From Streptomyces albus subsp. albus (GTDB lineage: Bacteria > Actinomycetota > Actinomycetes > Streptomycetales > Streptomycetaceae), in NCBI RefSeq assembly GCF_000719865.1, contig NZ_JOID01000002.1:1-64000 (forward strand): a DNA stretch of 64,000 nt, in the 5' to 3' direction. The notes below the pieces were generated by a model. It ran no database searches, was not told the origin of the DNA, and worked only from the letters and a program-made list of their open reading frames with translations. How positions within the stretch are numbered: position 1 is the stretch's first letter; the number at the start of each line of letters is the position of its first letter. The translations under genes were made by a program, and so were the position numbers. This document shows positions 1 through 64,000 of the stretch, piece by piece.

Positions 1-120
1 AGCCGTCAGCTCAGGCACCCCGTCATCCGACCGCGACTCCAGCGACATCCCACGCTCCCCATCCCGCCAACGACCATAGCCATCAGCAAGACGAACGACG
101 CAACCCTGCTCGAATCACGA
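1..120 (-). pseudogene. Partial C-terminal reading frame at the left edge, possibly Eis-like GNAT
   Basis: Read leftwards from about position 117, one frame stays open to the window edge and gives a plausible peptide (FEQGCVVRLADGYGRWRDG, then a Ser/Asp/Gly-rich tail). The phrase resembles the C-terminal part of Eis-type acetyltransferases, but this is a weak, memory-based resemblance. No start codon is visible before the insertion-sequence DNA begins, so it looks like the 3' part of a gene interrupted or joined there. It could equally be a chance open frame. Confidence 0.25.
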
Positions 121-1700
121 GTTTCCCAACGGAGTCGTTCACGCCCGGGAGGAAGCGCTTCTCAAGATAGGGGTGACCCGCACCGGCGCACGGGTCTGCA
201 CTGTTGACCTCAGCCGGGTCGCTTCTGGTTCTCGATGTACTCCTTGATGATCGCCAGCGGTGCGCCGCCGCAGGAGGCGGCGAAGTAGGACGGGGACCAG
301 AAGTGGTCGCCCCACAGGTACTTGCGGATGTGGCCGGGGAACTCCTGGCGGAGCCTGCGGGCGGAGACGCCCTTGAGGGAGCCGACCAGCCGGGAGATGG
401 CGACCTTGGGCGGGTAGTGCACGAGCAGGTGGATGTGATCGCGTTCGCCGTTGAACTCCACCAGTTCGGTTTCGAAGTCGGCGCACACGGCCCGCATGAT
501 CTCTTCGCAGCGCGTAAGGATCTCGTCAGTGAACGGGCCGCGCCGGTACTTGGGTGTGAAGACCAAGTGAGCATGAAGGGTGCAGACGACCGTGCGGCCC
601 CTGCGAATGTTGGGGTTTGGCTCCCAGCGTGGTGACATAGATCAACTGTAGTACGATGCCCGGCATGAAGATCGTGACACAGGTGAAGCTGATGCCGGAG
701 GCCGACCAGGCCGCCGCACTCGGCGCGACCCTGCGCACGGTCAACGACCTGGCGTGCTGGGTCTCCGAGGTGGCGTTCGCCCATGGTGTGCCGCGTGAGT
801 ACGAGCTGCGCAAGCACACCTACGCCCACCTCAAGGAACAGGGCCTGGGCGCGCAGGCGGCGCAGCACGTCATCAAGAAGGTCCGCGACGCGTACACGAC
901 GCTGCACGCCAACATCCGGGCCGGGAACTACGGCAAGCCGGGTTCGAAGCGGCGCCGGAAGGTGGAGTCCAAGCCGGTCGCGTTCCGGCCCGAGGCTGCG
1001 CAGCCGTACGACGACCGGTGTTTGAGCTGGCAGTACGACCAGCAGACGGTGTCGATCTGGACTACCGCAGGCCGTCTCAAGGGCGTGCGGTTCACCTGCT
1101 CCGCCGACGCGTTCAAGGTGCTCCAGCCGTACCGCAAGGGCGAATCCGACCTGATCGAACGTGACGGCGTCTTCTACCTGATCGCCACCTGCGAGGTACC
1201 CGAGGCCGAGACGTACGAGCCGGACGGCTTCATCGGCGTGGACCTCGGCATCGCCAACATCGCCACCACATCCACCGGCTACCAGGCCGCCGGACGGCAG
1301 CTCAACCGCTACCGCGAGCGTCAGCTTGCCCTGCGGGCCAAGCTCCAGAAGAAGCGCACCAAGTCCGCCAAGCGCCGACTGAAGGAGCGATCCCGCCGCG
1401 AGGCGCGGCACGTCAAGAACACCAACCACATCATCTCCAAGACGATCGTGACCGAGGCTGAACGCACCTCGGCCGGGATCTCCCTGGAAGAACTCAAGGG
1501 AATCCGGCAGAGGGTACGGCTCCGCAAGCCCCAACGGGTCGCACTCCACTCCTGGGCGTTCGCCCAGCTCGGAGACTTCATCGTCTACAAGGCCAAACGG
1601 GCCGGTGTGCCTCTGGTCTTCGTTGATCCCGCGTACACGTCGCAGACGTGCGCCGAGTGCGGCCACGTCGACAAGCGCAACCGTGTCGACCAGGGGGTCC
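110..1700. mobile_element. IS200/IS605-family element, right end missing
   Basis: The tnpA and tnpB genes lie back to back in divergent orientation, the layout of the IS605 group. The left end is not exactly placed; a 10-bp palindrome GAAGCGCTTC at 152-161 lies in the presumed left-end region, where such elements carry hairpins recognised by TnpA. The right boundary is abrupt: at about 1700 the TnpB reading frame runs into the 5' part of an unrelated molybdopterin oxidoreductase gene on the other strand. The tnpB 3' end, the right-end hairpin and the guide-RNA (omega RNA) region that normally overlaps it are therefore absent. This fits an adjacent deletion or recombination after insertion. 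The element should not be able to transpose by itself. Confidence 0.75.
210..638 (-). CDS. tnpA: IS200/IS605-family transposase TnpA (HUH/Y1 type)
   Basis: A 142-residue protein, the normal size for single-strand DNA transposases of this family. The HUH metal-binding motif is H68-I-H70 within DHIHLLVHY, and the catalytic tyrosine is Y134 in IKEYIENQ; both are intact. TnpA excises and inserts the element as a single-stranded circle by recognising subterminal hairpins. It is divergent from tnpB with only 17 bp between the start codons. The protein looks functional, but one end of its own element is missing, so any activity would have to be in trans on related copies. Confidence 0.9.
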   Translation of the reverse strand: MSPRWEPNPNIRRGRTVVCTLHAHLVFTPKYRRGPFTDEILTRCEEIMRAVCADFETELVEFNGERDHIHLLVHYPPKVAISRLVGSLKGVSARRLRQEFPGHIRKYLWGDHFWSPSYFAASCGGAPLAIIKEYIENQKRPG

Positions 1701-1822
1701 GTGCCAGTACCGTGCGATCCCGATGTTCTTACGACCGGGGAGGGAGAGCAGGGGGGAGAGCGTGCACTCGTCGTCACGGGCGAAGTAGGCGCCCTCCTGT
1801 GGTGGCACCTTCTTCCCGGTGA
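656..1822 (+). pseudogene. tnpB: TnpB (RNA-guided nuclease), C-terminally truncated and fused to foreign sequence
   Basis: The frame encodes 388 residues, but only about the first 348 (to VDQGV, base 1699) are TnpB. The RuvC-I aspartate is D196 (GVDLGIAN), the RuvC-II glutamate is E278 (SLEELKG), and the first zinc-finger pair is C332/C335 (TCAECG). The second Cys pair and the RuvC-III aspartate, which normally follow within about 30 residues, are replaced by an unrelated Arg-rich tail read from the antisense strand of a molybdopterin oxidoreductase gene. TnpB family members cut DNA at sites specified by an RNA made from the element's right end; here both the active site and that RNA region are incomplete, so nuclease activity is not expected. 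Confidence 0.85.
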
Positions 1823-2009
1823 AGCGGATCCATTCCGTACCCGGTCCGCAGTCGTTGCGCCAGTACATGCGCGGATGGCTGGAGATGATCTCGAAGCCGC
1901 TGCGGATCAGCAGCCCCATGAAGAGCAGATTGATGAAGTGGGTCGCGCGCAGCCACGCCGGAAAGCCGAGTTCTGGGTCCGCGGCCGCGGCGACGGCAGT
2001 ATCGATCAC
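1701..2009 (-). pseudogene. 5' fragment of a molybdopterin-dependent oxidoreductase with cytochrome-b561-like N-terminus
   Basis: A GTG start at 2009 is preceded by a strong AGGAGG. The first ~103 residues (FPAWLRATHFINLLFMGLL, then RSGFEIISSHPRMYW and LPGRKNIGIARYWH) match the membrane-anchored N-terminus of actinobacterial sulfite-oxidase-like molybdoenzymes. The match stops exactly where the tnpB remnant begins, at about base 1700, so the molybdopterin domain (several hundred residues) is lost. The open frame continues antisense through tnpB to 1578, which is meaningless. The gene was probably truncated by the same event that removed the IS right end. Confidence 0.75.
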
Positions 2010-2209
2010 GGGGGTCCTCCTGGTCGTTGAACCGCCTGATGCCCCCTTGTTTTACATAGAATTTATTTGTTTTAACGATGCCCTGCTGGGCCTAAACGTT
2101 CCCTGCCGTTGGTCCCGGGACATGCGTCGGTATTGCTTGGGGGATGTGGGACCTTCGGCCCTGGTGCTGCCGCGGCGGAGTACCTCTCAGATGCGAGGGA
2201 GGAGACCGC

Positions 2210-2248
2210 GGACAGGCCCTCGGGGGCATCGCTCCCGAGGGCCTGTCC
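2210..2248. terminator. Strong inverted-repeat terminator
   Basis: A perfect 15-bp stem (GGACAGGCCCTCGGG and its complement) with a 9-base loop. It lies just past the stop of the leftward gene at 2308-2868, so it probably ends that two-gene transcript. The rest of 2010-2307 is gene-free; its A+T-rich part (2040-2085) probably held the promoter of the truncated molybdoenzyme gene. Confidence 0.7.
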
Positions 2249-2307
2249 GTGCGTGGCCGGGCGCGGCGCGGAGCCGTGGAGGAGGGCACCGCGCACTCAC
2301 CGGACCG

Positions 2308-2868
2308 CTACGTCCCGGCGCCGGTCCCCGCTCCGGCTCCGGGCCGGCTTCCCGGCGTGGGAAGAACGGGACGTGCCGCGCCGTCCTTGGGGCACACCCA
2401 GGAGGCGGTTCCGTCGACCACTTCGGCCACCGGGGGATGGCCGTGCCCGCGGACCGGGCACGGGGGGGTCGGCGTGCCGCCGGCCACCTCCTGGACGGCC
2501 TCCTGCAGTTGCCCGGCGAGGAGCGCCGCCGCCTCGGCCTCGCCCAGTCCTTCGCCGAGGAGCACGTTGACGGCGGAGCCGTCGCGGAAGGCCAGGGTGA
2601 CGGCCACCGCGGCGCCCGGGCCGGCGTTCTCCCCGGCGTCCGCTCCGGTGCCGTGGGCGCGCCCCTCGTCCGCCCGGCCCTCGTTCTCAGTTCGGCCCTC
2701 GTCCGGGCGCAGCCGGAGCCGGGAGGTGAAGGCCGCCGGGCCGGTCTCCGGAGCGCCGGGCTCGTCCGGTGCGCCGGCCGTCACCTCCAGGGTGTGGCCG
2801 GCCGGGTCCCCGAGCTGGCGCAGGATCTCCTCCGCCCAGCTCCGTACGACGGTGGTGCTCAGGCGCAT
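2308..2868 (-). CDS. Conserved unknown protein
   Basis: A 186-residue protein that I do not recognise. It has an N-terminal part with a conserved look (WAEEILRQLGDP), an acidic/Ala-Gly-rich variable segment around residues 55-85, a second ordered segment (VAVTLAFRDGSAVNVLLGEG) and a Pro/Gly-rich tail. No signal peptide or membrane segment is visible. The ATG lies two bases after the stop codon of the upstream secreted-protein gene, so the two are translationally coupled. Expression and function are unknown. Confidence 0.6.
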   Translation of the reverse strand: MRLSTTVVRSWAEEILRQLGDPAGHTLEVTAGAPDEPGAPETGPAAFTSRLRLRPDEGRTENEGRADEGRAHGTGADAGENAGPGAAVAVTLAFRDGSAVNVLLGEGLGEAEAAALLAGQLQEAVQEVAGGTPTPPCPVRGHGHPPVAEVVDGTASWVCPKDGAARPVLPTPGSRPGAGAGTGAGT

Positions 2869-2870
2869 CG

Positions 2871-3623
2871 CTACTTCTTCGCCTTGACGGCGGCGGCCCA
2901 GGTGAGGGTGCCCACGCCGGGCCGCCCTCCGATCCGCACCGGGAAGGTCATGTAGTCCTGGAACTGCACGACGTCATCATGCCGGACGGGCTTGAGCGTG
3001 CCGTGGAACAGATAGTTCTTGCCCACCACGTGCCCGGCGTTCCTCGGCATGGCCTTGCCGTTCTTCCACCACGAGACGCCCCGCTCCCGAACCGGGCCGG
3101 TGATGACGGACTGTACCCGCGCGGAGATCCTGAAGCCCCAGTTGATCGTGGAGTGGCGGCAGTTGAAGCGGGCGTGGAGCGTGCCGTTGGCGTCGCTCCA
3201 GCTCGGGTTCTTGTCGCAGCGCAGGATGGCCGGCCTGCGGCGCTTCTCTCCCGGCGCCGCGGCCGGGGTCCGGGCTCCGGCCGGCGCCGCGAGGGGTACG
3301 GCCGACGGCGCGCCCAGGACGGACCGCAGCTGTTTCCGTTCCGCCGGGGTCAGCTTGGGGGCGGAGCCGTCCCGTTCCGGGGCCAGCGTGATGCGGAGGC
3401 TCGACTTCCCGTTGTCCCTGAGGGCGGTCGAGGTGAAGCTCCGCGGCCGGTCCGGGCCGCGCTCCGCGGCTCCCGGGTGGCCGGCGGCCCCGGCCGCAGC
3501 CGGCTGTTCCACGCCCGCGGCCCCCGGCTTCGCGGGTGCCGCCTGTGCCGTCCCGATGGCGGGCGCGACGAGCGCCAGCGCCACCGCGCTGATCATCGTG
3601 GTGTTCTTCATCGTCGTGCGCAT
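2871..3623 (-). CDS. Secreted protein of unknown function
   Basis: A 250-residue protein with a clear Sec signal peptide (MRTTMKNTTMISAVALALVAP, cleavage likely after AQA near residue 28). A Pro/Ala/Gly-rich linker follows to about residue 130, then a C-terminal domain with four widely spaced aromatic/Trp positions and two cysteines (ILRCDKNPSWS, NCRHSTINWGF), possibly disulfide-bonded. The start ATG is preceded by GGGGGAG. It is the first gene of a two-gene unit with 2308-2868. No catalytic motif was recognised. Confidence 0.65.
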   Translation of the reverse strand: MRTTMKNTTMISAVALALVAPAIGTAQAAPAKPGAAGVEQPAAAGAAGHPGAAERGPDRPRSFTSTALRDNGKSSLRITLAPERDGSAPKLTPAERKQLRSVLGAPSAVPLAAPAGARTPAAAPGEKRRRPAILRCDKNPSWSDANGTLHARFNCRHSTINWGFRISARVQSVITGPVRERGVSWWKNGKAMPRNAGHVVGKNYLFHGTLKPVRHDDVVQFQDYMTFPVRIGGRPGVGTLTWAAAVKAKK

Positions 3624-3983
3624 GTGAACTCCCCCGAGCCGCCGCGATTCGCCGAGGGCACCCTGCCCACGGGGCGGCGGCGCGCGGGGACCAATCTAGG
3701 AGAGCAGAGGGGGCTATTGATGCTGTTCCGCAGCAATTGGCGATATTCAACCCGCTCTGTCTGATTCGCCAATTTATGTGATGAGCGGCGTGACGGGCGG
3801 CGTGGGGAGGGCGCGGAGGAAGGTGAGCCGGGGGTCGGGAATAACCGGAGTAGCTCTCCGGTTGTCCGGCCGGCACGCGGAAACGCGCACGCCGGACGAC
3901 GGCACGCCACACCGCGCACGCCGGAGGGCGGCGCGCGCGCCGCGTCCGCGCCCGGATCAAGACCCACCAGGGAGGCAGGCCGC
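3624..3983. promoter_or_regulatory. Divergent intergenic region with a 9-bp inverted repeat
   Basis: This 360-bp space separates the leftward secreted-protein gene from the rightward monooxygenase gene and must hold both promoters. It contains a perfect inverted repeat, AATTGGCGA (3735-3743) and TCGCCAATT (3766-3774), 22 bases apart in an unusually A+T-rich stretch. That arrangement fits a dimeric regulator site, but no known box is matched. No other gene is seen. Confidence 0.4.
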
Positions 3984-5090
3984 ATGGCCACCGAGCACGA
4001 CACCATCCGCGGCACGGCGCGGGGAACCGCCCCGGTCCCGCTGTCCGTACTGGACCTCGCCACCGTCGGCAGCGGAACCACCGCCGGGGACGCGCTGCGC
4101 ACCAGCGCCACACTCGCCCGCACCGCCGAGCGGCGCGGCTACCACCGCTTCTGGGTGGCCGAGCACCACTCCATGCCCGGTATCGCCAGCTCCTCCCCGG
4201 CCGTGATCCTCGCCCACCTGGCGGCGCACACCGAGCGCATCCGGCTGGGCTCCGGCGGCGTGATGCTCCCCAACCACGCCCCGCTGGTGATCGCCGAACA
4301 GTTCGGCACCCTGGAGGCCCTCGCCCCGGGCCGGATCGATCTCGGCCTCGGCCGCGCCCCGGGCACCGACGGCGCCACGGCCGCGGCCCTGCGCCGTACC
4401 GACCGCCTGCACGAGGGCGCGGACGACTTCCCGCAGCAACTCCTCGAACTGACCCGCTTCCTGGACGACGGCTTCCCGGACGGCCATCCGTACAGCCGCA
4501 TCCACGCCGTCCCCGGCCCCGTCCAGGCCACCTCGCCCGGCGGTGTGCAGTCCACCGGCCGGCCGGAGATCTGGCTGCTCGGCTCCAGCGGCTTCAGCGC
4601 ACAGCTGGCGGGCTCCCTCGGGCTGCCGTTCTCCTTCGCCCACCACTTCTCGGCGGCGAACACCCTTCCGGCGCTGGAGCTGTACCGGGAGTCCTTCCGC
4701 CCCTCGGCCGTCCTCGACGAGCCGTACGCCGCCATCGGCGTCGCGGTGCTCGCGGCGGAGGACGAGAAGGAGGCCCGCCGCCAGATCATGACCGGCGCCC
4801 TGTCGATGCTCCGCCTGCGCACCGGCCGGCCCGGCCTCGTCCCGACCCCGGAGGAGGCCGAGGACTACCCGTGGAGCGCGCGGGAGCGCGACTTCGCCGA
4901 CAGCTGGATCGGCAACATCGTCCACGGCACGCCGGACGTGGTGCGCGAGGGCCTCGACGCGCTGGCGAAGCGCACCGGGGCCGACGAGATGATCCTCACC
5001 TCGAACGTGCACGGCACGGACGCCCGCCTCCGCTCCTACGAGCTGATCGCCGACGCCTACGGCATGCCGGGCGGCTCCGGCACGGAGTGA
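3984..5090 (+). CDS. LLM-class flavin-dependent oxidoreductase (luciferase-like monooxygenase)
   Basis: A 368-residue protein of the bacterial-luciferase-like TIM-barrel family; members use reduced FMN or F420 to oxidise small substrates. Family hallmarks are SVLDLATVG at the N-terminus, [14 protein letters not shown] (residues ~53-66), [20 protein letters not shown] and [15 protein letters not shown]. It matches the MsnO8-like subgroup of about 330-370 residues. The ATG at 3984 has AGGGAGG upstream at suitable spacing. It appears monocistronic. The substrate cannot be inferred from context. Confidence 0.85.
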
Positions 5091-5227
5091 GCCCCGAGGC
5101 GGCCCGGGAAGCCCGCACCCCCGCGAACAGCCCGGCGGCCCGCGGACGTTGACGGCGCGCTGCCGTCGCCCCGCGGCCCCCGGGGCGGGGTGCCCCGCTG
5201 TCGGTCGCGCCCGGTACGGTACGGAGC

Positions 5228-5782
5228 GTGACGGGGAGCCACGGGGAGTGTGGGGTACGGGGGGCTGCGGTGGACCTGCCGGAGCGGATCGCCGCGGTGC
5301 GCGCGGGGAGCGGTGAACCGGCCGCGATGGTCGGTGAGTTCCGGCGTACGGCGGTGCTGCTGCCGCTGTCCGGCGGCCGCTTCATGACCGGCCATGAGGG
5401 CGGGGTCCGCTGGATCTACGCCTTCACCGGCGAGCGGCAGCTCGCGCGGTTCGCGCGGGCGCGCGGGGCGGCGCCGGGCGAGGCGTGGGAGTACGCGGCG
5501 GTGCTCGGGGCGCGGGTGCTCGACGTGCTCGTCCCGGAACTGCCCGGGCCCGCCGGGGTCGCCGTCGACGTGGCGGACGAGGACGGCTCGATGCTGCTGC
5601 CGCCGGTGCGCGGCGTCGTCCCGGACGAGGCTGCCGGGGACGCGGCGGCGGCAGCGGAGGGGGCAGCGGCAGCCACGGGGGCGGCAGCGGCGACGACGAC
5701 GGGGGCACCGGGGGCCGCCGGCGCCCCCGCGGGCGCCGGCCCCGCCGTACCGCGGCAGCGGCCGAGCGGGTGGGCCCGGTGA
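5228..5782 (+). CDS. SseB-N-domain-like protein, first gene of the RHS toxin operon
   Basis: A 184-residue protein beginning at GTG 5228. The core (RRTAVLLPLSGGRFMTGHEG, WIYAFTGERQLARFARARG) resembles the SseB N-terminal fold found beside type VII/WXG-type systems in Streptomyces. The C-terminal ~60 residues are Ala/Gly/Thr-rich low complexity. Its TGA overlaps the GTG of the next gene (GTGA), indicating translational coupling. Its place upstream of a polymorphic toxin suggests an accessory or chaperone role, which is inference from position. Confidence 0.6.
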   Translation: MTGSHGECGVRGAAVDLPERIAAVRAGSGEPAAMVGEFRRTAVLLPLSGGRFMTGHEGGVRWIYAFTGERQLARFARARGAAPGEAWEYAAVLGARVLDVLVPELPGPAGVAVDVADEDGSMLLPPVRGVVPDEAAGDAAAAAEGAAAATGAAAATTTGAPGAAGAPAGAGPAVPRQRPSGWAR

Positions 5783-6453
5783 GCGGGGAGGAGGATCTGC
5801 GGTTCGGCCGGGAGTCCGTGCACCTGATCACCAAGGGCCTGAACGCGGCGATCGGCGAGCTCAAGGAGATCGGCAGCGCGACCGACGCCGTCATGGGCAG
5901 CGGTATGCGGAACCTGGAGCTCACCGCGATGGAGGCGGGCGGCGCCGAACTGGCCGACGCCTTCGAGGGCTTCTGCGACCGCTGGGAGTGGGGCGTCCGG
6001 GCCCTCGTCCAGGACGCCAACGAGCTCGCGGCCCGCCTTGGCCTCGCCGCCGGCCTGCTCCACGAGGAGGACCGCTACTGGGGCGCCACCTTCAAGGTGA
6101 CCGCCAACGCCGTGGTGGCGACCGGCAATCCGCACGCCACCGAGGAGGAGATCGCCGAGCAGAGCTACCGGGAGATCGTCACCCCGGACGCCCCCGACTA
6201 CAGCGCGGAGTCCTTCCGGCAGGCCGGTGAGGACATGAAGCAGACCTGGCTCGACACCGGCCGCGGCGTGGTCACCGAGGGGCAGGGCGGCCAGGCGGCC
6301 TCCGGCCTCCGCGATCTGATCGGCATGGACGACGACGCCTACGCGCAGGGCGTCGACGAGGTCTTCGGCCCCTCCCCGGAGCAGCGCGCGGCCCAGCAGG
6401 AAGCCGGGCCGGACCGGGAGCCGGCCCAGGACCCGCCCGGGAGTGAGCCCTGA
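5779..6453 (+). CDS. Helical partner protein upstream of the RHS toxin
   Basis: A 224-residue protein starting at GTG 5779, which overlaps the previous stop; this start is preferred over longer in-frame options because of the GTGA coupling. The N-terminal ~120 residues are predicted mostly helical with a WEWGV motif, reminiscent of ESX/WXG100-type secretion partners. The C-terminus is acidic and Pro-rich. Its stop overlaps the ATG of the RHS gene (TGATG), so the proteins are probably made together. A role in delivering the toxin is an inference. Confidence 0.65.
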   Translation: MSGEEDLRFGRESVHLITKGLNAAIGELKEIGSATDAVMGSGMRNLELTAMEAGGAELADAFEGFCDRWEWGVRALVQDANELAARLGLAAGLLHEEDRYWGATFKVTANAVVATGNPHATEEEIAEQSYREIVTPDAPDYSAESFRQAGEDMKQTWLDTGRGVVTEGQGGQAASGLRDLIGMDDDAYAQGVDEVFGPSPEQRAAQQEAGPDREPAQDPPGSEP

Positions 6454-9400
6454 TGGCGGGCGTCGGGGATTTCATCCCGGACCCGGTCGAGGAGTGGGCC
6501 GAGGACCGCGCCGAGGAGGCCGGCGACTTCGTCGAGGGCCTGGGCGACGGGACGGCGGACGCACTGGAGAGCGTCGGCTGGCAGGACGGCGCCAACTGGG
6601 TCCGCGAGAAGTCCGGTTCGGCGGCCAACGCCATGGGCGCCGATGTGGCCGAGCTGGACCTCGGGCAGAGCGAGGACCCGAAGAAGCTGATCCACGGCAG
6701 CCCGGGCAAGCTGCGCTCCACGGCCGGCCATCTCGCCGATTTCCGCCGGGCGTTCGAGAACGTCGGCAACGGCCTCAAGAAGGTGGACGCCGGCGCGCTC
6801 AAGGGGGAGGCGGCCCGCGCCTTCGAGGAGAAGGTGGCCGGGGAGCCGAAGCGGTGGTTCGCGGCGGCCGACGCCTGCGAGAAGGCCGCCAGGGCGCTGA
6901 ACGACTTCGCCGACACCGTGGAGTGGGCCCAGGGCCGGGCCCGGACGGCGATCGACCTGTACCAGCGGGGCAAGCGGGCCGCCGCGCAGGCACGGGCCGA
7001 TCACTTCGAGCAGCTCGCGGCGTACGGCGCGGCCCTCGAGACGTACAACGCCCTACCGGCGGAGAAGCGGGACGCGGCGGACCGCCCCCGCAAGCCGGGC
7101 GACCCGGGCGACGTGGGCAAGGCGGAGTTGACGGCCGCCCGGGATCTGCTGGAGGAGGCGCGCCGGCAACGGGACGCGGCGCTGCGCACGGCCGCCGCCT
7201 CGGTGGGGGCGGCCCGCGACAAGGCCCCGGCGGCACCGTCCTACGCCGAGCAGGTCCAGGACGGCCTGCTCGGGATGCATCTGGAGGGCTCCCACCGGGT
7301 GGGCGGCCTCCTGCGCGGCAGCGCGGGCGTCCTCAACTACATCCACGCCGTCAACCCGCTGCACCCGTACAACCTCACCCACCCCGCCGAGTACGTCACC
7401 AACCTCAACGCCACCACGGCCGGCCTGGTCCAGACGGTCAACGACCCCGGCGCGACGGCCAAAACCCTGTACGACCAGTACCAGAAGGACCCGGCGGAGG
7501 GGCAGGGCCGCCTCCTCCCGGAACTCCTCGGCACGCGCGGCGCGGGCGCGGCGAAGAAGATCGCCGGCGCGGGCCGCCACACCGCCGGAGGCAAGAGCGC
7601 GGCCCGCGGGGACCTGGGCAAGGACGGCCCCGAGACCCACAAAACGAAAGACTGCGACCGGACGTGCAAGGGCACGGACCCCGTCGACCTGGCCACCGGC
7701 CGGATGTACCTTCCGCAGACGGACGTGGTCGTCCCCGGCGCGCTGCCGCTGGTCTTCACCCGCCGCGTGGAGTCCGGTTACCGCAGCGGCCGCTGGTTCG
7801 GCCCGTCCTGGTCGTCCACCGCCGACCAGCGGCTGGAGATCGACGCGGAGGGCGTCGTCCTCGTCACCGAGGACGGCCTGCTGCTCGCCTATCCGCACCC
7901 GGCGCCCGGACAGCCGACGCTCCCCGCGATGGGCCCGCGCCAGCCCCTCGACCGCACCCCCGGCGGCGACTACGTCCTCACCGACCCGGAGACCGGCCAC
8001 GTCCGCCACTTCACCGGCCCGGAGGGCGCGGAGCCCGGCGGCGACGGCGAAGCCCGGCTGGCGGAGATCACCGACCGCAACGGCCACCGCCTCACCTTCG
8101 AGTACGCCACGGACGGCACGCCCCTCGGCATCGTCCACGACGCGGGCCACCACGTGCGGTTCACCACCGAGGACGGCCGGATCACGGCCCTGCACCTGGC
8201 CGCGGCCGCCGACGACGGCTCGGACCTGGAGCTGGTCCGCTACGGCTATACGGACGGCGACCTCACCGAGGTCACCGGCTCCTCCGGCCTGCCGCTCCGC
8301 TTCACGTACGACGACGAACGCCGCGTCATCGCCTGGACCGACACCAACGACCGCCGCTACGACTACGTCTACGACAACCAGGACCGCTGCATCGCCGAAG
8401 GCGGCACGGAGGGCCATCTCGCCCTGCGCATCGACTACGGCACCGCGGACCCGCGGACGGGCCACCGCACCACGACGGTCACGACCGCCCAGGGGCACAC
8501 CAGCCGCTATCTGATCGACCGCCGGTCCAACGTCATCGCGGAGACCGACCCCACCGGCGCCGTCACCCGCACCGCGTACGACGCCCACGACCGGGTGATC
8601 TCCCGCACCGATCCGCTCGGCCACACCACGGCCTTCCGCTACGACGAGGCCGGCCGCCTCACCGCCGCCGTCCACCCCGACGGCAGCGAATCGACCGCCT
8701 CCTACAACGACTTGGGCCTGCCGACCGCCGTCACCCACCCCGGCGGCGCGGTCTGGCAGCAGAGCTACGACGAGGCGGGCAACCGCCTGACCCTCACCGA
8801 CCCGTCCGGCGCCACGACCCGCTACACGTACGACGACCGCGGCCACCCGGCGTCGGTGACCGACGCCCTCGGCCACACCACCACCGTCCGCTGCGACCAG
8901 GCCGGCCGCCTGCTGTCCGTCACCGACCCGCTCGGTGGCGAGACGGCGTACGAGCGCGACGCCCTCGGCCGGATCGTCACCGTCACCGACCCGGCGGGCG
9001 GCCGGACCCGCCTGGCCTGGTCGGTGGAGGGCAAACTGCTGCGCCGCACGGGCCCGGACGGCGCGGAGGAGTCCTGGACGTACGACGGCGAGGGCAACTG
9101 CACGACGTACACGGACGCCGTCGGCGCCGTAACGCGCTACGAGTACACCCACTTCGACCTGCTGGCGGCCCAGACCGGCCCGGACGGCGTCCGGTACGAG
9201 TTCGAACACGGCCCGGACCTGCTCCTCCGCACGGTCACCAACCCCCAGGGCCTGACCTGGACTTACTCCTACGACGCCGCGGGCCGCCTGGTCTCCGAGA
9301 CGGACTTCGACGGCCGCACCCTCACCTACGCCTACGACGCGGCGGGCCGCCTGGCCTCCCGCACCAATGCCCTCGGCGAGACCATCCGCTTCGCGCACGA

Positions 9401-11333
9401 CGCGCTGGGCCGCATCACGTCCAAGGACGCGGCGGGCACGATCACGCACTACACGTACGACCGGGCCGGCCGCCTGACGGAAGCGTCGAACCCGGACGCG
9501 ACGGTGCTCCTGCACCGCGACCGCCTCGGCCGCATCAAGTCGGAGACCGTCAACGGCCGTACGACGTCGTACCGTTACGACGCCCTGGGCCGCCGCATCA
9601 GCCGTGTGACCCCCATGGGCGCGCAGGCCACCCGGACCTACGACGCGGCGGGCCGCACCGCGTCCCTGTCCACCTCGGGCCACGCCTTCACGTACGCCCA
9701 CGACCCGGCGGGCCGCGAACTCTCCCGCCACTTCGGCGAGCGGGTCACCCTCACCCAGACCTGGGACCCGGCGGGCCGCCTCACCACCCAGTCCCTCCTG
9801 GCCCAGCCGACGAGGCTCCGGGACCCCGGGACTGCGGGGCCGGACGCGGCGGCCTGGGAGCCGGGGGCGGCGGGTGCGGCCGGACCGGGCGTGATGCCGG
9901 GCGCAGGTGCGGGAAGCGCACCCGCACCGGGCACCGGGGCCGCGGCTGCGGCCGCACCGGGCGCGGGGACGGCCGGCAACGGGACGACCGGCTCCGGGCC
10001 GGCGGGGTCGTCCGGAACGACCGACGCCGCCGAGATCCGCCAGCACCGGGCGTACGCCTACCGCCCGGACGGCCACCTCACCGCCGTACACGACCAACTA
10101 GGCGGCGGCGAATGCCGCTTCGACCTCGATGCCGCAGGCCGGGTGACGGCGGTCCACGCCGCGAACTGGGCCGAGCGCTACGCCTACGACGCGGCGGGCA
10201 ACCAGACCGAGGCAGCCTGGCCCTCCGCCCACGCCTCGCCCGAGGCGACGGGCCCCCGCACCTACACCGGCACCCGGATCACCCACGCCGGCGCCATCCG
10301 CTACGAACACGACGCGCAGGGCCGCATCACCCTCCGCCAGAAGAAGCGCCCCTCGCGCAAGCCGGACACCTGGCGCTACGAGTGGGACGCGGAGGACCGC
10401 CTGACGGCGGTGGTGACCCCGGACGGCACGCGCTGGCGCTACCTGTACGACCCCCTGGGTCGCCGCACGGCCAAACAACGCCTGACCGCCGACGGCTCAA
10501 TCGCCGAGGAAGTGACGTTCACTTGGGACGGCACGACCCTCGCGGAACAGACGACAACATCCCTGGACCTGCCGAACCCGGTCACGCTCACCTGGGACCA
10601 CGACGGCCTGCGCCCGATCGCGCAGACCGAACGCATCACGGCGGCCGGCGCCCCGCAACACGTCATCGACGCCCGCTTCTTCGCCATCGTCACCGACCTG
10701 GTCGGCACCCCCACCGAACTGGTCGACGAGTCCGGCACCATCACCTGGCACACCCGCACCACCCTCTGGGGCACCACCACCTGGGCCGCCGACAGCACGG
10801 CCTACACCCCCCTCCGCTTCCCGGGCCAGTACTTCGACCCCGAAACGGGCCTCCACTACAACTACTTCCGCTACTACGACCCGGAAACGGCCCGCTACAC
10901 CAGCCCGGACCCGTTGGGACTGGCACCGTCTCAGAACCCCTCAACTTATGTCCGCAATCCACACAAGTGGGCCGATCCGCTCGGTCTTGCTCCGTGCCCG
11001 CGGAGTTTCGCTGATGCCAAGGCGCAAGCGCTACGGGACGCAGGTATACCTGAAGGCGCCGAGCCGCTCGACGTGAATGACTACGTGTCGGCCACCGGGC
11101 CTGAGTGGCAGGGTTCGAAGCAGCTCATGGATGATAACCATCAGCCGATCTATTATCGGGAAGAATACTACGAGACGCCATCCGGAGAGCTCATCACTTT
11201 CCAAGATCACTGGTTCGGCCATCAGAGGCCCGGAGAGCCCGGGTATCAGCCTCCACATGTCCACGTTCGACCATTCGATGATCCGAGGAACGGGCAACTC
11301 CCCGGGTGTGAGGAGCATTACTACTATGACTGA
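6453..11333 (+). CDS. RHS/YD-repeat polymorphic toxin with predicted HNH/EndoVII nuclease tip
   Basis: A 1626-residue protein. Residues 1-~210 form a helical WXG/T7SS-like leader; ~405-500 is a DUF6531-like module (DPVDLATGRMYLPQTDVV); ~500-1480 holds many YD repeats of the form YDAAGRL that build the RHS cocoon; ~1450-1515 is the RHS core end (FPGQYFDPETGLHYNYFRYY, then PDPLGLAP). The last ~110 residues are a variable toxin tip. It contains FQDHWFGH, PPHVHVRP and CEEHYYYD, which fit the predicted HNH/EndoVII-fold toxins with conserved Asp/Glu-His and His residues. A low-complexity Ala/Gly/Pro insert sits near residues 1125-1185. GC content falls sharply after about base 10925, at the tip. 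Immunity genes follow directly. Confidence 0.88.
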   Translation: MAGVGDFIPDPVEEWAEDRAEEAGDFVEGLGDGTADALESVGWQDGANWVREKSGSAANAMGADVAELDLGQSEDPKKLIHGSPGKLRSTAGHLADFRRAFENVGNGLKKVDAGALKGEAARAFEEKVAGEPKRWFAAADACEKAARALNDFADTVEWAQGRARTAIDLYQRGKRAAAQARADHFEQLAAYGAALETYNALPAEKRDAADRPRKPGDPGDVGKAELTAARDLLEEARRQRDAALRTAAASVGAARDKAPAAPSYAEQVQDGLLGMHLEGSHRVGGLLRGSAGVLNYIHAVNPLHPYNLTHPAEYVTNLNATTAGLVQTVNDPGATAKTLYDQYQKDPAEGQGRLLPELLGTRGAGAAKKIAGAGRHTAGGKSAARGDLGKDGPETHKTKDCDRTCKGTDPVDLATGRMYLPQTDVVVPGALPLVFTRRVESGYRSGRWFGPSWSSTADQRLEIDAEGVVLVTEDGLLLAYPHPAPGQPTLPAMGPRQPLDRTPGGDYVLTDPETGHVRHFTGPEGAEPGGDGEARLAEITDRNGHRLTFEYATDGTPLGIVHDAGHHVRFTTEDGRITALHLAAAADDGSDLELVRYGYTDGDLTEVTGSSGLPLRFTYDDERRVIAWTDTNDRRYDYVYDNQDRCIAEGGTEGHLALRIDYGTADPRTGHRTTTVTTAQGHTSRYLIDRRSNVIAETDPTGAVTRTAYDAHDRVISRTDPLGHTTAFRYDEAGRLTAAVHPDGSESTASYNDLGLPTAVTHPGGAVWQQSYDEAGNRLTLTDPSGATTRYTYDDRGHPASVTDALGHTTTVRCDQAGRLLSVTDPLGGETAYERDALGRIVTVTDPAGGRTRLAWSVEGKLLRRTGPDGAEESWTYDGEGNCTTYTDAVGAVTRYEYTHFDLLAAQTGPDGVRYEFEHGPDLLLRTVTNPQGLTWTYSYDAAGRLVSETDFDGRTLTYAYDAAGRLASRTNALGETIRFAHDALGRITSKDAAGTITHYTYDRAGRLTEASNPDATVLLHRDRLGRIKSETVNGRTTSYRYDALGRRISRVTPMGAQATRTYDAAGRTASLSTSGHAFTYAHDPAGRELSRHFGERVTLTQTWDPAGRLTTQSLLAQPTRLRDPGTAGPDAAAWEPGAAGAAGPGVMPGAGAGSAPAPGTGAAAAAAPGAGTAGNGTTGSGPAGSSGTTDAAEIRQHRAYAYRPDGHLTAVHDQLGGGECRFDLDAAGRVTAVHAANWAERYAYDAAGNQTEAAWPSAHASPEATGPRTYTGTRITHAGAIRYEHDAQGRITLRQKKRPSRKPDTWRYEWDAEDRLTAVVTPDGTRWRYLYDPLGRRTAKQRLTADGSIAEEVTFTWDGTTLAEQTTTSLDLPNPVTLTWDHDGLRPIAQTERITAAGAPQHVIDARFFAIVTDLVGTPTELVDESGTITWHTRTTLWGTTTWAADSTAYTPLRFPGQYFDPETGLHYNYFRYYDPETARYTSPDPLGLAPSQNPSTYVRNPHKWADPLGLAPCPRSFADAKAQALRDAGIPEGAEPLDVNDYVSATGPEWQGSKQLMDDNHQPIYYREEYYETPSGELITFQDHWFGHQRPGEPGYQPPHVHVRPFDDPRNGQLPGCEEHYYYD

Positions 11334-11820
11334 ATCCTGGAGAGGTCTGCTGCGTAATGGCGACTTGCTCGCTCCCTATTATGTGCAAATTCCCGATATT
11401 GATCGCGTTGTAATTCACTCCACATACCTGGATCGCAGAGGCCCAACACTGGTGTTGCGATTGGACCTTCCCAGGTTTGCGGACAGGCCCTTGCCGGAGT
11501 GGATTGAGGCCGGATGTGATCGGATCCAATGCCACGTAAAGTTCCTCGCGTTGAGTGACGTCCGTATTCAGCGCGTCCGGTTTCCGGCCGAAGCAAGGAT
11601 CAACATTGATCGGCGGGAGGATGGCAGGATCGGCGTCCGTGTAGCTTCGGATATTGGTGATATGGAATTCATTAGCAGTGATTCTCTTACGGTCGGGCAC
11701 ATCGGCGCGTTCCGATCACGTGATGGTTCGGAAGGCCGGCATTTTTTCGCGAGCAAGTTGGACAGGCGGCGGTTCGGGGACTTTCTTCCTGCTGCACATG
11801 AGAAGGGCTTCTATGGGTAA
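11326..11820 (+). CDS. Imm50-like immunity protein (copy 1)
   Basis: A 164-residue protein. The ATG at 11326 overlaps the end of the toxin gene by 8 bases and has AGGAG ten bases upstream; longer in-frame starts would lie deep inside the toxin tip. The sequence (YYVQIPDIDRVVIHSTYLD, LVLRLDLPRF, CDRIQCHVKFLALSDV) follows the beta-rich pattern of Imm50-family immunity proteins. Position right behind the toxin tip supports a role in neutralising the RHS nuclease. GC content is far below that of neighbouring core genes, a sign of horizontal acquisition. Confidence 0.75.
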   Translation: MTESWRGLLRNGDLLAPYYVQIPDIDRVVIHSTYLDRRGPTLVLRLDLPRFADRPLPEWIEAGCDRIQCHVKFLALSDVRIQRVRFPAEARINIDRREDGRIGVRVASDIGDMEFISSDSLTVGHIGAFRSRDGSEGRHFFASKLDRRRFGDFLPAAHEKGFYG

Positions 11821-12244
11821 GAGCGGGTGGATGAGCAGAGTCGGCGGCGATCCAGAAGACCTTTTGGATCTGTTCGATGAGTTTCCGGAGTTGACCGGTC
11901 AAGCTCTTTTTTCAGTGCATATTGATGAGCGGGACTGTCGGATCGATCTGGGCTTCGAGAACGCTGGCTTGCCGTCCCGCCCTCGCCGGGCATGGGTGGA
12001 GCAGGGCCTCAATGCGTTTGAAATGCACCTGACCTTCTTTGGTATCCGAGACCTGGTTCTCGAAGGTTGGACAGGGACTCCGAAGCACACAGTTCACTTC
12101 GGGTGGATGGAGGAAGGCCGCACTCCCGCGCGGGATTCCGAGGTGCGGATGGAAATCAGAGGTACTGGGGAGTTGATCTGCTTCACGGCGCAGTCCGTCA
12201 AGCTGACAGACGTGAGGGCTTACCGGGCCTCGCAGGCCATATGA
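11813..12244 (+). CDS. Imm50-like immunity protein (copy 2)
   Basis: A 143-residue paralogue of the preceding gene: RRAWVEQGLNAFEMHLTFF then GIRDLVLEGW aligns with the EWIEAGCDRIQCHVKFLALSDVRI part of copy 1 (shown here only as the conserved region). The ATG at 11813 overlaps the end of copy 1 and has AGAAGGG five bases upstream. Alternative starts are ATG 11798 and ATG 11831. The two copies are divergent, so the second may be an orphan immunity gene kept from an earlier toxin tip or may cover a variant toxin. GC content is low, as for copy 1. Confidence 0.72.
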   Translation: MGKSGWMSRVGGDPEDLLDLFDEFPELTGQALFSVHIDERDCRIDLGFENAGLPSRPRRAWVEQGLNAFEMHLTFFGIRDLVLEGWTGTPKHTVHFGWMEEGRTPARDSEVRMEIRGTGELICFTAQSVKLTDVRAYRASQAI

Positions 12245-12732
12245 TATGGAATTGAGGCTTTATGTCTGCCTACCACCGGGGCGGGGAGGTCCGACTCGTC
12301 CGGACGCCGGAGCCACACCCGGCTTTACGTGGATCACTTCGCTGAGAAACTGTGTTGTTGACGCTCGGGGTAGTTGAATCGCGAGTAGGGGGATGGGTGG
12401 CGTGCTTGGCGTTCGCCAAGAACTCGAGGCCGTGGTCACGGCGATTCTGCCACTACACCGTGCAGGGCGGTGCCAGGATCTCCTGGTCGAAAACCTACCT
12501 ACAGGGGCTTCGCCCGTTTGGCAGCCCAACGTCCATTCAGTCAAACAGGTTGGAAAGAGTTCACGGTCACGCGCTTGCAGCCCGGCAAAGCAGCCTTGAT
12601 CGCGTTCCGGCCGCCCTCGCGCAAGCGGTTCTGAGGCCGCTCAGAGCGGGCTATCGCACCGCGGTCGACGAGCTCGCACCGATGGCGGCGTCACCAGCAG
12701 TGGCGTTGCGTCGGCCCAGTGACCGGTCACAC
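12245..12732. other. Gene-free stretch, probably decayed DNA
   Basis: These 488 bases separate the immunity genes from the DarTG-like locus. All open frames are short, lack convincing starts and show no third-position GC bias or recognisable motif. The base composition is intermediate between the low-GC immunity genes and the core genome. Such stretches in RHS islands often hold displaced toxin-tip or transposase fragments, but none can be identified here. Confidence 0.4.
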
Positions 12733-13794
12733 TTACACAAAGCCTGTTTCGGACAGGCGTTGCCACGCTGTTTGTACGTGGGCCTCTGTGAAGAGGCGCT
12801 CCTTCCGGTGGTTCCACGTCTTGATGCACGCCGTTACCGATTCGGGGTTTGGCGGAGGCGTCACGATTTCTTCGGCAGCGAAAAGAACGGTACTCAACAG
12901 TTCCATGCCGAACGCGTCTTCAAAGCCTGCTGTCAGGGATTCGAACCTGGCAGCGGTTTCTTCGAACTCCGGATACTGCTTCAGGAACTGTTCAGCTTCG
13001 TTGACCGAATCTTTATTGAGTTCCAGAACTGCCTGGGCTCCGCTAGTGCCGTCCCCAAATCCAGTGAGGAAGTGGCCCTCCATCGCAGACACCGCCCTGT
13101 CAAGGGGCTGTGAATATGGGCCGTAGATACCCTTCTCGAAATGAAGCCCCAATGTTAGATGCAGCTTCTGCAGAAGGTACGCAACTTTGTGGGCTTCGAG
13201 AAGTGAAACGCGTTGTTCAAAAGCGAGACCGCGTGAAATCCCACTTTTGATATACCGATTGAGTGCGGCGAGAAAAGCTGCGCGTTCACGCGTCATCTCG
13301 GGCGCCCGGGTGGCATTCGGCATCGATGATGCGCTGGGCGCTCCAGACGGTTCGTAAACACGAACTTCGACGCCGGGAATCGTGCCCAGGGTTCGGCGGA
13401 TCATTGGCTCGACTTCACGCCAGGAAAGACCGCCGTTTCCACACCCGAGGGGCGGTACGGCGATGGACTTGATCCCGCGCTCAACGATTTCGTCACGCAG
13501 CGCTACGAGCCCTGAGGCGATGTCTTCGATCCGTGACGGCGCGCGCCAGTGGCGCTTCGTTGGGAAGTTGATGACGAACCGTGGGCCGCCCACTTGCCCG
13601 ACCTCGTGCACGTGCATCCGACCGACCATGACATCGCCGCGATCACAGGACGCCTTGTAGTCATTGAAGTTCTCCGGATATGCCCGCTTGAACTGCAAGG
13701 CGATGCCTTTGCCCATGACGCCCACGGTATTGACCGTGTTAACAAGGGCATCGACATCTGCCAGGAGCAGGTTGCCGGTGCCACGCGTGATCAT
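12733..13794 (-). CDS. darG: DarG-like macrodomain antitoxin (DNA ADP-ribosyl glycohydrolase)
   Basis: A 353-residue protein. Residues 1-~155 form a macrodomain (ITRGTGNLLLADVDALVNTV, GVMGKGIALQFK, VPPLGCGNGGLSW). The rest (~175-353) is the DarG C-terminal domain that binds DarT (LLQKLHLTLGLHFEKGIYGP, MEGHFLTGFGDG). DarG removes ADP-ribose that DarT places on thymidine in DNA. The ATG at 13794 has GGAAGGGCAG just upstream; a 20-codon upstream extension overlaps darT and is rejected. The gene overlaps the end of the darT remnant by 56 bases. It looks intact and codon-conserved. Confidence 0.85.
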   Translation of the reverse strand: MITRGTGNLLLADVDALVNTVNTVGVMGKGIALQFKRAYPENFNDYKASCDRGDVMVGRMHVHEVGQVGGPRFVINFPTKRHWRAPSRIEDIASGLVALRDEIVERGIKSIAVPPLGCGNGGLSWREVEPMIRRTLGTIPGVEVRVYEPSGAPSASSMPNATRAPEMTRERAAFLAALNRYIKSGISRGLAFEQRVSLLEAHKVAYLLQKLHLTLGLHFEKGIYGPYSQPLDRAVSAMEGHFLTGFGDGTSGAQAVLELNKDSVNEAEQFLKQYPEFEETAARFESLTAGFEDAFGMELLSTVLFAAEEIVTPPPNPESVTACIKTWNHRKERLFTEAHVQTAWQRLSETGFV

Positions 13795-14284
13795 TGCTGC
13801 CCTTCCTTGGGTTCGCCCAGTACGGTGCAGCCATGATCTCCCAGTCGACGACACTTGGCATCATGCTGAGGTCGGTGAAATGTCTGGTGATCTCGCTTGC
13901 GCAGTTGCCGTCGCTGAACACGAAGGGTCTGTGGGACTCCATGACGCCGTCGACGGACGTGACCAGGTAGACAAGCGGGGACTGCCCGTCCTGGTAGGTG
14001 ACGACGCCGCCCCGGCTGATGACGTAGAGCATGGGAGAGCGCGGAGCGAAGTAGAACGGGACGTAGTCGGCTGGACAGCCGTAGGGCGGAACAGTGATCT
14101 GCCGCGACCGCCGTTCGGCTTTGACCGCCCTGTCTCCGCACTCTCTCAGCACGCCCCCGCGGCTCTGCATGACGGTGTCCGAGACCAACTGCTTCTCGAC
14201 GAGGATGTCACGCAGGTTGCGCACGTGCGTGAAGTGGAACAGTCGTCGTTCCCCAACGTTCATCACAAGAGCTGAGTACACCAC
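13739..14284 (-). pseudogene. darT: DarT-like DNA ADP-ribosyltransferase toxin, 3' end deleted
   Basis: The frame encodes 181 residues. The first ~160 match DarT: LFHFTHVRNLRDILVE, ADYVPFYFAPRSPML, FVFSDGNCASEI and DWEIMAAPYWAN. Normal DarT proteins continue with an Arg-rich RRRQAEFLV segment that carries the catalytic glutamate, followed by about 40 more residues. Here homology ends at YWAN and the DNA passes within a few codons into the ribosome-binding site of darG; the last ~18 residues are out-of-frame darG sequence. The deletion appears to run from inside darT to just before darG. Toxicity is therefore unlikely. The start ATG at 14284 or the ATG seven codons later are both possible. Confidence 0.78.
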
Positions 14285-14607
14285 ACCTGCGCCCGGTGCA
14301 GGCTGGCTGTTGGGCCGTCAACCACTGGTGTTGCCAGCTTTTTTGCTGCTGCGGTCTCCAACGGGAACAGTGGTGGACGTTGCCGTATCTCAAGACGCAG
14401 TTCTGCAAACTTGGGGCAGAAGCGTGACTGGCGAGATGCTGCTGAGCGCTGGAGCGCATGGAGTCCTGCGCCTTTTGGCTGGCTGAGTCGGGGGAACGTA
14501 TCCACCGGTTCATACGCGAGGCCAAGGCGGGGGAGTGGGACGATCTGGTCTGATCCGGGGCGGTGAGGCCGGTCCCCGCTGCGGCACGCTGCCACGTGCT
14601 CGCTTGA
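14285..14607. other. Gene-free stretch with a possible gene remnant
   Basis: These 323 bases hold no complete gene. Near 14455-14553 on the plus strand a short frame ends in GERIHRFIREAKAGEWDDLV and a stop; the codons just before it continue plausibly only after a frame change (KRDWRDAAERW). It may be the C-terminal remnant of a small regulator or antitoxin. Nothing else is supported. Confidence 0.3.
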
Positions 14608-15135
14608 TCACTGCTGCGGATCGGCCGGGGCGCGCGGATCTCGCAGGTCGCGCAGGTCCCGGACGAAGCGCAGGCCCGGGCGGCCGTCCAGTTCCGTTTC
14701 GCCGGTGGCGGTGAAACCCGTGCGGGCCAGTACGGCCCGGGAGCCCGCGTTGTCCAGGGTGGTGGCGGCGTGCAGCCTCGTCAGGCCGTACTCCGTGGCG
14801 GCGCGGGCGCAGATCTCGCGGACTGCGGCCGTGGCGAGGCCGCGCCCGGTGGCCCTTTCGGCGATGCGGTAGCCGAGCTCCGCCGAGCCGTCAGCCGCCG
14901 CGTCGACCAGGTTGACGCGGCCCAGCACCTCACCGTCCTCGTCCACCAGCACGTGGAAGAAGCAGACGCCCGCGGCCTGCTCCTCCAGCAGCGCGCGGAG
15001 CCGGGCGTCGAAGTGCGCGAAGTAGTCGTCGCCGCGGTCGGGGATGGAGGCGGCGAAGAAGGCCCGATTCTCCCGCTCGAACTCCAGCAGCGCGCGGGCG
15101 TGTTCGGGACGGAGGAGCTGGAGCTGCTGCGGCAT
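14608..15135 (-). CDS. GNAT-family N-acetyltransferase (RimJ/RimL type)
   Basis: A 175-residue protein. It carries the acetyl-CoA fold motifs: GRVNLVDAAADGSAELGYRI (beta4 region), ERATGRGLATAAVREICARA (pyrophosphate-binding motif A, residues ~94-113) and LDNAGSRAVLARTGF (motif B). The RimJ/RimL type acetylates ribosomal or other N-termini or small amines; the substrate here is unknown. The last ~15 residues are a charged, Pro-rich tail. It is leftward, divergent from the FG-GAP protein gene. Confidence 0.82.
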   Translation of the reverse strand: MPQQLQLLRPEHARALLEFERENRAFFAASIPDRGDDYFAHFDARLRALLEEQAAGVCFFHVLVDEDGEVLGRVNLVDAAADGSAELGYRIAERATGRGLATAAVREICARAATEYGLTRLHAATTLDNAGSRAVLARTGFTATGETELDGRPGLRFVRDLRDLRDPRAPADPQQ

Positions 15136-15318
15136 GCCGTCAGGCTAGCGGTGTGGTGCGCGACGGGTCCGGCCGCTCCATGTGCGAGGCCGGGGCTTGC
15201 CGGCCTGGCGGGTTGGCCGGCGCCACGTCGTCAGCATCCGGAACCTCTCCTTTCCTACAACCCTTCAGGTTCACCAGAGGTCACCTTTGTGCCCACAGGT
15301 ATCTCCTGGAAGGAACCC

Positions 15319-16776
15319 ATGCCCCAGTCCCACCACAAGCGCTCCCGGCGTCCCGTCGTCCTGGGCGCCACCGCCGTCGCGGCAGCCCTGGCCGGCGGCC
15401 TGCTCATCGCCCTGCCCGGCGCCGCAAGCGCCGCGCCCTCCGGTCTCGCCGACGACTTCAACGGCGACGGCTACCGCGACCTGGCGACCGCCGCGCCGGG
15501 GGCCGTCGCGAACGACAAGGAGAAGGCCGGCGCCGTCGTCGTCAACTACGGCTCGTCGAGCGGGATCAGCGCCTCCCGCAAGAAGATCACGTCGCAGAGT
15601 TCCTCCGGTGTGCCGGGCGCCTCCGAGGCGGACGACCGGTTCGGCACCGAGCTGGCGCACGGCGACCTCAACAACGACGGCTACGGCGATCTCGTCGTGG
15701 GCATCCCCCTGGAGGACGTCCCCGGGGACATCGACCGTGGCACGGTGACGATCCTGTGGGGCAGCTCGTCCGGTCTGTCCGGCGGCACGACGATCAGCGA
15801 TCCGAACCCGTCGGGCCACGACCGGTTCGGCCAGTCCCTCGCGGTCGGCGACTTCACCGGCGACGGCAGGACGGACCTGGCGGTCGGCTCCACCGGCAAG
15901 GACGTGTGGATCTTCAAGGGCGGCTTCACCACGTCGGGCGGCGCAGCGGGGACGCTGCGCTTCGACGCGCAGATCGAGTCCGGCGCGTATCCCAAGGGCG
16001 CCGTCCAGTTGGCCGCCGGGGACTTCGACGACGACGGGGCGGACGACGTGGTGGTGGCCTCCTCCGCGGGCAACTTCGTCTACCGTGGCGCCCCGGCCGG
16101 GCCCACGCTCCAGACCGAGGTGGGCAAGGGTTACGCGAGCGCGCTCACCGTGGCCGACTTCGACCTCGACGGGCACGACGACCTGGTCGTCGGCATTGAC
16201 TCCGTCGACGTCCTGGACACGACGGCGGACGGTGGTTACGTCACCGTGTTCCCGGGCGGCGCGGCGGGCGTCGACGCCTCCCGCGGCACCGTCTTCAGCC
16301 AGGCCACCGAGGGTGTGCCGGGGGCGGACGAGTCCAACGACTCGTTCGGTGGCGCGCTCGCCGCGGGCGACGCCGACGGCGACGACTTCCCGGACCTGGC
16401 GGTCGGTGCCTACTTCGAGACCATCGGCTCCGCCTCCCACACCGGTAACGTCTGGGTGCTGCGCGGCGGCCCCTCCGGCCTGACCGCGACCGGAGCCCAG
16501 TCCTTCAACCAGGGGACCTCGGGGGTACCGGGCGCCAATGAGTCGTCCGACTGCTTCGGCGGCGTCGTCCACCTCGCCGACCTCACCGGGGACGACCGTG
16601 CCGACCTGTCCGTCGGCGCGGCCGGCGAGAACAGCGACGACGGAGCCGTGTGGATGCTGCGCGGCGCCTCGGGCGGCATCACGGCCTCCGGCGCGGTGAG
16701 CTTCAGCGGGCCGACCGTGGGCATCGCCCGCTCCGGGGACGACCCCATGTTCGGGAAGACCATGTCGGGCTCCTGA
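15319..16776 (+). CDS. Secreted FG-GAP (integrin-like) repeat protein
   Basis: A 485-residue exported protein. The ATG at 15319 follows GGAAGGAA; the signal peptide has a KRSRR stretch, a long hydrophobic core and an ASA-type cleavage site near residue 38. At least six FG-GAP/calcium-binding repeats follow (DFNGDGYRDL, DLNNDGYGDL, DFTGDGRTDL, DFDLDGHDDL and similar), building a beta-propeller as in integrin alpha N-termini. No catalytic domain is present. Such Streptomyces proteins are cell-surface or extracellular with mostly unknown ligands. A strong terminator follows. Confidence 0.85.
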   Translation: MPQSHHKRSRRPVVLGATAVAAALAGGLLIALPGAASAAPSGLADDFNGDGYRDLATAAPGAVANDKEKAGAVVVNYGSSSGISASRKKITSQSSSGVPGASEADDRFGTELAHGDLNNDGYGDLVVGIPLEDVPGDIDRGTVTILWGSSSGLSGGTTISDPNPSGHDRFGQSLAVGDFTGDGRTDLAVGSTGKDVWIFKGGFTTSGGAAGTLRFDAQIESGAYPKGAVQLAAGDFDDDGADDVVVASSAGNFVYRGAPAGPTLQTEVGKGYASALTVADFDLDGHDDLVVGIDSVDVLDTTADGGYVTVFPGGAAGVDASRGTVFSQATEGVPGADESNDSFGGALAAGDADGDDFPDLAVGAYFETIGSASHTGNVWVLRGGPSGLTATGAQSFNQGTSGVPGANESSDCFGGVVHLADLTGDDRADLSVGAAGENSDDGAVWMLRGASGGITASGAVSFSGPTVGIARSGDDPMFGKTMSGS

Positions 16777-16794
16777 ACACCCGGAAACACAGCC

Positions 16795-16834
16795 GGAGGG
16801 GGCGGCACCGGAGGATCCCGGTGCCGTCCCCTCC
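16795..16834 (+). terminator. Terminator after the FG-GAP gene
   Basis: A GC-rich inverted repeat (GGAGGGGGCGGCACCGG and its near-perfect complement) begins 19 bases after the stop codon at 16776. Confidence 0.65.
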
Positions 16835-16978
16835 GTTGTGCCGGCTGATGACCTGGTGCGCCATGGCCGGCGACGTCGCCTGTCGCGCACCCGGTGATCG
16901 TGGTCCACAAGCGGCCGCGCCCGCTGCCGCACGGCGGAACCGTCGTCCGCGCCGGCCGCCCCCATCCGGCGCTGCCGG

Positions 16979-17719
16979 TCAGGAGGACAGCGGTGCGCCG
17001 GCGCCGCTTCCCGCCCGCCGCAACACCCAGACCAGCAGCAGCACGGACGCCACCGCCGCGAACGCGCACCAGGTGGAGACGAACTCCGTCCGCCACAGCG
17101 CCGCGCAGATCACCGCACCGGCCGAGAGGACGGCACCGAGCCGCCGCAGCGCGGGATCGGCGGACAGCAGCAGGGCGCCCAGCGTGGCCAGCAGATATCC
17201 GGCGAAGACCAGCGGTAGCAGCGGCACGTCGACGGCGTAGCCGATGGTGCGGCCGCGCACCTCGGCCGTGACGGCCCCCGTGGCCAGGGAGTACGCGAGG
17301 ACGGCCGCGGTGACGCAGCCGGCGGCGACCGGTACGGCGGCGCCCGGCGCGGCGGCGATCCGTGCGGCGGCGGTCCGTACGGCGGTGTCCGGGGCAGCGC
17401 CGGTCCGTACGGCCGCCCGCCCGTGCCCGTGCGGGCGCCCGTGGACGGAGCCAGGGCCGGGCGGCCCGGCGAGCAGCACGCCGAGCGGGACCCACAGCGG
17501 CAGCAGCGGCAGCGCGATCACCGCCCAGGCGAGGACGACGGGGCCGGAGCCCCCGCCGTGGCGCCAGAGAAAGGACTCGACGATCTGGTGGGCACCGAGG
17601 AGCAGCGGCAGGGCGGCGAGGGGCAGATCGCCGCGGCGGCGTACCCCGGCCAGCGCGGCCGCGCCGACCGCGCAGATGCCCGCGCCCGCCACGAGATCGG
17701 CCGTCGCACTCCAGCACAT
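16979..17719 (-). CDS. Multi-pass membrane protein of the DUF6629 type
   Basis: A 246-residue protein. The ATG at 17719 (MCWSATADLVAGAG) is the conserved start of this actinobacterial family; an upstream extension to 17776 is not conserved. About seven hydrophobic segments are visible, with LPLLLGAHQIVESFLWR early on and an Ala/Arg-rich loop around residues 100-140. No catalytic motif is apparent. Function unknown. Confidence 0.65.
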   Translation of the reverse strand: MCWSATADLVAGAGICAVGAAALAGVRRRGDLPLAALPLLLGAHQIVESFLWRHGGGSGPVVLAWAVIALPLLPLWVPLGVLLAGPPGPGSVHGRPHGHGRAAVRTGAAPDTAVRTAAARIAAAPGAAVPVAAGCVTAAVLAYSLATGAVTAEVRGRTIGYAVDVPLLPLVFAGYLLATLGALLLSADPALRRLGAVLSAGAVICAALWRTEFVSTWCAFAAVASVLLLVWVLRRAGSGAGAPLSS

Positions 17720-17840
17720 GGCACCACCCGGGGAACGAAAGCCCGGGAACCGGAGGCCGGGACACCGCCGTCCCACGCTAAGTGATCACGGTGGACCCGG
17801 CCACCGGGACCCCTGCCACCGGAACCACCGGCCCCGGGCA

Positions 17841-17885
17841 GCGGAGAGCCCCGCCGGGCGCGGGAGGTGCCAGGCGGGGCTCCGC
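17841..17885. terminator. Inverted-repeat terminator
   Basis: GCGGAGAGCCCCGCC and GGCGGGGCTCCGC form a stem of about 13 bp with one bulge. It lies between the LPMO gene (downstream of its leftward stop at 18007) and the DUF6629-type gene, and probably ends the LPMO transcript. Confidence 0.6.
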
Positions 17886-18006
17886 TCTGTGGGTGCGGCG
17901 GGCACGGCGCGGTGAACGCGCCGTGCCTCGCCGCGGGGGGTGGCCCCGCGCAGGACGGTGACGTGGGGTGTGCGTCACCGGCCCCCGCGGGCTCCGTGAC
18001 GCGGGA

Positions 18007-18672
18007 TCAGAAGGTCACGTCACTGCACAGGTAGTACGACTGGTCCATGTGCGAGGCCTGCCAGATCGTGAACACGACGTGGTTGCCGGTGCGGCCGGGG
18101 GCGCTCACGTCGAACGAGATGTTCTGCGCGGGGGCGAAGCGGCCGGTCGTCTTCACCAGCTCCAGGCTGCCCCAGGTCAGCTTCTGCGTGGCCGGGTCGA
18201 AGCCCTGCTTGGTGACGTAGACCTGGAAGAAGTCCGCGCCGTGGCTGGCCTGGTCGTACAGCTTCATCGTGAAGTTGTTGCTGATCTTGGTGGTCTTCCA
18301 CGGGCCCACGGCGTCCATGGCGCGGTAGCGGCCGCTCTCGGTGTTGCCGCCGCTGCAGAGCTGGCCGTCGGGGATCGCGGAGCGGAAGTTGCCGCCGACG
18401 CCGTTGCGGTACAGACCGTTCCAGTTCCACATGGCGTTCGGGTTGTCCTGCCACGCCTGCCAGCACATCGGGTCTTCCTGCTGCATGGCGGGGTTCATGT
18501 GGTCGCCGCCCCAGCGCTGGTGACAGCTGTAGGCGCGGGCACCCGGGTCGACGATCGAGCCGTGCGCCGCCGCCGTGTCGGCCCAGGGGACCAGGCAGAG
18601 CAGCGAGGCGAAGAGCAGCGCGAAGGCGCGCAGCGCCCATCTCGGGGATTCAAGGACTCCGTGGACACGCAT
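18007..18672 (-). CDS. Lytic polysaccharide monooxygenase, AA10 family
   Basis: A 221-residue copper enzyme that oxidatively cleaves crystalline cellulose or chitin. The signal peptide ends in AAA before HGSIVDPG, so the mature protein starts with the histidine needed for the copper histidine brace. Further hallmarks are DPMCWQAWQDNPNAMWNWNG, DGQLCSGGNTESGRY and GNHVVFTIWQASHMDQSYYL; the second brace histidine lies in the NPAM/DHMN region or near SHGADF. It is a single-domain enzyme without a carbohydrate-binding module. The sequence type resembles Streptomyces LPMO10B. A CebR operator lies 61 bases upstream of the ATG, so cellobiose-controlled expression is expected. Confidence 0.9.
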   Translation of the reverse strand: MRVHGVLESPRWALRAFALLFASLLCLVPWADTAAAHGSIVDPGARAYSCHQRWGGDHMNPAMQQEDPMCWQAWQDNPNAMWNWNGLYRNGVGGNFRSAIPDGQLCSGGNTESGRYRAMDAVGPWKTTKISNNFTMKLYDQASHGADFFQVYVTKQGFDPATQKLTWGSLELVKTTGRFAPAQNISFDVSAPGRTGNHVVFTIWQASHMDQSYYLCSDVTF

Positions 18673-18732
18673 GGTGGGGGTCTCCGGTTTCGGCTGGGGG
18701 GACGTCCGGGTGCTCCTGGGGTGGAACCGATG

Positions 18733-18746
18733 TGGGAGCGCTCCCA
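18733..18746. promoter_or_regulatory. CebR operator upstream of the LPMO gene
   Basis: TGGGAGCGCTCCCA, a perfect 14-bp palindrome identical to the known CebR-binding consensus. CebR is the LacI-family cellulose-utilisation repressor released by cello-oligosaccharides. The rest of 18747-19010 holds no gene. Confidence 0.88.
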
Positions 18747-19010
18747 TGGTTATGGACAGCGTTACCCGGAGGCGCAGGGCCGAAAACTTCGATTCTCAAC
18801 TGGTTTGATTGCAGAGCTACTTCGGCCGCATTCCGGGCCGGGGCCACCGATGGCCGGTGAGCAGTGCCTGAGGGGCCGTCAGCCCCGCATCCGTCAGCCC
18901 AGCAGTCGTCAGCCACGCCCCGGAACCCGCACTCGCGTGCCGCGTCCGTGCGGCCACCGGCCCGGCCGCGAACCGAACCGCCGGCCTCCCGCCCCGGCGC
19001 GCCCCCCGTC

Positions 19011-21260
19011 TCAGCCGTCCAGCAGGGACGACACCCGCTCCGGGTGCAGCGGCCGGGCGTAATACCAGCCCTGGCCGGTGTCGCAGCCGAGACGGCGCAG
19101 GCGGTCGGCCTGGTCCGCGTTCTCGACGCACTCGGCGGTCACGGTCAGCCCCAGCCGGTGGGCCAGGCCGACGAGCGCCTCGACGATGGTCTCGTCCGCC
19201 GGGTTGGCGTGGGCCTTGTCGCGGAAACCCCGGACGAACGCCCCGTCCAGCTTCAGGACGGAGGCGGGGAGCCGGCTCAGATAGGCCAGGTTGGAGTAGC
19301 CGGTGCCGAAGTCGTCGATGGCGATGGTGACGCCCATGTCGCTCAGCGCCCGCAGCGCCTGGAGGGGGCGGCCGGCGGAGCCCATGACGGCCGACTCGGT
19401 CAGCTCCAGCTGGAGCAGGTGCGGCGGCAGGCCCGTCTCGGCGAGGATCGCCGCCACGTCGGCGACGAGGTCGGAGTCCCACACCTGCCGGACGGCCACG
19501 TTCACGCTGACGAAGATCGGCCGCTCCGGCCGCTGCAACTGCCAGAGCCGGGCCTGGCGGCAGGCGTTGCGGAGCACCCAGCGCCCGAGCTGGACGATGG
19601 CGCCCTCCTCCTCCGCCAGCCCGATGAACCGATTCGGCCCCAGGGTGCCGAACTCCGGGTGCCGCCACCGCACCAGCGCCTCGACACCCTGCACGGCACC
19701 GCCGTCCAGGCTCACCAGCGGCTGGTACTCGAGGGTGAACTCGCCCCGTTCGATGGCCGGCCGCAGCGTGCTGGCCAGCGCCTGCCGGTTGACGCGGTGG
19801 GCGTTGCGCTCCGGGTCGAAGAGGGTCCAGCGGGCCTTGCCGTCGGCCTTGGCCCAGTAGAGCGTGGTGTCGGCGGCCTGCATGAGGGCGGTCGCGGTGG
19901 TCCCGGCGGCGGCGCGCTCCACGACACCGATGCTCGCCGACAGCGACAGCCGCTGTCCGGCCAGGTCGAAGGGCTGCAGCAGCGCGTGGAGGACGGCGTC
20001 GGCCAGCTCGGAGAGCTGTTCGGTGCCGGTGGACTCCTCGACCAGGACGGCGAACTCGTCCCCGCCGAGCCGGGCCACGAGATGGGCGCCGCGTCTGCCG
20101 TAGCCGGCGCGGTCGGCGCAGTGCGCCAGGCGCTGGCCGACGGCGTGCAGCAGCCGGTCGCCGATGCGGTGCCCGAGGGTGTCGTTGACGGCTTTGAAGC
20201 CGTCCAGGTCCAGGTAGCAGATGCCGATGCGGCCGCTGCCGCCGCGGTCCTGCCCGGCCGCGTCGAGCGCCGCGGCGAGCCGTTCGAAGAACAGGGCGCG
20301 GTTGGGCAGCCGCGTCACGGGGTCGTGCATCCGCAGATGGTGCAGCCGGGCCTGGAGGTCGCGCCGGTCGCTGATGTCCGCGACCGACAGCAGCGCGCGG
20401 GAGGGCGCGGCGCCGGGGCCGTCCTCCGGGAGCGGTGCGACGGTGACCTCGGCCCACAGGGGCCCGCCCTCGGGGTTCTTCAGCCGGCGGGTGCAGCGCA
20501 TCCGTTCGCGGTGGCCGCGCAGCACCTCGCGGTACGCGGCCCGGGTGCGGGCGTCGTGGAAGAGGTCGAGGAGTTCCGCGGCGGGTTCGGCGGCGAGCCG
20601 GGCGGGGTCGGCTCCGAGCAGGGCGCCCAGGGCGTGGTTGGCGGTGACGACCCTGCCGTCGCCGTCGAGGACGGCCATGGCGAGCCGGGCGGCGTTGAAG
20701 GCGGCGGAGTGGTCGCGGGCCTCGGCCGGCGGCACGGAGCGGGTGGCGGGCGCGAGGCCCGGCCCGGTGGGCGGAGCGGGGGAGAGGCCGGTGGGCGGTA
20801 CGGGGTCCGGACCCCGCCCCGGTGTCGTGGCGGTGGTGGGGGTGGGGCCGCCCGGGGCCGGGTTCCGCGGGGGCGAGGCCGGCGGGCCGGGCCGTGCCGC
20901 GGTGGGGGAGCCCGGTGGCGGGGTGGCCGTCCGGTGGCCGGGCGGGGCGGATGCCGGTGCCGGCCTGAGCGCGGGTGCGGGCGCCGGAGCCGAGGGGGGC
21001 GCGGGGCGTGCCGGGGCCGTGCCGCCCGAGGGCGCGCGGCGCCACACGGCCACGCCGCCCGCGATCGTGCGGCCGGTGACCGGGGCGCCGGCGGGCGCGG
21101 GCCCGCCCGCCGCCGCCGGCGGGGGAGCGGGGAGGCCGGGCGGGGGTGGCGGAGAAGCCGTCCGGGAGGCCTGGGACCTGCGGAAGATCTGGCTACTCTC
21201 CGTGAAGGTCGGCAGGGTGATTTCCGGTCCCGCGCCTGGCCTGCTGGGTGATCCGCTCAC
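19011..21260 (-). CDS. PAS-GGDEF-EAL cyclic-di-GMP enzyme
   Basis: A 749-residue protein starting at GTG 21260. Residues ~1-165 are Pro/Ala/Thr-rich low complexity. A PAS domain follows (~170-290, LAMAVLDGDGRVVTANHALG), then GGDEF (~320-480, LARLGGDEFAVLVEE with the intact signature) and EAL (~500-749, EALVRW, SVNVAV, ELTES, DDFGTGYSN, KLDGAFV, TAECVE). All residues needed for phosphodiesterase activity appear present and the GGDEF signature is canonical, so it could make, break or switch. In Streptomyces c-di-GMP acts through BldD to hold vegetative growth. No transmembrane helix is visible, so it is probably cytoplasmic. Confidence 0.88.
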   Translation of the reverse strand: MSGSPSRPGAGPEITLPTFTESSQIFRRSQASRTASPPPPPGLPAPPPAAAGGPAPAGAPVTGRTIAGGVAVWRRAPSGGTAPARPAPPSAPAPAPALRPAPASAPPGHRTATPPPGSPTAARPGPPASPPRNPAPGGPTPTTATTPGRGPDPVPPTGLSPAPPTGPGLAPATRSVPPAEARDHSAAFNAARLAMAVLDGDGRVVTANHALGALLGADPARLAAEPAAELLDLFHDARTRAAYREVLRGHRERMRCTRRLKNPEGGPLWAEVTVAPLPEDGPGAAPSRALLSVADISDRRDLQARLHHLRMHDPVTRLPNRALFFERLAAALDAAGQDRGGSGRIGICYLDLDGFKAVNDTLGHRIGDRLLHAVGQRLAHCADRAGYGRRGAHLVARLGGDEFAVLVEESTGTEQLSELADAVLHALLQPFDLAGQRLSLSASIGVVERAAAGTTATALMQAADTTLYWAKADGKARWTLFDPERNAHRVNRQALASTLRPAIERGEFTLEYQPLVSLDGGAVQGVEALVRWRHPEFGTLGPNRFIGLAEEEGAIVQLGRWVLRNACRQARLWQLQRPERPIFVSVNVAVRQVWDSDLVADVAAILAETGLPPHLLQLELTESAVMGSAGRPLQALRALSDMGVTIAIDDFGTGYSNLAYLSRLPASVLKLDGAFVRGFRDKAHANPADETIVEALVGLAHRLGLTVTAECVENADQADRLRRLGCDTGQGWYYARPLHPERVSSLLDG

Positions 21261-21606
21261 CGTTCACTCCCGCTGAGGACTCGACTCGTACGAATGGCGG
21301 AACCGGCCGCTCCGGTGCCGTGAGGGCTTCCGGGGGAGGGGTCCGCGCTGGAAATGTGCCGATCATAGAGGTTGGTGCGGTCTCGTTCCATCGAACGGCC
21401 CACGGAGGGGCGTACGGCAGAGCGGCTGTCCGATCGTTTCTGCGGGAGAGCGTCCGAAGGCGCGATGGTCAACGAGTGTGCGTGACGTTGAGTTACGCAC
21501 TGGCGTGCCGGCTCACCTCACCCGACTGGATCAATGAAACATGGTGAGTATGTAAATATCCCCGCAAAGTGGACGCGTGTCCTGTCCCACGTCCGGGGAG
21601 GCCGAC
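21261..21606. promoter_or_regulatory. Divergent regulatory region with a 9-bp imperfect inverted repeat
   Basis: This region lies between the c-di-GMP gene (leftward) and the M6 protease gene (rightward). GTGCGTGAC at 21478-21486 and GTTACGCAC at 21492-21500 form an inverted repeat with one mismatch and a 5-base spacer. It resembles a dimer operator but does not match the BldD consensus closely enough to name. The stretch near 21530-21570 is A+T-rich and may hold the rightward promoter. Confidence 0.4.
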
Positions 21607-22887
21607 GTGTCGCACTCGCTGACGTCCGGGGGAGCGGAGGGCCGGTCCGTCCGGTCCCGGCCGCGGCTCCGCCGGGCGGCCGCGGGCGGGATGTCCTTCA
21701 CGGCGATGCTCGCCACCTCGCTGGTCGCCGGGCCGGCCACGGCCGCCGTGCTCGACGACGCCTGTTCCCTGACGCGCACCGCCGTCCACCACTCGGAAGG
21801 GCTCGACACCTGGAACCCGGACTATCCGAAGCCCCGGAACGAGCTCCGCGCGGTCATGGTCTTCCTCTCCTTCCCGGACGCCGAGCCGGTCGTCACGCCG
21901 GACGAGCTGGTCTCCGACTACTTCCCGGAGACCGCGCGCTTCTTCGAGCGCGCCTCGTACGGGAAGTTCCGGCTCCACGTCGATCCGGTGCGCACATGGC
22001 TGAAGATGCCCGCCGCCTCGACCACCTACGGCATAGGGCGGGACTGGGACACCGAGCTGCGGGCGGCCTATCTGGGCGACGCGATGGGCCTGGCCGACCG
22101 GGTGGTGGACTTCTCGGGCTACGACATCGTCTATCTGGTCGCCGACCCGGACGCCCCGGGCGTCGACTCGGACGCCACCAAGGTCGTCAACTTCGACGAG
22201 CCCATGCGCGTCGACGGGGCGGACGTCCGGAGGATCGTCACCGTGTTCGAGCAGCGGCCGCCGGACCGCAATGTGCTCGCCCACGAGACCGGCCACGTGT
22301 TCGACCTGCCCGATCTCTACCACCGCCCGAAGCACGGCAAGGGCGACTGGGACACCCATGTGGGCGACTGGGACCTCATGGGCAGCCAGTTCGGCCTCGC
22401 GCCGGACTTCTTCGGCTGGCACAAGTGGAAACTCGGCTGGCTGGACCGGGGAGACGTCAACTGCGTCAGCGACGAGGGCGCGAGCGCGCACCTGCTCGTG
22501 CCCGTCGCGGCGCGTGCCGGGCGCGGCGCGGTCGCCGGGACCCGGCTGCTGGTGATCCGTACCGACCCCTCGACGGTGCTCGCCGTCGAGGCGCGGGCCG
22601 CCGTGGGCAACGACCTGACCACGTGCACCGAGGGGGTGCTCGTCTACCGGGTGCACAGCGAGACGGGTTCCGCCGAGGGGCCCGTCAAGGTGCTGGACGG
22701 ACACCCGCACTCGGGCGCCTGCTGGGACGGCTCCGTCCTCCCGGCGCTGGCGGACGCCCCGCTGGGCGTGGGGGAGCGGCTGACGGACCCGGAGAGCGGG
22801 GTTTCGGTGGAGGTGCTCGGCACGGATACGCGCGGACGCTGGACGGTACGGGTGGACCGGCCCGCGGAGCGGTCGGCGGAGCTGTGA
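21607..22887 (+). CDS. Secreted M6-family metalloprotease
   Basis: A 426-residue protein. GTG 21607 is chosen because GGGGAGG sits five bases upstream; GTG 21577 is an alternative. The signal peptide covers residues ~1-47 with twin-arginine-like RSRPRLRRAA before the hydrophobic core. The zinc site is H226-E227-x-x-H230 in HETGHVFDLPDLY, the M6 (immune-inhibitor-A-type) pattern HExxHxxxxPD. Conserved flanks are MVFLSFPD, ASYGKFRLHVD and DLMGSQFG. It is shorter than immune inhibitor A and lacks C-terminal binding domains. Likely extracellular proteolysis. Confidence 0.85.
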   Translation: MSHSLTSGGAEGRSVRSRPRLRRAAAGGMSFTAMLATSLVAGPATAAVLDDACSLTRTAVHHSEGLDTWNPDYPKPRNELRAVMVFLSFPDAEPVVTPDELVSDYFPETARFFERASYGKFRLHVDPVRTWLKMPAASTTYGIGRDWDTELRAAYLGDAMGLADRVVDFSGYDIVYLVADPDAPGVDSDATKVVNFDEPMRVDGADVRRIVTVFEQRPPDRNVLAHETGHVFDLPDLYHRPKHGKGDWDTHVGDWDLMGSQFGLAPDFFGWHKWKLGWLDRGDVNCVSDEGASAHLLVPVAARAGRGAVAGTRLLVIRTDPSTVLAVEARAAVGNDLTTCTEGVLVYRVHSETGSAEGPVKVLDGHPHSGACWDGSVLPALADAPLGVGERLTDPESGVSVEVLGTDTRGRWTVRVDRPAERSAEL

Positions 22888-23008
22888 GCGGGGGCGCGGG
22901 GACGACGGGGGCGGGGGCAGCCCCGGGGTTCGGGCCGTAGCGGGCGGGCTGTTCCGGGGCCGCCTGCGCCCCTCCCGGGCCCCGCGAGAAGGGGCCCGTA
23001 CATGACGA

Positions 23009-23038
23009 AAGGCTTTCCCGCCGGAGCGGAAAAGCCTT
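23009..23038 (-). terminator. Terminator of tRNA-Lys
   Basis: AAGGCTTTCCCGC and GCGGAAAAGCCTT form a hairpin 23 bases past the tRNA 3' end on the minus strand. Confidence 0.7.
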
Positions 23039-23060
23039 GGTCAACGGTGAAACCGTAAGT

Positions 23061-23133
23061 GCGCCGCCAGGGACTCGAACCCCGGACCCGCTGATTAAGA
23101 GTCAGCTGCTCTAACCAACTGAGCTAGCGGCGC
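23061..23133 (-). tRNA. tRNA-Lys (CTT anticodon)
   Basis: A 73-base cloverleaf on the minus strand. The acceptor stem GCGCCGC/GCGGCGC is perfect, the D-arm reads AGCTCAGTTGGTTAGAGC, the anticodon loop is CTCTTAA (anticodon CTT) and the T-arm is CGGGGTTCGAGTCCCTG. CCA is not encoded. Confidence 0.95.
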
Positions 23134-23195
23134 CCGACGGGAAAGACATTAGCATCCGCATCCGGGTCCGCGAAAATCGGAAAGCCGCGGTGAGC

Positions 23196-24029
23196 TCAGC
23201 AGGCGCCGGTGGGGGCGGTGAGAGCCGGGACGGGCAGCGCCCGCCCGGCCGCGGCACCGCCCGGAACGGCCCGGGCACAGGCCCACCGCAGTGTCTCGGC
23301 GCCGGGCAGCCAGGGATGCCGGACATCGGGCGCCGCAAGCCAGCGGGAGAGCGACGGACGGGCGGAGCCGGCTCCGGACCCGGTGCCGGGAAGGCCGGCG
23401 CGGGGAAGTCCGGTGCCGGGAAGACGGGTGCCACGGTCGGCGGGGCCGGGGTCGACCAGGCCGGGGCCGGGGGCGGGGCCGGGGCCGGGGCCGGGGGCGC
23501 CGGCGTGTGCGGACGCGACGGCGGAGGGCCGGCGCTTCCCGGACGCCGTGGCGGCGGAGGCGGGCAGGCGCAGCGGCGGTACGGTCACCGCGTCGCCCGT
23601 GCCGTGGCAGAGCAGCGGCGGTACGGCCGCGCCCCACTCCGCCGCGGCGAGCAGGGCGGGCAGCCGGCGGGCCGTGCCGGGCTCGGTGAACAGCAGCAGT
23701 CGCCCGCGGTGCACGGCCACCGGGCCGGAGCCGGGGCCTTCCGACCACAGCCGGTCCAGCAGCCGGCGGCCGAACATGCCCGGAGCACTGATCACGTCGA
23801 ACGCCGTCCCGCAGGGCAGCACGACCGGGGATTCCGGCCGGGCCGCCCAGAGGGCCAGGACGCGCTGCGGGGCCGGGGCGGCCGACGCGAGCCAGGCCGC
23901 CCCGGCGGCTGTGACCCGGGCCGGGACGAGGGAGCCGTCGTCCGGCGCGGGAGCCCGGAAGAGGGCGAAGCGGGTGGATCCGTCGGGGTGCTGCCACGGT
24001 CGCGGCTGCCAGTCGCTCATGGCGTCCAT
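23196..24029 (-). CDS. Primase-polymerase (prim-pol)-like N-terminal domain protein
   Basis: A 277-residue protein from ATG 24029 (MDAMSDWQPRPWQ). The conserved core (AGAAWLASAAPAPQRVLALW, VVLPCGTAFDVISAPGMFG, PVAVHRGRLLLFTEPGTA) matches a Streptomyces family usually annotated as bifunctional DNA primase/polymerase N-terminal domain. It is small and lacks clear catalytic acidic residues, so enzymatic activity is uncertain. Residues ~175-240 are Gly/Pro/Ala repeats (GPGPGPAPGPGL, LPGTGLPRAGLPGTG) that interrupt the usual LSRWLAAPDVRHPWLPG ending; this is a variable insert. It may relate to the nuclease-helicase operon just upstream, but this is only proximity. Confidence 0.6.
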   Translation of the reverse strand: MDAMSDWQPRPWQHPDGSTRFALFRAPAPDDGSLVPARVTAAGAAWLASAAPAPQRVLALWAARPESPVVLPCGTAFDVISAPGMFGRRLLDRLWSEGPGSGPVAVHRGRLLLFTEPGTARRLPALLAAAEWGAAVPPLLCHGTGDAVTVPPLRLPASAATASGKRRPSAVASAHAGAPGPGPGPAPGPGLVDPGPADRGTRLPGTGLPRAGLPGTGSGAGSARPSLSRWLAAPDVRHPWLPGAETLRWACARAVPGGAAAGRALPVPALTAPTGAC

Positions 24030-24133
24030 GTTTATCGGTCGGAGCCCCGCGTATCCGGTGCTTGCCGGAATTCGGCGGGGCGTGGCGGGATGGCTGCCCT
24101 CCGGGGCACCCCCCGCGGGCGGTCCGGCCGGGC

Positions 24134-24508
24134 TCAGTCCGCGGAGGAGTCGCTGTCGCGGAGGAGTTCGCGACCGAAGTCGATCATGCGCCGGGTGTAG
24201 TCCTCCGACCACTCCGCGCGCTCGGCGATGGCCGCCTCCGGCAGCCGGTCGAACCGCTTCGGGTCGGCGAGCTGCGCCGCCGCGATCGCCTGGAACTCCG
24301 CCGCCCGGTCGGCGGCCGCGCGGAACGCCAGCGTCAGCTCCGTCGAACGGGACAGGAGCTGCCGGGGGTCCTCGATCGACTCCAGATCGAAGAAGTGCTC
24401 GGGGTCCGCGACCGCCTCGGGCGGCTCGAAAAGGAGCGCCGCCGGCTTGCGGTGGCGCGGCGCCCCGCCGCGGTCGCGGTGATCGGGAGCCGAATGCGGC
24501 TCGGTCAT
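24134..24508 (-). CDS. Conserved small acidic protein
   Basis: A 124-residue protein I do not recognise. A His/Arg/Pro-rich N-terminus is followed from about residue 35 by an all-helical region (ELTLAFRAAADRAAEFQAIA, then ERAEWSEDYTRRMIDFGREL). No signal peptide or membrane segment. It lies 151 bp downstream of the helicase gene, same strand, and could belong to the same transcript. Confidence 0.6.
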   Translation of the reverse strand: MTEPHSAPDHRDRGGAPRHRKPAALLFEPPEAVADPEHFFDLESIEDPRQLLSRSTELTLAFRAAADRAAEFQAIAAAQLADPKRFDRLPEAAIAERAEWSEDYTRRMIDFGRELLRDSDSSAD

Positions 24509-24659
24509 CTACGTGCCTCCCGGCTGTTCGGTTCGCTCGGGCGCCCGGACGGGCCTCCCGCGCCCGCGCACCCCGTCCATTGTCCAGGGACGCGCAAGAG
24601 GGCCCGCGGGTGAGCACCCGCGGGGCACGGCTCACGGCTCACGGGGCACGGCTCGCCGG

Positions 24660-26075
24660 TCACGGCCGCCAGCGCACCCGGTGTTGCGCCAGCCGCGTCA
24701 TCACGGCGTGGTTCGCCTCCCAGCCGTCGGGGAACTTCACGGTCACCCCCAGCTGCACCGGTTCCGTGGACGGGTGCCCGTCCAGCAGCTCCGTCACGCC
24801 TTCCCGGCACACCACGACGCACGCGTGCCGGTGGCGGGAGGTGAGCACGCACAGCCGGCCGGTCTCCAGATGGAAGGCCGTGGCGTCGGGACGGCCGGAG
24901 AGCGGGTGCAGCACGACCGTCACGTCGAATTCCCGGCCCTGCAGCCGGTTCGCCGTGTCCACGGTGACCTCGCCCGCGCCCAGGGCGGCGAGCGCCTCCC
25001 GCACGGCCGCCGCCTGGTCGCGGTGCGCCGTGCCGACGGCGATCCGGCCGGCGTCCAGCGGCACCGCGTCCCGGCGCTCGTCGGCCGTCACCCCGCGCCG
25101 GTCCAGCAGCCGCCGCACCACCTGGGCGACGGCGCCCACGGCCTCCGGATCGGTCCGCGGCGTGTGCCGCGCGGGCAGCTCCAGCAGGCCCCAGCCGGAC
25201 CCGGCGGCCTCGTCCAGCACCCGGTCCACCGGCGAGCCGTCCGCCGCCGCGCCGAAGGACAGCCGCCGGTCGTCCGGCCCCGTGCCGCTGCGGAACGGCG
25301 TGTAGGGGTAGAAGGCGCCGGACACCAGCGGCGCCGCCGACGCGGGCAGCCGCCAGGACACCGGCAGCCGGTGCTGCGGCAGCGCCGGGTTGTGCGCGAG
25401 CAGGGTGGAGACGGCGCTGGCCGACGGGTCGTACGACAGCCCGGCCCACTGCTCGGCGCCGACGACGCTGAACGGGTCGAGCTGCCCCGGATCGCCGACG
25501 AACAGGGCGCGCTCGAAGAGGCCCGCGACGGCCAGCAGGGCGTCCGAGCGCATCTGGTACGCCTCGTCGACGATGGCGTGCCGCCAGGGCTCGGTGTTCT
25601 TGACGTGGGCCCACTTCGCGGCCGTGGAGATCACGACCTCCATCCCCGCCAGATCGGCGGCCTTGGCGGAGGTGCGGACCGCGGGGTGCCCGTCGAGGAT
25701 CTTGTCGTACGGGTCGGGGTCGCTGCTGTGCAGCCGGCCGACGGGGAGCTCCGGGTCGGCGGTCGCCAGCCGGTCGACGAGATCGTCCACCTGGGCGTTC
25801 GTCTGCGCGACCACCATGAGGCGGTGCCCGGCGGCGGCCAGCTCGCGCGCGGCCCGGACGACCAGGGTGGACTTGCCCGCGCCGGGCGGGGAGTCCACGA
25901 CCACGCCCCGGTACGGGCTGTGCAGGGTGTCGTGGAGGATCGCCTCCGTCGCACGGGCCGCCTCCGCGCCGGGATCGAACAGGGCACGGCCCGGGCCCGG
26001 GGGGTGCTGCGGGCCGGGGCCGCCGCTGCTCTCCGCCGGGGGACGGGCCGGTGAGGGGAGGCCGGTGCCGGTCAC
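24660..26075 (-). CDS. SF1-type helicase/ATPase (UvrD/Dna2-like)
   Basis: A 471-residue protein starting with GTG 26075, which overlaps the stop of the small gene before it (GTGA). Walker A is SPPGAGKST (residues 62-70), Walker B is IVDEAYQM (D170, E171), motif III is GDPGQLD (194-200), and motifs near the C-terminus are DTANRLQGREFDV and LTSRHRH (SF1B-type motifs V and VI). This compact helicase core lacks added nuclease domains; a PD-(D/E)XK nuclease is encoded separately in the same operon. Together they resemble a split Dna2/AddAB-type activity, probably DNA end processing, repair or defence. Confidence 0.82.
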   Translation of the reverse strand: MTGTGLPSPARPPAESSGGPGPQHPPGPGRALFDPGAEAARATEAILHDTLHSPYRGVVVDSPPGAGKSTLVVRAARELAAAGHRLMVVAQTNAQVDDLVDRLATADPELPVGRLHSSDPDPYDKILDGHPAVRTSAKAADLAGMEVVISTAAKWAHVKNTEPWRHAIVDEAYQMRSDALLAVAGLFERALFVGDPGQLDPFSVVGAEQWAGLSYDPSASAVSTLLAHNPALPQHRLPVSWRLPASAAPLVSGAFYPYTPFRSGTGPDDRRLSFGAAADGSPVDRVLDEAAGSGWGLLELPARHTPRTDPEAVGAVAQVVRRLLDRRGVTADERRDAVPLDAGRIAVGTAHRDQAAAVREALAALGAGEVTVDTANRLQGREFDVTVVLHPLSGRPDATAFHLETGRLCVLTSRHRHACVVVCREGVTELLDGHPSTEPVQLGVTVKFPDGWEANHAVMTRLAQHRVRWRP

Positions 26076-26344
26076 GGGGAATCCTTCCGGGGCATCGGAC
26101 CCCGCCCCGTCGCGCGGTGGTTGGGGCGGTTCAGGGGCGGAGTGCGGGAGTCCCCGCGGGTGCGGAGGGGCCGCTCGGGACCGGCGTACGAACCTGCCGG
26201 GCGGGGGCGGCGGGCCGGAGCACGGCCGGCCCCGGCGGGAGCGGGAGCGGTTGCTCCGCCCGGGGTCGGCGCGCCCTCGCGCTCCGCGGCCGGGGTCCGG
26301 CTTCCGGTCCCGCCGAGGGGAGGAGGCGGGGACACGAGGATCAC
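26072..26344 (-). CDS. Small Pro/Arg-rich protein coupled between operon genes
   Basis: A 90-residue frame that begins with GTG 26344 overlapping the TGA of the upstream gene and ends with TGA overlapping the GTG of the helicase gene. Both junctions are four-base GTGA overlaps, a pattern unlikely by chance that fills the gap between the neighbours exactly. The product is Pro/Arg/Gly-rich and basic, with no recognised domain. It could bind nucleic acid or simply maintain translational coupling. Confidence 0.55.
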   Translation of the reverse strand: MILVSPPPPLGGTGSRTPAAEREGAPTPGGATAPAPAGAGRAPARRPRPAGSYAGPERPLRTRGDSRTPPLNRPNHRATGRGPMPRKDSP

Positions 26345-28023
26345 AGGAAGTCCTCCGGGGTCGTCGGATCCGGGCTGGTGTCGAGAACGGCGGGACGCCC
26401 GGCGAGGGCGGCGAGGCCGGACGCGCCAGCCGGGTTGGCGGGACCGGCCGGTGCCGGACCGCCGGCGTCCGGGACGACCGGTGGGCCGCCGTGGGTCCAC
26501 GGGGTCCGTTCCGGATCGGGCAGGTCCGGCCCGCCCCGGGGAGCGTGTTCGAACAGCGTCCAGCACACGCGGTCGCCCGGCTCCGGCACCGAGCCCTCGT
26601 CCGGCACCTTGCCGCGGCCCATGCCGCCCGTCAGCCGGACGACGACGCCCTCCGGCCGCCGCTCCACGAACTCCCCGGGCTGGCTCCTGCCGTCAGGCAG
26701 CGCCCGGTACACCTTCGTCCGCTCGGCCAGATGCGGCAGGTCGTCCGTCCGGACCGTGACGAGGGGACGCGGCATCGGCCGCCGCCCCTCCGAGTACGCC
26801 ATCTCCACCGCCGCGACCTCGCCCGCGAAGGCCTCGCCGGCCAGCCGCCGGGCCGCCATCACCAGCGGATCGTCCAGCGCCTCCTGCGCGTCGAGCTGGG
26901 CCTGCGCCGTCTCGCGCGTGGCGAGCTTCTGCGCGGCCGTCACCGCGTCGTCCCGCTTGGGCTGCGGCGGCTCGCCGGCCCGGACGCGGTCGCGGTGCGC
27001 CGTGTACGACCAGCGGTCCCGCTTCCAGCGGTCCGCGACCCGGCCGCCCGGCGGCAGCTCCCGCAGCAGATCGACCCCGCGCCACAGGGCGTCCCAGGTG
27101 GGCCGCAACTGGCTCTCGACCAGGGCGCGGATCTCCTCCTCGGCCGCCGTCACGTCCCGCCGCGCATCGCGCAGCCGGCGGGGAGCCCCCGCCTCCGCGG
27201 CGGCCGCCGCCTCCGACCGCGCCCGGTCGTAGCGGCCCATCGCCGGTGCCAGCCGCTTGTTGTCGAACGCGGGGTCGGTCGCCGGACCGGCGGGCGGGCA
27301 CAGCAGCAGGCCGTCCCCGTCGCGCTCCACCTCCGCGCGGAGCGCCGCTTCGGCGCCGGTCAGCCCTTCCGGGGGGTCGATCCAGCCGAGCAGCGCGCCC
27401 AGATGCTGGTCCTCGGCGCCGCTCTGGCCCGTCGTCCAGTGCCGAGACAGCAGCCCCGTCATCGGCAGCAGCAGGGAAGAGCCCGGCACCCGGGACCGTT
27501 CGCCGTAGTGCGTCAGCCAGCGTCCGAGCAGCGGCACCCGGGGCGGCGCCGGATGAGGCGCCTCCGGATCCTGCTCGGCGGTGCGCCGGAAGCGCATCGA
27601 GCGGCCCAGCAGCCGGACGAACGAGACACCGGCCGCGCTCGGCACCAGCAACTGCGGCGCGTCCGCGCAGAGTTCGACCTGCACTGGCACCTTCTTGCCG
27701 GACTCGGGGTCGGTCTCCTTGCGCTCCTCCAGTTCGACGCCGTCCGCGTAGGCGTCGATGTACGGCAGCAGCGCCTCGGCAAGCTCCGCCAGGAAGGCCG
27801 ACCGCAGATCGCGGTCGCGCGGCTGGGGCACGACGAGCAGCCGGGGCGCCGCGCGGTCGCTGCCGACCAGGGCGCCGAGCGGGGCACCCGCCTCACCGGC
27901 CGTGGTCAGCGGGACGAAGGCCATCGGCCGGTCCGAGAGGTGGCGGTGCCGCACCGTGGCCCCCGGCCGGGCCCGCCCGGCGGCCACGGCCTCCATCCGC
28001 GCGAGGGTGGTGATCAGCGACAT
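26341..28023 (-). CDS. Large unknown protein of the nuclease-helicase operon
   Basis: A 560-residue protein from ATG 28023 (MSLITTLARMEAVAAGRARPG). Motif-like segments are MAFVPLTTAGEAGAPLGALVG, LLVVPQPRDRDLRSAFLAEL, LLGRWLTHYGER and RRLRDARRDVTAAEEEIRAL (coiled-coil, ~residues 300-340). The C-terminal ~60 residues are Pro/Gly-rich. I do not recognise a catalytic site. It starts 10 bases inside the end of the nuclease gene and its TGA overlaps the next GTG, so all genes here are translationally coupled. A structural or recognition subunit of the complex is a guess. Confidence 0.7.
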   Translation of the reverse strand: MSLITTLARMEAVAAGRARPGATVRHRHLSDRPMAFVPLTTAGEAGAPLGALVGSDRAAPRLLVVPQPRDRDLRSAFLAELAEALLPYIDAYADGVELEERKETDPESGKKVPVQVELCADAPQLLVPSAAGVSFVRLLGRSMRFRRTAEQDPEAPHPAPPRVPLLGRWLTHYGERSRVPGSSLLLPMTGLLSRHWTTGQSGAEDQHLGALLGWIDPPEGLTGAEAALRAEVERDGDGLLLCPPAGPATDPAFDNKRLAPAMGRYDRARSEAAAAAEAGAPRRLRDARRDVTAAEEEIRALVESQLRPTWDALWRGVDLLRELPPGGRVADRWKRDRWSYTAHRDRVRAGEPPQPKRDDAVTAAQKLATRETAQAQLDAQEALDDPLVMAARRLAGEAFAGEVAAVEMAYSEGRRPMPRPLVTVRTDDLPHLAERTKVYRALPDGRSQPGEFVERRPEGVVVRLTGGMGRGKVPDEGSVPEPGDRVCWTLFEHAPRGGPDLPDPERTPWTHGGPPVVPDAGGPAPAGPANPAGASGLAALAGRPAVLDTSPDPTTPEDFL

Positions 28024-29762
28024 GCGGGGTCCTCCTTCCGGCGCCCGGCGGCGGGGAGTTCCGTACTCCGCTCCGTACCCCGCGCGGTGCTCCCCGCGGC
28101 GGCCGGGGCCTCCGCGGTGCTCCCCGCGGCGGCCAGGGCCTCCGCGCGCAGGGCCGCCGCCCGGCGGAGCGCTGCCACGGCCGGGTCGGCCGGATCGCCG
28201 CGCTCGCCGTGGGCCGCCGCCAGCACGCTCTCCACGGTGGTCAGCCCGCCCAGCTCGCCCCGCACACCGCGCCCCAGCGCCTCCACGGCACCGGTCTCGC
28301 GGGACCGGGCCCGGCAGTGGAAGGCCAGCTCGCAGGCGGCCAGGCACTCCGGGGCGTAGGCGGCGGGCACCGCGTCGACGGCGGCCGTCAGTTCCTCCGC
28401 CGGCCGGGTCGGCGTCCGGTCGTCGTCCGCGAGCCGCAGATCGAACGTCGTGCCCTCGGGCAGCGCGGCCGCGATGTCCTCGATGCGGGTCAGCCGGTCC
28501 AACTGGCGACGGGTTACAGCGAGTTGCTTGCGCACGTCGACGGGCTCGGCCGTGGGGAGGTTGGAGAAGTCCTTGGGGCAGACCAGCAGGATCGTGGACC
28601 GCACCCGCCCGGCACCGAGCGGTCCGGCCTCCGGCCCGGTCCCGGTTCCGTGCGGTCCGGTCTCGGCTTCGTGCGGTCGGGCGTCCGGTGCGCGCCCGGT
28701 GCCGTGCGGTCGGGCGTCCGCTCCGTTCCCGGTTCCGCGCGGCCCGGCGTCGGGTCCGTTCTTGGCGCCGTCCGGCCCGGCGTCCGGCCCGGTCCCGTGT
28801 GGTCCGGTGCCCGGCTCGTTCCCGGTCCCGTGTGGTCCGGTGCCCGGCTCGTTCCCGGCTCCGCGTGGTCCGGTGTCCGGTCCGTTCCCGGTTCCGCGCG
28901 GGCCGCTGTCCGGCCTTTCCCCGGTCCCGGGGCCGTCGGCGGGCACGTCTCCGGGCCGCTGCCCGTGCGCCGCGTCCGCCGACCGGGCCCGCGCCTGCGC
29001 GGGCAGCGCGGCCGCGCCGCCGGGGCCCGGCCGCCGGTCGATCTCCTCCGCCAGCCCGCGCAGCGCCAGGACGTACACCGCCGCCTGCCGGGCCGCCGCG
29101 CCGACCTTCGCGGCGTCCGCCGAACCGTCCACGACGGGGAAGGACTTGACCTCCACGACCGTGCAGCTCCCGTCCGGATGCACGGCGACAGCGTCGGGCT
29201 CCAGCATGGCCGGCGAACCGGCGACGTCGAGCCGCACCATCGGGTGGAACAGCAGCGTCCAGCCCCCGGCGGCGAAGGCCTCCGCCAGCGCGAGCCGGGT
29301 GCGCGCCGTGCGGCCCTCCGGGCCGGGCGCGGAGAGGTCGGGCACGCTCACCTCGCCCGGCTCCGGCGCGGGCTCCGCGCCACCGAACCGTTCGCGCAGC
29401 AGCCGGATCAGCTCCGCGCCGCCGTCGGCCCGGACCCGCGCTTCGAAGACGTTGCCCCGGACGAAGGCGAACTCCGAGCGGCCGAAGCCCGCCGGGGACC
29501 CGAGGGCTCTGGCGAGAGCCGACTTGTCGACCCCGGCCCCGTCGAGCAGCGCCCGCCGGCGGCAGCCGGGGTTGGCGGCCAGCGCGGCCAGGGCGCGGGC
29601 GTCCAGCGGACGGGGCGTGGCGTCCCGTCCGCGCAACTCGGCGAGCCGCTGCCGGAGCGGCGCCACCGGTCGGTGCGCGGCCTGCGGCGACGGCGCCGGG
29701 CCGGCCGCCGGGCCGGCCGTCGCCTCGCGGCCGTGCTCGCGGTTGTGGAGGGAACCGTTCAT
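28014..29762 (-). CDS. PD-(D/E)XK nuclease-like protein with a Cys cluster
   Basis: A 582-residue protein from ATG 29762 (MNGSLHNREHGREATAG); upstream codons to 30050 look non-coding. The nuclease signature is D190 in EPDAVAVHPDG followed by E204-V-K206 in VVEVKSF, with a conserved upstream GNVFEARV helix. Near the C-terminus C473, C477 and C483 (ECLAACELAFHCRAR) recall the iron-sulfur cluster of Cas4/AddB/Dna2 nucleases, though only three cysteines are obvious. Residues ~270-390 are a variable linker of Gly-Thr-Gly/Pro-rich tandem repeats. It is first in a four-gene operon ending in an SF1 helicase. Confidence 0.72.
   Translation of the reverse strand: MNGSLHNREHGREATAGPAAGPAPSPQAAHRPVAPLRQRLAELRGRDATPRPLDARALAALAANPGCRRRALLDGAGVDKSALARALGSPAGFGRSEFAFVRGNVFEARVRADGGAELIRLLRERFGGAEPAPEPGEVSVPDLSAPGPEGRTARTRLALAEAFAAGGWTLLFHPMVRLDVAGSPAMLEPDAVAVHPDGSCTVVEVKSFPVVDGSADAAKVGAAARQAAVYVLALRGLAEEIDRRPGPGGAAALPAQARARSADAAHGQRPGDVPADGPGTGERPDSGPRGTGNGPDTGPRGAGNEPGTGPHGTGNEPGTGPHGTGPDAGPDGAKNGPDAGPRGTGNGADARPHGTGRAPDARPHEAETGPHGTGTGPEAGPLGAGRVRSTILLVCPKDFSNLPTAEPVDVRKQLAVTRRQLDRLTRIEDIAAALPEGTTFDLRLADDDRTPTRPAEELTAAVDAVPAAYAPECLAACELAFHCRARSRETGAVEALGRGVRGELGGLTTVESVLAAAHGERGDPADPAVAALRRAAALRAEALAAAGSTAEAPAAAGSTARGTERSTELPAAGRRKEDPACR
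28791..28856. repeat. Exact 33-bp tandem duplication in the nuclease linker
   Basis: Two identical 33-bp units (28791-28823, 28824-28856) encode GTGNEPGTGPH twice. They sit in a longer degenerate G/T/P repeat region, about 28620-28920. A second imperfect pair of 30-bp units lies at 28084-28113 and 28114-28143 in the same gene, encoding an Ala/Gly/Ser-rich tail. In-frame copy changes would alter linker length without breaking the domains. Confidence 0.85.
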
Positions 29763-29995
29763 CCGCCGAAGTCTCGCATCCCCCACCGACAGCCGCGGCG
29801 GACCCCCGCGCCCGGTGCGGCGGTCGCCGCCGCGGGGTGGGTCCGGCCGGGCGCGGGACGACCGCGCCGCCGGGGCCGTACCCGGGGGCTGTGCCTCGTG
29901 CCGGTCCGGGCCCCGCACCGGGCCTGTCTCCGGTGTCCGGCCGGTGCCGTGCGTTCCGTGCCCGGTCCGGTCCGGCGTCCCGTGAACGTGGCGGA

Positions 29996-30023
29996 GCCCG
30001 GGAGTCGTATCCAGCTCCCGGGC
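29996..30023 (-). terminator. Terminator after the tRNA-like pair
   Basis: GCCCGGGAG and CTCCCGGGC form a perfect 9-bp stem with a 10-base loop, 58 bases past the second tRNA-like unit on the minus strand. Confidence 0.6.
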
Positions 30024-30080
30024 CCCTGGGGATGCCACCCAATTGCGCACGCCGATGGCGTTTAAGAGGACGGGTCAGTC

Positions 30081-30158
30081 ATGAAGCCGTCGTGTTCTGC
30101 CTTTGAACTACCGCACCGCGAGAGGTGCAGGCGAGAGTTGAACTCGCATCCGACGGCG
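30081..30158 (-). tRNA. tRNA-like unit 2, 3' half before 5' half (circularly permuted layout)
   Basis: On the minus strand the order is: anticodon-stem 3' strand CCGTC (30156-30152), T-arm GCGAG-TTCAACT-CTCGC (30147-30131), acceptor 3' strand CTGCACC (30130-30124), 6-base linker TCTCGC, acceptor 5' strand GGTGCGG (30117-30111), TA, D-arm GTTC-AAAGGCA-GAAC (30108-30094), and anticodon-stem 5' strand GACGG (30091-30087). The acceptor pairs 7/7 with one G-U and the anticodon stem 5/5. The T-loop TTCAACT fits the consensus. A normal-order tRNA cannot be built from these halves. The loop after GACGG begins CTTCATG, so the anticodon is uncertain. A flanking ACGGG/CCCGT helix could extend the anticodon stem in a precursor. 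Confidence 0.5.
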
Positions 30159-30221
30159 TGTGCCCGTTCTCGGTCGATCCGGCGATCGGTGGCGATGCTG
30201 AAGCTGGAGCGAGAGTCTGAG

Positions 30222-30324
30222 ATTGAGCGCGGCTGCCTCTGCCGGTTGGGCCACCCCGGCCCGTGGTCCCCATGGGGACGTTGTGCCGGGGGGAAGGACT
30301 CGAACCTTCACTGACACCGCTTCT
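30222..30324 (-). tRNA. tRNA-like unit 1, 3' half before 5' half (circularly permuted layout)
   Basis: On the minus strand the order is: anticodon-stem 3' strand GCGGT (30320-30316), T-arm GAAGG-TTCGAGT-CCTTC (30309-30293), acceptor 3' strand CCCCGGC (30291-30285), a 24-base linker containing the palindrome GTCCCCATGGGGAC, acceptor 5' strand GCCGGGG (30260-30254), TG, a canonical D-arm GCCCAACCGGCAGAGGC (30251-30235), and anticodon-stem 5' strand GCCGC (30233-30229). The acceptor pairs 7/7 (with one extra C beside the T-stem) and the anticodon stem 5/5 with one G-U. The loop after GCCGC reads GCTCAAT; the anticodon is not assignable with confidence. Confidence 0.5.
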
Positions 30325-30398
30325 TCAGGCTGAACTTCAGTTTCAGCTTGCGCTCCGCGCGCGGACCGGTCCTCACCCGGCCCACGCCTGGTCGCGCA

Positions 30399-30420
30399 CC
30401 CCCGCGCTCGCACGCGGGGG
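30399..30420 (-). terminator. Hairpin after the conserved unknown gene
   Basis: CCCCCGCG and CGCGGGGG form a perfect 8-bp stem with a 6-base loop, 28 bases past the stop of the leftward gene at 30449-31180 and upstream of the tRNA-like pair. Confidence 0.65.
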
Positions 30421-30448
30421 CGATCGTGGATGCTACCCGCGCCCGGCG

Positions 30449-31180
30449 TCAGCCGAACAGGTAGCCGAACACCGCGTCCCCGACACGCTGGTCGGTGACC
30501 TCGGCGCCGTTGGCCTCCTCACGGGCGAACTTCACCGCCTGCTGGAGCCTCTCGACCCGCTCCAGCACCTCGTTCACCCGCCGGGCCGGCAGCGCCCCGG
30601 AGAACTTCACCGTCGTCCAGTACCCGACGGGCACGTCCTCGTAGTACACCTCGACCTGCGCCGGGTGCTTCTCGGTGGCCTCGGCCTTGACGTGGTTCCG
30701 CGGCACCTTCTTCGTCCGGATCGTGCGGACCGCGTCCGTCTTCCACCAGTCCGTGGAGGGGTCGAGCGACCAGGACTCGGCGGCGTCCAGGACGGGAAGC
30801 TTCTTGACGAAGGTGTGCAGATCCGTGAGCTGCTTCTCCAGGAACAGCAGGTAGCTGACCGGAACTTGGGAAAGGACCGTCCGCCCGTCGACGGTGACGT
30901 CGGCGCGGGCGGTGCAGTTGGCCCAGTCCTTGGTGGCGGTCACGTCGAACAGGCGCGTGAGCGAGGCGGACATGTCGCGCAGCACGTCCTCGGCCTTGAT
31001 CTGCACCCGGGTGGACTCGGGCGGCAGGACCTCGCCCTCCTCGTCCTTCGGCTGGTACGTACGCGAGATGCCGGCCAGCAGCGCGGGCTTCTGCAGCTTG
31101 TGGTGCGCCGCGGTGACGTCCTGGTACGACTTGCTCTTGACGCTCTTCTCGACAGCGATGATCTGATTGAGCTTCGCCAC
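30449..31180 (-). CDS. Conserved actinobacterial protein of unknown function
   Basis: A 243-residue protein from GTG 31180 (MAKLNQIIAVEKSVKSKSYQ). It is very regular in sequence and looks strongly conserved: HHKLQKPALLAGISRTYQPK, LTRLFDVTATKDWANC, YLLFLEKQLTDLHTFVKKL, TKKVPRNHVKAEATEKHPAQ, VEVYYEDVPVGYWTTVKFSG. It is soluble, mixed alpha/beta, with no signal or membrane segment and no catalytic motif that I recognise. It lies just upstream, on the same strand, of the permuted tRNA-like units, so an RNA-related role is worth considering but not shown. Confidence 0.68.
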   Translation of the reverse strand: MAKLNQIIAVEKSVKSKSYQDVTAAHHKLQKPALLAGISRTYQPKDEEGEVLPPESTRVQIKAEDVLRDMSASLTRLFDVTATKDWANCTARADVTVDGRTVLSQVPVSYLLFLEKQLTDLHTFVKKLPVLDAAESWSLDPSTDWWKTDAVRTIRTKKVPRNHVKAEATEKHPAQVEVYYEDVPVGYWTTVKFSGALPARRVNEVLERVERLQQAVKFAREEANGAEVTDQRVGDAVFGYLFG

Positions 31181-31264
31181 TGCGTCCCCCCCTTCGAACG
31201 GGTAGGAACGTACCGCATCGCACACACCCGGGCGCCAGCGATTTTCGGGCCGCCGGCCGGGCCG

Positions 31265-32725
31265 TCAGCCGTGCAGGGCGAGGAAGTCGGCCACCGGCGC
31301 CGACCGCCGGTACGGCAGCAGTTCGCGCGCCGTCCGGTCGAGCATGGCCCGGATCCGGGTGGACCGCACCTGCTCCAGCAGGGCGATCACCTCCCGCCCG
31401 GCCGCCGCCGCCTCCTCGATCTCCCCGCCGCGTGTCAGGTCGCCGGCGAGCTGAGCGGTGAACAGCGCCCGGTTGCGCACGAAGTGGGGTTGCTGGAGCC
31501 GTACCGCGCGCCGCGCGTGCCGGGCGGCGCGCGGCCAGTCGCCCAGGGCCGACCAGCACTGCGACTCCAGTCCCTCCAGCTCCGCCTCGCCGAAGAAGGA
31601 CATCCATTCCGGATCGGCGTCCGAGGGGCCGCGGGCGAACAGGATCCGGGCGCGCAGCAGCGCCTGTTCGCAGGCGGCGCGGTCGCCGAGCCCGGCCCAG
31701 CCCCCGGCCTCGCGGAGGGCCAGCAGCGACAGCAGCCGGTGGGAGGGGAGTTGACGGGCGGCCTGCTGCGCGGCCTGGGCGGCCCGGACGGCTTCCCGGG
31801 GCCGGCCCGCGTCCCGGGCGAGGAACGCGGTGTTGCAGAAGGCGTGCGCCTCCAGGCCGGGGTCGCCGGAGACCCGCGCGGTGGCGAGCGCCTCGGCGTA
31901 GTGGGAACGGGCGTCGTCGAGCCGTCCGGAGTCGTGGGCCAACCAGCCCACGGAGAGGGCGAGTTCACCGGCGCCCACGTACAGCCGGTCGCGGACCGGC
32001 TGGCGGGGGGCGCCCGCGTCGAGCAGGGCGTAGGCCTCGCGCAGGGGCCGGGTGGACCGCCGGTAGAGGCCGTCCCCGCCCTGCCGGTCGTCCAGCACGC
32101 GGATCAGGCGGACCGATTCCTCGACGGCCTCGGCGTCGGCGGAACCGGCGCGGAGGCGGGGGGAGGCGGCGGACGCCGGTCCCAGGGCGGCGGTCGCCAC
32201 GGCGGCGGTTCCGCCGGTCATGAACGCGCGACGCAGCACGTCGCTCTCCTCGGGGGTGTCGGCTGATGGACGGGGGATTCCGGCCGCGTCCGCGAGCGGT
32301 TCCGGCGGGCCCGCGAGCAGGTCCGCGAGCAGGCCCGCGGACCGGTCCTGGAGGCCGCCCGCGGGCGGAACCCGGGGCGGGCCCGGGAACGCGCCCGGCG
32401 GAGGGCCCGGAGACCGTCCGGGGAGGGCGCGCGACCCGCGGCCGCGCACCGACTCCCGGGCCTGGAATCCCATGTCCTGGAGCGTGTGCCCCGGGAACAT
32501 GTGCCGGAACACCCGTTCATACGCGTAGTTGGGGCAGCGGATCTCACCGGATTCGACCCGCCCGATGTAGCGCGCGTCACACGAGACCTGTTCGCCGATC
32601 TCGCGTGCGGCGCGGCGCACCGCGGCGGCGAACTCGCCCGGGGAGCGGGAACCGCGCAGCTCGCGGAACGCGGTGTTCGGCCGCGGCGGGGGCCGGTTTC
32701 CGGAGGACGACGACGATGACGCCAT
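31265..32725 (-). CDS. HTH/TPR-type transcriptional regulator
   Basis: A 486-residue protein from ATG 32725 (MASSSSSSGNRPPPRPN). An XRE-like helix-turn-helix lies at residues ~25-75 (FAAAVRRAAREIGEQVSCDA, RYIGRVESGEIRCPNYAYER). A Pro/Arg-rich linker of about 90 residues is followed by a twin-Ala hydrophobic stretch, then a C-terminal TPR-like helical array (YAEALATARVSGDPGLEAHA, FLARDAGRPREAVRAAQAAQ). Such proteins are common Streptomyces regulators of differentiation or secondary metabolism. Target genes are not evident; the divergent gene at 33001 is a candidate. Confidence 0.72.
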   Translation of the reverse strand: MASSSSSSGNRPPPRPNTAFRELRGSRSPGEFAAAVRRAAREIGEQVSCDARYIGRVESGEIRCPNYAYERVFRHMFPGHTLQDMGFQARESVRGRGSRALPGRSPGPPPGAFPGPPRVPPAGGLQDRSAGLLADLLAGPPEPLADAAGIPRPSADTPEESDVLRRAFMTGGTAAVATAALGPASAASPRLRAGSADAEAVEESVRLIRVLDDRQGGDGLYRRSTRPLREAYALLDAGAPRQPVRDRLYVGAGELALSVGWLAHDSGRLDDARSHYAEALATARVSGDPGLEAHAFCNTAFLARDAGRPREAVRAAQAAQQAARQLPSHRLLSLLALREAGGWAGLGDRAACEQALLRARILFARGPSDADPEWMSFFGEAELEGLESQCWSALGDWPRAARHARRAVRLQQPHFVRNRALFTAQLAGDLTRGGEIEEAAAAGREVIALLEQVRSTRIRAMLDRTARELLPYRRSAPVADFLALHG

Positions 32726-33000
32726 GGCGAGCCCTCCCTGGCGGTGCGCGGTGCTGTGCCCCGGTCGGGGCGGGGCCTGCGGGCGGCGGGCGGGTGCCGG
32801 CACCGCCGCCGATGGCAGCAGACCGTACTCCTTGTAGCGGAGTTGTTACACGCGGTTTGATGACAAAACGGATATCCCGCCCACGATCCGCCATGAACCG
32901 CCATCCTTTCCAGCGGTGTGCCGCCGTTGCCGTTGACATCCCCCGGTCGTTGTTCCCGGTGGACACGGAGCGTTCGGCTCCCTTCAAAGGAGGGTTTCTC

Positions 33001-33525
33001 TTGTTGAAGTCCGGCGTGGACACCAGTGGTTCAAGGGCGGCGGCCGGATACGGCCGCGGAGCGGACCGGGGCGCCGCCGCGGAGCGCGGACAGCGCGGTT
33101 ACGGAAACGCTTCCGCACACGGCTTCGGCCGCTGCGATCTCGTCACCGTGCCGGCCCGGCAGGGGCTGGAGGCGGTGGACATCCTGCGCCGCGGCGGCGC
33201 GGACCGGCGGCCGGGCGGTACCGGCGGCACCGGCGGGGCCGGTACCGGCGGCGTCGGGCCCGTCCTGCACGACGGCGGCTGCGACACCATCGGCTTCCTC
33301 GTCCCGGCGGGCACCGCCGAGCGCTGGGACCTCCCGGGCAGCGCCTGCATCCGCACCCCCGCCCCCGACTCCCGGCCGGCCACGGGTTCCGACGCCCCGC
33401 CCGTGGCCGGTACGGGCTGGCTGGTGCCGCCCGAGGCGGCCGCCGACGTCACCGACCCGGCCGCGCTGCGGGCGGCGCTGGGCGAGGCCGGCCGGCTGAT
33501 CGAGGCCGTCGACCGCTGCCGCTGA
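33001..33525 (+). CDS. Conserved Streptomyces protein of unknown function
   Basis: A 174-residue protein. No ATG is available; TTG 33001 (or 33004) is chosen because AAAGGAGG lies seven bases upstream. The conserved part begins near residue 45: RCDLVTVPARQGLEAVDILR, GPVLHDGGCDTIGFLVPAGT, ERWDLPGSAC, GTGWLVPPEAAADVTDPAAL. The N-terminal ~40 residues and two Gly-rich inserts are variable. It resembles small Streptomyces proteins that often sit divergent from HTH regulators. Function unknown. Confidence 0.6.
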   Translation: MLKSGVDTSGSRAAAGYGRGADRGAAAERGQRGYGNASAHGFGRCDLVTVPARQGLEAVDILRRGGADRRPGGTGGTGGAGTGGVGPVLHDGGCDTIGFLVPAGTAERWDLPGSACIRTPAPDSRPATGSDAPPVAGTGWLVPPEAAADVTDPAALRAALGEAGRLIEAVDRCR

Positions 33526-33604
33526 GGCGGACGGGCCGTGCCGGGCGCGCTCGGCCGGGACCCCGGCCGCTGCTCCGGCGCCCCCGCCGACGGATACTGG
33601 CCCC

Positions 33605-34492
33605 ATGGCGAAAGGCAGGGCCAAGGCCCGTACGGACGGCGGGCGCGGGCGGTCGCGGGCGGCCGAGCCCCTGGGCGAACGGGTGGACGGCGGCCTCGCC
33701 GAGCTCATCCCGGACCGCGAACGGCCCCGGGCCTGGACGCTCACCGTCGACGGAGCGCCGCAGTCCCATGTGGACCTCGACGATCCGGCCCACCTCGACT
33801 TCGCCTACCAGCGCCGCCTCGGCCACATCGCCGACCTGGCCGCGCCGCCCGGCCGCCCGCTGCACGTCCTGCACCTCGGCGGCGGCGCCTTCACCCTCGC
33901 CCGCTATGTGGCGGCGACCCGCCCCCGCTCCACCCAGCAGATCGTCGAACTCGACGCCGGGCTCATCGCGTTCGTGCGGCGCGAGCTGCCCCTGGACAGC
34001 GGCTGGCGGATCCGGGTGCGCACCGGCGACGCCCGCGCGGGGCTGGCGAGGATCCCCGAGGGCTGGGCCGATCTCGTCATCGCCGACGTGTTCGGCGGCG
34101 CCCGCACCCCCGCGCACCTCACCAGCACGGAGTTCACCGCCGAGGTGCGGCGCGTGCTGCGTCCCGGCGGCTGGTACGCCGTGAACGTCACCGACGGCCC
34201 GCCCCTCGCGCATCTGCGGGCGCGGATCGCCACCGTCCGCGCGGTCTTCCCCGAGCTGTGCCTGGCCGCCGACCCGGCCGTGCTGCGCGGCAGACGGTTC
34301 GGCAACGCCGTGCTGCTGGCCGCGGACGGGCCGCTGCCCGTCGCGGAGTTCACCCGCCGGGTGGCCGGCGACCCGCACCCCGGACGGGTCGAACACGGGC
34401 GCGCCCTGGACGACTTCACCGGGGGCGCGGCCCCCGTCACGGACGCGGCGGCACAGCCCTCACCGGCCCCTCCGCCGGACACCTTCGGCTGA
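33605..34492 (+). CDS. Spermidine-synthase-like class I methyltransferase
   Basis: A 295-residue protein. The SAM/dcSAM-binding motif is LHVLHLGGGAFTLARYV (~residues 85-101), followed by QIVELDAGLIAFVRREL, the acidic loop VRTGDARAGLARI, and WADLVIADVFGGARTPAHL. This matches the fused-MFS/spermidine-synthase family as a stand-alone catalytic domain without membrane segments. The first ~25 residues are basic. True spermidine synthase activity is unproven; many Streptomyces copies have unknown substrates. Confidence 0.78.
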   Translation: MAKGRAKARTDGGRGRSRAAEPLGERVDGGLAELIPDRERPRAWTLTVDGAPQSHVDLDDPAHLDFAYQRRLGHIADLAAPPGRPLHVLHLGGGAFTLARYVAATRPRSTQQIVELDAGLIAFVRRELPLDSGWRIRVRTGDARAGLARIPEGWADLVIADVFGGARTPAHLTSTEFTAEVRRVLRPGGWYAVNVTDGPPLAHLRARIATVRAVFPELCLAADPAVLRGRRFGNAVLLAADGPLPVAEFTRRVAGDPHPGRVEHGRALDDFTGGAAPVTDAAAQPSPAPPPDTFG

Positions 34493-34649
34493 CGGCTGAC
34501 GGCTGACGGTTCATGGTGCATGGCCGCCGGGCCCGGAACTCCGCACCGGTCGCCGGGTCGTGGCCGGTGCTGTCGCCACTGCCGGCGGCGGCCGAGAGGG
34601 CCCGCCGGTCGCGCGGATGCCGGTGAACAGCTCGGCGCAGACGGCTCGT

Positions 34650-35240
34650 TCAGCCCTCCACGACCTGCACCTTCGGCGGGTGGCCGTTCCAGGTGCAGAA
34701 CACGGAGGTCGTCCGCGCGCCCGAGGTGAAGTTCACCCGGATCCACTCGGTCTGCTCCCACACCTGCATCTCCCAGCCCGCGTCCGGGGTCGCCGACACC
34801 AGGCTCGCCGAACGCTCACCGAGGTCGAAGACGACACGTCCGCCCGCCACGGGATAGCTCTTGACCTCGCCGTCGGAGGCGGGCGAGGAGGGGGGCGTCG
34901 ACGGCTTCGCCGGCTGCGAGGGCCCTCCGCCCCCGGGCTTCCGCCCGCTGCCGGACGGCTCGGGCGACCGATCAGGCCCCTCCGGCCGCTCCGGCGGAGA
35001 GGTATCGGCGGAGGCCGGCGGCTCGGAACCGGGGCTCGCGGAGGCGCCGTTCTCCGCGCCGCCCCTCGCTCCGGCGTCCCCGCCCGCCACCGCGCCGGCA
35101 CCGACCGGCAGGGCGCGCGGGCGGTCGTAGGCCGTGCCGGTGAGCGCGGTGTGGACGCCCCACCAGGACAGGGTGGTGGCGGCCCCCGTCGCCAGGAGCC
35201 AGGCCGCGCCCTGTGCCAGTCCTCGTAGCATCGCCTGCAT
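34650..35240 (-). CDS. Membrane-anchored or secreted protein with a Pro/Ser/Gly linker
   Basis: A 196-residue protein. An N-terminal hydrophobic segment (LAQGAAWLLATGAATTLSWW, residues ~7-30) is followed by about 95 residues of Pro/Ser/Gly/Glu-rich linker. The C-terminal ~70-residue domain (YPVAGGRVVFDLGERSASLV, WEMQVWEQTEWIRVNFTSG) is probably beta-rich and extracellular. It is divergent from the response regulator at 35374, so it could be a target or an accessory sensor of that system. Confidence 0.65.
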   Translation of the reverse strand: MQAMLRGLAQGAAWLLATGAATTLSWWGVHTALTGTAYDRPRALPVGAGAVAGGDAGARGGAENGASASPGSEPPASADTSPPERPEGPDRSPEPSGSGRKPGGGGPSQPAKPSTPPSSPASDGEVKSYPVAGGRVVFDLGERSASLVSATPDAGWEMQVWEQTEWIRVNFTSGARTTSVFCTWNGHPPKVQVVEG

Positions 35241-35373
35241 CCTCCCTCAGCCGGCGCGACGTTGACGATCCGGCCCCCGGCCGCACTCCCACCGCACTTC
35301 CGCCGCACTCCCGCCGTACTCCCGGCCGCACCGCCGTGGGACGGCCGGCTCCGCATGGCGTACGGTGCCGCCC

Positions 35374-36060
35374 ATGGCACGTGTGCTCGTGGTCGAGGAC
35401 GACCAGTTCGTACGCTCCGCCCTCATCCGGCACCTCTCCGACGCCTCGCACAGCGTACGCAGCGTCGGCACCGCCCTGGAGGCGCTCCGCGAGGTGGCCC
35501 AGATCGGCTTCGACGTCGTCATCCTCGATCTGGGGCTGCCCGACCTCGACGGGGCCGAGGCCCTGAAGATGCTGCGCGGCATCACCGACGTGCCCGTCAT
35601 CATCGCCACCGCGCGGGACGACGAGACGGAGATCGTCCGGCTCCTCAACGACGGCGCCGACGACTATCTGACCAAGCCGTTCTCCGTCGAGCACCTGTCC
35701 GCCCGGATGGCGGCCGTGCTGCGCCGCTCGCGGGCGGCCGGTGGTGAACCGCACGCGCGCGTGCTGCGCGTCGGCGGGCTGCTCGTCGATCCGCTGCGCC
35801 GCCAGGCCGAACTGGACGGGGTCCCGCTCGATCTGACGCGGCGCGAGTTCGATCTGCTGGCCTTCCTCGCCGGGCGGCCCGGGGTGGTGGTGCCCCGGCG
35901 GGAGCTGCTGGCCGAGGTGTGGCAGCAGTCCTACGGCGACGACCAGACCATCGACGTCCATCTCTCCTGGCTGCGGCGCAAGTTGGGGGAGACGGCGGCC
36001 GCGCCCCGCTATCTGCACACGCTGCGCGGGGTCGGCGTCAAGCTGGAGCCGCCCCGGTGA
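35374..36060 (+). CDS. OmpR/PhoB-family response regulator
   Basis: A 228-residue protein from ATG 35374 (MARVLVVEDDQFV); GTG 35365 is a less likely start. The receiver domain (~1-120) has acidic E8/D9/D10, phospho-acceptor D52 (ILDLGLPD) and K in YLTKPFS. The winged-helix domain (~130-228) carries DLTRREFDLLAFLAGRPG and QTIDVHLSWLRRKLGE. The histidine kinase gene follows 91 bp downstream, same strand. Confidence 0.9.
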   Translation: MARVLVVEDDQFVRSALIRHLSDASHSVRSVGTALEALREVAQIGFDVVILDLGLPDLDGAEALKMLRGITDVPVIIATARDDETEIVRLLNDGADDYLTKPFSVEHLSARMAAVLRRSRAAGGEPHARVLRVGGLLVDPLRRQAELDGVPLDLTRREFDLLAFLAGRPGVVVPRRELLAEVWQQSYGDDQTIDVHLSWLRRKLGETAAAPRYLHTLRGVGVKLEPPR

Positions 36061-36151
36061 GCGGCCGGGCGGGAACCGCGCGTGCGGGCCTGGCGGTGAG
36101 CTGCGCGGCGGGAGCGGCGGCCGGCGGGCGGGTGGCTGTGGGGTGGCCGGT

Positions 36152-37744
36152 ATGAGATGGGCGCTGGTCAAGATCTGTCTGGCGGTCACCGCCATGGTCG
36201 TGGTCGCCTTCGCCGTGCCGCTCGGTCTCGTGGTGGGGGAGATGGCGCGGGACCGGGCCTTCGCGAACGCCGAGCGGCAGGCCGCCGCCATCGGTCCGGC
36301 CCTGGCCATCACCACCGACCGCGCGGAGCTGGAACGGGCCGTCGCCAGCACGGAGTCGGGCGCGGACGGCCGGATCGCCGTCCATGTGCCGGCCACCGGG
36401 GGCGGGACGGGAGAGGAGGCGGCGGACGAGGCGGAAGGCGCAGCCGGAGACGCGCCGGGGGACGGCGGCGGATCCGGGTCCGGGGACAGGGAGGCCCGGG
36501 CCGCACCCGAAGCCGCAGCCCTACCCGAAGCCCCAGCCGAAGCCGGGGCCGCGGCCGGAGCCGTGGAGATCGGCCGGAGCCGCGCCTCCGGTGCCGACCT
36601 GGCCGCGGCGACCCGGCGCGGCCGGGGCTCCGTCACCGCCGTGCCGGGCGGCTTCGCGCTGCTCCAGCCGACCGCCGTCGGCGCCGGGAAGACGGCCGTC
36701 GTCGAGGTGTTCGTGCCCGACGCGGAGGTCACGGCCGGGGTGCGCACCGCCTGGCTGGTGCTGGGCGGGGTCGGGCTGACGCTGATCCTCGGCTCGGTGG
36801 CGGTCGCGGACCGGCTCGGCACCCGGATGGTCCGCCCGGCCGAGCAACTCGCCGGAGCCGCGCAGGAGCTCGGCTCCGGACACCTCGCCACCCGCGTCCC
36901 TGTCGCCGGACCGGCCGAACTCCGCGCCGCGGCGACCGCGTTCAACTCCATGGCCGACGAGGTCGTCCGGCTGCTCGCGGGCGAGCGGGAGCTGGCCGCC
37001 GACCTCTCGCACCGGCTGCGCACCCCCCTCACCGTGCTCCGTCTCAACGCGGCGTCGCTCGGCGACGGCCCCGCCGCCGACCAGACCCGGGCGGCCGTGG
37101 CCCAGCTGGAGACCGAGGTCGACCAGATCATCCGAACCGCCCGCGAACAGCGGCCGCCGGGACGGCCCGCGGAGAGCCCCGGGGCGGCGGACGGCGGCGC
37201 GGGCTGCGACGCCTCCGAGGTGATCCGGGACCGGATGGCCTTCTGGTCGGCGCTCGCCGAGGACGAGGGCCGCACCGCCGGGCTCGCCGGCGTCGAGCGG
37301 GCCGCCCGGGTGCCCGTGGCCCGCCCCGAACTGGCCGCGGCCGTCGACGCCCTGCTCGGCAACGTCTTCCGGCACACCCCCGAGGGCACGGACTTCGCGG
37401 TGGACGTCCACCACGCCGACGGCGCCGTGATCGTGCTGGTCTCGGACGCCGGACCGGGCATCGACGACCCCGAGGCGGCGCTCCGCCGGGGACACGGCGG
37501 CGGCGGGCGCGGCTCGACCGGGCTGGGGCTGGACATCGTGCGCCGGGTCGCGGAGTCCACGGGCGGTGACGTGCGCGTCGGCCGCTCCGTGCTCGGCGGC
37601 ACGGAGGTGCGGATGTGGCTCGTCCTCGACGGCGGGCGGCGGCGGTCCGGCGGCCGCCGCGTGGACCGGCTGATGCGGCGCGGCCGGTGGGGGCGGCGGG
37701 GACGGCCGGGGCGGACGACGGGGGACGCCGGCACACCGGTGTGA
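36152..37744 (+). CDS. Sensor histidine kinase
   Basis: A 530-residue protein from ATG 36152 (MRWALVKICLAVTAM). It has two membrane segments: residues ~7-30 and ~205-228 (AWLVLGGVGLTLILGSVAV). The extracellular loop (~30-200) has a Glu/Ala/Gly/Pro-rich insert. A HAMP-like region leads to HisKA with H287 in LSHRLRTPLTVLRL, then HATPase with GNVFRHTPEGTDF (N box) and SDAGPGIDDP, GLGLDIVRRVAEST (G boxes). It pairs with the response regulator immediately upstream. The signal is unknown. Confidence 0.88.
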   Translation: MRWALVKICLAVTAMVVVAFAVPLGLVVGEMARDRAFANAERQAAAIGPALAITTDRAELERAVASTESGADGRIAVHVPATGGGTGEEAADEAEGAAGDAPGDGGGSGSGDREARAAPEAAALPEAPAEAGAAAGAVEIGRSRASGADLAAATRRGRGSVTAVPGGFALLQPTAVGAGKTAVVEVFVPDAEVTAGVRTAWLVLGGVGLTLILGSVAVADRLGTRMVRPAEQLAGAAQELGSGHLATRVPVAGPAELRAAATAFNSMADEVVRLLAGERELAADLSHRLRTPLTVLRLNAASLGDGPAADQTRAAVAQLETEVDQIIRTAREQRPPGRPAESPGAADGGAGCDASEVIRDRMAFWSALAEDEGRTAGLAGVERAARVPVARPELAAAVDALLGNVFRHTPEGTDFAVDVHHADGAVIVLVSDAGPGIDDPEAALRRGHGGGGRGSTGLGLDIVRRVAESTGGDVRVGRSVLGGTEVRMWLVLDGGRRRSGGRRVDRLMRRGRWGRRGRPGRTTGDAGTPV

Positions 37745-38198
37745 GGCGGCGGAGTACGCCGGGCGTGCCGGGCGGGGTTCGGGACGGACGGCCGGGGTCG
37801 GCGCGGCCGGGCGGACGGCAGGCTTGGGGCCCGGGGGAAACCGCGGGCGCGCCGGCGGACGCGGCACCGTTCTCCGGGGCCGGGGTTAAGCGCGGTCGAT
37901 CCCCGTCTTAAGGCAGTGATAAATGCCGAACTCCCCTGCGAAATAGGCGCTTTCGCCGGAATCCGGTTGGCTACCGTACTCCGCGTACCCGCCTCCGCGT
38001 GGCAGCGGGGGCAGGGACGGGAGAGCAGCGCGCGGCGGTGTGGGGCCTGACGGCAGGACGAGCCGGAGCCCGGAACCCGCCGCCCGTGAGCCGCCACCCC
38101 CCACAGGTGCGCCCCGGCCGGCAGCCCCCACCCCGGCCGGGGCGCGACCGCGTCCGGCCCCTCCCGCGTTCCCCGGGAGGGGCCGGACGCCGGTCCGG
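37745..38198. other. Gene-free stretch between convergent genes
   Basis: Between the kinase gene and bglC, which converge, there is no credible gene. A short lower-GC segment (37885-37945) and the bglC terminator at 38150-38190 are the only features. Confidence 0.5.
38150..38190 (-). terminator. Terminator after bglC
   Basis: A perfect 16-bp stem (GCGTCCGGCCCCTCCC and its complement) with a 9-base loop, 9 bases past the bglC stop codon. Confidence 0.8.
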
Positions 38199-39716
38199 CT
38201 AGGCGGCCGGAACCGGTCCGCTGTCCGCGCCCGCCACCGGGTCCGGTTCCGGGTCGGTCACCGGGTCCGGCAGGACGTTCGTCCGGGACAGCCGCGCGTA
38301 CCAGTGCGCGCTGCTCTTCGGCACGCGGGCCAGGGTGTCGTAGTCGACGCGGATCAGGCCGAAGCGCTTGGCATAGCCGAACGACCACTCGAAGTTATCC
38401 AGCAGCGACCAGAGGAAGTAGCCGCGCACATCGGCCCCGTCGGTCATCGCCCGGTGCACGGCGGCGAGATGGCCGTGCAGATACGCGATCCGCTCCGGGT
38501 CGTGCACCTTTCCGCCGGGGCCGGGCCGGTCCTCGTACGCGGCGCCGTTCTCGGTGACCAGCAGCGGCAGCCCGGGTGCCTCGCGGGTGAAGCGCATCAG
38601 GAGTTCGTGGAGGCCGGTCGGGTCCACCGACCAGTCCATGGCGGTGAGTTCGCCGGGCGGCTGGTGGAAGGCCACGTCCTCGGCGCCGATCCAGGGGGAG
38701 TGGTCGCTCTTCCCGTGGCCGTCCCGGCGCGGACCGTCCGCGCCGTCGCCGGCCGACACCACGGTGGGCGCGTAGTAGTTCAGGCCCAGCGCGTCGAGCG
38801 GGTGTTTGGCGGTGGCCAGGTCACCGTCGCGGACGAAGGACCAGTCGGTGATCCCCGCTGTGTCCGCGAGCAGGCTCTCCGGGTAGCTGCCGTGCAGCAT
38901 GGGGTCGCTGAAGACGCGGGTCGCGAGGGCGTCGATCCGCCGCTGGGCGTCCGCGTCGGCGGGGGATCCGGTCAGCGGCCGCACCACGCCCGCGTTGAGG
39001 CTGACGGTGATCTTCCCCTGGCCGGGCAGGACGGAACGCAGCGCCGTGGCGCCCAGGCCGTGGGCGAGGTTGAGGTGGTGGGCGGCGCGCAGCGCGGCGG
39101 CCGGATCCGTCCGCCCCGGGGCGTGCACCCCGGAGCCGTAACCCAGGAAGGCGCTGCACCAGGGCTCGTTGAGGGTGGCCCAGAGCTCGACGCGGTCGCC
39201 GAGGGCCTCGCCGACCAGCCGCGCGTACTCGGCGTAGCGGTACGCGGTGTCGCGCTCGGGCCAGCCGCCCGCGTCCTCCAGCTCCTGCGGCAGGTCCCAG
39301 TGGTAGAGAGTCGCCATCGGCTGGATGCCGGCCGCCAGCAGCTCGTCCACGAGGGCGCGGTAGAAGTCCAGACCGCGCTGGACGGCGGGGCCGCGGCCGG
39401 TGGGCTGGACCCGGGGCCAGGCGACGGAGAAGCGGTAGGAGCGGTAACCCAGCTCCTTCATCAGGGCCACGTCCTCACGCCACCGGTGGTAGTGGTCCGT
39501 GGCGGTGTCCCCGGTGTCGCCGCCGGCGGTCCGGCCGGGGGTGTGGGAGAAGGTGTCCCAGATGGAGGGGGTGCGGCCGTCCTCCCGGACGGCGCCCTCG
39601 ATCTGGTAGGCGGCGGTGGCGGTGCCCCAGAGGAAGCCGGGCGGGAAGCGGAACTCCCCGGAGGGCGGCACCCGGGGGGTCTCGGAGACGTCGTGGACGT
39701 CGGGCACATCGGTCAT
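38199..39716 (-). CDS. bglC: GH1 beta-glucosidase BglC
   Basis: A 505-residue intracellular family-1 glycoside hydrolase that splits cellobiose and short cello-oligosaccharides to glucose. The acid/base is E184 (TLNEPW) and the nucleophile E389 (VTENG); [14 protein letters not shown] and YHWDLPQ are further hallmarks. It has no signal peptide. It lies 144 bp downstream of cebG, same strand, as in the Streptomyces cebEFG-bglC arrangement. A CebR operator overlaps its start codon, so it can be controlled independently of the cebEFG promoter. Confidence 0.92.
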
Positions 39717-39729
39717 GGAAGCGCTCCCA
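39716..39729. promoter_or_regulatory. CebR operator overlapping the bglC start codon
   Basis: TGGAAGCGCTCCCA on the plus strand, one mismatch from the palindromic consensus. Position 39716 is also the A of the bglC ATG, so bound repressor would block elongation from upstream or a promoter very close by. Confidence 0.82.
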
Positions 39730-39860
39730 TCAGAGTCGTCGGGCGGAGCAGTGCGAGGTGCGGAGCAGTGTGATCAGGGGGAACAAGGGCGGGGTGGGCG
39801 GCGGGCGCGCGCCGGCCGGGTCCGGCCCGGCACCGGGCGGCCGGGCGGCGGGAAGGGGGG

Positions 39861-40781
39861 TCAGCCCTTGACGGCGCCCTGCATGATGCCACCGACTATC
39901 TGCTTGCCGAAGAGGGTGAACGCCAGCAGCAGGGGCAGCGTCCCCAGCAGCGCGCCCGCCATGATCACCGACTGGTCGGGGATGTAGCCGCGGCCCAGTC
40001 CGGTCAGCGCCACCTGCACCGTGGGGTTGTCCTGGGTGAGCGCGATGATCGGCCAGAAGAAGTCGTTCCAGGCCTGGACGAAGGTCAGCATGGCGAGGAC
40101 GGCCATCGCGGGCCGGGCCGCCGGGAACACCACGTGCCACACCACCCGCAGACTGCTCGCTCCGTCCACCCGCGCCGCCTCGATGATCTCGCTCGGCAGC
40201 GCCTCCACGAGGTACTGGCGCATGAAGAACACCCCGAAGGCGCTGACCAGCGTCGGCAGGACGACGGACTGGAGCTGGTTGGTCCACTCCAGCTCGGCGA
40301 TGGTCATGAACAGCGGCACCACACTGAGCTGCGGCGGGATCATCATCGTGCCGATCACCAGCATCAGCAGCACCTCGCGGAAGCGGAACCGCAGCTTGGC
40401 GAAGGCGAAGCCGGCGATGGTGCAGAAGAGGACGGTGCCCACCGTGATGGTCCCGGCCACCACGGCCGTGTTGAGCAGCGCCAGCCCCATGTGGGCGTCG
40501 GTCCAGGCGGTCTGCAGATTGGGCAGCAGATCGGAGCCGAACCAGAAGGGCGGCGGGGTCTGCGAGAGCCGGGTGTTGTCGCGGGAGGCGGCGACGGCCG
40601 TCCACACCAGCGGGAAGAGCGAGCCCGCGGTGAAGAGGATGAGCACGGCGTAGCTGATCCGGCCGCCGTACGACTGGCCGCCGGCCCGGCCGGCCCTCCC
40701 GGCCGCGCCGCGCGGCTTCCCGCCGCGCCCGCCGGCTCCTCCGGTCCCGTCGGCCGTGCCGGCCGGTACGAGGGTCTTCAC
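39861..40781 (-). CDS. cebG: Cellobiose/cellotriose ABC transporter permease CebG
   Basis: A 306-residue inner-membrane permease of the MalG type. A Gly/Arg-rich N-terminus (residues ~1-38) is followed by six transmembrane segments. The EAA loop EAARVDGASSLRVVWHVV, which contacts the ATPase, is intact. The GTG start lies one base after the cebF stop. The ATPase is not encoded here; Streptomyces Ceb transporters are known to use the shared ATPase MsiK from elsewhere. Confidence 0.9.
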   Translation of the reverse strand: MKTLVPAGTADGTGGAGGRGGKPRGAAGRAGRAGGQSYGGRISYAVLILFTAGSLFPLVWTAVAASRDNTRLSQTPPPFWFGSDLLPNLQTAWTDAHMGLALLNTAVVAGTITVGTVLFCTIAGFAFAKLRFRFREVLLMLVIGTMMIPPQLSVVPLFMTIAELEWTNQLQSVVLPTLVSAFGVFFMRQYLVEALPSEIIEAARVDGASSLRVVWHVVFPAARPAMAVLAMLTFVQAWNDFFWPIIALTQDNPTVQVALTGLGRGYIPDQSVIMAGALLGTLPLLLAFTLFGKQIVGGIMQGAVKG

Positions 40782-40782
40782 G

Positions 40783-41895
40783 TCAGCTCCTCCTCAGCCG
40801 TCGGGCGATCAGCCAGTTGACCAGGGCGATCAGCAGCAGGATCAGGAACATCGCCCAGGCGATCGCCGAGGCCCGGCCGAGATGGAAGTTGAACCAGCCC
40901 TGCTCGTACATATAGAGCCCGAGGGTCTGGTACGCGTGGTCCGGCCCGCCCTTCTGCCCGCCCGCACCCCCGAAGAGCAGCGGCTCGCCGAAGAGCTGGG
41001 TGGCCCCGATGGTGGAGACGACGACCGTGAAGAGGATCGTCGGCCGCAGCGAGGGGATGGTCACATGGCGGAACTGCTGCCATCGCGTGGCCCCGTCCAG
41101 CGCCGCCGACTCGTACAGATCGCGCGGTACGGCCTGCATGGCGGCCAGGTAGATCAGGGTGTTGTAGCCGGTCCACCGCCAGATGACGATCGAGGCCACG
41201 GCGAGCTGCGAGGTCCAGTGCCCGGTCTGCCAGTTGATGTTCTCGATGCCGAGGAAGCCCAGCGCCCAGTTGATCATTCCGTAGTCGCGCCCGAACAGCA
41301 GCACGAAGACGAGCGTGGCGGCCGCCACGGACGTCGCGTACGGGGCGAGCATCGCGACCCGGAAGAACATCGCGCCACGCAGCCGGTAGTTGAGGATGTG
41401 GGCGAGGCCGAGGGCCATCAGGAGCTGCGGCACGGTGGAGATCACACCGATGGTGAAGGTGTTCCGCAGGGCGTTCCAGAAGAACTCGTCCTCCAGCAGC
41501 CGGGTGTAGTTGTGCAGCCCGGCCCACTCCATGGTGGTCGGTTCGTGCAGCGACACCCGGTGCAGTGAGGCCCAGCCGGTGTAGAGCAGCGGGAAGAGCC
41601 CGAAGGCGGTGAAGAAGAGGAAGAAGGGCGAGATGAAGAGGTAGGGGCTCCAGCGGACGTCGCGGCGGTAGCGCCGGCTGCGCCGCGCGGCCTGCCGGTC
41701 CGCCTTCCGCGCGGCCTTCGGGTCCGTTCTCCCGTCCGCCCTCGGGTCCTGCTTTCTGGCGGCCTGCGCGGAGGACTTCCGTCCCGTCCCGCCGGCCGCC
41801 CGGGACATCGTGCGGGGGGCCGCGTCCCCCGGTCCCCCGGAAGCGGGGGTTCCGGGGGACGCGGCCGCGGAGGAGTCGGCAGTCAACCGGCTCAC
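40783..41895 (-). CDS. cebF: Cellobiose/cellotriose ABC transporter permease CebF
   Basis: A 370-residue MalF-type permease. The N-terminal ~70 residues are cytoplasmic and basic; six membrane segments start at SPYLFISPFFLFFTAFGLFP. The EAA loop reads ESAALDGATRWQQFRHVTIP. GTG 41895 overlaps the cebE stop (GTGA), so translation is coupled. It partners with CebG to import cello-oligosaccharides delivered by CebE. Confidence 0.9.
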   Translation of the reverse strand: MSRLTADSSAAASPGTPASGGPGDAAPRTMSRAAGGTGRKSSAQAARKQDPRADGRTDPKAARKADRQAARRSRRYRRDVRWSPYLFISPFFLFFTAFGLFPLLYTGWASLHRVSLHEPTTMEWAGLHNYTRLLEDEFFWNALRNTFTIGVISTVPQLLMALGLAHILNYRLRGAMFFRVAMLAPYATSVAAATLVFVLLFGRDYGMINWALGFLGIENINWQTGHWTSQLAVASIVIWRWTGYNTLIYLAAMQAVPRDLYESAALDGATRWQQFRHVTIPSLRPTILFTVVVSTIGATQLFGEPLLFGGAGGQKGGPDHAYQTLGLYMYEQGWFNFHLGRASAIAWAMFLILLLIALVNWLIARRLRRS

Positions 41896-43220
41896 CGGTC
41901 CAGCAGGTTGTCGATGTTCTTCAGCGCGGCGTCCCAGCCCGCCTCGGGCGACTTGCCCTGCTGCTCGACCTGGAGGACGCCGACGTCGGTGAACGCCGTC
42001 TGGATCGCCAGATCCTTCTCGCCGAGGACGAGGGTGGGCATGTCCTCCGCGGCCTTGCTGAAGATCTCGCCGATGGGCGCGTCACCGAAGTACGCGTGCT
42101 CCGCGCCGGCGACGTCCGGCATCTCGTACGTGGTCGGCGAGCTGGGGAAGGAGGCCTGCTCCCGGAAGAGCTTGGCCTGCTGCTCGGGCGCCGTCAGCCA
42201 GGTGGCGAGCTTGACCGCCTCCTCCTTGTTCTTCGCCGCCTCCGGCACGGAGAGGAAGGAACCGCCCCAGTTGGCGGGCCCCGGGGCCGGCGCGATGTCC
42301 CACTGGTCGGCGGCCTTGGGCCCCGCCTTCTCCTTGATGTAGCCGAGCATCCAGGCGGGGCAGGAGACGGTGGCGAACCGGCCGTTCGCGTACGCCTGGT
42401 CCCACGGCTTGTCGAACTGCTTGAGGCGGGCCGTCATCTTCCCCTCTACGGCGCGCATCGCCAGGTTCCAGGAGTCCTTGACGGCCGGGCTCTTCTTGTA
42501 GATCAGCTCGCCGTCGCGGTCGTAGAAGCGCTCCACGCGGCCGGAGACCGAGGCGTTGAAGAGGCCGGTGGCGGTGTCCATGTAGACGGTGCCGGAGGGC
42601 GCCTTCTTCATGTACTTCTCGCCGGTCTCGACGTACTTCTCCCAGTCACCGGCCCAGAGGGCGCCGACCTTCTCGCGGTCGGTGGGCAGCCCGGCCTTCT
42701 CGAAGAGGTCCTTGCGGTAGCAGATGGCCATGGGGCCGATGTCGGTGCCGAGGCCGATGGTCCGGCCGTCCTCGGCGGTGGCCTGGTCCCACTTCCAGTC
42801 CAGCCAGTTCTTCTTGTCGACGCCCTCGGCCCGGCCCAGGTCGACGAACTTGCCGGCGTGCCGGTTGACCGTCTCGGCGATGTTGCCGACCTCGATCGCC
42901 TGGATGTCCTGCAGCCCGCTGCCGGTGCCGAGGTGGGTGAGGAGCTGTGGGTAGTACTGGTCCGCCCGCTCGATGGACGTCTCCTTGATGACGACGTCCG
43001 GGTTCAACTTCTGATACTCGTCGTAGAGCCCGGCCTGCTTGAAGCCGAAGACGCCGAAGACGCCGACGGTGACGGTCTTCTTGCCGCCGGCGCTTTCCCC
43101 GGAGCCTCCCCGGCCACTGCCGCCACTGTCGTCGGCGCAAGCCGCCAACAGACCGGTGAGAAGGGCGGCGGTGGACGCTATGGCTGCCGTACGCCGGGAG
43201 ATGTGGGCTGATCTGCGCAT
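41892..43220 (-). CDS. cebE: Cello-oligosaccharide-binding lipoprotein CebE
   Basis: A 442-residue ABC solute-binding lipoprotein from ATG 43220, with GGAGGA close upstream. The signal peptide ends in a lipobox LLAAC (Cys ~29), so the protein is lipid-anchored outside the membrane. After a Gly/Ser linker the fold begins KKTVTVGVFGVFGF. It is the first gene of cebEFG and delivers cellobiose/cellotriose to CebF-CebG. A CebR operator lies 110 bases upstream of the ATG. Confidence 0.9.
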   Translation of the reverse strand: MRRSAHISRRTAAIASTAALLTGLLAACADDSGGSGRGGSGESAGGKKTVTVGVFGVFGFKQAGLYDEYQKLNPDVVIKETSIERADQYYPQLLTHLGTGSGLQDIQAIEVGNIAETVNRHAGKFVDLGRAEGVDKKNWLDWKWDQATAEDGRTIGLGTDIGPMAICYRKDLFEKAGLPTDREKVGALWAGDWEKYVETGEKYMKKAPSGTVYMDTATGLFNASVSGRVERFYDRDGELIYKKSPAVKDSWNLAMRAVEGKMTARLKQFDKPWDQAYANGRFATVSCPAWMLGYIKEKAGPKAADQWDIAPAPGPANWGGSFLSVPEAAKNKEEAVKLATWLTAPEQQAKLFREQASFPSSPTTYEMPDVAGAEHAYFGDAPIGEIFSKAAEDMPTLVLGEKDLAIQTAFTDVGVLQVEQQGKSPEAGWDAALKNIDNLLDR

Positions 43221-43329
43221 GACATCCTCCTGGTCCCTGCGTATCGTCCCCCTGCCGAACTGGTGCAACGGAAAACCATGTCGGTGGGCATGGTGGAGGG
43301 ACGTACGAGAGATGTACGCGTTCTCTTCT

Positions 43330-43343
43330 TGAGAGCGCTCTCA
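43330..43343. promoter_or_regulatory. CebR operator upstream of cebE
   Basis: TGAGAGCGCTCTCA, a perfect 14-bp palindrome of the CebR type with A/T replacing G/C at position 3. It lies just downstream of the likely cebE -10 element and between cebE and cebR, so it may affect both. Confidence 0.85.
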
Positions 43344-43358
43344 TCCGTGACGTCTTGA

Positions 43359-43387
43359 AGGTTCACGGCTCACCGGGAGAGTGTCAA
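43359..43387 (-). promoter_or_regulatory. Likely cebE promoter
   Basis: On the minus strand a perfect TTGACA (43387-43382) is followed after 17 bases by GAACCT (43364-43359), a weak -10. The CebR operator starts 15 bases further on, near the expected transcription start. Confidence 0.5.
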
Positions 43388-43472
43388 GGCCGTAGGACGG
43401 AACGTGCTGACGGGGGAGTGATGTTGAATGGTCCAACAGCCACGGACGCAGGCTGGGAGCGGGAGGCGGACC

Positions 43473-44501
43473 ATGCCGATGACGAGAAGACACGGTGGCA
43501 GGCCCACCCTGGAGGAGGTCGCCGCGCGCGCGGGGGTCGGACGCGGCACCGTCTCCCGCGTGATCAACGGATCGCCCCGCGTGAGCGAACGGACCCGGAC
43601 GGCCGTGGAACACGCCATCGCGGAGCTGGGGTACGTACCCAACCGGGCGGCGCGGGCGCTGGCCGCCAACCGCACCGACGCCGTCGCCCTCGTGATCCCC
43701 GAGACCGAGACCCGGCTCTTCGCCGAGCCGTACTTCTCCGACATCATCCGCGGCATCTCCGCCGAACTCGCCGAGACCGAGATCCAGCTGCTGCTCACCC
43801 TGATCCGCACCCCCAAGGAACGCCACCGGCTGACCCAGTTCCTCGGGGCGCACCGGGTGGACGGCGTCCTGCTCGTCTCCGTCCACGCGGACGACCCGCT
43901 GCCCGATCTCCTGGAGGAGATCGAGATGCCCGCGGTCCTCAGCGGCCGCCGGGCCGCCGGGGAGTCCGTGCCGTACGTCGACTCCGACAACGTCGGCGGC
44001 GCGGCCGCCGCCGTCGAGCATCTGATCGGCCGGGGCCGCCGCCGCGTCGCGACGATCACCGGCCCCCTGGACATGTACGTGGCCCAGTGCCGCCTCGACG
44101 GCTACCACCAGGCCATCGCCGCGGCCGGGCACGAACCGGACGAGGCCCTGGTCGAGCCCGCCGACTTCACCGAGGAGGGCGGCCGCCGCGCCATGCGCCG
44201 GCTGCTGGAGCGGCGCCCGGACCTCGACGCCGTCTTCTGCGCCTCCGATGTGATGGCCTCCGGGGCCCGCCAGGTGCTGCGGGAGGCGGGCCGCCGCATC
44301 CCGGAGGACGTGGCCCTCGTCGGCTTCGACGACTCGCCGGTGGCCCGTCACATGGACCCGCCGCTGACCAGCGTCCGCCAGCCGATAGAGGAGATGGGCC
44401 GGACGATGGCCCGGGTGCTGCTCCGCGAGATCGGGCAGCCCGACTCCGGCAGCCGGCAAGTCGTGCTCCCCACCGAACTGGTGCGCCGCGGCTCGTCCTG
44501 A
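43473..44501 (+). CDS. cebR: LacI-family repressor CebR
   Basis: A 342-residue regulator from ATG 43473, preceded by GGGAGG. The helix-turn-helix is at residues ~11-32 (TLEEVAARAGVGRGTVSRVI) with hinge RAARALAANRTDAV; the sugar-binding domain follows (IIRGISAELAETEIQLLLTL to VALVGFDDSPVARHMDPPLT). It is divergent from cebE. In Streptomyces CebR represses cellulose-utilisation genes and is released by cellobiose/cellotriose; the palindromes in this window match its target. Confidence 0.92.
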   Translation: MPMTRRHGGRPTLEEVAARAGVGRGTVSRVINGSPRVSERTRTAVEHAIAELGYVPNRAARALAANRTDAVALVIPETETRLFAEPYFSDIIRGISAELAETEIQLLLTLIRTPKERHRLTQFLGAHRVDGVLLVSVHADDPLPDLLEEIEMPAVLSGRRAAGESVPYVDSDNVGGAAAAVEHLIGRGRRRVATITGPLDMYVAQCRLDGYHQAIAAAGHEPDEALVEPADFTEEGGRRAMRRLLERRPDLDAVFCASDVMASGARQVLREAGRRIPEDVALVGFDDSPVARHMDPPLTSVRQPIEEMGRTMARVLLREIGQPDSGSRQVVLPTELVRRGSS

Positions 44502-44562
44502 GCGCGGCACCCGGCGGAGGGCCGGGCGCGGAAGGGTGGGCGCGGAAGGGCCGGACGCGGAA

Positions 44563-44591
44563 GGGGGAGCCGGCGGGCCGCCGGCTCCCCC
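44563..44591. terminator. Bidirectional terminator between cebR and the GH6 gene
   Basis: A perfect 14-bp stem (GGGGGAGCCGGCGG and its complement) with a single-base spacer, lying between two convergent genes. Confidence 0.75.
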
Positions 44592-44666
44592 GGAGAGAGC
44601 GCGTGTCACGCAATCCGTCCCGGTGCGGGGGCGGGGCGTCCGGTCACCGGCCGCCCCGCCGGACCG

Positions 44667-46433
44667 CTACAGCGGCGGGTACGCGTTCGCCAGCAGCTCC
44701 TCGAACTGCGCCTGGAACCAGTGGCCGGAGACCGGCGCGTCCGGCAGGGCACCCGACGGGTTGTTCAGGTTGCGCGGGTTCCCCTCGTAGGTGGGGTCGC
44801 ACATCTGGTCGAAGCCCTTGCCCTCGTCGTTGTCGATCTCCTTGCTGGCGCCGTCCGACTCGCCCGGGGGCTTGACCCACGCGTAGGCGTCGATGCCCGG
44901 GGCGGGCGCGGCGGTGGGCCGCTCACCGAGACCGGCACCGGCCTGGTTGCACCAGTTGCCCTGGTGAATGCGGCGGTCGACGCGGCTGCCGTTCACGTAC
45001 TCGTCGACGGTGGTCTTCTCCGCCGGTCCGGTCGGACGGTCGGGGCCGCCCCAGCCGTTGCGGGAGGTGTCGATGACGACACCGACCTCCTCGTTGAAGC
45101 CGGCGGAGACCGCCTCCTCGCGGAACGCCTGCGAGAAGGTCTGGATGTCCACGTAGCGGTTCCAGTCCACCCACTTCGACTGGCGCACCATCTGGCCGTT
45201 CACGGACTCGTCGATGGAGAAGTACGGCTCCTCGATGGCGCCGTAGTTGGCGACGTTGGCGGCGAAGCCGGCCACGTCGTCGACGGTGGCGCCCTCGGAG
45301 GTGGCCGCCTCGTGCAGCAACTCGGCGGTCGGACCGAAGTTGTCGTCCCAGCCGATCCAGCCGTGGTGGCCGATGTCGATGTAGTTGTAGACGTTCCCGA
45401 TGTCGCCGAAGGTGGCGAGGGCGTAGCCGACGCCCTTGACGTAGTTGCCGTTCGCCTTCATCACATCGCAGTTCTCGGTGGCCGTGGCGCTGTCACCGAC
45501 GTTGGTGATGAGGTTGGGCAGCGAGTCGATCTCGATGGTGTTGACGATCCGGATGCCGGCGTACTTCGGGTCCGACAGGATCTCGGCGATCGGGTCGATG
45601 AACTCGTTCTTGTAGCGGTCGATCTCCGTCGGGCCGAGTTCGCCCTGGGAGGCCAGCGCCGCGCAGTCCCGGCCGGGCAGGTTGTACGTGACCATCTGGA
45701 ACACGTCGGCGTCCTGCTCCAGGGCCGCGTCGAGGTGGTCGCGCAGGCCCATGGTGTTCTCACCCGCGGAGCCCGACTCGATCGCGGAGATGCGGTCCAG
45801 CCACACCGCCGTCGGCTGGTCGGCGATGGCCTCGCCGCCGCTCTTGGCGGCCTGTGCGGACCAGTCCGGGTTCACATAGACCTTGGCGCCCTCGAAGGGG
45901 TTGTCCACGCGGTCGCCGGGCGGGTCGGCCGGCTCACCGGGGTCCCCGTCCCCCGGACCGCCCGGGTCGCCGGGGCCGCTGCCGTCGGCCGTGCAGGTGA
46001 CGCCGTTGAGCGTGATCGTGCCCGGGACGGCGTTCGACCCGCTGAACGTGGCCTGGAAGCCGAAGGACGCCGTGCCGCCGGAGCTCAGGGCACCGCCCCA
46101 CGAAGGGCTGGCGACCGTGACGGCGGCGCCGCTCTGGGTGATGTCGGCGTTCCAGCCCTGCGTCACCTTCTGGTTGCCGGCGAACGTCCATCCGACGTTC
46201 CACGAGCTCAGGGCGTCACCGGTGTTGGTGACGGTGACGTTGGCGGTGAAGCCCGTGTCCCACTGGTTCTGCACCTTGTATTCGGCCGTGCAGCCCGCGG
46301 CGGCCGGGGCCGCGGAGGCGGTGCCCGTCAGCGCGGTGCCGGTGCCGGCGGCCGCGAGCATGAGGGCACAGGCCGTGAGGGCGGTACGTCTCGGCCGCTT
46401 GCGGCGGCCCGTCGGTGAGATGGTGCGGCTCAT
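44667..46433 (-). CDS. Secreted CBM2-GH6 cellulase (cellobiohydrolase type)
   Basis: A 588-residue secreted enzyme from ATG 46433, with AGGAGG upstream. The signal peptide (RRKRPRRTALTACALMLAAA) ends near residue 42. A CBM2 domain follows (~45-150, CTAEYKVQNQWDTGFTANVT, SSWNVGWTFAGNQKVTQGWN), then a Gly/Pro/Asp linker (~152-178) and the GH6 domain (~180-588). GH6 features are IRIVNTIEIDSLPNLITN, YIDIGHHGWIGWDDN and DTSRNGWGG. The size and long loops fit an exo-acting Cel6B-type enzyme that releases cellobiose. Two CebR operators lie upstream. Confidence 0.88.
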   Translation of the reverse strand: MSRTISPTGRRKRPRRTALTACALMLAAAGTGTALTGTASAAPAAAGCTAEYKVQNQWDTGFTANVTVTNTGDALSSWNVGWTFAGNQKVTQGWNADITQSGAAVTVASPSWGGALSSGGTASFGFQATFSGSNAVPGTITLNGVTCTADGSGPGDPGGPGDGDPGEPADPPGDRVDNPFEGAKVYVNPDWSAQAAKSGGEAIADQPTAVWLDRISAIESGSAGENTMGLRDHLDAALEQDADVFQMVTYNLPGRDCAALASQGELGPTEIDRYKNEFIDPIAEILSDPKYAGIRIVNTIEIDSLPNLITNVGDSATATENCDVMKANGNYVKGVGYALATFGDIGNVYNYIDIGHHGWIGWDDNFGPTAELLHEAATSEGATVDDVAGFAANVANYGAIEEPYFSIDESVNGQMVRQSKWVDWNRYVDIQTFSQAFREEAVSAGFNEEVGVVIDTSRNGWGGPDRPTGPAEKTTVDEYVNGSRVDRRIHQGNWCNQAGAGLGERPTAAPAPGIDAYAWVKPPGESDGASKEIDNDEGKGFDQMCDPTYEGNPRNLNNPSGALPDAPVSGHWFQAQFEELLANAYPPL

Positions 46434-46862
46434 CAGCGATCCTCCTGTAGATCGTGCGATGGTGCGCGAGAACGGGTGCCGGGGCGCCCGCTGTGCCGCC
46501 GGACCGCCGTCCGGACCAGGTGGAGTGGTCCGGCCGGGCCGCCGTGCGGGCACGCCTCCTCGCCGCACCCGCCGCCACGCAGGCGGGTGTCGGTGAAGGA
46601 GAGAAACGGAGCCGTCCGTACGGGACGGCGGATGGCGCTCTTCGGAAGCGGAGCCGGGCATGACGCGGGCGGCGGCGGGGGGTGGTGCCCGCTCGCTCGC
46701 GCTGCGGCCGGCGGCCGAGGGGGGTGGGTTCTGTGGGGCGTGGAGGTGTCCGCTTCCGCCGTGGAGGTGGGGGGCATCCGCGGCGGGGAGGGGACGGGGG
46801 CGGGGGGTCTCAGAAGGGCTCCGCGGTCATCGGTCGCGTCGTGCGACGCCCTCCCAAGACTG

Positions 46863-46876
46863 TGGAAGCGCTCCCA
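46863..46876. promoter_or_regulatory. CebR operator, proximal, upstream of GH6
   Basis: TGGAAGCGCTCCCA, one mismatch from the perfect palindrome. On the coding strand it starts 13 bases past the putative -10, at the expected transcription start. Confidence 0.83.
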
Positions 46877-46888
46877 TTTCTGTGCCAG

Positions 46889-46918
46889 ACCATAGCCCCG
46901 CCCTTCGAGGGTCAACAA
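46889..46918 (-). promoter_or_regulatory. Likely GH6 promoter
   Basis: TTGTTG (46918-46913) and TATGGT (46894-46889) are 18 bases apart on the minus strand and followed directly by the proximal CebR operator. The 5' untranslated region would be about 450 bases, which is long. Confidence 0.5.
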
Positions 46919-47013
46919 GAGAGCGGACGGATCTTTCCTTTAAGTCCCTGTTAAACGGCGGGGAGTTGGCGGGCTCACCCCTCCCCGGATCCCGTCCGGG
47001 GCTCGCATACATG

Positions 47014-47027
47014 TGGGAGCGCTCCCA
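47014..47027. promoter_or_regulatory. CebR operator, distal, upstream of GH6
   Basis: TGGGAGCGCTCCCA, a perfect palindrome, centred 151 bp from the proximal site. A second bound repressor could strengthen repression by looping or control a second promoter. Confidence 0.87.
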
Positions 47028-47271
47028 GAAACCGCCCTTCAGTGCGCGCTCCGGGGAAGCGCCTCCGCGGGCGCCTCCGGGCCGGGGCCGGGCAGGAGCC
47101 GGGCCGGAGGGCCGGGCAGGGCCTCGGGCGACCCGGAACTCCTCTCGACGGGGCCCGAGGGGAGGGGCCCCGCCCCTTCCCTCGGGCGGGCCGGTGCGGC
47201 GGCTGCGTTCCCGCCGCGGTCCGCCGGGCGTCCGCCGTGCCCCACCGGCTCCTCGCGGGGACCCTGCATGA

Positions 47272-47307
47272 CGAAGGCCCGGTCTGCTTCCGCAGACCGG
47301 GCCTTGT
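47272..47307 (-). terminator. Terminator of tRNA-His
   Basis: AAGGCCCGGTCTGC and its exact complement form a 14-bp stem with a 4-base loop, just past the tRNA 3' end on the minus strand. Confidence 0.8.
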
Positions 47308-47315
47308 CGTTCAGG

Positions 47316-47388
47316 GTGAGTAACGGGACTCGAACCCGCGACATCCTGGACCACAACCAGGTGCTCTACCAGCTGAGCTATACCCACC
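47316..47388 (-). tRNA. tRNA-His (GTG anticodon)
   Basis: On the minus strand the acceptor GTGGGTA pairs with TACTCAC (one G-U), the D-arm is AGCTCAGCTGGTAGAGC, the anticodon loop is TTGTGGT (anticodon GTG) and the T-arm is GCGGGTTCGAGTCCCGT. The extra G(-1) opposite C73, the histidine identity element, is present. CCA is not encoded. Confidence 0.95.
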
Positions 47389-47505
47389 ATGACCGGCTGT
47401 GCACCGGCCGAGAAAAAGTGTACACGTTCTGAAGGGGCGCTCGCGCCAGCCTTTCCGCGGGAGCCTCCGGACCCCCGGACGCTCCCGCGGAAGACGGTGC
47501 CGGAT

Positions 47506-48108
47506 CTAGCCCGCGGGCAGCTTGTGCTTGGCCGCGATCGCCTTGGCGGTCGACGAGTCCGGGCCGGGCGAGGGCACGAAGACCGCCTCCCGGTAGTAGC
47601 GGAGCTCGGCGATGCTCTCCCGGATGTCCGCCAGCGCCCGGTGGTTGCCGCTCTTCTCCGGGCTGTTGAAGTACGCCCGGGGGAACCAGCGCCGGGCCAG
47701 CTCCTTCACCGAGGAGACGTCCACGATCCGGTAGTGGAGATAGCTCTCCAGGTCCGGCATGTCCCGGGAGAGGAAGCCCCGGTCGGTGCCGACGGAGTTG
47801 CCGCACAGCGGGGCCCGGCCGCGCTCCGGCACGTGTTCGCGGACGTAACGGAGCACCTGCCGCTGAGCCTCCTCCAGGGTCGTCCCGCCGTCGAGCTCGG
47901 CGAGCAGGCCGGAGGCGGTGTGCATCTCGCGCACCACCTCCGGCATGGTGGTCAGCGCCTCCGCCGGCGGACGGATCACGATGTCCACCCCCTCGCCCAG
48001 CACATTCAGCTCGGAGTCGGTGACCAGGGCGGCCACCTCGATCAGAGCGTCGTCGGCCAGCGAGAGGCCGGTCATCTCGCAGTCGATCCACACCATGCGG
48101 TCGTTCAT
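47506..48108 (-). CDS. orn: Oligoribonuclease
   Basis: A 200-residue DEDDh-family 3'-5' exoribonuclease that degrades very short RNAs, including pGpG from c-di-GMP breakdown. DEDDh residues are in VWIDCEMTGL (D, E), LCGNSVGTDRGFLSRDMPDL and HRALADIRESI (H, D). ATG 48108 starts MNDRMVWIDCE. In Streptomyces the gene sits directly downstream of adpA, as here; a 6-bp overlap with adpA (48114) is avoided with this start. Loss slows growth and differentiation in known species. Confidence 0.93.
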   Translation of the reverse strand: MNDRMVWIDCEMTGLSLADDALIEVAALVTDSELNVLGEGVDIVIRPPAEALTTMPEVVREMHTASGLLAELDGGTTLEEAQRQVLRYVREHVPERGRAPLCGNSVGTDRGFLSRDMPDLESYLHYRIVDVSSVKELARRWFPRAYFNSPEKSGNHRALADIRESIAELRYYREAVFVPSPGPDSSTAKAIAAKHKLPAG

Positions 48109-48113
48109 GCGCC

Positions 48114-49430
48114 TCACCCTACGGGGCGGTCGCGCTGACCGGGCACGGAGGACCGCCCGACCGCCCGTCCGCCGTGCTCCGCGAGCCGTCCGGCGTACGT
48201 CTCCGCGTCGGGCAGGGACGGCTCCCCGGCCGGTGTGCCGTGGCCGCTCTGCTGCAGGGCGTTCGCGCGGCGCAGCGCCGCCAGCGAGGCGGCGGCGGAC
48301 GCCGGCCCGTCCGGGCGCGGGTCACCGGCCGCCGGCCGGTCGGAGCGGTCGGGTCTGTCCGGCCGCTCCAGGCGCTCCGCCCGGTCCTGCCGCTCCGCCC
48401 GCTCGGCCCCGGTCTGGGGCCGGCGGGCCCGGTAGGCCGCCCGGTACGCCGCGGGGGAGGACCCGAGCTGGCGGCGGAAGTGCCCGCGCAGCGCGACGGG
48501 TGAGCGGAAGCCGCAACGGCCCGCCACCTCGTCCACGGAGTAGTCGGAGGTCTCCAGGAGCCGCTGCGCCTGGAGCACCCGCTGCGTGATCAGCCACTGC
48601 AGCGGGGCGCTCCCGGTGAGCGACCGGAACCGCCGGTCGAAGGTCCGCCGGCTCATATAGGCGCGCGCGGCGAGGGTCTCCACGTCGAACTGCTCGTGGA
48701 GATGCTCCAGCGCCCAGGCGACGACCTCCGCGAGCGGGTCGGCGCCGATCTCCTCCGGTAAAGACCTGTCGAGATAGCGCTCCTGCCCGCCGGTGCGCCG
48801 GGGCGGCACCACCAGGCGCCTCGCGAGCGCTCCGGCGGCCTCGGCCCCGTGGTCGGTCCGCACGATGTGCAGACAGAGATCGATGCCCGCCGCCGTTCCG
48901 GCGGAGGTCAGCACGTCGCTGTCGTCGACGAACAGTTCCCGCGGGTCCACATGGACCGACGGGTACCGCTTGGCGAGCGTCGGCGCGTACATCCAGTGCG
49001 TCGTGGCGGGCCGGCCGTCGAGCAGCCCGGCCGCGGCCAGCACGAAGGCGCCCGTGCACAGCCCGACGATCCGGGCGCCCTCCTCATGGGCCCTGCGCAG
49101 CGCCTGCAGCGCCTCCTGCGGCGGCGGCGATGTGATGGACCGCCAGGCCGGCACGACGACGGTCCCGGCGCGCGCGAGCGCCTCCAGGCCGTACGGCGCG
49201 GTCAGTTCGAGTCCTCCGGTCGTCCGCAGCGGGGCCTCTTCACCGGCGCACACCAGAAGCCGGTAGCGGGGAACGCCGGCGTCCTGGCGGTCGATACCGA
49301 ATACGGACAGCGGGATGGAGCTCTCGAATATGGGGCCGCCGCTGAAGAGCAGCACTGCGACGATCTCCCGGCGGCGGCGGCCGGAAAGCTTCCGGGCGGC
49401 CTCCGGTACGGTCGTGGAGTCCTGGCTCAT
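48114..49430 (-). CDS. adpA: AdpA, central regulator of development and secondary metabolism
   Basis: A 438-residue AraC/GlxA-type regulator. An N-terminal DJ-1/PfpI-like dimerisation domain (~20-200, VLLFSGGPIFESSIPLSVFG, VGLCTGAFVLAAAGLLDGRP) is followed by an AraC-type DNA-binding domain (~230-330, FDVETLAARAYMSRRTFDRR, VDEVAGRCGFRSPVALRGHF) and a variable Arg/Pro tail. The sequence is nearly identical to known Streptomyces AdpA. A TTA codon at 48761-48759 (Leu 224, in DRSLPEE) makes it dependent on the bldA tRNA, as known for adpA. ATG 49430 follows GAGGGGGG. Confidence 0.95.
   Translation of the reverse strand: MSQDSTTVPEAARKLSGRRRREIVAVLLFSGGPIFESSIPLSVFGIDRQDAGVPRYRLLVCAGEEAPLRTTGGLELTAPYGLEALARAGTVVVPAWRSITSPPPQEALQALRRAHEEGARIVGLCTGAFVLAAAGLLDGRPATTHWMYAPTLAKRYPSVHVDPRELFVDDSDVLTSAGTAAGIDLCLHIVRTDHGAEAAGALARRLVVPPRRTGGQERYLDRSLPEEIGADPLAEVVAWALEHLHEQFDVETLAARAYMSRRTFDRRFRSLTGSAPLQWLITQRVLQAQRLLETSDYSVDEVAGRCGFRSPVALRGHFRRQLGSSPAAYRAAYRARRPQTGAERAERQDRAERLERPDRPDRSDRPAAGDPRPDGPASAAASLAALRRANALQQSGHGTPAGEPSLPDAETYAGRLAEHGGRAVGRSSVPGQRDRPVG
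48759..48761 (-). promoter_or_regulatory. TTA codon in adpA (bldA control point)
   Basis: The leucine codon between the two domains is TTA, the rarest Streptomyces codon, read only by the bldA tRNA. This is the established translational control point in adpA genes. Confidence 0.92.
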
Positions 49431-50259
49431 GGAACTAAGCCCCCCTCGGTGGTCGCGGCTCCTCGATGGTGTCGAACCTGCACGTTTCCCCTCGGTCCTG
49501 CACGAGTCCCCCGCCGTGAATGGCCAAGATCGAATCTACTGTGTCCCATGTGGTCGGCGAGACAAGTTCACCACCCACCGCTAAGTCGACATGGCAACTT
49601 GGCGTAAAGCATTCGATCACGAAGCGTCGCACTCGACGGCCCCGGTGGGAAGTGGGCCCGGTGGCCAACACGCCGCCGCCGTAGGGGGCGAGAGCCGTTC
49701 GCGGCCGTTTCTTCGCAGGTGGGAAGGGGGTTGGGGGCGGGGTTCGCCAAAGGGTGTACTGGTGCGCCAAGTTGGCCGAAAAGAAGTGGGATCAGGAGTT
49801 CGAGTCCGGCGGTTGTACGGAGCGCGCCGTGCGCGCGCGTGTGCGCCCGCCGTGCGCCCCCTCGCCGTGCGGCGCCGGCCCCCGGCCCGCCGCCGTCCGG
49901 GCCTCCGGCGGCCCGGCCGCCGGAGGCCGCCGCGGAGGCGGCCGCGCCGTCCTTCCCGCGCGGGAGCCGGCGTCGCGCGGCTTCTCCGCCGCTCCGGGCC
50001 GGCCGGCCCGGGCGCGCCGCGGACCGGCGGGCATTGCGCTGCGGGCCCGCCTCCGGCATGCTCCCGGAAAGCCGCAGCCGGCGGCTGCGCCGGTTGCCGG
50101 CCCCGGGCCGCCCGGTGGCGGAGCCTGGGCAGGCGGGGCAACTCGCCGTACCCTTGGGGCCAAGGGCTTGGGAAGTGGATTCCCGGACTATCGCCCCCGC
50201 GACCGCTCGGCCGCCAACCGCCGTTCCCTCCGCAGAGGACATTCTTCGCCGAGATACCG
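49431..50259. promoter_or_regulatory. Long adpA upstream region
   Basis: About 830 bp lie between the divergent adpA and universal stress protein genes. The part next to adpA (49440-49620) is less GC-rich and probably contains its promoter; the part 49780-50200 is extremely GC-rich with no convincing gene. Long adpA leaders with several regulator sites are typical. No specific operator could be identified by eye. Confidence 0.5.
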
Positions 50260-50781
50260 ATGGCCGGTCACGAGATCCCCGAACCCGCCGACCGCAAGCA
50301 GGTCGCCGATCCCCTGGCGCACCTGGAAGCGGCGGACGAGACGCGCCAGACCTGCGATCCCGCCTTCCGGCACGGAGTCGTCGTCGGTTTCGACGGCTCC
50401 ACCTCCAGTGAGCGGGCCCTCGCCTACGCCATCGGCATGGCCCGGCGCACCGGCAGCGGCCTGATCATCGTCCATGTGGCCAACCGGCTGCCCACCACCG
50501 TCTGGGCGGGCTGCGAACCCCCGGTCTTCGTCGATGTGCCGGACCACCGCACCGAGGTGCTCGGCCTGGAGCTGGCCTGCGCGGACCATCTCGCCGAGGT
50601 GTCGTGGATCCTGGTCGAGCGGGGCGGCGACATCTGCCACGAACTGGAGGAGGTCGGCCGGGAGTACGCGGCCGACGCCATCGTCGTGGGCTCCACGCAC
50701 GGCCTGGCCGGCCGGATCTTCGGCTCGGTCGCCGGGCGGCTGACGCGCCGGGCCCGGCGCCCGGTCGTCACCGTTCCCTGA
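50260..50781 (+). CDS. Universal stress protein family protein
   Basis: A 173-residue protein from ATG 50260 (MAGHEIPEPADRKQVADPLA). The single USP domain has GVVVGFDGSTSSERALAYAI at the start, VGSTHGLAGRIFGSVAGRLT (ATP-binding GxxGx9GS-like region) and VVTVP at the end. Such proteins bind nucleotides and are induced by stress or stationary phase. It is divergent from adpA. An in-frame extension upstream to 49591 is not coding-like. Confidence 0.82.
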   Translation: MAGHEIPEPADRKQVADPLAHLEAADETRQTCDPAFRHGVVVGFDGSTSSERALAYAIGMARRTGSGLIIVHVANRLPTTVWAGCEPPVFVDVPDHRTEVLGLELACADHLAEVSWILVERGGDICHELEEVGREYAADAIVVGSTHGLAGRIFGSVAGRLTRRARRPVVTVP

Positions 50782-51398
50782 CCGGGCGGCGGCCGGTTCC
50801 CGCCGTGCCCGGCCGGGGCCGCGGCCGGTTCACGCCCGATACCGGACGGGGGCGCGCACCCGGCGCGCGGCGCCAGGAGTCGCGATCGCGTACGCGGCGC
50901 GCCGGCCCGGACGCGCCGCGTGACGCGGGATGTCCGGAACCCGCCGCGCCCCCCTGCCTCCCAGCGCCCCTTTCTCGCCTCGGGTGCCGCCGCCGTCGCG
51001 GCCGGTTTCCGTCACCCCTCGCGGGACCGGCCGGCGCGGGGCTCCCGCGCCGCGATCGGCGCCGGGCTTCCGTCCCGGGAACGGCGGCCGGGGAGCCGCC
51101 CACCGCCCCGGACCCCGCCCGCAAGTGCGGAAACTACTCGCGCGTATGAGTGAAATCGGCCCAGGTGGCGGGTATTTGACCTGTGAAGTGCTGCCGCCTT
51201 CCGGACGTGACGGTCACCGGCGGGCGGCATCCGGGCCGGCGTACAGGGCAGCGCGGGCCCCGGGGGAGACCGCCCCCGCGCGTACGGTGGCACGCGCGGG
51301 GGCCGGCCCCGTCTCCCCGGCGTTCTCCGGGCCCGCGTGGGCCGGATGCCGCCGGGCGCTGCCTCGGCCGACGGGTGGAACAGCTCTGGGGCGGCAGC
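50782..51398. other. Gene-free region with a bidirectional terminator
   Basis: These 617 bases lie between the convergent universal stress protein and M48 protease genes. A perfect 12-bp hairpin (GCCCCCGCGCGT and its complement, 51272-51303) is the likely terminator for both. A lower-GC patch at 51120-51200 has no gene. Confidence 0.55.
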
Positions 51399-54395
51399 TC
51401 ACCGAGCCGGTTCGCGCGCCTGCCGCCTGAATCTCAGGTAGTCGTCGTAACCCGCTTCGCGCAGCACTGCTTCCACCCTCCCCGCCGCCTTTCCGGCGCT
51501 GTCCCCGGCCGCGAGCAGTTCCCGCATCGCTTCGGTGAACAGGGTGATGTCCTGCTGCCGCAGGGCGTGTTCGCAGTCGGCGCTGCCCTTCTGCGCCCTG
51601 AGACCGAGGGTTTGCCAGGCGGTTTGCGCCTCGCGGTCGGGCACGCGGAAGTAGGCGTGGTTCACCCAGCCGGCGATCCTGCCGTAGTCGGCGCAGATGG
51701 GCCGGAGGCGGGCCAGGTAGGGCAGCCGGATGTTCTCGGTGTCCACGGCCGAGCGCAGGACGGTGCGCAGGTAGTCGTCGTTGGCCTCGGCGTGCTCCAG
51801 CAGAAAGCGGCCGCCCAGCCGGTGCCAGGCATGGACCTGCCGTGCCCTGGTGCCGGCGGCCACGGCGGGGGCTGTGGCCTGTATCCATTGCCGGGTGGTC
51901 TGCTGAGACGTGGCGGCGTCGGGGACCATGGTGTGGAACGCCGCCAGGGAGACGGGCTCCACCACGGCGACCGCCACCGCCGCCGCCACGGCCGTGGCCG
52001 TTCCCAGGCGGGCCCCGAGGCGGCGGGCACCGGCCGCCCGGCCGACGCGCGGTGCGGGCTCCTCGCCCGCCGCGTCCTCCGCCTGCCGCGTCCCACCCGG
52101 CCGCACGCGCCGGAGGAGTGATCCCGCCGCGGCCGCCAGGAGCGCGCTGATCGCGGCGAGCGCGAGGACGCCGTTGACCAGACGGGGCAGCGTCCACGCC
52201 ATGGTGTCCCAGACCGGACGCCAGGAGCAGTCGCTCTCCAGCGTGTTCAACGGCCCGACGCAGCCGTCCGAGGAGACGAGCAGGGCCATTCCCACGAGCC
52301 CGAGCAGGGCCGAGGACTCCGCAACGATCAGGGCGGCGACCAGTCGGCGTCCCCGGCCCGACTGCGTCGCCGCGACGGAAGCGGCCACCGCCGCCGGCAC
52401 CAGCAGGGCGGCGAACAACCACGTCAGATACTGCGCTTCGTGCAGGCCGGCCCCGTCCCGCGGGGCGGTCGGCGGTGCGGGCAGCAGGGCCTGCGCGCCC
52501 GCGACGGCGAGCCAGGCCGCGACCCCGCCCAGCAGCCCGGGTCCCAGGACCCGGCGCAGAGGCGGCAGCGGCTCCCCCGTCGCCCCTGGCGGGCTGTCCC
52601 CGCCCGGCAGGGCGTTGGTCACCCAGCGGGGAGTGCCAGGGGGCCGGCCGAGCGCCCAGGCCGTCAGCGGTACCACCCATAGGACGGCCAATGCGGATGG
52701 AATTAGCGGATAGGCGACGAAGCCGCCCAGGATCGGCCAGGCGGCCGCCAGGGTGGACACGACGGCCGAACCCGCCGCCTCCGTGTCACCGGTGGCACCC
52801 GCACCGCCGGAACCGGGGAACACGTTCAACACGCTCTGTCGCATGGCGCTGTCGCTGTACGACGCCCCGGCCGCCCAGGACGTGCCGTCCATGGTCCACC
52901 AGGCGAACCACGCGGACAGCACCAGCGTGGCGGCCCCCAGACCGGCCAGCAGCGGCGGGCGGAGGGAGTGCCCGCGCCAGGTACCGGCCCACAGCCGGGC
53001 GCACTGAGTGACCCACCAGGCGAACGCGACCCCGGCGCACACGACGAGAAGTAGGACGGCGGGCCGTGGCGGAACCCACTGGGCGTCGCTCACCCCGTAT
53101 CCGGTGATCAGCCCGCCGGCACCGAGTCCGGCACCGAGCCACAGACCCGCCCGCACTCCCGAGGGGATCCTGTCGCCCGTGAGGACCGCGTAGGCCACCG
53201 ACCGCCACAGTGCGGTCCCGATTACCCCGGCGACCAGGGCGGCCGGGGCCAGCGAGACCAACTGGATCCGCCACAGGCTGTACAGGTTGTAGGCCCACAG
53301 ATACGTCAGCAGGTGGGTGGTGAGCATCGCCGCCGCGGCCCCGGTCAGGAACATCGGCAGGGCGCGGGCCCCGAAGAGCGGGGCCGGGTCCGCCAGGGCG
53401 CCTCGGCGTTCGTCCCAGCGCGGGTGCGTGCCCCAGAACTCCCGCAGCGGGCCGAGCGCGCTCCGGAGCCGGCCGCTCGCCGCGGTCGGCTCCGGGACGT
53501 CCCACTTGTGCGGGTCCGCGCCCCAGCGCACCGCCGCCAGATCCGCGAAGACCTCCCGGCCGCGCAGCACGTCCGACCGCGCGAGGAAGACGAGGGCGGC
53601 GGTGAGAGCGGGCAGCAGCAGGCCGCGGGTGAGCGACGGGAGGTCGGTGGGCTCGCCCCACCAGGTGAGGAAGCCGTGGACCCGCCTGCCCGACCAGAGG
53701 AGATAGGGCAGGAGGACCAGCGCGAGGAACACGCGCCAGACGGCGACCGTGCCGTAGGTGACGGTGATGTCCCGGTTCGCGATGTGGGCGAACTCGTGCA
53801 GCAGGACGGCCCGGAAGCGCTCCGGGTCACGGCGCCGGCAGGCGATCAGGCCACCGGACAGGCACACGGTCGGCCGGCGGTTGCGGCCGAAGACCACGGC
53901 CCCCGTGGCCACCGAGGCCCGGTCCACGATCACCCGGGGGACCCGGGCCAGGCCGGCGGTCGCCGCCAAGCCGGCCAGCAGCGCACGGATGTCACCGTCC
54001 GGATCCACCGATTCCAGCGGAACGGCACGCCGGCGCCTGGCCTTCCAGACGGGCAGCAGGACGAACAGGAGCGCGGCGGTGACCAGCAGCAGGATCGGCC
54101 AGCTGTAGAGGAGCCACGGCGCGGGCGGTGGCGCGTGCTCCTCCATACAGGCCCGGTAGGCCACGGCCTGGCTCAGGGCGTTGATCGCCGAGGCCATGTC
54201 CCCGTTACGGTCCGGATCGATCCCTGCCGCGAGGGTGCAGTCGATCGCATCCGTGTGGCGCAGGGAGTTGACGACGGGCAGCATCATCGCCCCGCCCGAG
54301 GCGAGCAGCAGGACCACCAGCAGGGCGAAGCGCACCGTGGTCCCGGCGCCCATCGCCCGTTCGTCGATCCGGGGCCGAGCGGCCGTCACCCCCAT
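51399..54395 (-). CDS. Very large multi-pass M48-type metalloprotease
   Basis: A 998-residue membrane protein. A membrane segment (~20-45) and another (~95-120) precede the zinc-protease domain, with H200-E201-x-x-H204 (LLHEFAHIANRD) and the third-ligand helix EVFADLAAVRW. The N-terminal third thus resembles HtpX/Ste24-like M48 proteases. The remaining ~650 residues contain many further hydrophobic segments and a C-terminal soluble domain (residues ~850-998). Typical M48 proteins are ~300 residues, so this is an unusual extension. It follows the gene at 54402 by 6 bp; the pair is an operon. Confidence 0.75.
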   Translation of the reverse strand: MGVTAARPRIDERAMGAGTTVRFALLVVLLLASGGAMMLPVVNSLRHTDAIDCTLAAGIDPDRNGDMASAINALSQAVAYRACMEEHAPPPAPWLLYSWPILLLVTAALLFVLLPVWKARRRRAVPLESVDPDGDIRALLAGLAATAGLARVPRVIVDRASVATGAVVFGRNRRPTVCLSGGLIACRRRDPERFRAVLLHEFAHIANRDITVTYGTVAVWRVFLALVLLPYLLWSGRRVHGFLTWWGEPTDLPSLTRGLLLPALTAALVFLARSDVLRGREVFADLAAVRWGADPHKWDVPEPTAASGRLRSALGPLREFWGTHPRWDERRGALADPAPLFGARALPMFLTGAAAAMLTTHLLTYLWAYNLYSLWRIQLVSLAPAALVAGVIGTALWRSVAYAVLTGDRIPSGVRAGLWLGAGLGAGGLITGYGVSDAQWVPPRPAVLLLVVCAGVAFAWWVTQCARLWAGTWRGHSLRPPLLAGLGAATLVLSAWFAWWTMDGTSWAAGASYSDSAMRQSVLNVFPGSGGAGATGDTEAAGSAVVSTLAAAWPILGGFVAYPLIPSALAVLWVVPLTAWALGRPPGTPRWVTNALPGGDSPPGATGEPLPPLRRVLGPGLLGGVAAWLAVAGAQALLPAPPTAPRDGAGLHEAQYLTWLFAALLVPAAVAASVAATQSGRGRRLVAALIVAESSALLGLVGMALLVSSDGCVGPLNTLESDCSWRPVWDTMAWTLPRLVNGVLALAAISALLAAAAGSLLRRVRPGGTRQAEDAAGEEPAPRVGRAAGARRLGARLGTATAVAAAVAVAVVEPVSLAAFHTMVPDAATSQQTTRQWIQATAPAVAAGTRARQVHAWHRLGGRFLLEHAEANDDYLRTVLRSAVDTENIRLPYLARLRPICADYGRIAGWVNHAYFRVPDREAQTAWQTLGLRAQKGSADCEHALRQQDITLFTEAMRELLAAGDSAGKAAGRVEAVLREAGYDDYLRFRRQAREPAR

Positions 54396-54401
54396 GGCGT
54401 G

Positions 54402-54935
54402 CTAGCCCTCCGGCGTGGGACCGGCCACGGCGGGCGGGCCCGGCTCGCCCTCGTCCGGGGGAGGCGGCTCGGCGAGGACCAGCCCGGCCACGACCGTGTT
54501 GGCGATCTCCGAGGCCTGCGGGGCGGCGAGACCGCGCTGTTCGGCGGTCTCCAGCACCAGCCGCTTCACCTCGGCGAGCTGTTCGCGGGTGAGCGGTGGC
54601 ACCACGACCGGCGGAGGGCTTCTCCGGAACAGCCTGCGCAGCGCACCGGCCGACGCTCTCGACGCGCGCTCCAGGGCGATGTCGCCGATGCGCCGGGCCG
54701 CCTGGTCCAGGGCCAGCCAGACAACCGGGGTGACCAGCACGGCGATCTCGCCGACGCCGAAGCCCAGCGGTTCCCGCCGCTGTCCGTGACCGCTCAGGCG
54801 GCGGACGGCGGCGGCGTCGTCCAGCTCCAGGACCCCTTCCAGCAACGGAAGTTCCTCCGGTGCGAGTTCGGTGATGACCTCGCGGACCAGATCGCGGACC
54901 GCGCGTCCTCCGGACGCGTGTGCCTCTGCAGCCAT
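54402..54935 (-). CDS. Partner protein of the M48 protease operon
   Basis: A 177-residue protein from ATG 54935 (MAAEAHASGGRAVRDLV), with GGGGGGA upstream. A helical N-terminus (EVITELAPEELPLLEGVLEL) is followed by a single hydrophobic segment (IAVLVTPVVWLALDQAARRI) and a helical, charged C-terminus (REQLAEVKRLVLETAEQRGL) ending in a Pro/Gly tail. No known domain. The tight spacing to the protease gene suggests a joint role, e.g. regulator or adaptor. Confidence 0.65.
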   Translation of the reverse strand: MAAEAHASGGRAVRDLVREVITELAPEELPLLEGVLELDDAAAVRRLSGHGQRREPLGFGVGEIAVLVTPVVWLALDQAARRIGDIALERASRASAGALRRLFRRSPPPVVVPPLTREQLAEVKRLVLETAEQRGLAAPQASEIANTVVAGLVLAEPPPPDEGEPGPPAVAGPTPEG

Positions 54936-55195
54936 GTGTCCCCCCGAGGACCCGGTGCTCTCCCTGGCGACCGGGTCGGCCGACGACCACTGTGGCACGT
55001 CCGCCGACCGCCTGCCGGTGATTCCCCGGTCTCCGCCGGGCGGCCCTGCGCGCCCGACGACTGGTGGGTGCGGCCCGGCGGCACCCGTCGCGCGAGTGCC
55101 GGGCCGTCCCTCTCACCCCGGCCCAACGACCGGAGAGGCCAAGCGTCACACGATCCGGCGGAAAGCCCCGGGGGCGGCCCCGGAGCAGGACAACC

Positions 55196-57082
55196 TCACT
55201 CCACCGTCACGGACTTGGCCAGGTTGCGCGGCTTGTCGATGTCCCGGCCCAGGGCCAGCGCCGAGTGGTAGGCCAGCAGCTGGAGCGGGATGCCCATCAG
55301 GACCGGGTCCAGCTCGTCCTCGTTCTTCGGCACCACGATCGTGTGGTCGGCCTTCTCCTGCTCCCGGTGCGCCACCGCGAGGATGCGGCCGCTGCGGGCC
55401 TTGATCTCCTCCAGCGTGGCGCGGTTCTTCTCCAGCAGTTCGTCGTCCGGGACGATCGCGACGGTCGGCACGGCCGGCTCGATCAGGGCCAGCGGGCCGT
55501 GCTTGAGCTCGGACGCCGGATACGCCTCGGCGTGGACGTAGCTGACCTCCTTGAGCTTCAGCGAGGCCTCGCGGGCCACCGGGAAGCCCCGCACGCGGCC
55601 GACGAACATCATGCTCTTCGCGTTCGCGTACTCCGCGGCCAGCTCCGCGATCCGCTCCTCGTCGCGCAGGATCCCGGCGATCTGCTCCGGGAGGCGGCGC
55701 AGTCCGGCGATGATCCGCTTGCCGTCGGCGACGGAGAGATCGCGGATGCGGCCGAGGTGGAGGGCGAGCAGGGCGAAGGCCACGGCGGTGTTGGTGAAGC
55801 ACTTGGTGGAGACGACGCAGACCTCCGGGCCGGCGTGGACGTAGACGCCGCCGTCCGTCTCCCGGGCGATGGCGCTGCCGACGACGTTGACGACGCCCAG
55901 CACCCGGGCCCCCTTGCGCTTCAGCTCCTGCACGGCGGCGAGGGTGTCGTAGGTCTCGCCGGACTGGCTGACGGCGATGTAGAGGGTGTCCGGGTCCACC
56001 ACGGCGTTGCGGTAGCGGAACTCGCTGGCCGGCTCCGCGTCCGCCGGGACGCGGGCCAGCTCCTCGATCAGCTGGGCGCCGATCTGCCCCGCGTGGTACG
56101 CCGAGCCGCAGCCGAGGATCTTGACCCGGCGGACGGCGCGGGCCTCGCGGGCGTCGAGGTTGAGGCCGCCGAGGTGGACGGTGGAGAAACGGTCGTCGAT
56201 CCGGCCGCGCAGCACCCGGTCGACGGCGTCGGCCTGCTCGGAGATCTCCTTGTGCATGTAGGTGTCGTGGCCGCCCATGTCGTACGACTCGGCCGCCCAC
56301 TCCACGGTGGTCGGGGAGGCGGAGGTGCGGCTGCCCTCGGTGGTGTAGGTGCGGTAGTCGTCGGCCTTGACGGTGGCCATCTCGCCGTCGTCGAGGGTGA
56401 CGACCTGGCGGGTGTGGCTGACCAGCGCGGCCACGTCCGAGGAGACGAACATCTCCTTCTCGCCGATGCCGAGGACCACGGGGGAGCCGTTGCGGGCGAC
56501 GACGATCCGGTCCGGGTAGGCGGCGTGCAGCACGGCGATGCCGTAGGTGCCGTCGATCATCCGGAGGGCGCCGCGGACCTTCTCCTCCAGGGTCTCGGAG
56601 GTGTCGCGGCCGATGAGGTGGGCGAGGACCTCGGAGTCGGTCTCGGAGCTGAACTCGACGCCGTCGGCGAGGAGTCTGGCGCGCAGCTCGGAGGCGTTGT
56701 CGATGATGCCGTTGTGGACGAGGGCGACCTGCCCGGTGGCGTCCAGATGGGGGTGCGCGTTCTCGTCGTTCGGGGCGCCGTGGGTGGCCCAGCGGGTGTG
56801 GGCGATGCCCGTGGTGCCGGAGAAGCGCTTGGGGAGGCGGGCCTCCAGGTCGCGTACCCGGCCCTTGGCCTTGGCGGTCTTCAGGGCGCCGGCCTTGCCG
56901 GGCCCGGCGGCCCCAGCGGTCTTTCCGGCTCCGCCTGCCTTCCCGGCTCCGGTCGTCTTGCCGGCCTTGGCGCCGATGGCGATGCCGGCCGAGTCATAGC
57001 CCCGGTACTCCAGCCGCTGCAGACCTTCGAGCAGCAGCGGGGCCGCGTCTCGCTGACCGATGTAACCGACGATTCCACACAT
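55196..57082 (-). CDS. glmS: Glutamine-fructose-6-phosphate aminotransferase GlmS
   Basis: A 628-residue enzyme making glucosamine-6-phosphate from fructose-6-phosphate and glutamine. Cys2 (MCGIVGYIG) is the glutaminase nucleophile; HTRWATHG, GTYGIAV, and in the isomerase domain GCGSAYHAG, VSQSGETYDTL and LKHGPLALI are intact; it ends DKPRNLAKSVTVE as expected. About 30 residues of Gly/Lys/Ala-rich low complexity (residues ~38-70) interrupt the N-terminal domain after YDSAGIAI. No glmS ribozyme is visible upstream. Confidence 0.93.
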   Translation of the reverse strand: MCGIVGYIGQRDAAPLLLEGLQRLEYRGYDSAGIAIGAKAGKTTGAGKAGGAGKTAGAAGPGKAGALKTAKAKGRVRDLEARLPKRFSGTTGIAHTRWATHGAPNDENAHPHLDATGQVALVHNGIIDNASELRARLLADGVEFSSETDSEVLAHLIGRDTSETLEEKVRGALRMIDGTYGIAVLHAAYPDRIVVARNGSPVVLGIGEKEMFVSSDVAALVSHTRQVVTLDDGEMATVKADDYRTYTTEGSRTSASPTTVEWAAESYDMGGHDTYMHKEISEQADAVDRVLRGRIDDRFSTVHLGGLNLDAREARAVRRVKILGCGSAYHAGQIGAQLIEELARVPADAEPASEFRYRNAVVDPDTLYIAVSQSGETYDTLAAVQELKRKGARVLGVVNVVGSAIARETDGGVYVHAGPEVCVVSTKCFTNTAVAFALLALHLGRIRDLSVADGKRIIAGLRRLPEQIAGILRDEERIAELAAEYANAKSMMFVGRVRGFPVAREASLKLKEVSYVHAEAYPASELKHGPLALIEPAVPTVAIVPDDELLEKNRATLEEIKARSGRILAVAHREQEKADHTIVVPKNEDELDPVLMGIPLQLLAYHSALALGRDIDKPRNLAKSVTVE

Positions 57083-57242
57083 GGATGTACCTCAGACCCT
57101 CGTTGTCGTGCCGCGTGCCGTGTCTGCGTGCCGTGTCTGCGTGCTGCGTTCTGCTCCGGTGGCGGACTGTTCCGCTCCGCTCGCCCGTGCCGGGGCCGGT
57201 CCTGCTGCCGGTGCTGCCGCCGTCCCGGGTGCCGGGCGGCGG

Positions 57243-57518
57243 TCAGCCGTAGATCATCCGGCGCAGCTGCCTCAGGGAGAGCTCGGGGGGCGCCACCGCG
57301 CGGTGCGGCAGTTCCGCCGCGATCCGGTCGTAGATCTCCGCGTTCGCCAGCCCGGCGGACCGCAGTTCGCGGTGGCGGCGGCGGACGAAGTCCTCGACCG
57401 TCTCGTCGAAGTACGCCAGGACGTCCAGCACCACCCGGACCGCCTCGCCGCGATGGAGCGGCGTGGAGCGGACCAGGTGGTCGACGAGGTCGTCGTGGGA
57501 CGCGGGGCGTTCGAGCAT
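57243..57518 (-). CDS. Small conserved helical protein downstream-type neighbour of glmS
   Basis: A 91-residue protein from ATG 57518 (MLERPASHDDLVDHLVRSTP). It looks strongly conserved: GEAVRVVLDVLAYFDETVED, FVRRRHRELRSAGLANAEIY, ending LSLRQLRRMIYG. It is all-helical and basic, possibly nucleic-acid-binding. I do not recognise a named family. It lies upstream of glmS on the same strand, 160 bp away, and could share its transcript. Confidence 0.68.
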   Translation of the reverse strand: MLERPASHDDLVDHLVRSTPLHRGEAVRVVLDVLAYFDETVEDFVRRRHRELRSAGLANAEIYDRIAAELPHRAVAPPELSLRQLRRMIYG

Positions 57519-57604
57519 GCGTCGATAGTGGCCGTGAACGCCATGATTCTGCAAGAAATCTGCCCGGAATCGGGCAGGGGGCGCCGGAAGAGGGTCCGGA
57601 AACG

Positions 57605-58564
57605 CTAGAAGCGGCCGAGTACGGCCTTCTTGGCGGCGGTGAACTCCTCGTCCGTGAGGACCCCCGCCTGCCGCAGCTCGCCCAGTTCCCGGAGCCGCCG
57701 CAGCAGCGCGTCGTGGTCCTCGCCGCCCGGGCTCCGGGGGGCGGGGAGGGGGTCCGGCGTCTTGGCCAGGGCCACGGCGGGCCGGCCGCCGGTTCCGGCC
57801 CCGCCTCCGGCTCCGTCCCCGCTCCGGTCCGGCCCGGCGGCGGCGGGCGCGGCCGGATGGGGCAGCCGGGCGGCCACGGCCGCGGCGGCCAGGGCCATCA
57901 GGGGGTCCTTGCGGAAGCCGTACAGATCGACGGCGTACGGGTCGTGCTTGGCCGGCATGCGGCTGCCGCCCGCCACGGCGCCGGACCCCTTCGGCAGGAA
58001 GCGGAGGTAGCCGTTCTCCAGCCCGGCCGACGGCGACCACTCCACCCCCTCCACATCGCGCAGGGCGAGGGCGCGGGGCCCGCCGGACTTCTTCGACTCG
58101 TCCGTCTTCCAGTTCCACTCCAGCCGGATCTGCTCACCGTCGAAGGAGACCGTGCCGTCCCCGGCGCTCGCCGACAGCGGCACGGACGGGCCGGGCAGCA
58201 GATAGCGGTCGGTGGGGCCGGAGGGCACCTGCTCCAGGAGGAGGGTGTTGCGCACCTCGTCGACGAAGTACCCGGCGAGATCGGCGCGACCCGGTTCCAC
58301 GGCCAGCTGGTAGGGGTCGTTGGCGCCGTCCAGCTTGCTGCCGGTGACCTGGAGCAGCGGGTCGGCGCCGTGCCGGAGCCGCAGCCGCAGCCGGCCGCCC
58401 TTGCGCCCCGGTTCGTGCGAGACCCCGGCCACGGCCGCGAGGGGGACGGCCAGTTCGCCGAGGGTCCGGCGCAGCAGGCTGACGCTCTTGTCGTGCCCGG
58501 GCACGATCCGGACGGTCTCGCCGTCGAAGGTCCAGGTGCCGTCCCGCTGGGTGATTTCCGCCAT
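57605..58564 (-). CDS. DUF4429 protein with C-terminal SHOCT domain
   Basis: A 319-residue protein. Two DUF4429 (PH-like) copies are seen: residues ~5-115 (GTWTFDGETVRIVPGHDKSV) and ~125-230 (GDGTVSFDGEQIRLEWNWKT). A Pro/Ala/Gly linker leads to a SHOCT module at the C-terminus (LLRRLRELGELRQAGVLTDE EF, residues ~285-315; only the start is quoted). Such proteins are common in Streptomyces, probably membrane- or oligomer-associated, with unknown function. Confidence 0.8.
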   Translation of the reverse strand: MAEITQRDGTWTFDGETVRIVPGHDKSVSLLRRTLGELAVPLAAVAGVSHEPGRKGGRLRLRLRHGADPLLQVTGSKLDGANDPYQLAVEPGRADLAGYFVDEVRNTLLLEQVPSGPTDRYLLPGPSVPLSASAGDGTVSFDGEQIRLEWNWKTDESKKSGGPRALALRDVEGVEWSPSAGLENGYLRFLPKGSGAVAGGSRMPAKHDPYAVDLYGFRKDPLMALAAAAVAARLPHPAAPAAAGPDRSGDGAGGGAGTGGRPAVALAKTPDPLPAPRSPGGEDHDALLRRLRELGELRQAGVLTDEEFTAAKKAVLGRF

Positions 58565-58885
58565 GGGCCGATTCTGTCAAATGACGCGCGGGCGGCGGGG
58601 GTTGAGCCGGACTCCGCCGCCCGGGTCGCCCCCGGCCCCGCCCCCGGCCCCCGCCGCTCAACCGCCTTGCGGCGTACCGCCGTTCGCGCGCCCTTCGGTC
58701 GTACGGAGTCCCGCCGGCCCGGAGCCGCAGGCGGCGGGGCCGCACCGGGGCGGGCCGGTGCCGAGGCGGCGGATTGGTCTACACCTAAATTGGTCTACAC
58801 CCTTGACCCCGTCGGGGCGCGCCGGTCTCATGGGACCCGTCGGTCGCTCCACCCCCACGGACAGAAACCGTCGAAAGGGATCGTC
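58565..58885. promoter_or_regulatory. Divergent promoter region of the DUF4429 and GH20 genes
   Basis: The region between the two divergent genes. It carries two DasR-type sites, annotated separately. The rest is GC-rich without a gene. Confidence 0.5.
58773..58804 (+). promoter_or_regulatory. Two tandem DasR-responsive elements (dre)
   Basis: Two directly adjacent 16-bp units (ATTGGTCTACACCTAA, ATTGGTCTACACCCTT) share the core TGGTCTACACC, close to the DasR dre consensus core TGGTCTAGACCA. Direct-repeat arrangements like this are classic upstream of Streptomyces chitinolytic genes. DasR repression is relieved by glucosamine-6-phosphate. They lie 82 bp before the GH20 start codon. Confidence 0.85.
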
Positions 58886-60553
58886 GTGCGACGAACTGGC
58901 GCCTCCAGCAAACAACCCCGATCCATCGCGAGAGTCCTCTGCGCGTTACTGCTCGTCGCCACGGGCGGAGCCGTGGCCACCGGATCCGCCTCGGCCGCGC
59001 CGGAGCGCGGCACCGGGGCCGGCACCGGGGCCGCCCCGGACGCCGGCTTCGACCGGCTCGTGCCCGCGCCCGCCTCCGTACGGGCCGGCGGCAAGCCGTA
59101 CCGGATCGGCCCCAAGACCCTGATCCGCGTGGACCGTTCGCGCGAGGGCCGGCGGATCGGCGAGCACCTCGCCTCGGTGCTGCGCCCGTCCACCGGCTAC
59201 AAGCTGCCCGTCACCACCCGTCCCGGCCGCGGCGGCATCGAACTGCGGCTCGGCGCCGCGGGCGGGTCCGCGGAGCAGGCCCGGGGCGGCGCGGAGGAGA
59301 AGGGCGCGGTTGCCGAGGGCTACCGGCTGCGCTCCACGCCGACCGGCGTCACCATCACCGCCCCGCGCCACGCGGGTCTGTTCCGGGGCGTCCAGACGCT
59401 CCGTCAGCTGCTGCCGGAGCGGGTGGAGGCGGACAGCCGGCAGCCCGGCCCGTGGACCGTCCCCGGCGGCACCGTCGCCGACGCGCCGCGCTTCGCGTAC
59501 CGGGGCGCGATGCTGGACGTCTCCCGGCACTTCTTCACCGTCGAGCAGGTCAAGCGCTACATCGACCAGATGGCGCTCTACAAGATCAACAAACTGCATC
59601 TGCACCTCTCCGACGACCAGGGCTGGCGGATCGCGATCGACTCCTGGCCCCGGCTGGCCACCTACGGCGGCACCACGGAGGTCGGCGGCGGCACCGGCGG
59701 CTACTACACCAAGGACGACTACCGGGAGATCGTGGCCTACGCCGCCGAGCGCTATCTGGAGGTCGTCCCGGAGATCGACATGCCGGGCCACACCAACGCC
59801 GCCCTGGCCTCGTACGCGGAGCTGAACTGCGACGGCGTCGCCCCGCCGCTCTACACCGGCATCGAGGTCGGCTTCAGCTCGCTCTGCGTGGACAAGGAGA
59901 TCACCTACGACTTCGTCGACGACGTGGTGCGCGAACTCGCCGAACTGACGCCGGGCCGCTACCTCCACATCGGCGGCGACGAGGCCCACGCCACCCCGCA
60001 CGAGGACTACGTGGCGTTCATGGAACGGGCCCAGGAGATCGTCGGCCGGCACGGCAAGACCGTCGTCGGCTGGCACCAGATCACCGGGGCGAACCCGGTC
60101 GAGGGCGCCGTCGCCCAGTACTGGGGCACGACCGGCACCGAGCCGGAGGTGGCCGAGGCGGCCAACGACGGCACTCCCGTCATCCTCTCGCCCGCCAACC
60201 GGGCCTACATCGACATGAAGTACAACGAGGACACCCCGCTCGGGCTGAGCTGGGCCGGCTACGTCGAGGCGCGGCAGTCCTACGACTGGGACCCGGGCAG
60301 CTACCTCCAAGGCGTGGCGGAGGACAAGATCCTGGGCGTCGAGGCGCCGATGTGGTCCGAGACGCTGGAGACCAACGACCACATCGAGTTCATGGCCTTC
60401 CCCCGCCTCCCGGGCATCGCCGAACTGGGCTGGTCCCCGGCCGCCACGCACGACTGGACGGACTACCGTCAGCGCATCGCCACCCACGGCCCCCGCTGGG
60501 ACGCCCTGGGCATCGACTACTACCGCTCCCCGCAGATCCCCTGGGCGGACTGA
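58886..60553 (+). CDS. Secreted GH20 beta-N-acetylhexosaminidase
   Basis: A 555-residue enzyme that removes terminal GlcNAc from chitobiose and related sugars. GTG 58886 follows GAAAGGGA. The signal peptide (RSIARVLCALLLVATGG) ends near residue 38. A GH20b-like N-terminal domain (~50-190) precedes the TIM barrel (GAMLDVSRHFFTVEQVKRYI). The catalytic pair is D365-E366 in HIGGDEAHATP, with HLHLSDDQGWRI and EIDMPGHTNA nearby. Tandem dre sites upstream place it in the DasR GlcNAc regulon. Confidence 0.92.
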   Translation: MRRTGASSKQPRSIARVLCALLLVATGGAVATGSASAAPERGTGAGTGAAPDAGFDRLVPAPASVRAGGKPYRIGPKTLIRVDRSREGRRIGEHLASVLRPSTGYKLPVTTRPGRGGIELRLGAAGGSAEQARGGAEEKGAVAEGYRLRSTPTGVTITAPRHAGLFRGVQTLRQLLPERVEADSRQPGPWTVPGGTVADAPRFAYRGAMLDVSRHFFTVEQVKRYIDQMALYKINKLHLHLSDDQGWRIAIDSWPRLATYGGTTEVGGGTGGYYTKDDYREIVAYAAERYLEVVPEIDMPGHTNAALASYAELNCDGVAPPLYTGIEVGFSSLCVDKEITYDFVDDVVRELAELTPGRYLHIGGDEAHATPHEDYVAFMERAQEIVGRHGKTVVGWHQITGANPVEGAVAQYWGTTGTEPEVAEAANDGTPVILSPANRAYIDMKYNEDTPLGLSWAGYVEARQSYDWDPGSYLQGVAEDKILGVEAPMWSETLETNDHIEFMAFPRLPGIAELGWSPAATHDWTDYRQRIATHGPRWDALGIDYYRSPQIPWAD

Positions 60554-60568
60554 GCAGCTGAACAGACT

Positions 60569-60603
60569 GGTGGACGCCCTGTGTTCTGCACCGGACGTCC
60601 ACC
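60569..60603. terminator. Hairpin between convergent genes
   Basis: GGTGGACG and CGTCCACC pair across a 19-base loop between the GH20 gene and the leftward phosphotransferase gene. Confidence 0.45.
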
Positions 60604-60659
60604 GGTTGTGGGGACGGCAGAAGAGCGGGCGCCCGCAAGGTGCCCGCATGTTCGGCCCT

Positions 60660-61412
60660 TCACCTCGGCTGGCTCAGAGCCGCGTCGGCGAGTCGGTGAA
60701 TTCTCCAGTACAGACGCAGGCGATGCTCGGTGGCCGCGTCATGAACGTGCACGAGGTCGGCAATCGACGACAGGTCGTCCAGCCGGAGACGCACCGCTAG
60801 GCGGGCCAGGTCTGAGAGTGGGTCACCGAACGCGGCCAGCTCCCAGTCGACCAGGACCAACTGCCCAGTGTGCTGACGGATCAGATGGCCGGGCTGGAGG
60901 TCGTGGTGCAGGAGCCGGGGCTGGACGTCCAGCGCGGTGTTGTTGATCTCGTTGCGCAGGCTACGAGCTTCGGAAGCCAGGTGCGGGGCGGCGGTCTCGT
61001 AGGCTTCCAGACGGCTGTGGAGGTAGGCGGGCCAAGTCGGGTAGTGGAGAGCGCCCGCTACCCGACCCGCGTGGTCACCGGGTATGCGGTGGACCGTGTT
61101 GAGAGGAATGGCGAGTTCGGCGAGGAGTCGCCCGGCGGGGACCGACTCGGCGGTGACGAAGCGCTGTGCCGTCCACGGCGGGTCACCGCCGGTGCCGGCT
61201 CTGAGCAGTCGCGGTGCCGGAGAGCCGTGAGCGGCAAGGAGGCGGAGAGTGGCGGCCTCGTTCGTGGCGCGGGCGGCGGTGCCGTAATGCTTGAGAACGT
61301 ACGGTGTCGGGGCGTCGACGAGCCAGACCCGGTTGGCCTGCCCAGTGGTGATCTCATGTGCGGTCGGTGGTACGCGGCCGTCAATGATCGGCACTGGCAA
61401 CTCAGGCGACAT
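60660..61412 (-). CDS. Aminoglycoside-phosphotransferase-like kinase-fold protein
   Basis: A 250-residue APH/choline-kinase-type protein from ATG 61412, overlapping the Nudix stop by 11 bases. The Brenner-type motif reads HHDLQPGHL and the metal site is VDWELAAFGDPLSDLARL. In the usual HxDxxxxN the Asn position is His here, so catalysis may be altered. The N-terminal lobe has VWLVDAPTPYVLKHY (likely ATP-binding Lys). Such proteins phosphorylate small hydroxyl or amine compounds; the substrate is unknown. The GC bias is slightly lower than in core genes. Confidence 0.75.
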   Translation of the reverse strand: MSPELPVPIIDGRVPPTAHEITTGQANRVWLVDAPTPYVLKHYGTAARATNEAATLRLLAAHGSPAPRLLRAGTGGDPPWTAQRFVTAESVPAGRLLAELAIPLNTVHRIPGDHAGRVAGALHYPTWPAYLHSRLEAYETAAPHLASEARSLRNEINNTALDVQPRLLHHDLQPGHLIRQHTGQLVLVDWELAAFGDPLSDLARLAVRLRLDDLSSIADLVHVHDAATEHRLRLYWRIHRLADAALSQPR

Positions 61413-61884
61413 CGCCCAGGTAACCGGTCGGGATCTCGCCTGACCGGGCAAGGGCGGCGATCGGGGCGCGGAGCGCGTGCGGCAGGAGGTTAACCGAAGG
61501 AACCCTTTCCAGCGGCACCCATTCCAGGCCGGTCTGGACGTCGTCGGCCTCGTGGCCGCCGAGGTCGTGGGGGTCACCGGTCGGAGTGCAGAGGAAGACT
61601 GTCTCGATGCGGTGGGTGGCCGCCTCCGTGGCGGCGTGCTCGTGGTTGGCGCCGATGTACTCGCGGACCCACAGCAGCCGGTCTGAGGTGACGGCCAGGC
61701 CGGTCTCCTCGTATACCTCGCGGCGCGCGGCGTCGGCGAGGTTCTCGCCCGGGTTCTGTCCGCCGCCGGGCAGGAAGTAGCAGCCCTGGCCTTCCCAGAC
61801 GGCCCGGATGAGGAGGACGTGGCGATCGTGGAGGACGACGGCCTTGGCGGAGGTACGGATGACGGGGGTGACGGTCTCGGGCAT
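61402..61884 (-). CDS. Nudix hydrolase
   Basis: A 160-residue protein. The Nudix box GGGQNPGENLADAARREV continued by YEETGL fits GX5EX7REUXEEXGU, so metal-dependent pyrophosphatase activity on a nucleotide derivative is likely. A conserved strand AVVLHDRHVLLIRAVWEG precedes it. Its end overlaps the phosphotransferase gene start, so the two are coupled; the glycosyltransferase genes lie upstream in the same direction. Confidence 0.87.
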   Translation of the reverse strand: MPETVTPVIRTSAKAVVLHDRHVLLIRAVWEGQGCYFLPGGGQNPGENLADAARREVYEETGLAVTSDRLLWVREYIGANHEHAATEAATHRIETVFLCTPTGDPHDLGGHEADDVQTGLEWVPLERVPSVNLLPHALRAPIAALARSGEIPTGYLGDVA

Positions 61885-61926
61885 GAGCTCTACGGTCTTC
61901 CTGCCTGGTCGGGTGATGGGCTGGGC

Positions 61927-63519
61927 TCATCGCTCGGTCTTGCCGAACGTCGTGCGGCGTCCGGTGAGCCGGCGGCAGATGAGCTGCCAGGGGCCTACGA
62001 GCCGTACGAAGGGTTGTACGGGGCTGGTGGCGATGAGCGCGGCCCATCGTAGAGGCGTAAGACGCGGGGAGGTTGGGACGGCGCCGCCCGGTGGGCGGGC
62101 GGCGGCGTGCAAGCGTGGGACCAGGGACATCAGCCGCGCCGTGAGGACCGGTCCATGCAAGGCCACGCCTACGGCCGAGACCGCTGCCCATACCGGGCCG
62201 CTCCACCACGAGGAGAGGACGGCCGCTGCGGTGATCGGAGCGCCGAACAGCCAGGCCGCTTCATCGGCCCACTCCCGCAGGACCAGGGCACCTCTTGCTG
62301 TGCGGGACAGCGAGCCCGGCAGGTGGGCGACCGCACGGGCATGCCGGTCGGGGCGCGCGGAGGCGGTAAAGGCGAGGGCGTGGAGGTTGGTCACCCCCCT
62401 GAGGTCAGTGTACGGCTCGTCCAGGACGGCGGTATCGACGGCAGTGATGCCCTTGCCGAGCAGGGTGAGGCGGTGGCCGGTACCGAGGTCCTCCATTGGC
62501 TCGGGAAAGCCGCCGAGTGTCCGCAGAGCGGGCAGATGGACGCCCATCCCGCACCCGACCCCATAGACCATCGGGCGCAGCAGCGCCCGCAGAGGCCCTG
62601 GAAGCCGGGACGTGGTCAGGTACTCGTGGAGCCGGACACGGGAAAGCTCAATGCCCAGTGAACGGCGGACCTGGTACATCCACTCGCCGGCCAGAAGCAG
62701 CCCCGCCGGACCGTCCCGGAAAGGATGCCTGAGCAGCAGGGGCAGCCTCTGCTCCTGGGCCAGGGCAGGGAAGCCACCCGTACGGCGTCGATGGGCGAGC
62801 GCGGCCTTGGCGAAGGCCCGTAGTGCGCGTACATCCGCGATTGCGTCGGCATCGTAGACGAGCACGAACGTGTCGCCTCCGTCTTGCTCCTCTCGCCAGC
62901 CCAGGGGTCCGAGTACCTCATTCAGGTGATCGACGGCGAAGTTGAGCTGACCCGCCTTCCGGCCACCGGTGTCTGGCTGGTGGAGGTGTACCAACCGCAA
63001 TGCCTGGGAGGGTCTGGTACCCGTGAGTCCTGCGACAACTTGGGCGGTCGTCGGCTCCGCGTCGAACAGTTCGGTGAGGACGGCCAGCCGGTCCTCTGGC
63101 TGCACCGTGTTGACCGCAGCCGCTACAGCGCCTTGACGAGGCCCGGGGAACAGACCACGCAGACGGTCAGGGACGAGAGGGAACGTGTCGGCGAGGTATG
63201 GCAAACGAGTTCGCAGGCTCTTGCGGGCGGTGTCCTCGCGTTCGGTGGTGATGGCGACGACAGCGGCACGGTGCGACGGGTAGTCCAAGGCGGTGAACAC
63301 GGTGATCACCTTTTCCGCCACGGCCTGCTCACGCAGCATGGGCAACAGCAGGACCAGCCATGGGGGCCGGTCTCCGCAGGGTTCCGGGGCTCGGGAGGCG
63401 TTGTCCAAGAGCCACCGGCCGGACAGTTCCACAGTCACGGCAACCCACACTGCGCGGGCCAGAAGGCAGGTCACCAAGATGGGAACAACGAGCTGAAACC
63501 ACGAGGACGACAACGTCAT
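61927..63519 (-). CDS. Membrane glycosyltransferase, GT2-like
   Basis: A 530-residue protein. ATG 63519 is chosen because it overlaps the preceding TGA (TGATG); GTG 63522 is the alternative. An N-terminal membrane segment (FQLVVPILVTCLLARAVWVA) leads to a GT-A-like domain (PWLVLLLPMLREQAVAEKVI) with the metal-binding YDADAIADV and a later MEDLGTGHRLTLLGKG motif. Several hydrophobic segments follow in the last third. It probably transfers sugars from a nucleotide donor at the membrane. Acceptor unknown. Confidence 0.75.
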   Translation of the reverse strand: MTLSSSWFQLVVPILVTCLLARAVWVAVTVELSGRWLLDNASRAPEPCGDRPPWLVLLLPMLREQAVAEKVITVFTALDYPSHRAAVVAITTEREDTARKSLRTRLPYLADTFPLVPDRLRGLFPGPRQGAVAAAVNTVQPEDRLAVLTELFDAEPTTAQVVAGLTGTRPSQALRLVHLHQPDTGGRKAGQLNFAVDHLNEVLGPLGWREEQDGGDTFVLVYDADAIADVRALRAFAKAALAHRRRTGGFPALAQEQRLPLLLRHPFRDGPAGLLLAGEWMYQVRRSLGIELSRVRLHEYLTTSRLPGPLRALLRPMVYGVGCGMGVHLPALRTLGGFPEPMEDLGTGHRLTLLGKGITAVDTAVLDEPYTDLRGVTNLHALAFTASARPDRHARAVAHLPGSLSRTARGALVLREWADEAAWLFGAPITAAAVLSSWWSGPVWAAVSAVGVALHGPVLTARLMSLVPRLHAAARPPGGAVPTSPRLTPLRWAALIATSPVQPFVRLVGPWQLICRRLTGRRTTFGKTER

Positions 63520-64000
63520 CACTCCTCTCCGAGAAGGCGGTACACCTCACGTACTTGGTGCGCCACGTGGGGCCATGTGAATTCCTGAGCCCGGTCGCGG
63601 GCAGCGGTTCTGCGGGCGGTATGGCAGGCTGTGCCGGCTTCCGCCAAGAGCACCTCGGTCGCTTCCGCCGCGGCGAGGGAGTCACCCGGTGGGGTGAGGA
63701 CCGCGCCCGGGCCGTTGCCCGTGTAGTGGCGGACGCCGCCAACATCCGTGGCCACTACGGGTGTCCCGCAGGCGAGTGCCTCGAGTAGTGCATTGTTAGC
63801 CGTCGCGCCGAGCAGAGGCAGCAGAACCACCGTCGCCGCCCGATAGAGGGAGACGAGCTCCGCCTCACCGATGCCTTCGAGGACACGGATAGCAGGATGC
63901 CGGTTCTGGGCGGCGTCCCTGCGAGTGACGAGCGCCAGCCGGATCTGCCTGCCGTACCTGTGGTGGAGCCGGTCGTGGACGGCGTCGAGGACGTCCCAGT
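63519..64000 (-). CDS. GT4-like glycosyltransferase, C-terminal part (runs off the window)
   Basis: At least 160 residues read in from the right edge: a beta-strand LALVTRRDAAQN, then IGEAELVSLYRAATVVLLPL, NNALLEALACGTPVVATDVG and a C-terminal helix ending REVYRLLGEE. This is the donor-binding half of a GT-B fold, with E-ALACGTPVV as the typical EX7E-type donor site. The start lies beyond base 64000. Its TGA overlaps the ATG of the next gene, so it is in an operon with the GT2-like gene. Confidence 0.8.
   Translation of the reverse strand, partial: WDVLDAVHDRLHHRYGRQIRLALVTRRDAAQNRHPAIRVLEGIGEAELVSLYRAATVVLLPLLGATANNALLEALACGTPVVATDVGGVRHYTGNGPGAVLTPPGDSLAAAEATEVLLAEAGTACHTARRTAARDRAQEFTWPHVAHQVREVYRLLGEE

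Follow-up and report, generated by a model that had tools for sequence, protein, structure and literature searches.

A stretch of Streptomyces albus subsp. albus DNA holds two adjacent tRNA-like units in which the 3′ half precedes the 5′ half. Are they a pair of circularly permuted tRNA genes, of the kind known from algae and archaea, or parts of something else? An initial annotation of the 64,000-base stretch analysed here (the window) had favoured the first reading, with a bacterial permuted pair that would need cutting in the anticodon region and ligation, and had left open that the units are pseudogenes. Here we find that the permuted order of the halves is real, paired and conserved. Comparison of many related sequences points to a real RNA structure with two tRNA mimics, not to two permuted tRNA genes.

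The RNA element downstream of DUF7873

Both units lie on the minus strand, in the order T-arm, acceptor 3′ strand, loop, acceptor 5′ strand, D-arm. They are parts of one RNA of about 300 nucleotides directly downstream of a DUF7873 gene (Table 1). We refer to the unit with the 24-base loop (unit 1 of the initial annotation) as module A and to the unit with the 6-base loop (unit 2) as module B. Read along the minus strand, the DUF7873 gene is followed by a leader array, module A, a linker array, module B enclosed in an outer helix, a UUAAACG box and an end hairpin. The conserved RNA spans about 30350 to 30059 and the end hairpin reaches down to 29994; the span of 30071 to 30330 originally given to the units contains both of them but cuts off both ends of the RNA. 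A detector for the permuted pattern, run over both strands of the window, returned exactly two places, modules A and B. ARAGORN and Rfam at gathering cut-offs reported only two ordinary tRNAs in the window, at 23 kb and 47 kb, and nothing at the locus.

Table 1 Features of the DUF7873 cassette in the window, listed in minus-strand order.
Feature	Position	Strand	Remarks
Presumed promoter region of the cassette	31181..31250	-	Extent judged from relatives; upstream motif conserved in relatives
DUF7873 gene (PF25283), GTG start, 243 aa	30449..31180	-	Pfam 2.8e-121
Leader hexamer array, four UNA motifs six bases apart (30345, 30339, 30333, 30327)	30325..30347	-	
Module A with flanking stem GCGGT/GCCGC	30229..30320	-	T-arm 30309-30293, capped acceptor 30291-30254, D-arm ~30253-30235
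Linker hexamer array UCA...UCA...UCU...UCC...UCA	30199..30226	-	Alignments: well conserved, without predicted pairs
Module B outer helix, 5′ strand	30163..30171	-	9 pairs, compensatory changes in all
Module B, Y-RNA-like	30094..30147	-	T-arm 30147-30131, capped acceptor 30130-30111, D-arm 30108-30094
Tail UNA motifs (UCA 30084, UGA 30077)	30075..30084	-	Alignments
Module B outer helix, 3′ strand (approximate)	30068..30078	-	Covariation
UUAAACG box	30059..30065	-	Conserved in unselected tails of other alignments
Terminal GC-rich hairpin, loop CTGGATACGA, cassette end	29994..30025	-	Similarity of closest unrelated-flank pairs ends at or just past the hairpin

The acceptors pair at all seven positions in both modules, as had been described. 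In module A, CCCCGGC (30291-30285) faces GCCGGGG (30260-30254); in module B, CTGCACC (30130-30124) faces GGTGCGG (30117-30111) with one G-U pair. The T-stems are GAAGG (30309-30305) with CCTTC (30297-30293) in module A and GCGAG (30147-30143) with CTCGC (30135-30131) in module B. The extra base that had been remarked beside the T-stem of module A is indeed present (C at 30292); it is missing from the aligned close relatives (L004-L007) and so appears to be local to this genome. The module A cap in the window, 24 bases (30284-30261) with a small hairpin of its own, is unlike that of most relatives. The loop of the end hairpin recurs, as CTGGATACGA in the window and CGGATATG in several phages, and exceeds the needs of a plain terminator. 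When folded as a single sequence the region did no better than shuffles (z -0.28), and the evidence for the RNA is therefore comparative.

Conservation and covariation of the two modules

A DNA search of this genome and 60 relatives found the region in 31 of the 61. Two larger sets were collected through DUF7873, namely the best 80 of 554 Streptomyces loci and the best 80 of 329 viral contigs, and eight phage records (of 73 phage records with DUF7873) and one Nonomuraea record were added. Rows for module B were chosen by the linker core and the UUAAACG box, without using pairing, and all 32 loci so picked carry the module. Rows for module A were chosen, likewise without using pairing, by the linker core and a T-loop word. 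Structure alignment A2 leaves out ten viral loci (L174, L184, L188, L196, L203, L210, L214, L229, L230 and L231), exclusions that were made after a stop codon had been found in L184. Alignment A4 is restricted to segments of at most 185 bases and has the UUAAACG box as its selection anchor, so that the invariance of the box there is by choice. Of the 42 loci picked for alignment A5, one that has no module A, L071, was left out, and redundant rows (85 percent) were removed from both A4 and A5.

Compensatory changes, a check that the initial annotation had proposed, were found in both modules. For module B and its outer helix, 23 of 25 predicted pairs show two-sided changes (33 rows including the window), and pairing is seen in 230 of 231 acceptor cells and 165 of 165 T-stem cells. 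For module A the figure is 12 of 15 pairs (42 rows). Nearly all rows of the two modules retain the tRNA elbow signature (U8, G18 G19 and a UUCRA T-loop). The linker measures 103-121 bases in 119 of 120 pairs (pre-filtered to 95-130). The modules are paired and conserved across loci, and they are not the debris of pseudogenes. The anticodon stem that had been drawn across each unit can be seen in the window. Among the helices of module B it has the least support, with 13 to 20 of 31-33 rows paired (register tested).

Module A is exchangeable. It was undetected in 24 of the 80 Streptomyces loci and in 3 of the 30 relatives, which makes 27 of 110 bacterial loci; three more of the 110 are without the linker word and stand outside this count. 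Module B was detected in all 27. The 23 different inserts that were printed at the place of module A nearly all fold into a plain hairpin, flanked by the leader and linker motifs as in the other loci, the exceptions being L148, which folds weakly, and L071, which has no insert. That a hairpin can take the place of module A favours an architectural arm over a tRNA gene, and the absence of module A from the detected features of 24 of 80 Streptomyces loci indicates that two arms are not essential.

The most distinctive part of the RNA is the array of UNA motifs at six-base spacing. At least four leader motifs with a spacing of six or seven occur in 34 of 39 non-redundant two-module loci (picked by the detector for both modules), compared with a mean of 0.13 and a maximum of 2 in 500 shuffles, and the hexamers are also seen in printed loci without module A. 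The middle base of UNA varies freely, and the variable bases of leader and linker show no covariation (22 loci), which points to recognition by a protein and not to pairing. The hexamer array suggests a regular protein-RNA assembly.

At the position that the discriminator base and CCA take up in a tRNA, right behind the acceptor 3′ strand, 16 of 42 module A rows have NCCA, as do 10 of 33 module B rows; the corresponding values for shuffled loops are 1.9 and 0.8. The module A cases comprise 14 of 31 phage rows and 2 of 11 bacterial rows; those of module B comprise 10 of 26 phage rows and no bacterial row. Both modules of the window lack NCCA. Among the ordinary tRNA genes of the phage loci, a CCA end is found in 46 of 317. 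The motif may reflect ancestry from a true tRNA, or it may mean that tRNA processing enzymes open the caps, as happens in permuted tmRNA.

Linkage to DUF7873 in bacteria and phages

DUF7873 is present in 32 of the 61 genomes (this genome and 60 relatives), with 33 genes. R1, a covariance model built from module B, gave 33 matches of at least 55 bits. They are confined to these 32 genomes and reach every one of them, and each match is next to one of the 33 genes (strict filters; six of the 33 places are training rows). In the 29 genomes that lack DUF7873, no match exceeded 52 bits. In a phylum sample of 396 genomes, the 7 with DUF7873 all belong to the genus of the window; the family also occurs in order-mates, in a Nonomuraea and in the control genome Deinobacterium chartae.

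The linkage extends to phages. At least 52 bits were reached with R1 in 74 of the 80 viral loci, or, after removal of the 23 training rows, in 51 of 57, some of which are near-duplicates; the six that R1 misses are L164, L165, L188, L189, L196 and L225, the last of which is cut off. The pattern detector returned both modules in 35 of the 80, one in 32 and none in 13, and, among the nine named loci (eight phage, one Nonomuraea), two units in five, one in three and none in one. Both modules were detected in Arthrobacter phage Mimi, Gordonia phage Phendrix and Rhodococcus phage NiceHouse; for Gordonia phage Ziko and Pseudanabaena phage Pam2 the detector returned one module and R1 marks both places. 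Divergent loci of a Rhizobium and a Vibrio phage (L038 and L039) score 44 and 32 bits, and the Microcoleus phage locus L040 has no R1 match downstream of DUF7873. Other arrangements were also seen. The RNA is inverted in viral contig L214 (5080-4956, minus strand) and lies upstream of DUF7873 in L227 (2790-2910); a HEARO RNA (129 bits, L040 3950-4159) lies directly downstream of DUF7873 in Microcoleus phage My-WqHQDG; and Gordonia phage Phendrix seems to encode a tmRNA (L034 1072-1600, Rfam 89 bits) that is absent from the annotated features shown. ARAGORN was run on 60 of the 80 viral loci; in 33 of them one or more tRNA calls lie within 3 kb, and in 26 two or more. The nearest upstream tRNA gene is a tRNA-Lys in twelve loci (L162, L167, L170, L175, L177, L178, L181, L183, L185, L190, L194 and L207), some of whose phages are close relatives.

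In Streptomyces the gene and the RNA recur together in changing surroundings. All 64 Streptomyces loci of at least 8 kb matched 970 to 1,241 of the 1,241 cassette bases, counted from upstream of DUF7873 to the end hairpin, and in 61 of them the match takes in 250 or more bases of the RNA part. None of the 64 matched the flanks of the window, in a flank test that included a positive control and that, working at the nucleotide level, may miss old synteny. Shared flanks sort these loci into 22 groups, the largest with 20 and 17 members. In the twelve closest printed pairs with unrelated flanks, similarity extends from 26-159 bp before the start codon to 1134-1207 bp after it; over all 2,636 pairs, the median start is 3 bp before the start codon and the median end 1138 bp after it. 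The DUF7873 gene and the RNA thus look like a self-contained cassette. Some 30-90 bp before the DUF7873 start, Streptomyces loci L073-L152 carry a conserved promoter-like pattern, in many loci GAATAATCGTTCGA, about 20 bases and then TGCTANNGT.

The protein matches the DUF7873 Pfam family at 404 bits (cut-off 27). Its predicted structure (mean pLDDT 93.8, pTM 0.69) has long helices and a long beta hairpin at residues 151-190, in and around which lies a conserved RTKKVP...ATxKHPAQ stretch. Structural libraries including the PDB gave no clear fold match and NCBIfam, PHROGs and PADLOC no matching family, so that RNA binding by DUF7873 is a guess from linkage. Of 7,999 candidates scored, 7,477 were relatives. 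DUF7873 is not named in any paper of the literature searched, and its RNA linkage offers a handle on an unstudied family.

Candidate function and relation to known systems

The RNA and DUF7873 almost certainly form a functional unit. We think it probable that the element is one structured non-coding RNA of about 300 nucleotides that works with DUF7873, as a ribonucleoprotein scaffold presenting tRNA elbows. Several DUF7873 protomers would sit side by side on the UNA hexamers and organise the RNA; linkage and regular spacing tip the balance slightly in favour of such binding. The two modules would then protrude and be read as tRNA elbows, elbow mimicry being the probable working principle. A tRNA-binding enzyme would thereby be recruited or kept busy, for which PNPase (as with YrlA), a tRNA-modifying enzyme, RNase P or a tRNA-cutting toxin are candidates, each of them a long shot when named singly. 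In phages, where the cassette is often near tRNA genes, it would serve infection, and Streptomyces would keep it as a cassette that changes place. In a more specific version, which we consider unlikely, a two-armed ribonucleoprotein coated with DUF7873 would present permuted tRNA bodies whose caps RNase P and 3′ processing could open, at least in the phage copies, in which NCCA often adjoins the cap, leaving two-piece ends that could be charged or sensed. If true, this would be a new class of tRNA-mimic ribonucleoprotein, common to phages and bacteria and independent of Ro.

A compact cassette that is found in many surroundings, is common to phages and bacteria and is patchy among relatives (32 of 61) could also be a toxin-antitoxin, defence or counter-defence system, with the RNA restraining or arming DUF7873. 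PADLOC gave no match, however, the protein has no recognised fold, and the RNA comes after the gene, unlike in type III systems; we regard this explanation as rather unlikely.

Module B has the features of a Y RNA, being a permuted tRNA-like module closed by an outer stem, and with 28.6 bits (E 0.001) it matches Rfam YrlA (RF02553) from end to end, short of the gathering score (69). The nine phage and Nonomuraea loci gave six YrlA matches, of which five fall on module B; these matches, in five of the nine loci, score 27.9-37.1 bits, all below 69. In PMC11472068, bacterial Y RNA superposes on tRNA with circular permutation in three dimensions, and PMC8394870 describes the YrlA module as modified by tRNA enzymes and bound to PNPase, with the stem binding Rsr; elbow mimicry by the same topology is known for YrlA from both sources. 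As YrlA is reported from several phages (PMC7765460), others may have seen module B.

These likenesses allow the locus to be read as a classical bacterial Y RNA locus, in which module B would be a YrlA serving Ro/Rsr and module A a second Y RNA. The whole-model match in the window and those in five of the nine phage and Nonomuraea loci fit this, and the TROVE-linked Y RNAs of other Streptomyces share the same module. Against it, every YrlA match here is below the gathering score, and no TROVE (Ro/Rsr) match was found in the genome of the window or in 10 of 32 DUF7873-bearing genomes; the TROVE matches listed for the remaining ones span only about 65 of the 442 profile positions. In 17 genomes a weaker R1 match lies 0.9-1.2 kb from a TROVE match, presumably an Rsr-linked Y RNA of other Streptomyces. 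These TROVE-linked modules reach at most 52 bits with R1, and the three TROVE-linked stretches checked have neither a UNA array nor a UUAAACG box. We judge a classical Y RNA locus improbable. Eight TROVE loci with 1.5-kb flanks, searched with Rfam, gave YrlA in one (L240, 43 bits). Three TROVE-linked Y RNAs have two modules about 230-250 nt apart (L240 272-379 and 530-588; L257 1708-1770 and 1477-1531; L260 1669-1725 and 1418-1492).

As circularly permuted tRNA genes, the units would be circularised near the anticodon by cutting and ligation and lose the acceptor loop, to give two working tRNAs. The order of the halves fits, as does the pairing of the acceptor and of the T- and D-stems, NCCA after the acceptor 3′ strand exceeds shuffles, and the genome has two RtcB genes, a ligase whose presence had been proposed as a check but which fails to separate the readings. 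The bacterial loci in which module A is undetected, mostly with a hairpin instead, tell against such genes, as do the poor conservation of the anticodon-like helix and the linkage to DUF7873. The would-be anticodon strands run into the conserved hexamer arrays and share no anticodon loop, so that the proposal of a pair needing cutting and ligation is unsupported and has, in our estimate, very little chance of being right. The two RtcB genes (L001 and L002) are on different contigs of the genome. An artefact of tandem tRNA genes, with the 3′ end of a first gene and the 5′ end of its neighbour mimicking a permuted unit, can practically be dismissed: tandem identical tRNA-Asn genes do give 46-bit R1 matches (two loci checked), a warning against permuted artefacts, but no tRNA gene lies at the locus, R1 scores 103 bits here (a training row), and acceptor pairs that co-vary within each module already contradict it.

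An RNA with two tRNA mimics and a constant DUF7873 partner has apparently not been described before, and no Rfam model reaches its cut-off on the RNA in the window; a protein-RNA machine may thus have been overlooked. Its parts recall several known systems. With permuted tRNA genes the modules share the 3′ half in first place, a short intervening loop and, in many phage copies, NCCA at the junction; they differ in having no shared anticodon loop, in lying inside a longer conserved RNA and in that module A is replaceable by a hairpin. In the precursor of permuted two-piece tmRNA, a loop joins the 3′ and 5′ acceptor strands of the tRNA-like domain. The modules are similar in this respect, but there are two of them and the G3-U70 pair is not conserved (1 of 42 module A rows). 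TRAP targets and Cas7-bound crRNA present spaced short motifs to ring or filament proteins, and a short motif at fixed spacing, as expected for adjacent protomers, is also found here; the period of six with UNA is different, and DUF7873 has no clear structural match to TRAP- or Cas7-type proteins. Type III toxin-antitoxin systems, in which a repeat RNA lies upstream of a ToxN-like nuclease gene, were considered and rejected as a class for this cassette, whose RNA is downstream of the gene and which has no PADLOC match. With YrlA, module B shares the permuted tRNA-like module, the capped acceptor, the D- and T-arms and the outer stem, whereas two modules per RNA, the UNA arrays, the UUAAACG box, the adjacent DUF7873, a genome in which no Ro/Rsr was found and a score below the cut-off set the element apart. 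In bacteria, Y RNAs with their Ro partner are the known case of permuted tRNA mimicry. Here the fold occurs twice in one RNA, is tied to another protein family and is carried both by Streptomyces chromosomes and by phages that infect different hosts, and a cassette of 1.25 kb makes the role of tRNA mimics in bacteria and phages genetically testable.
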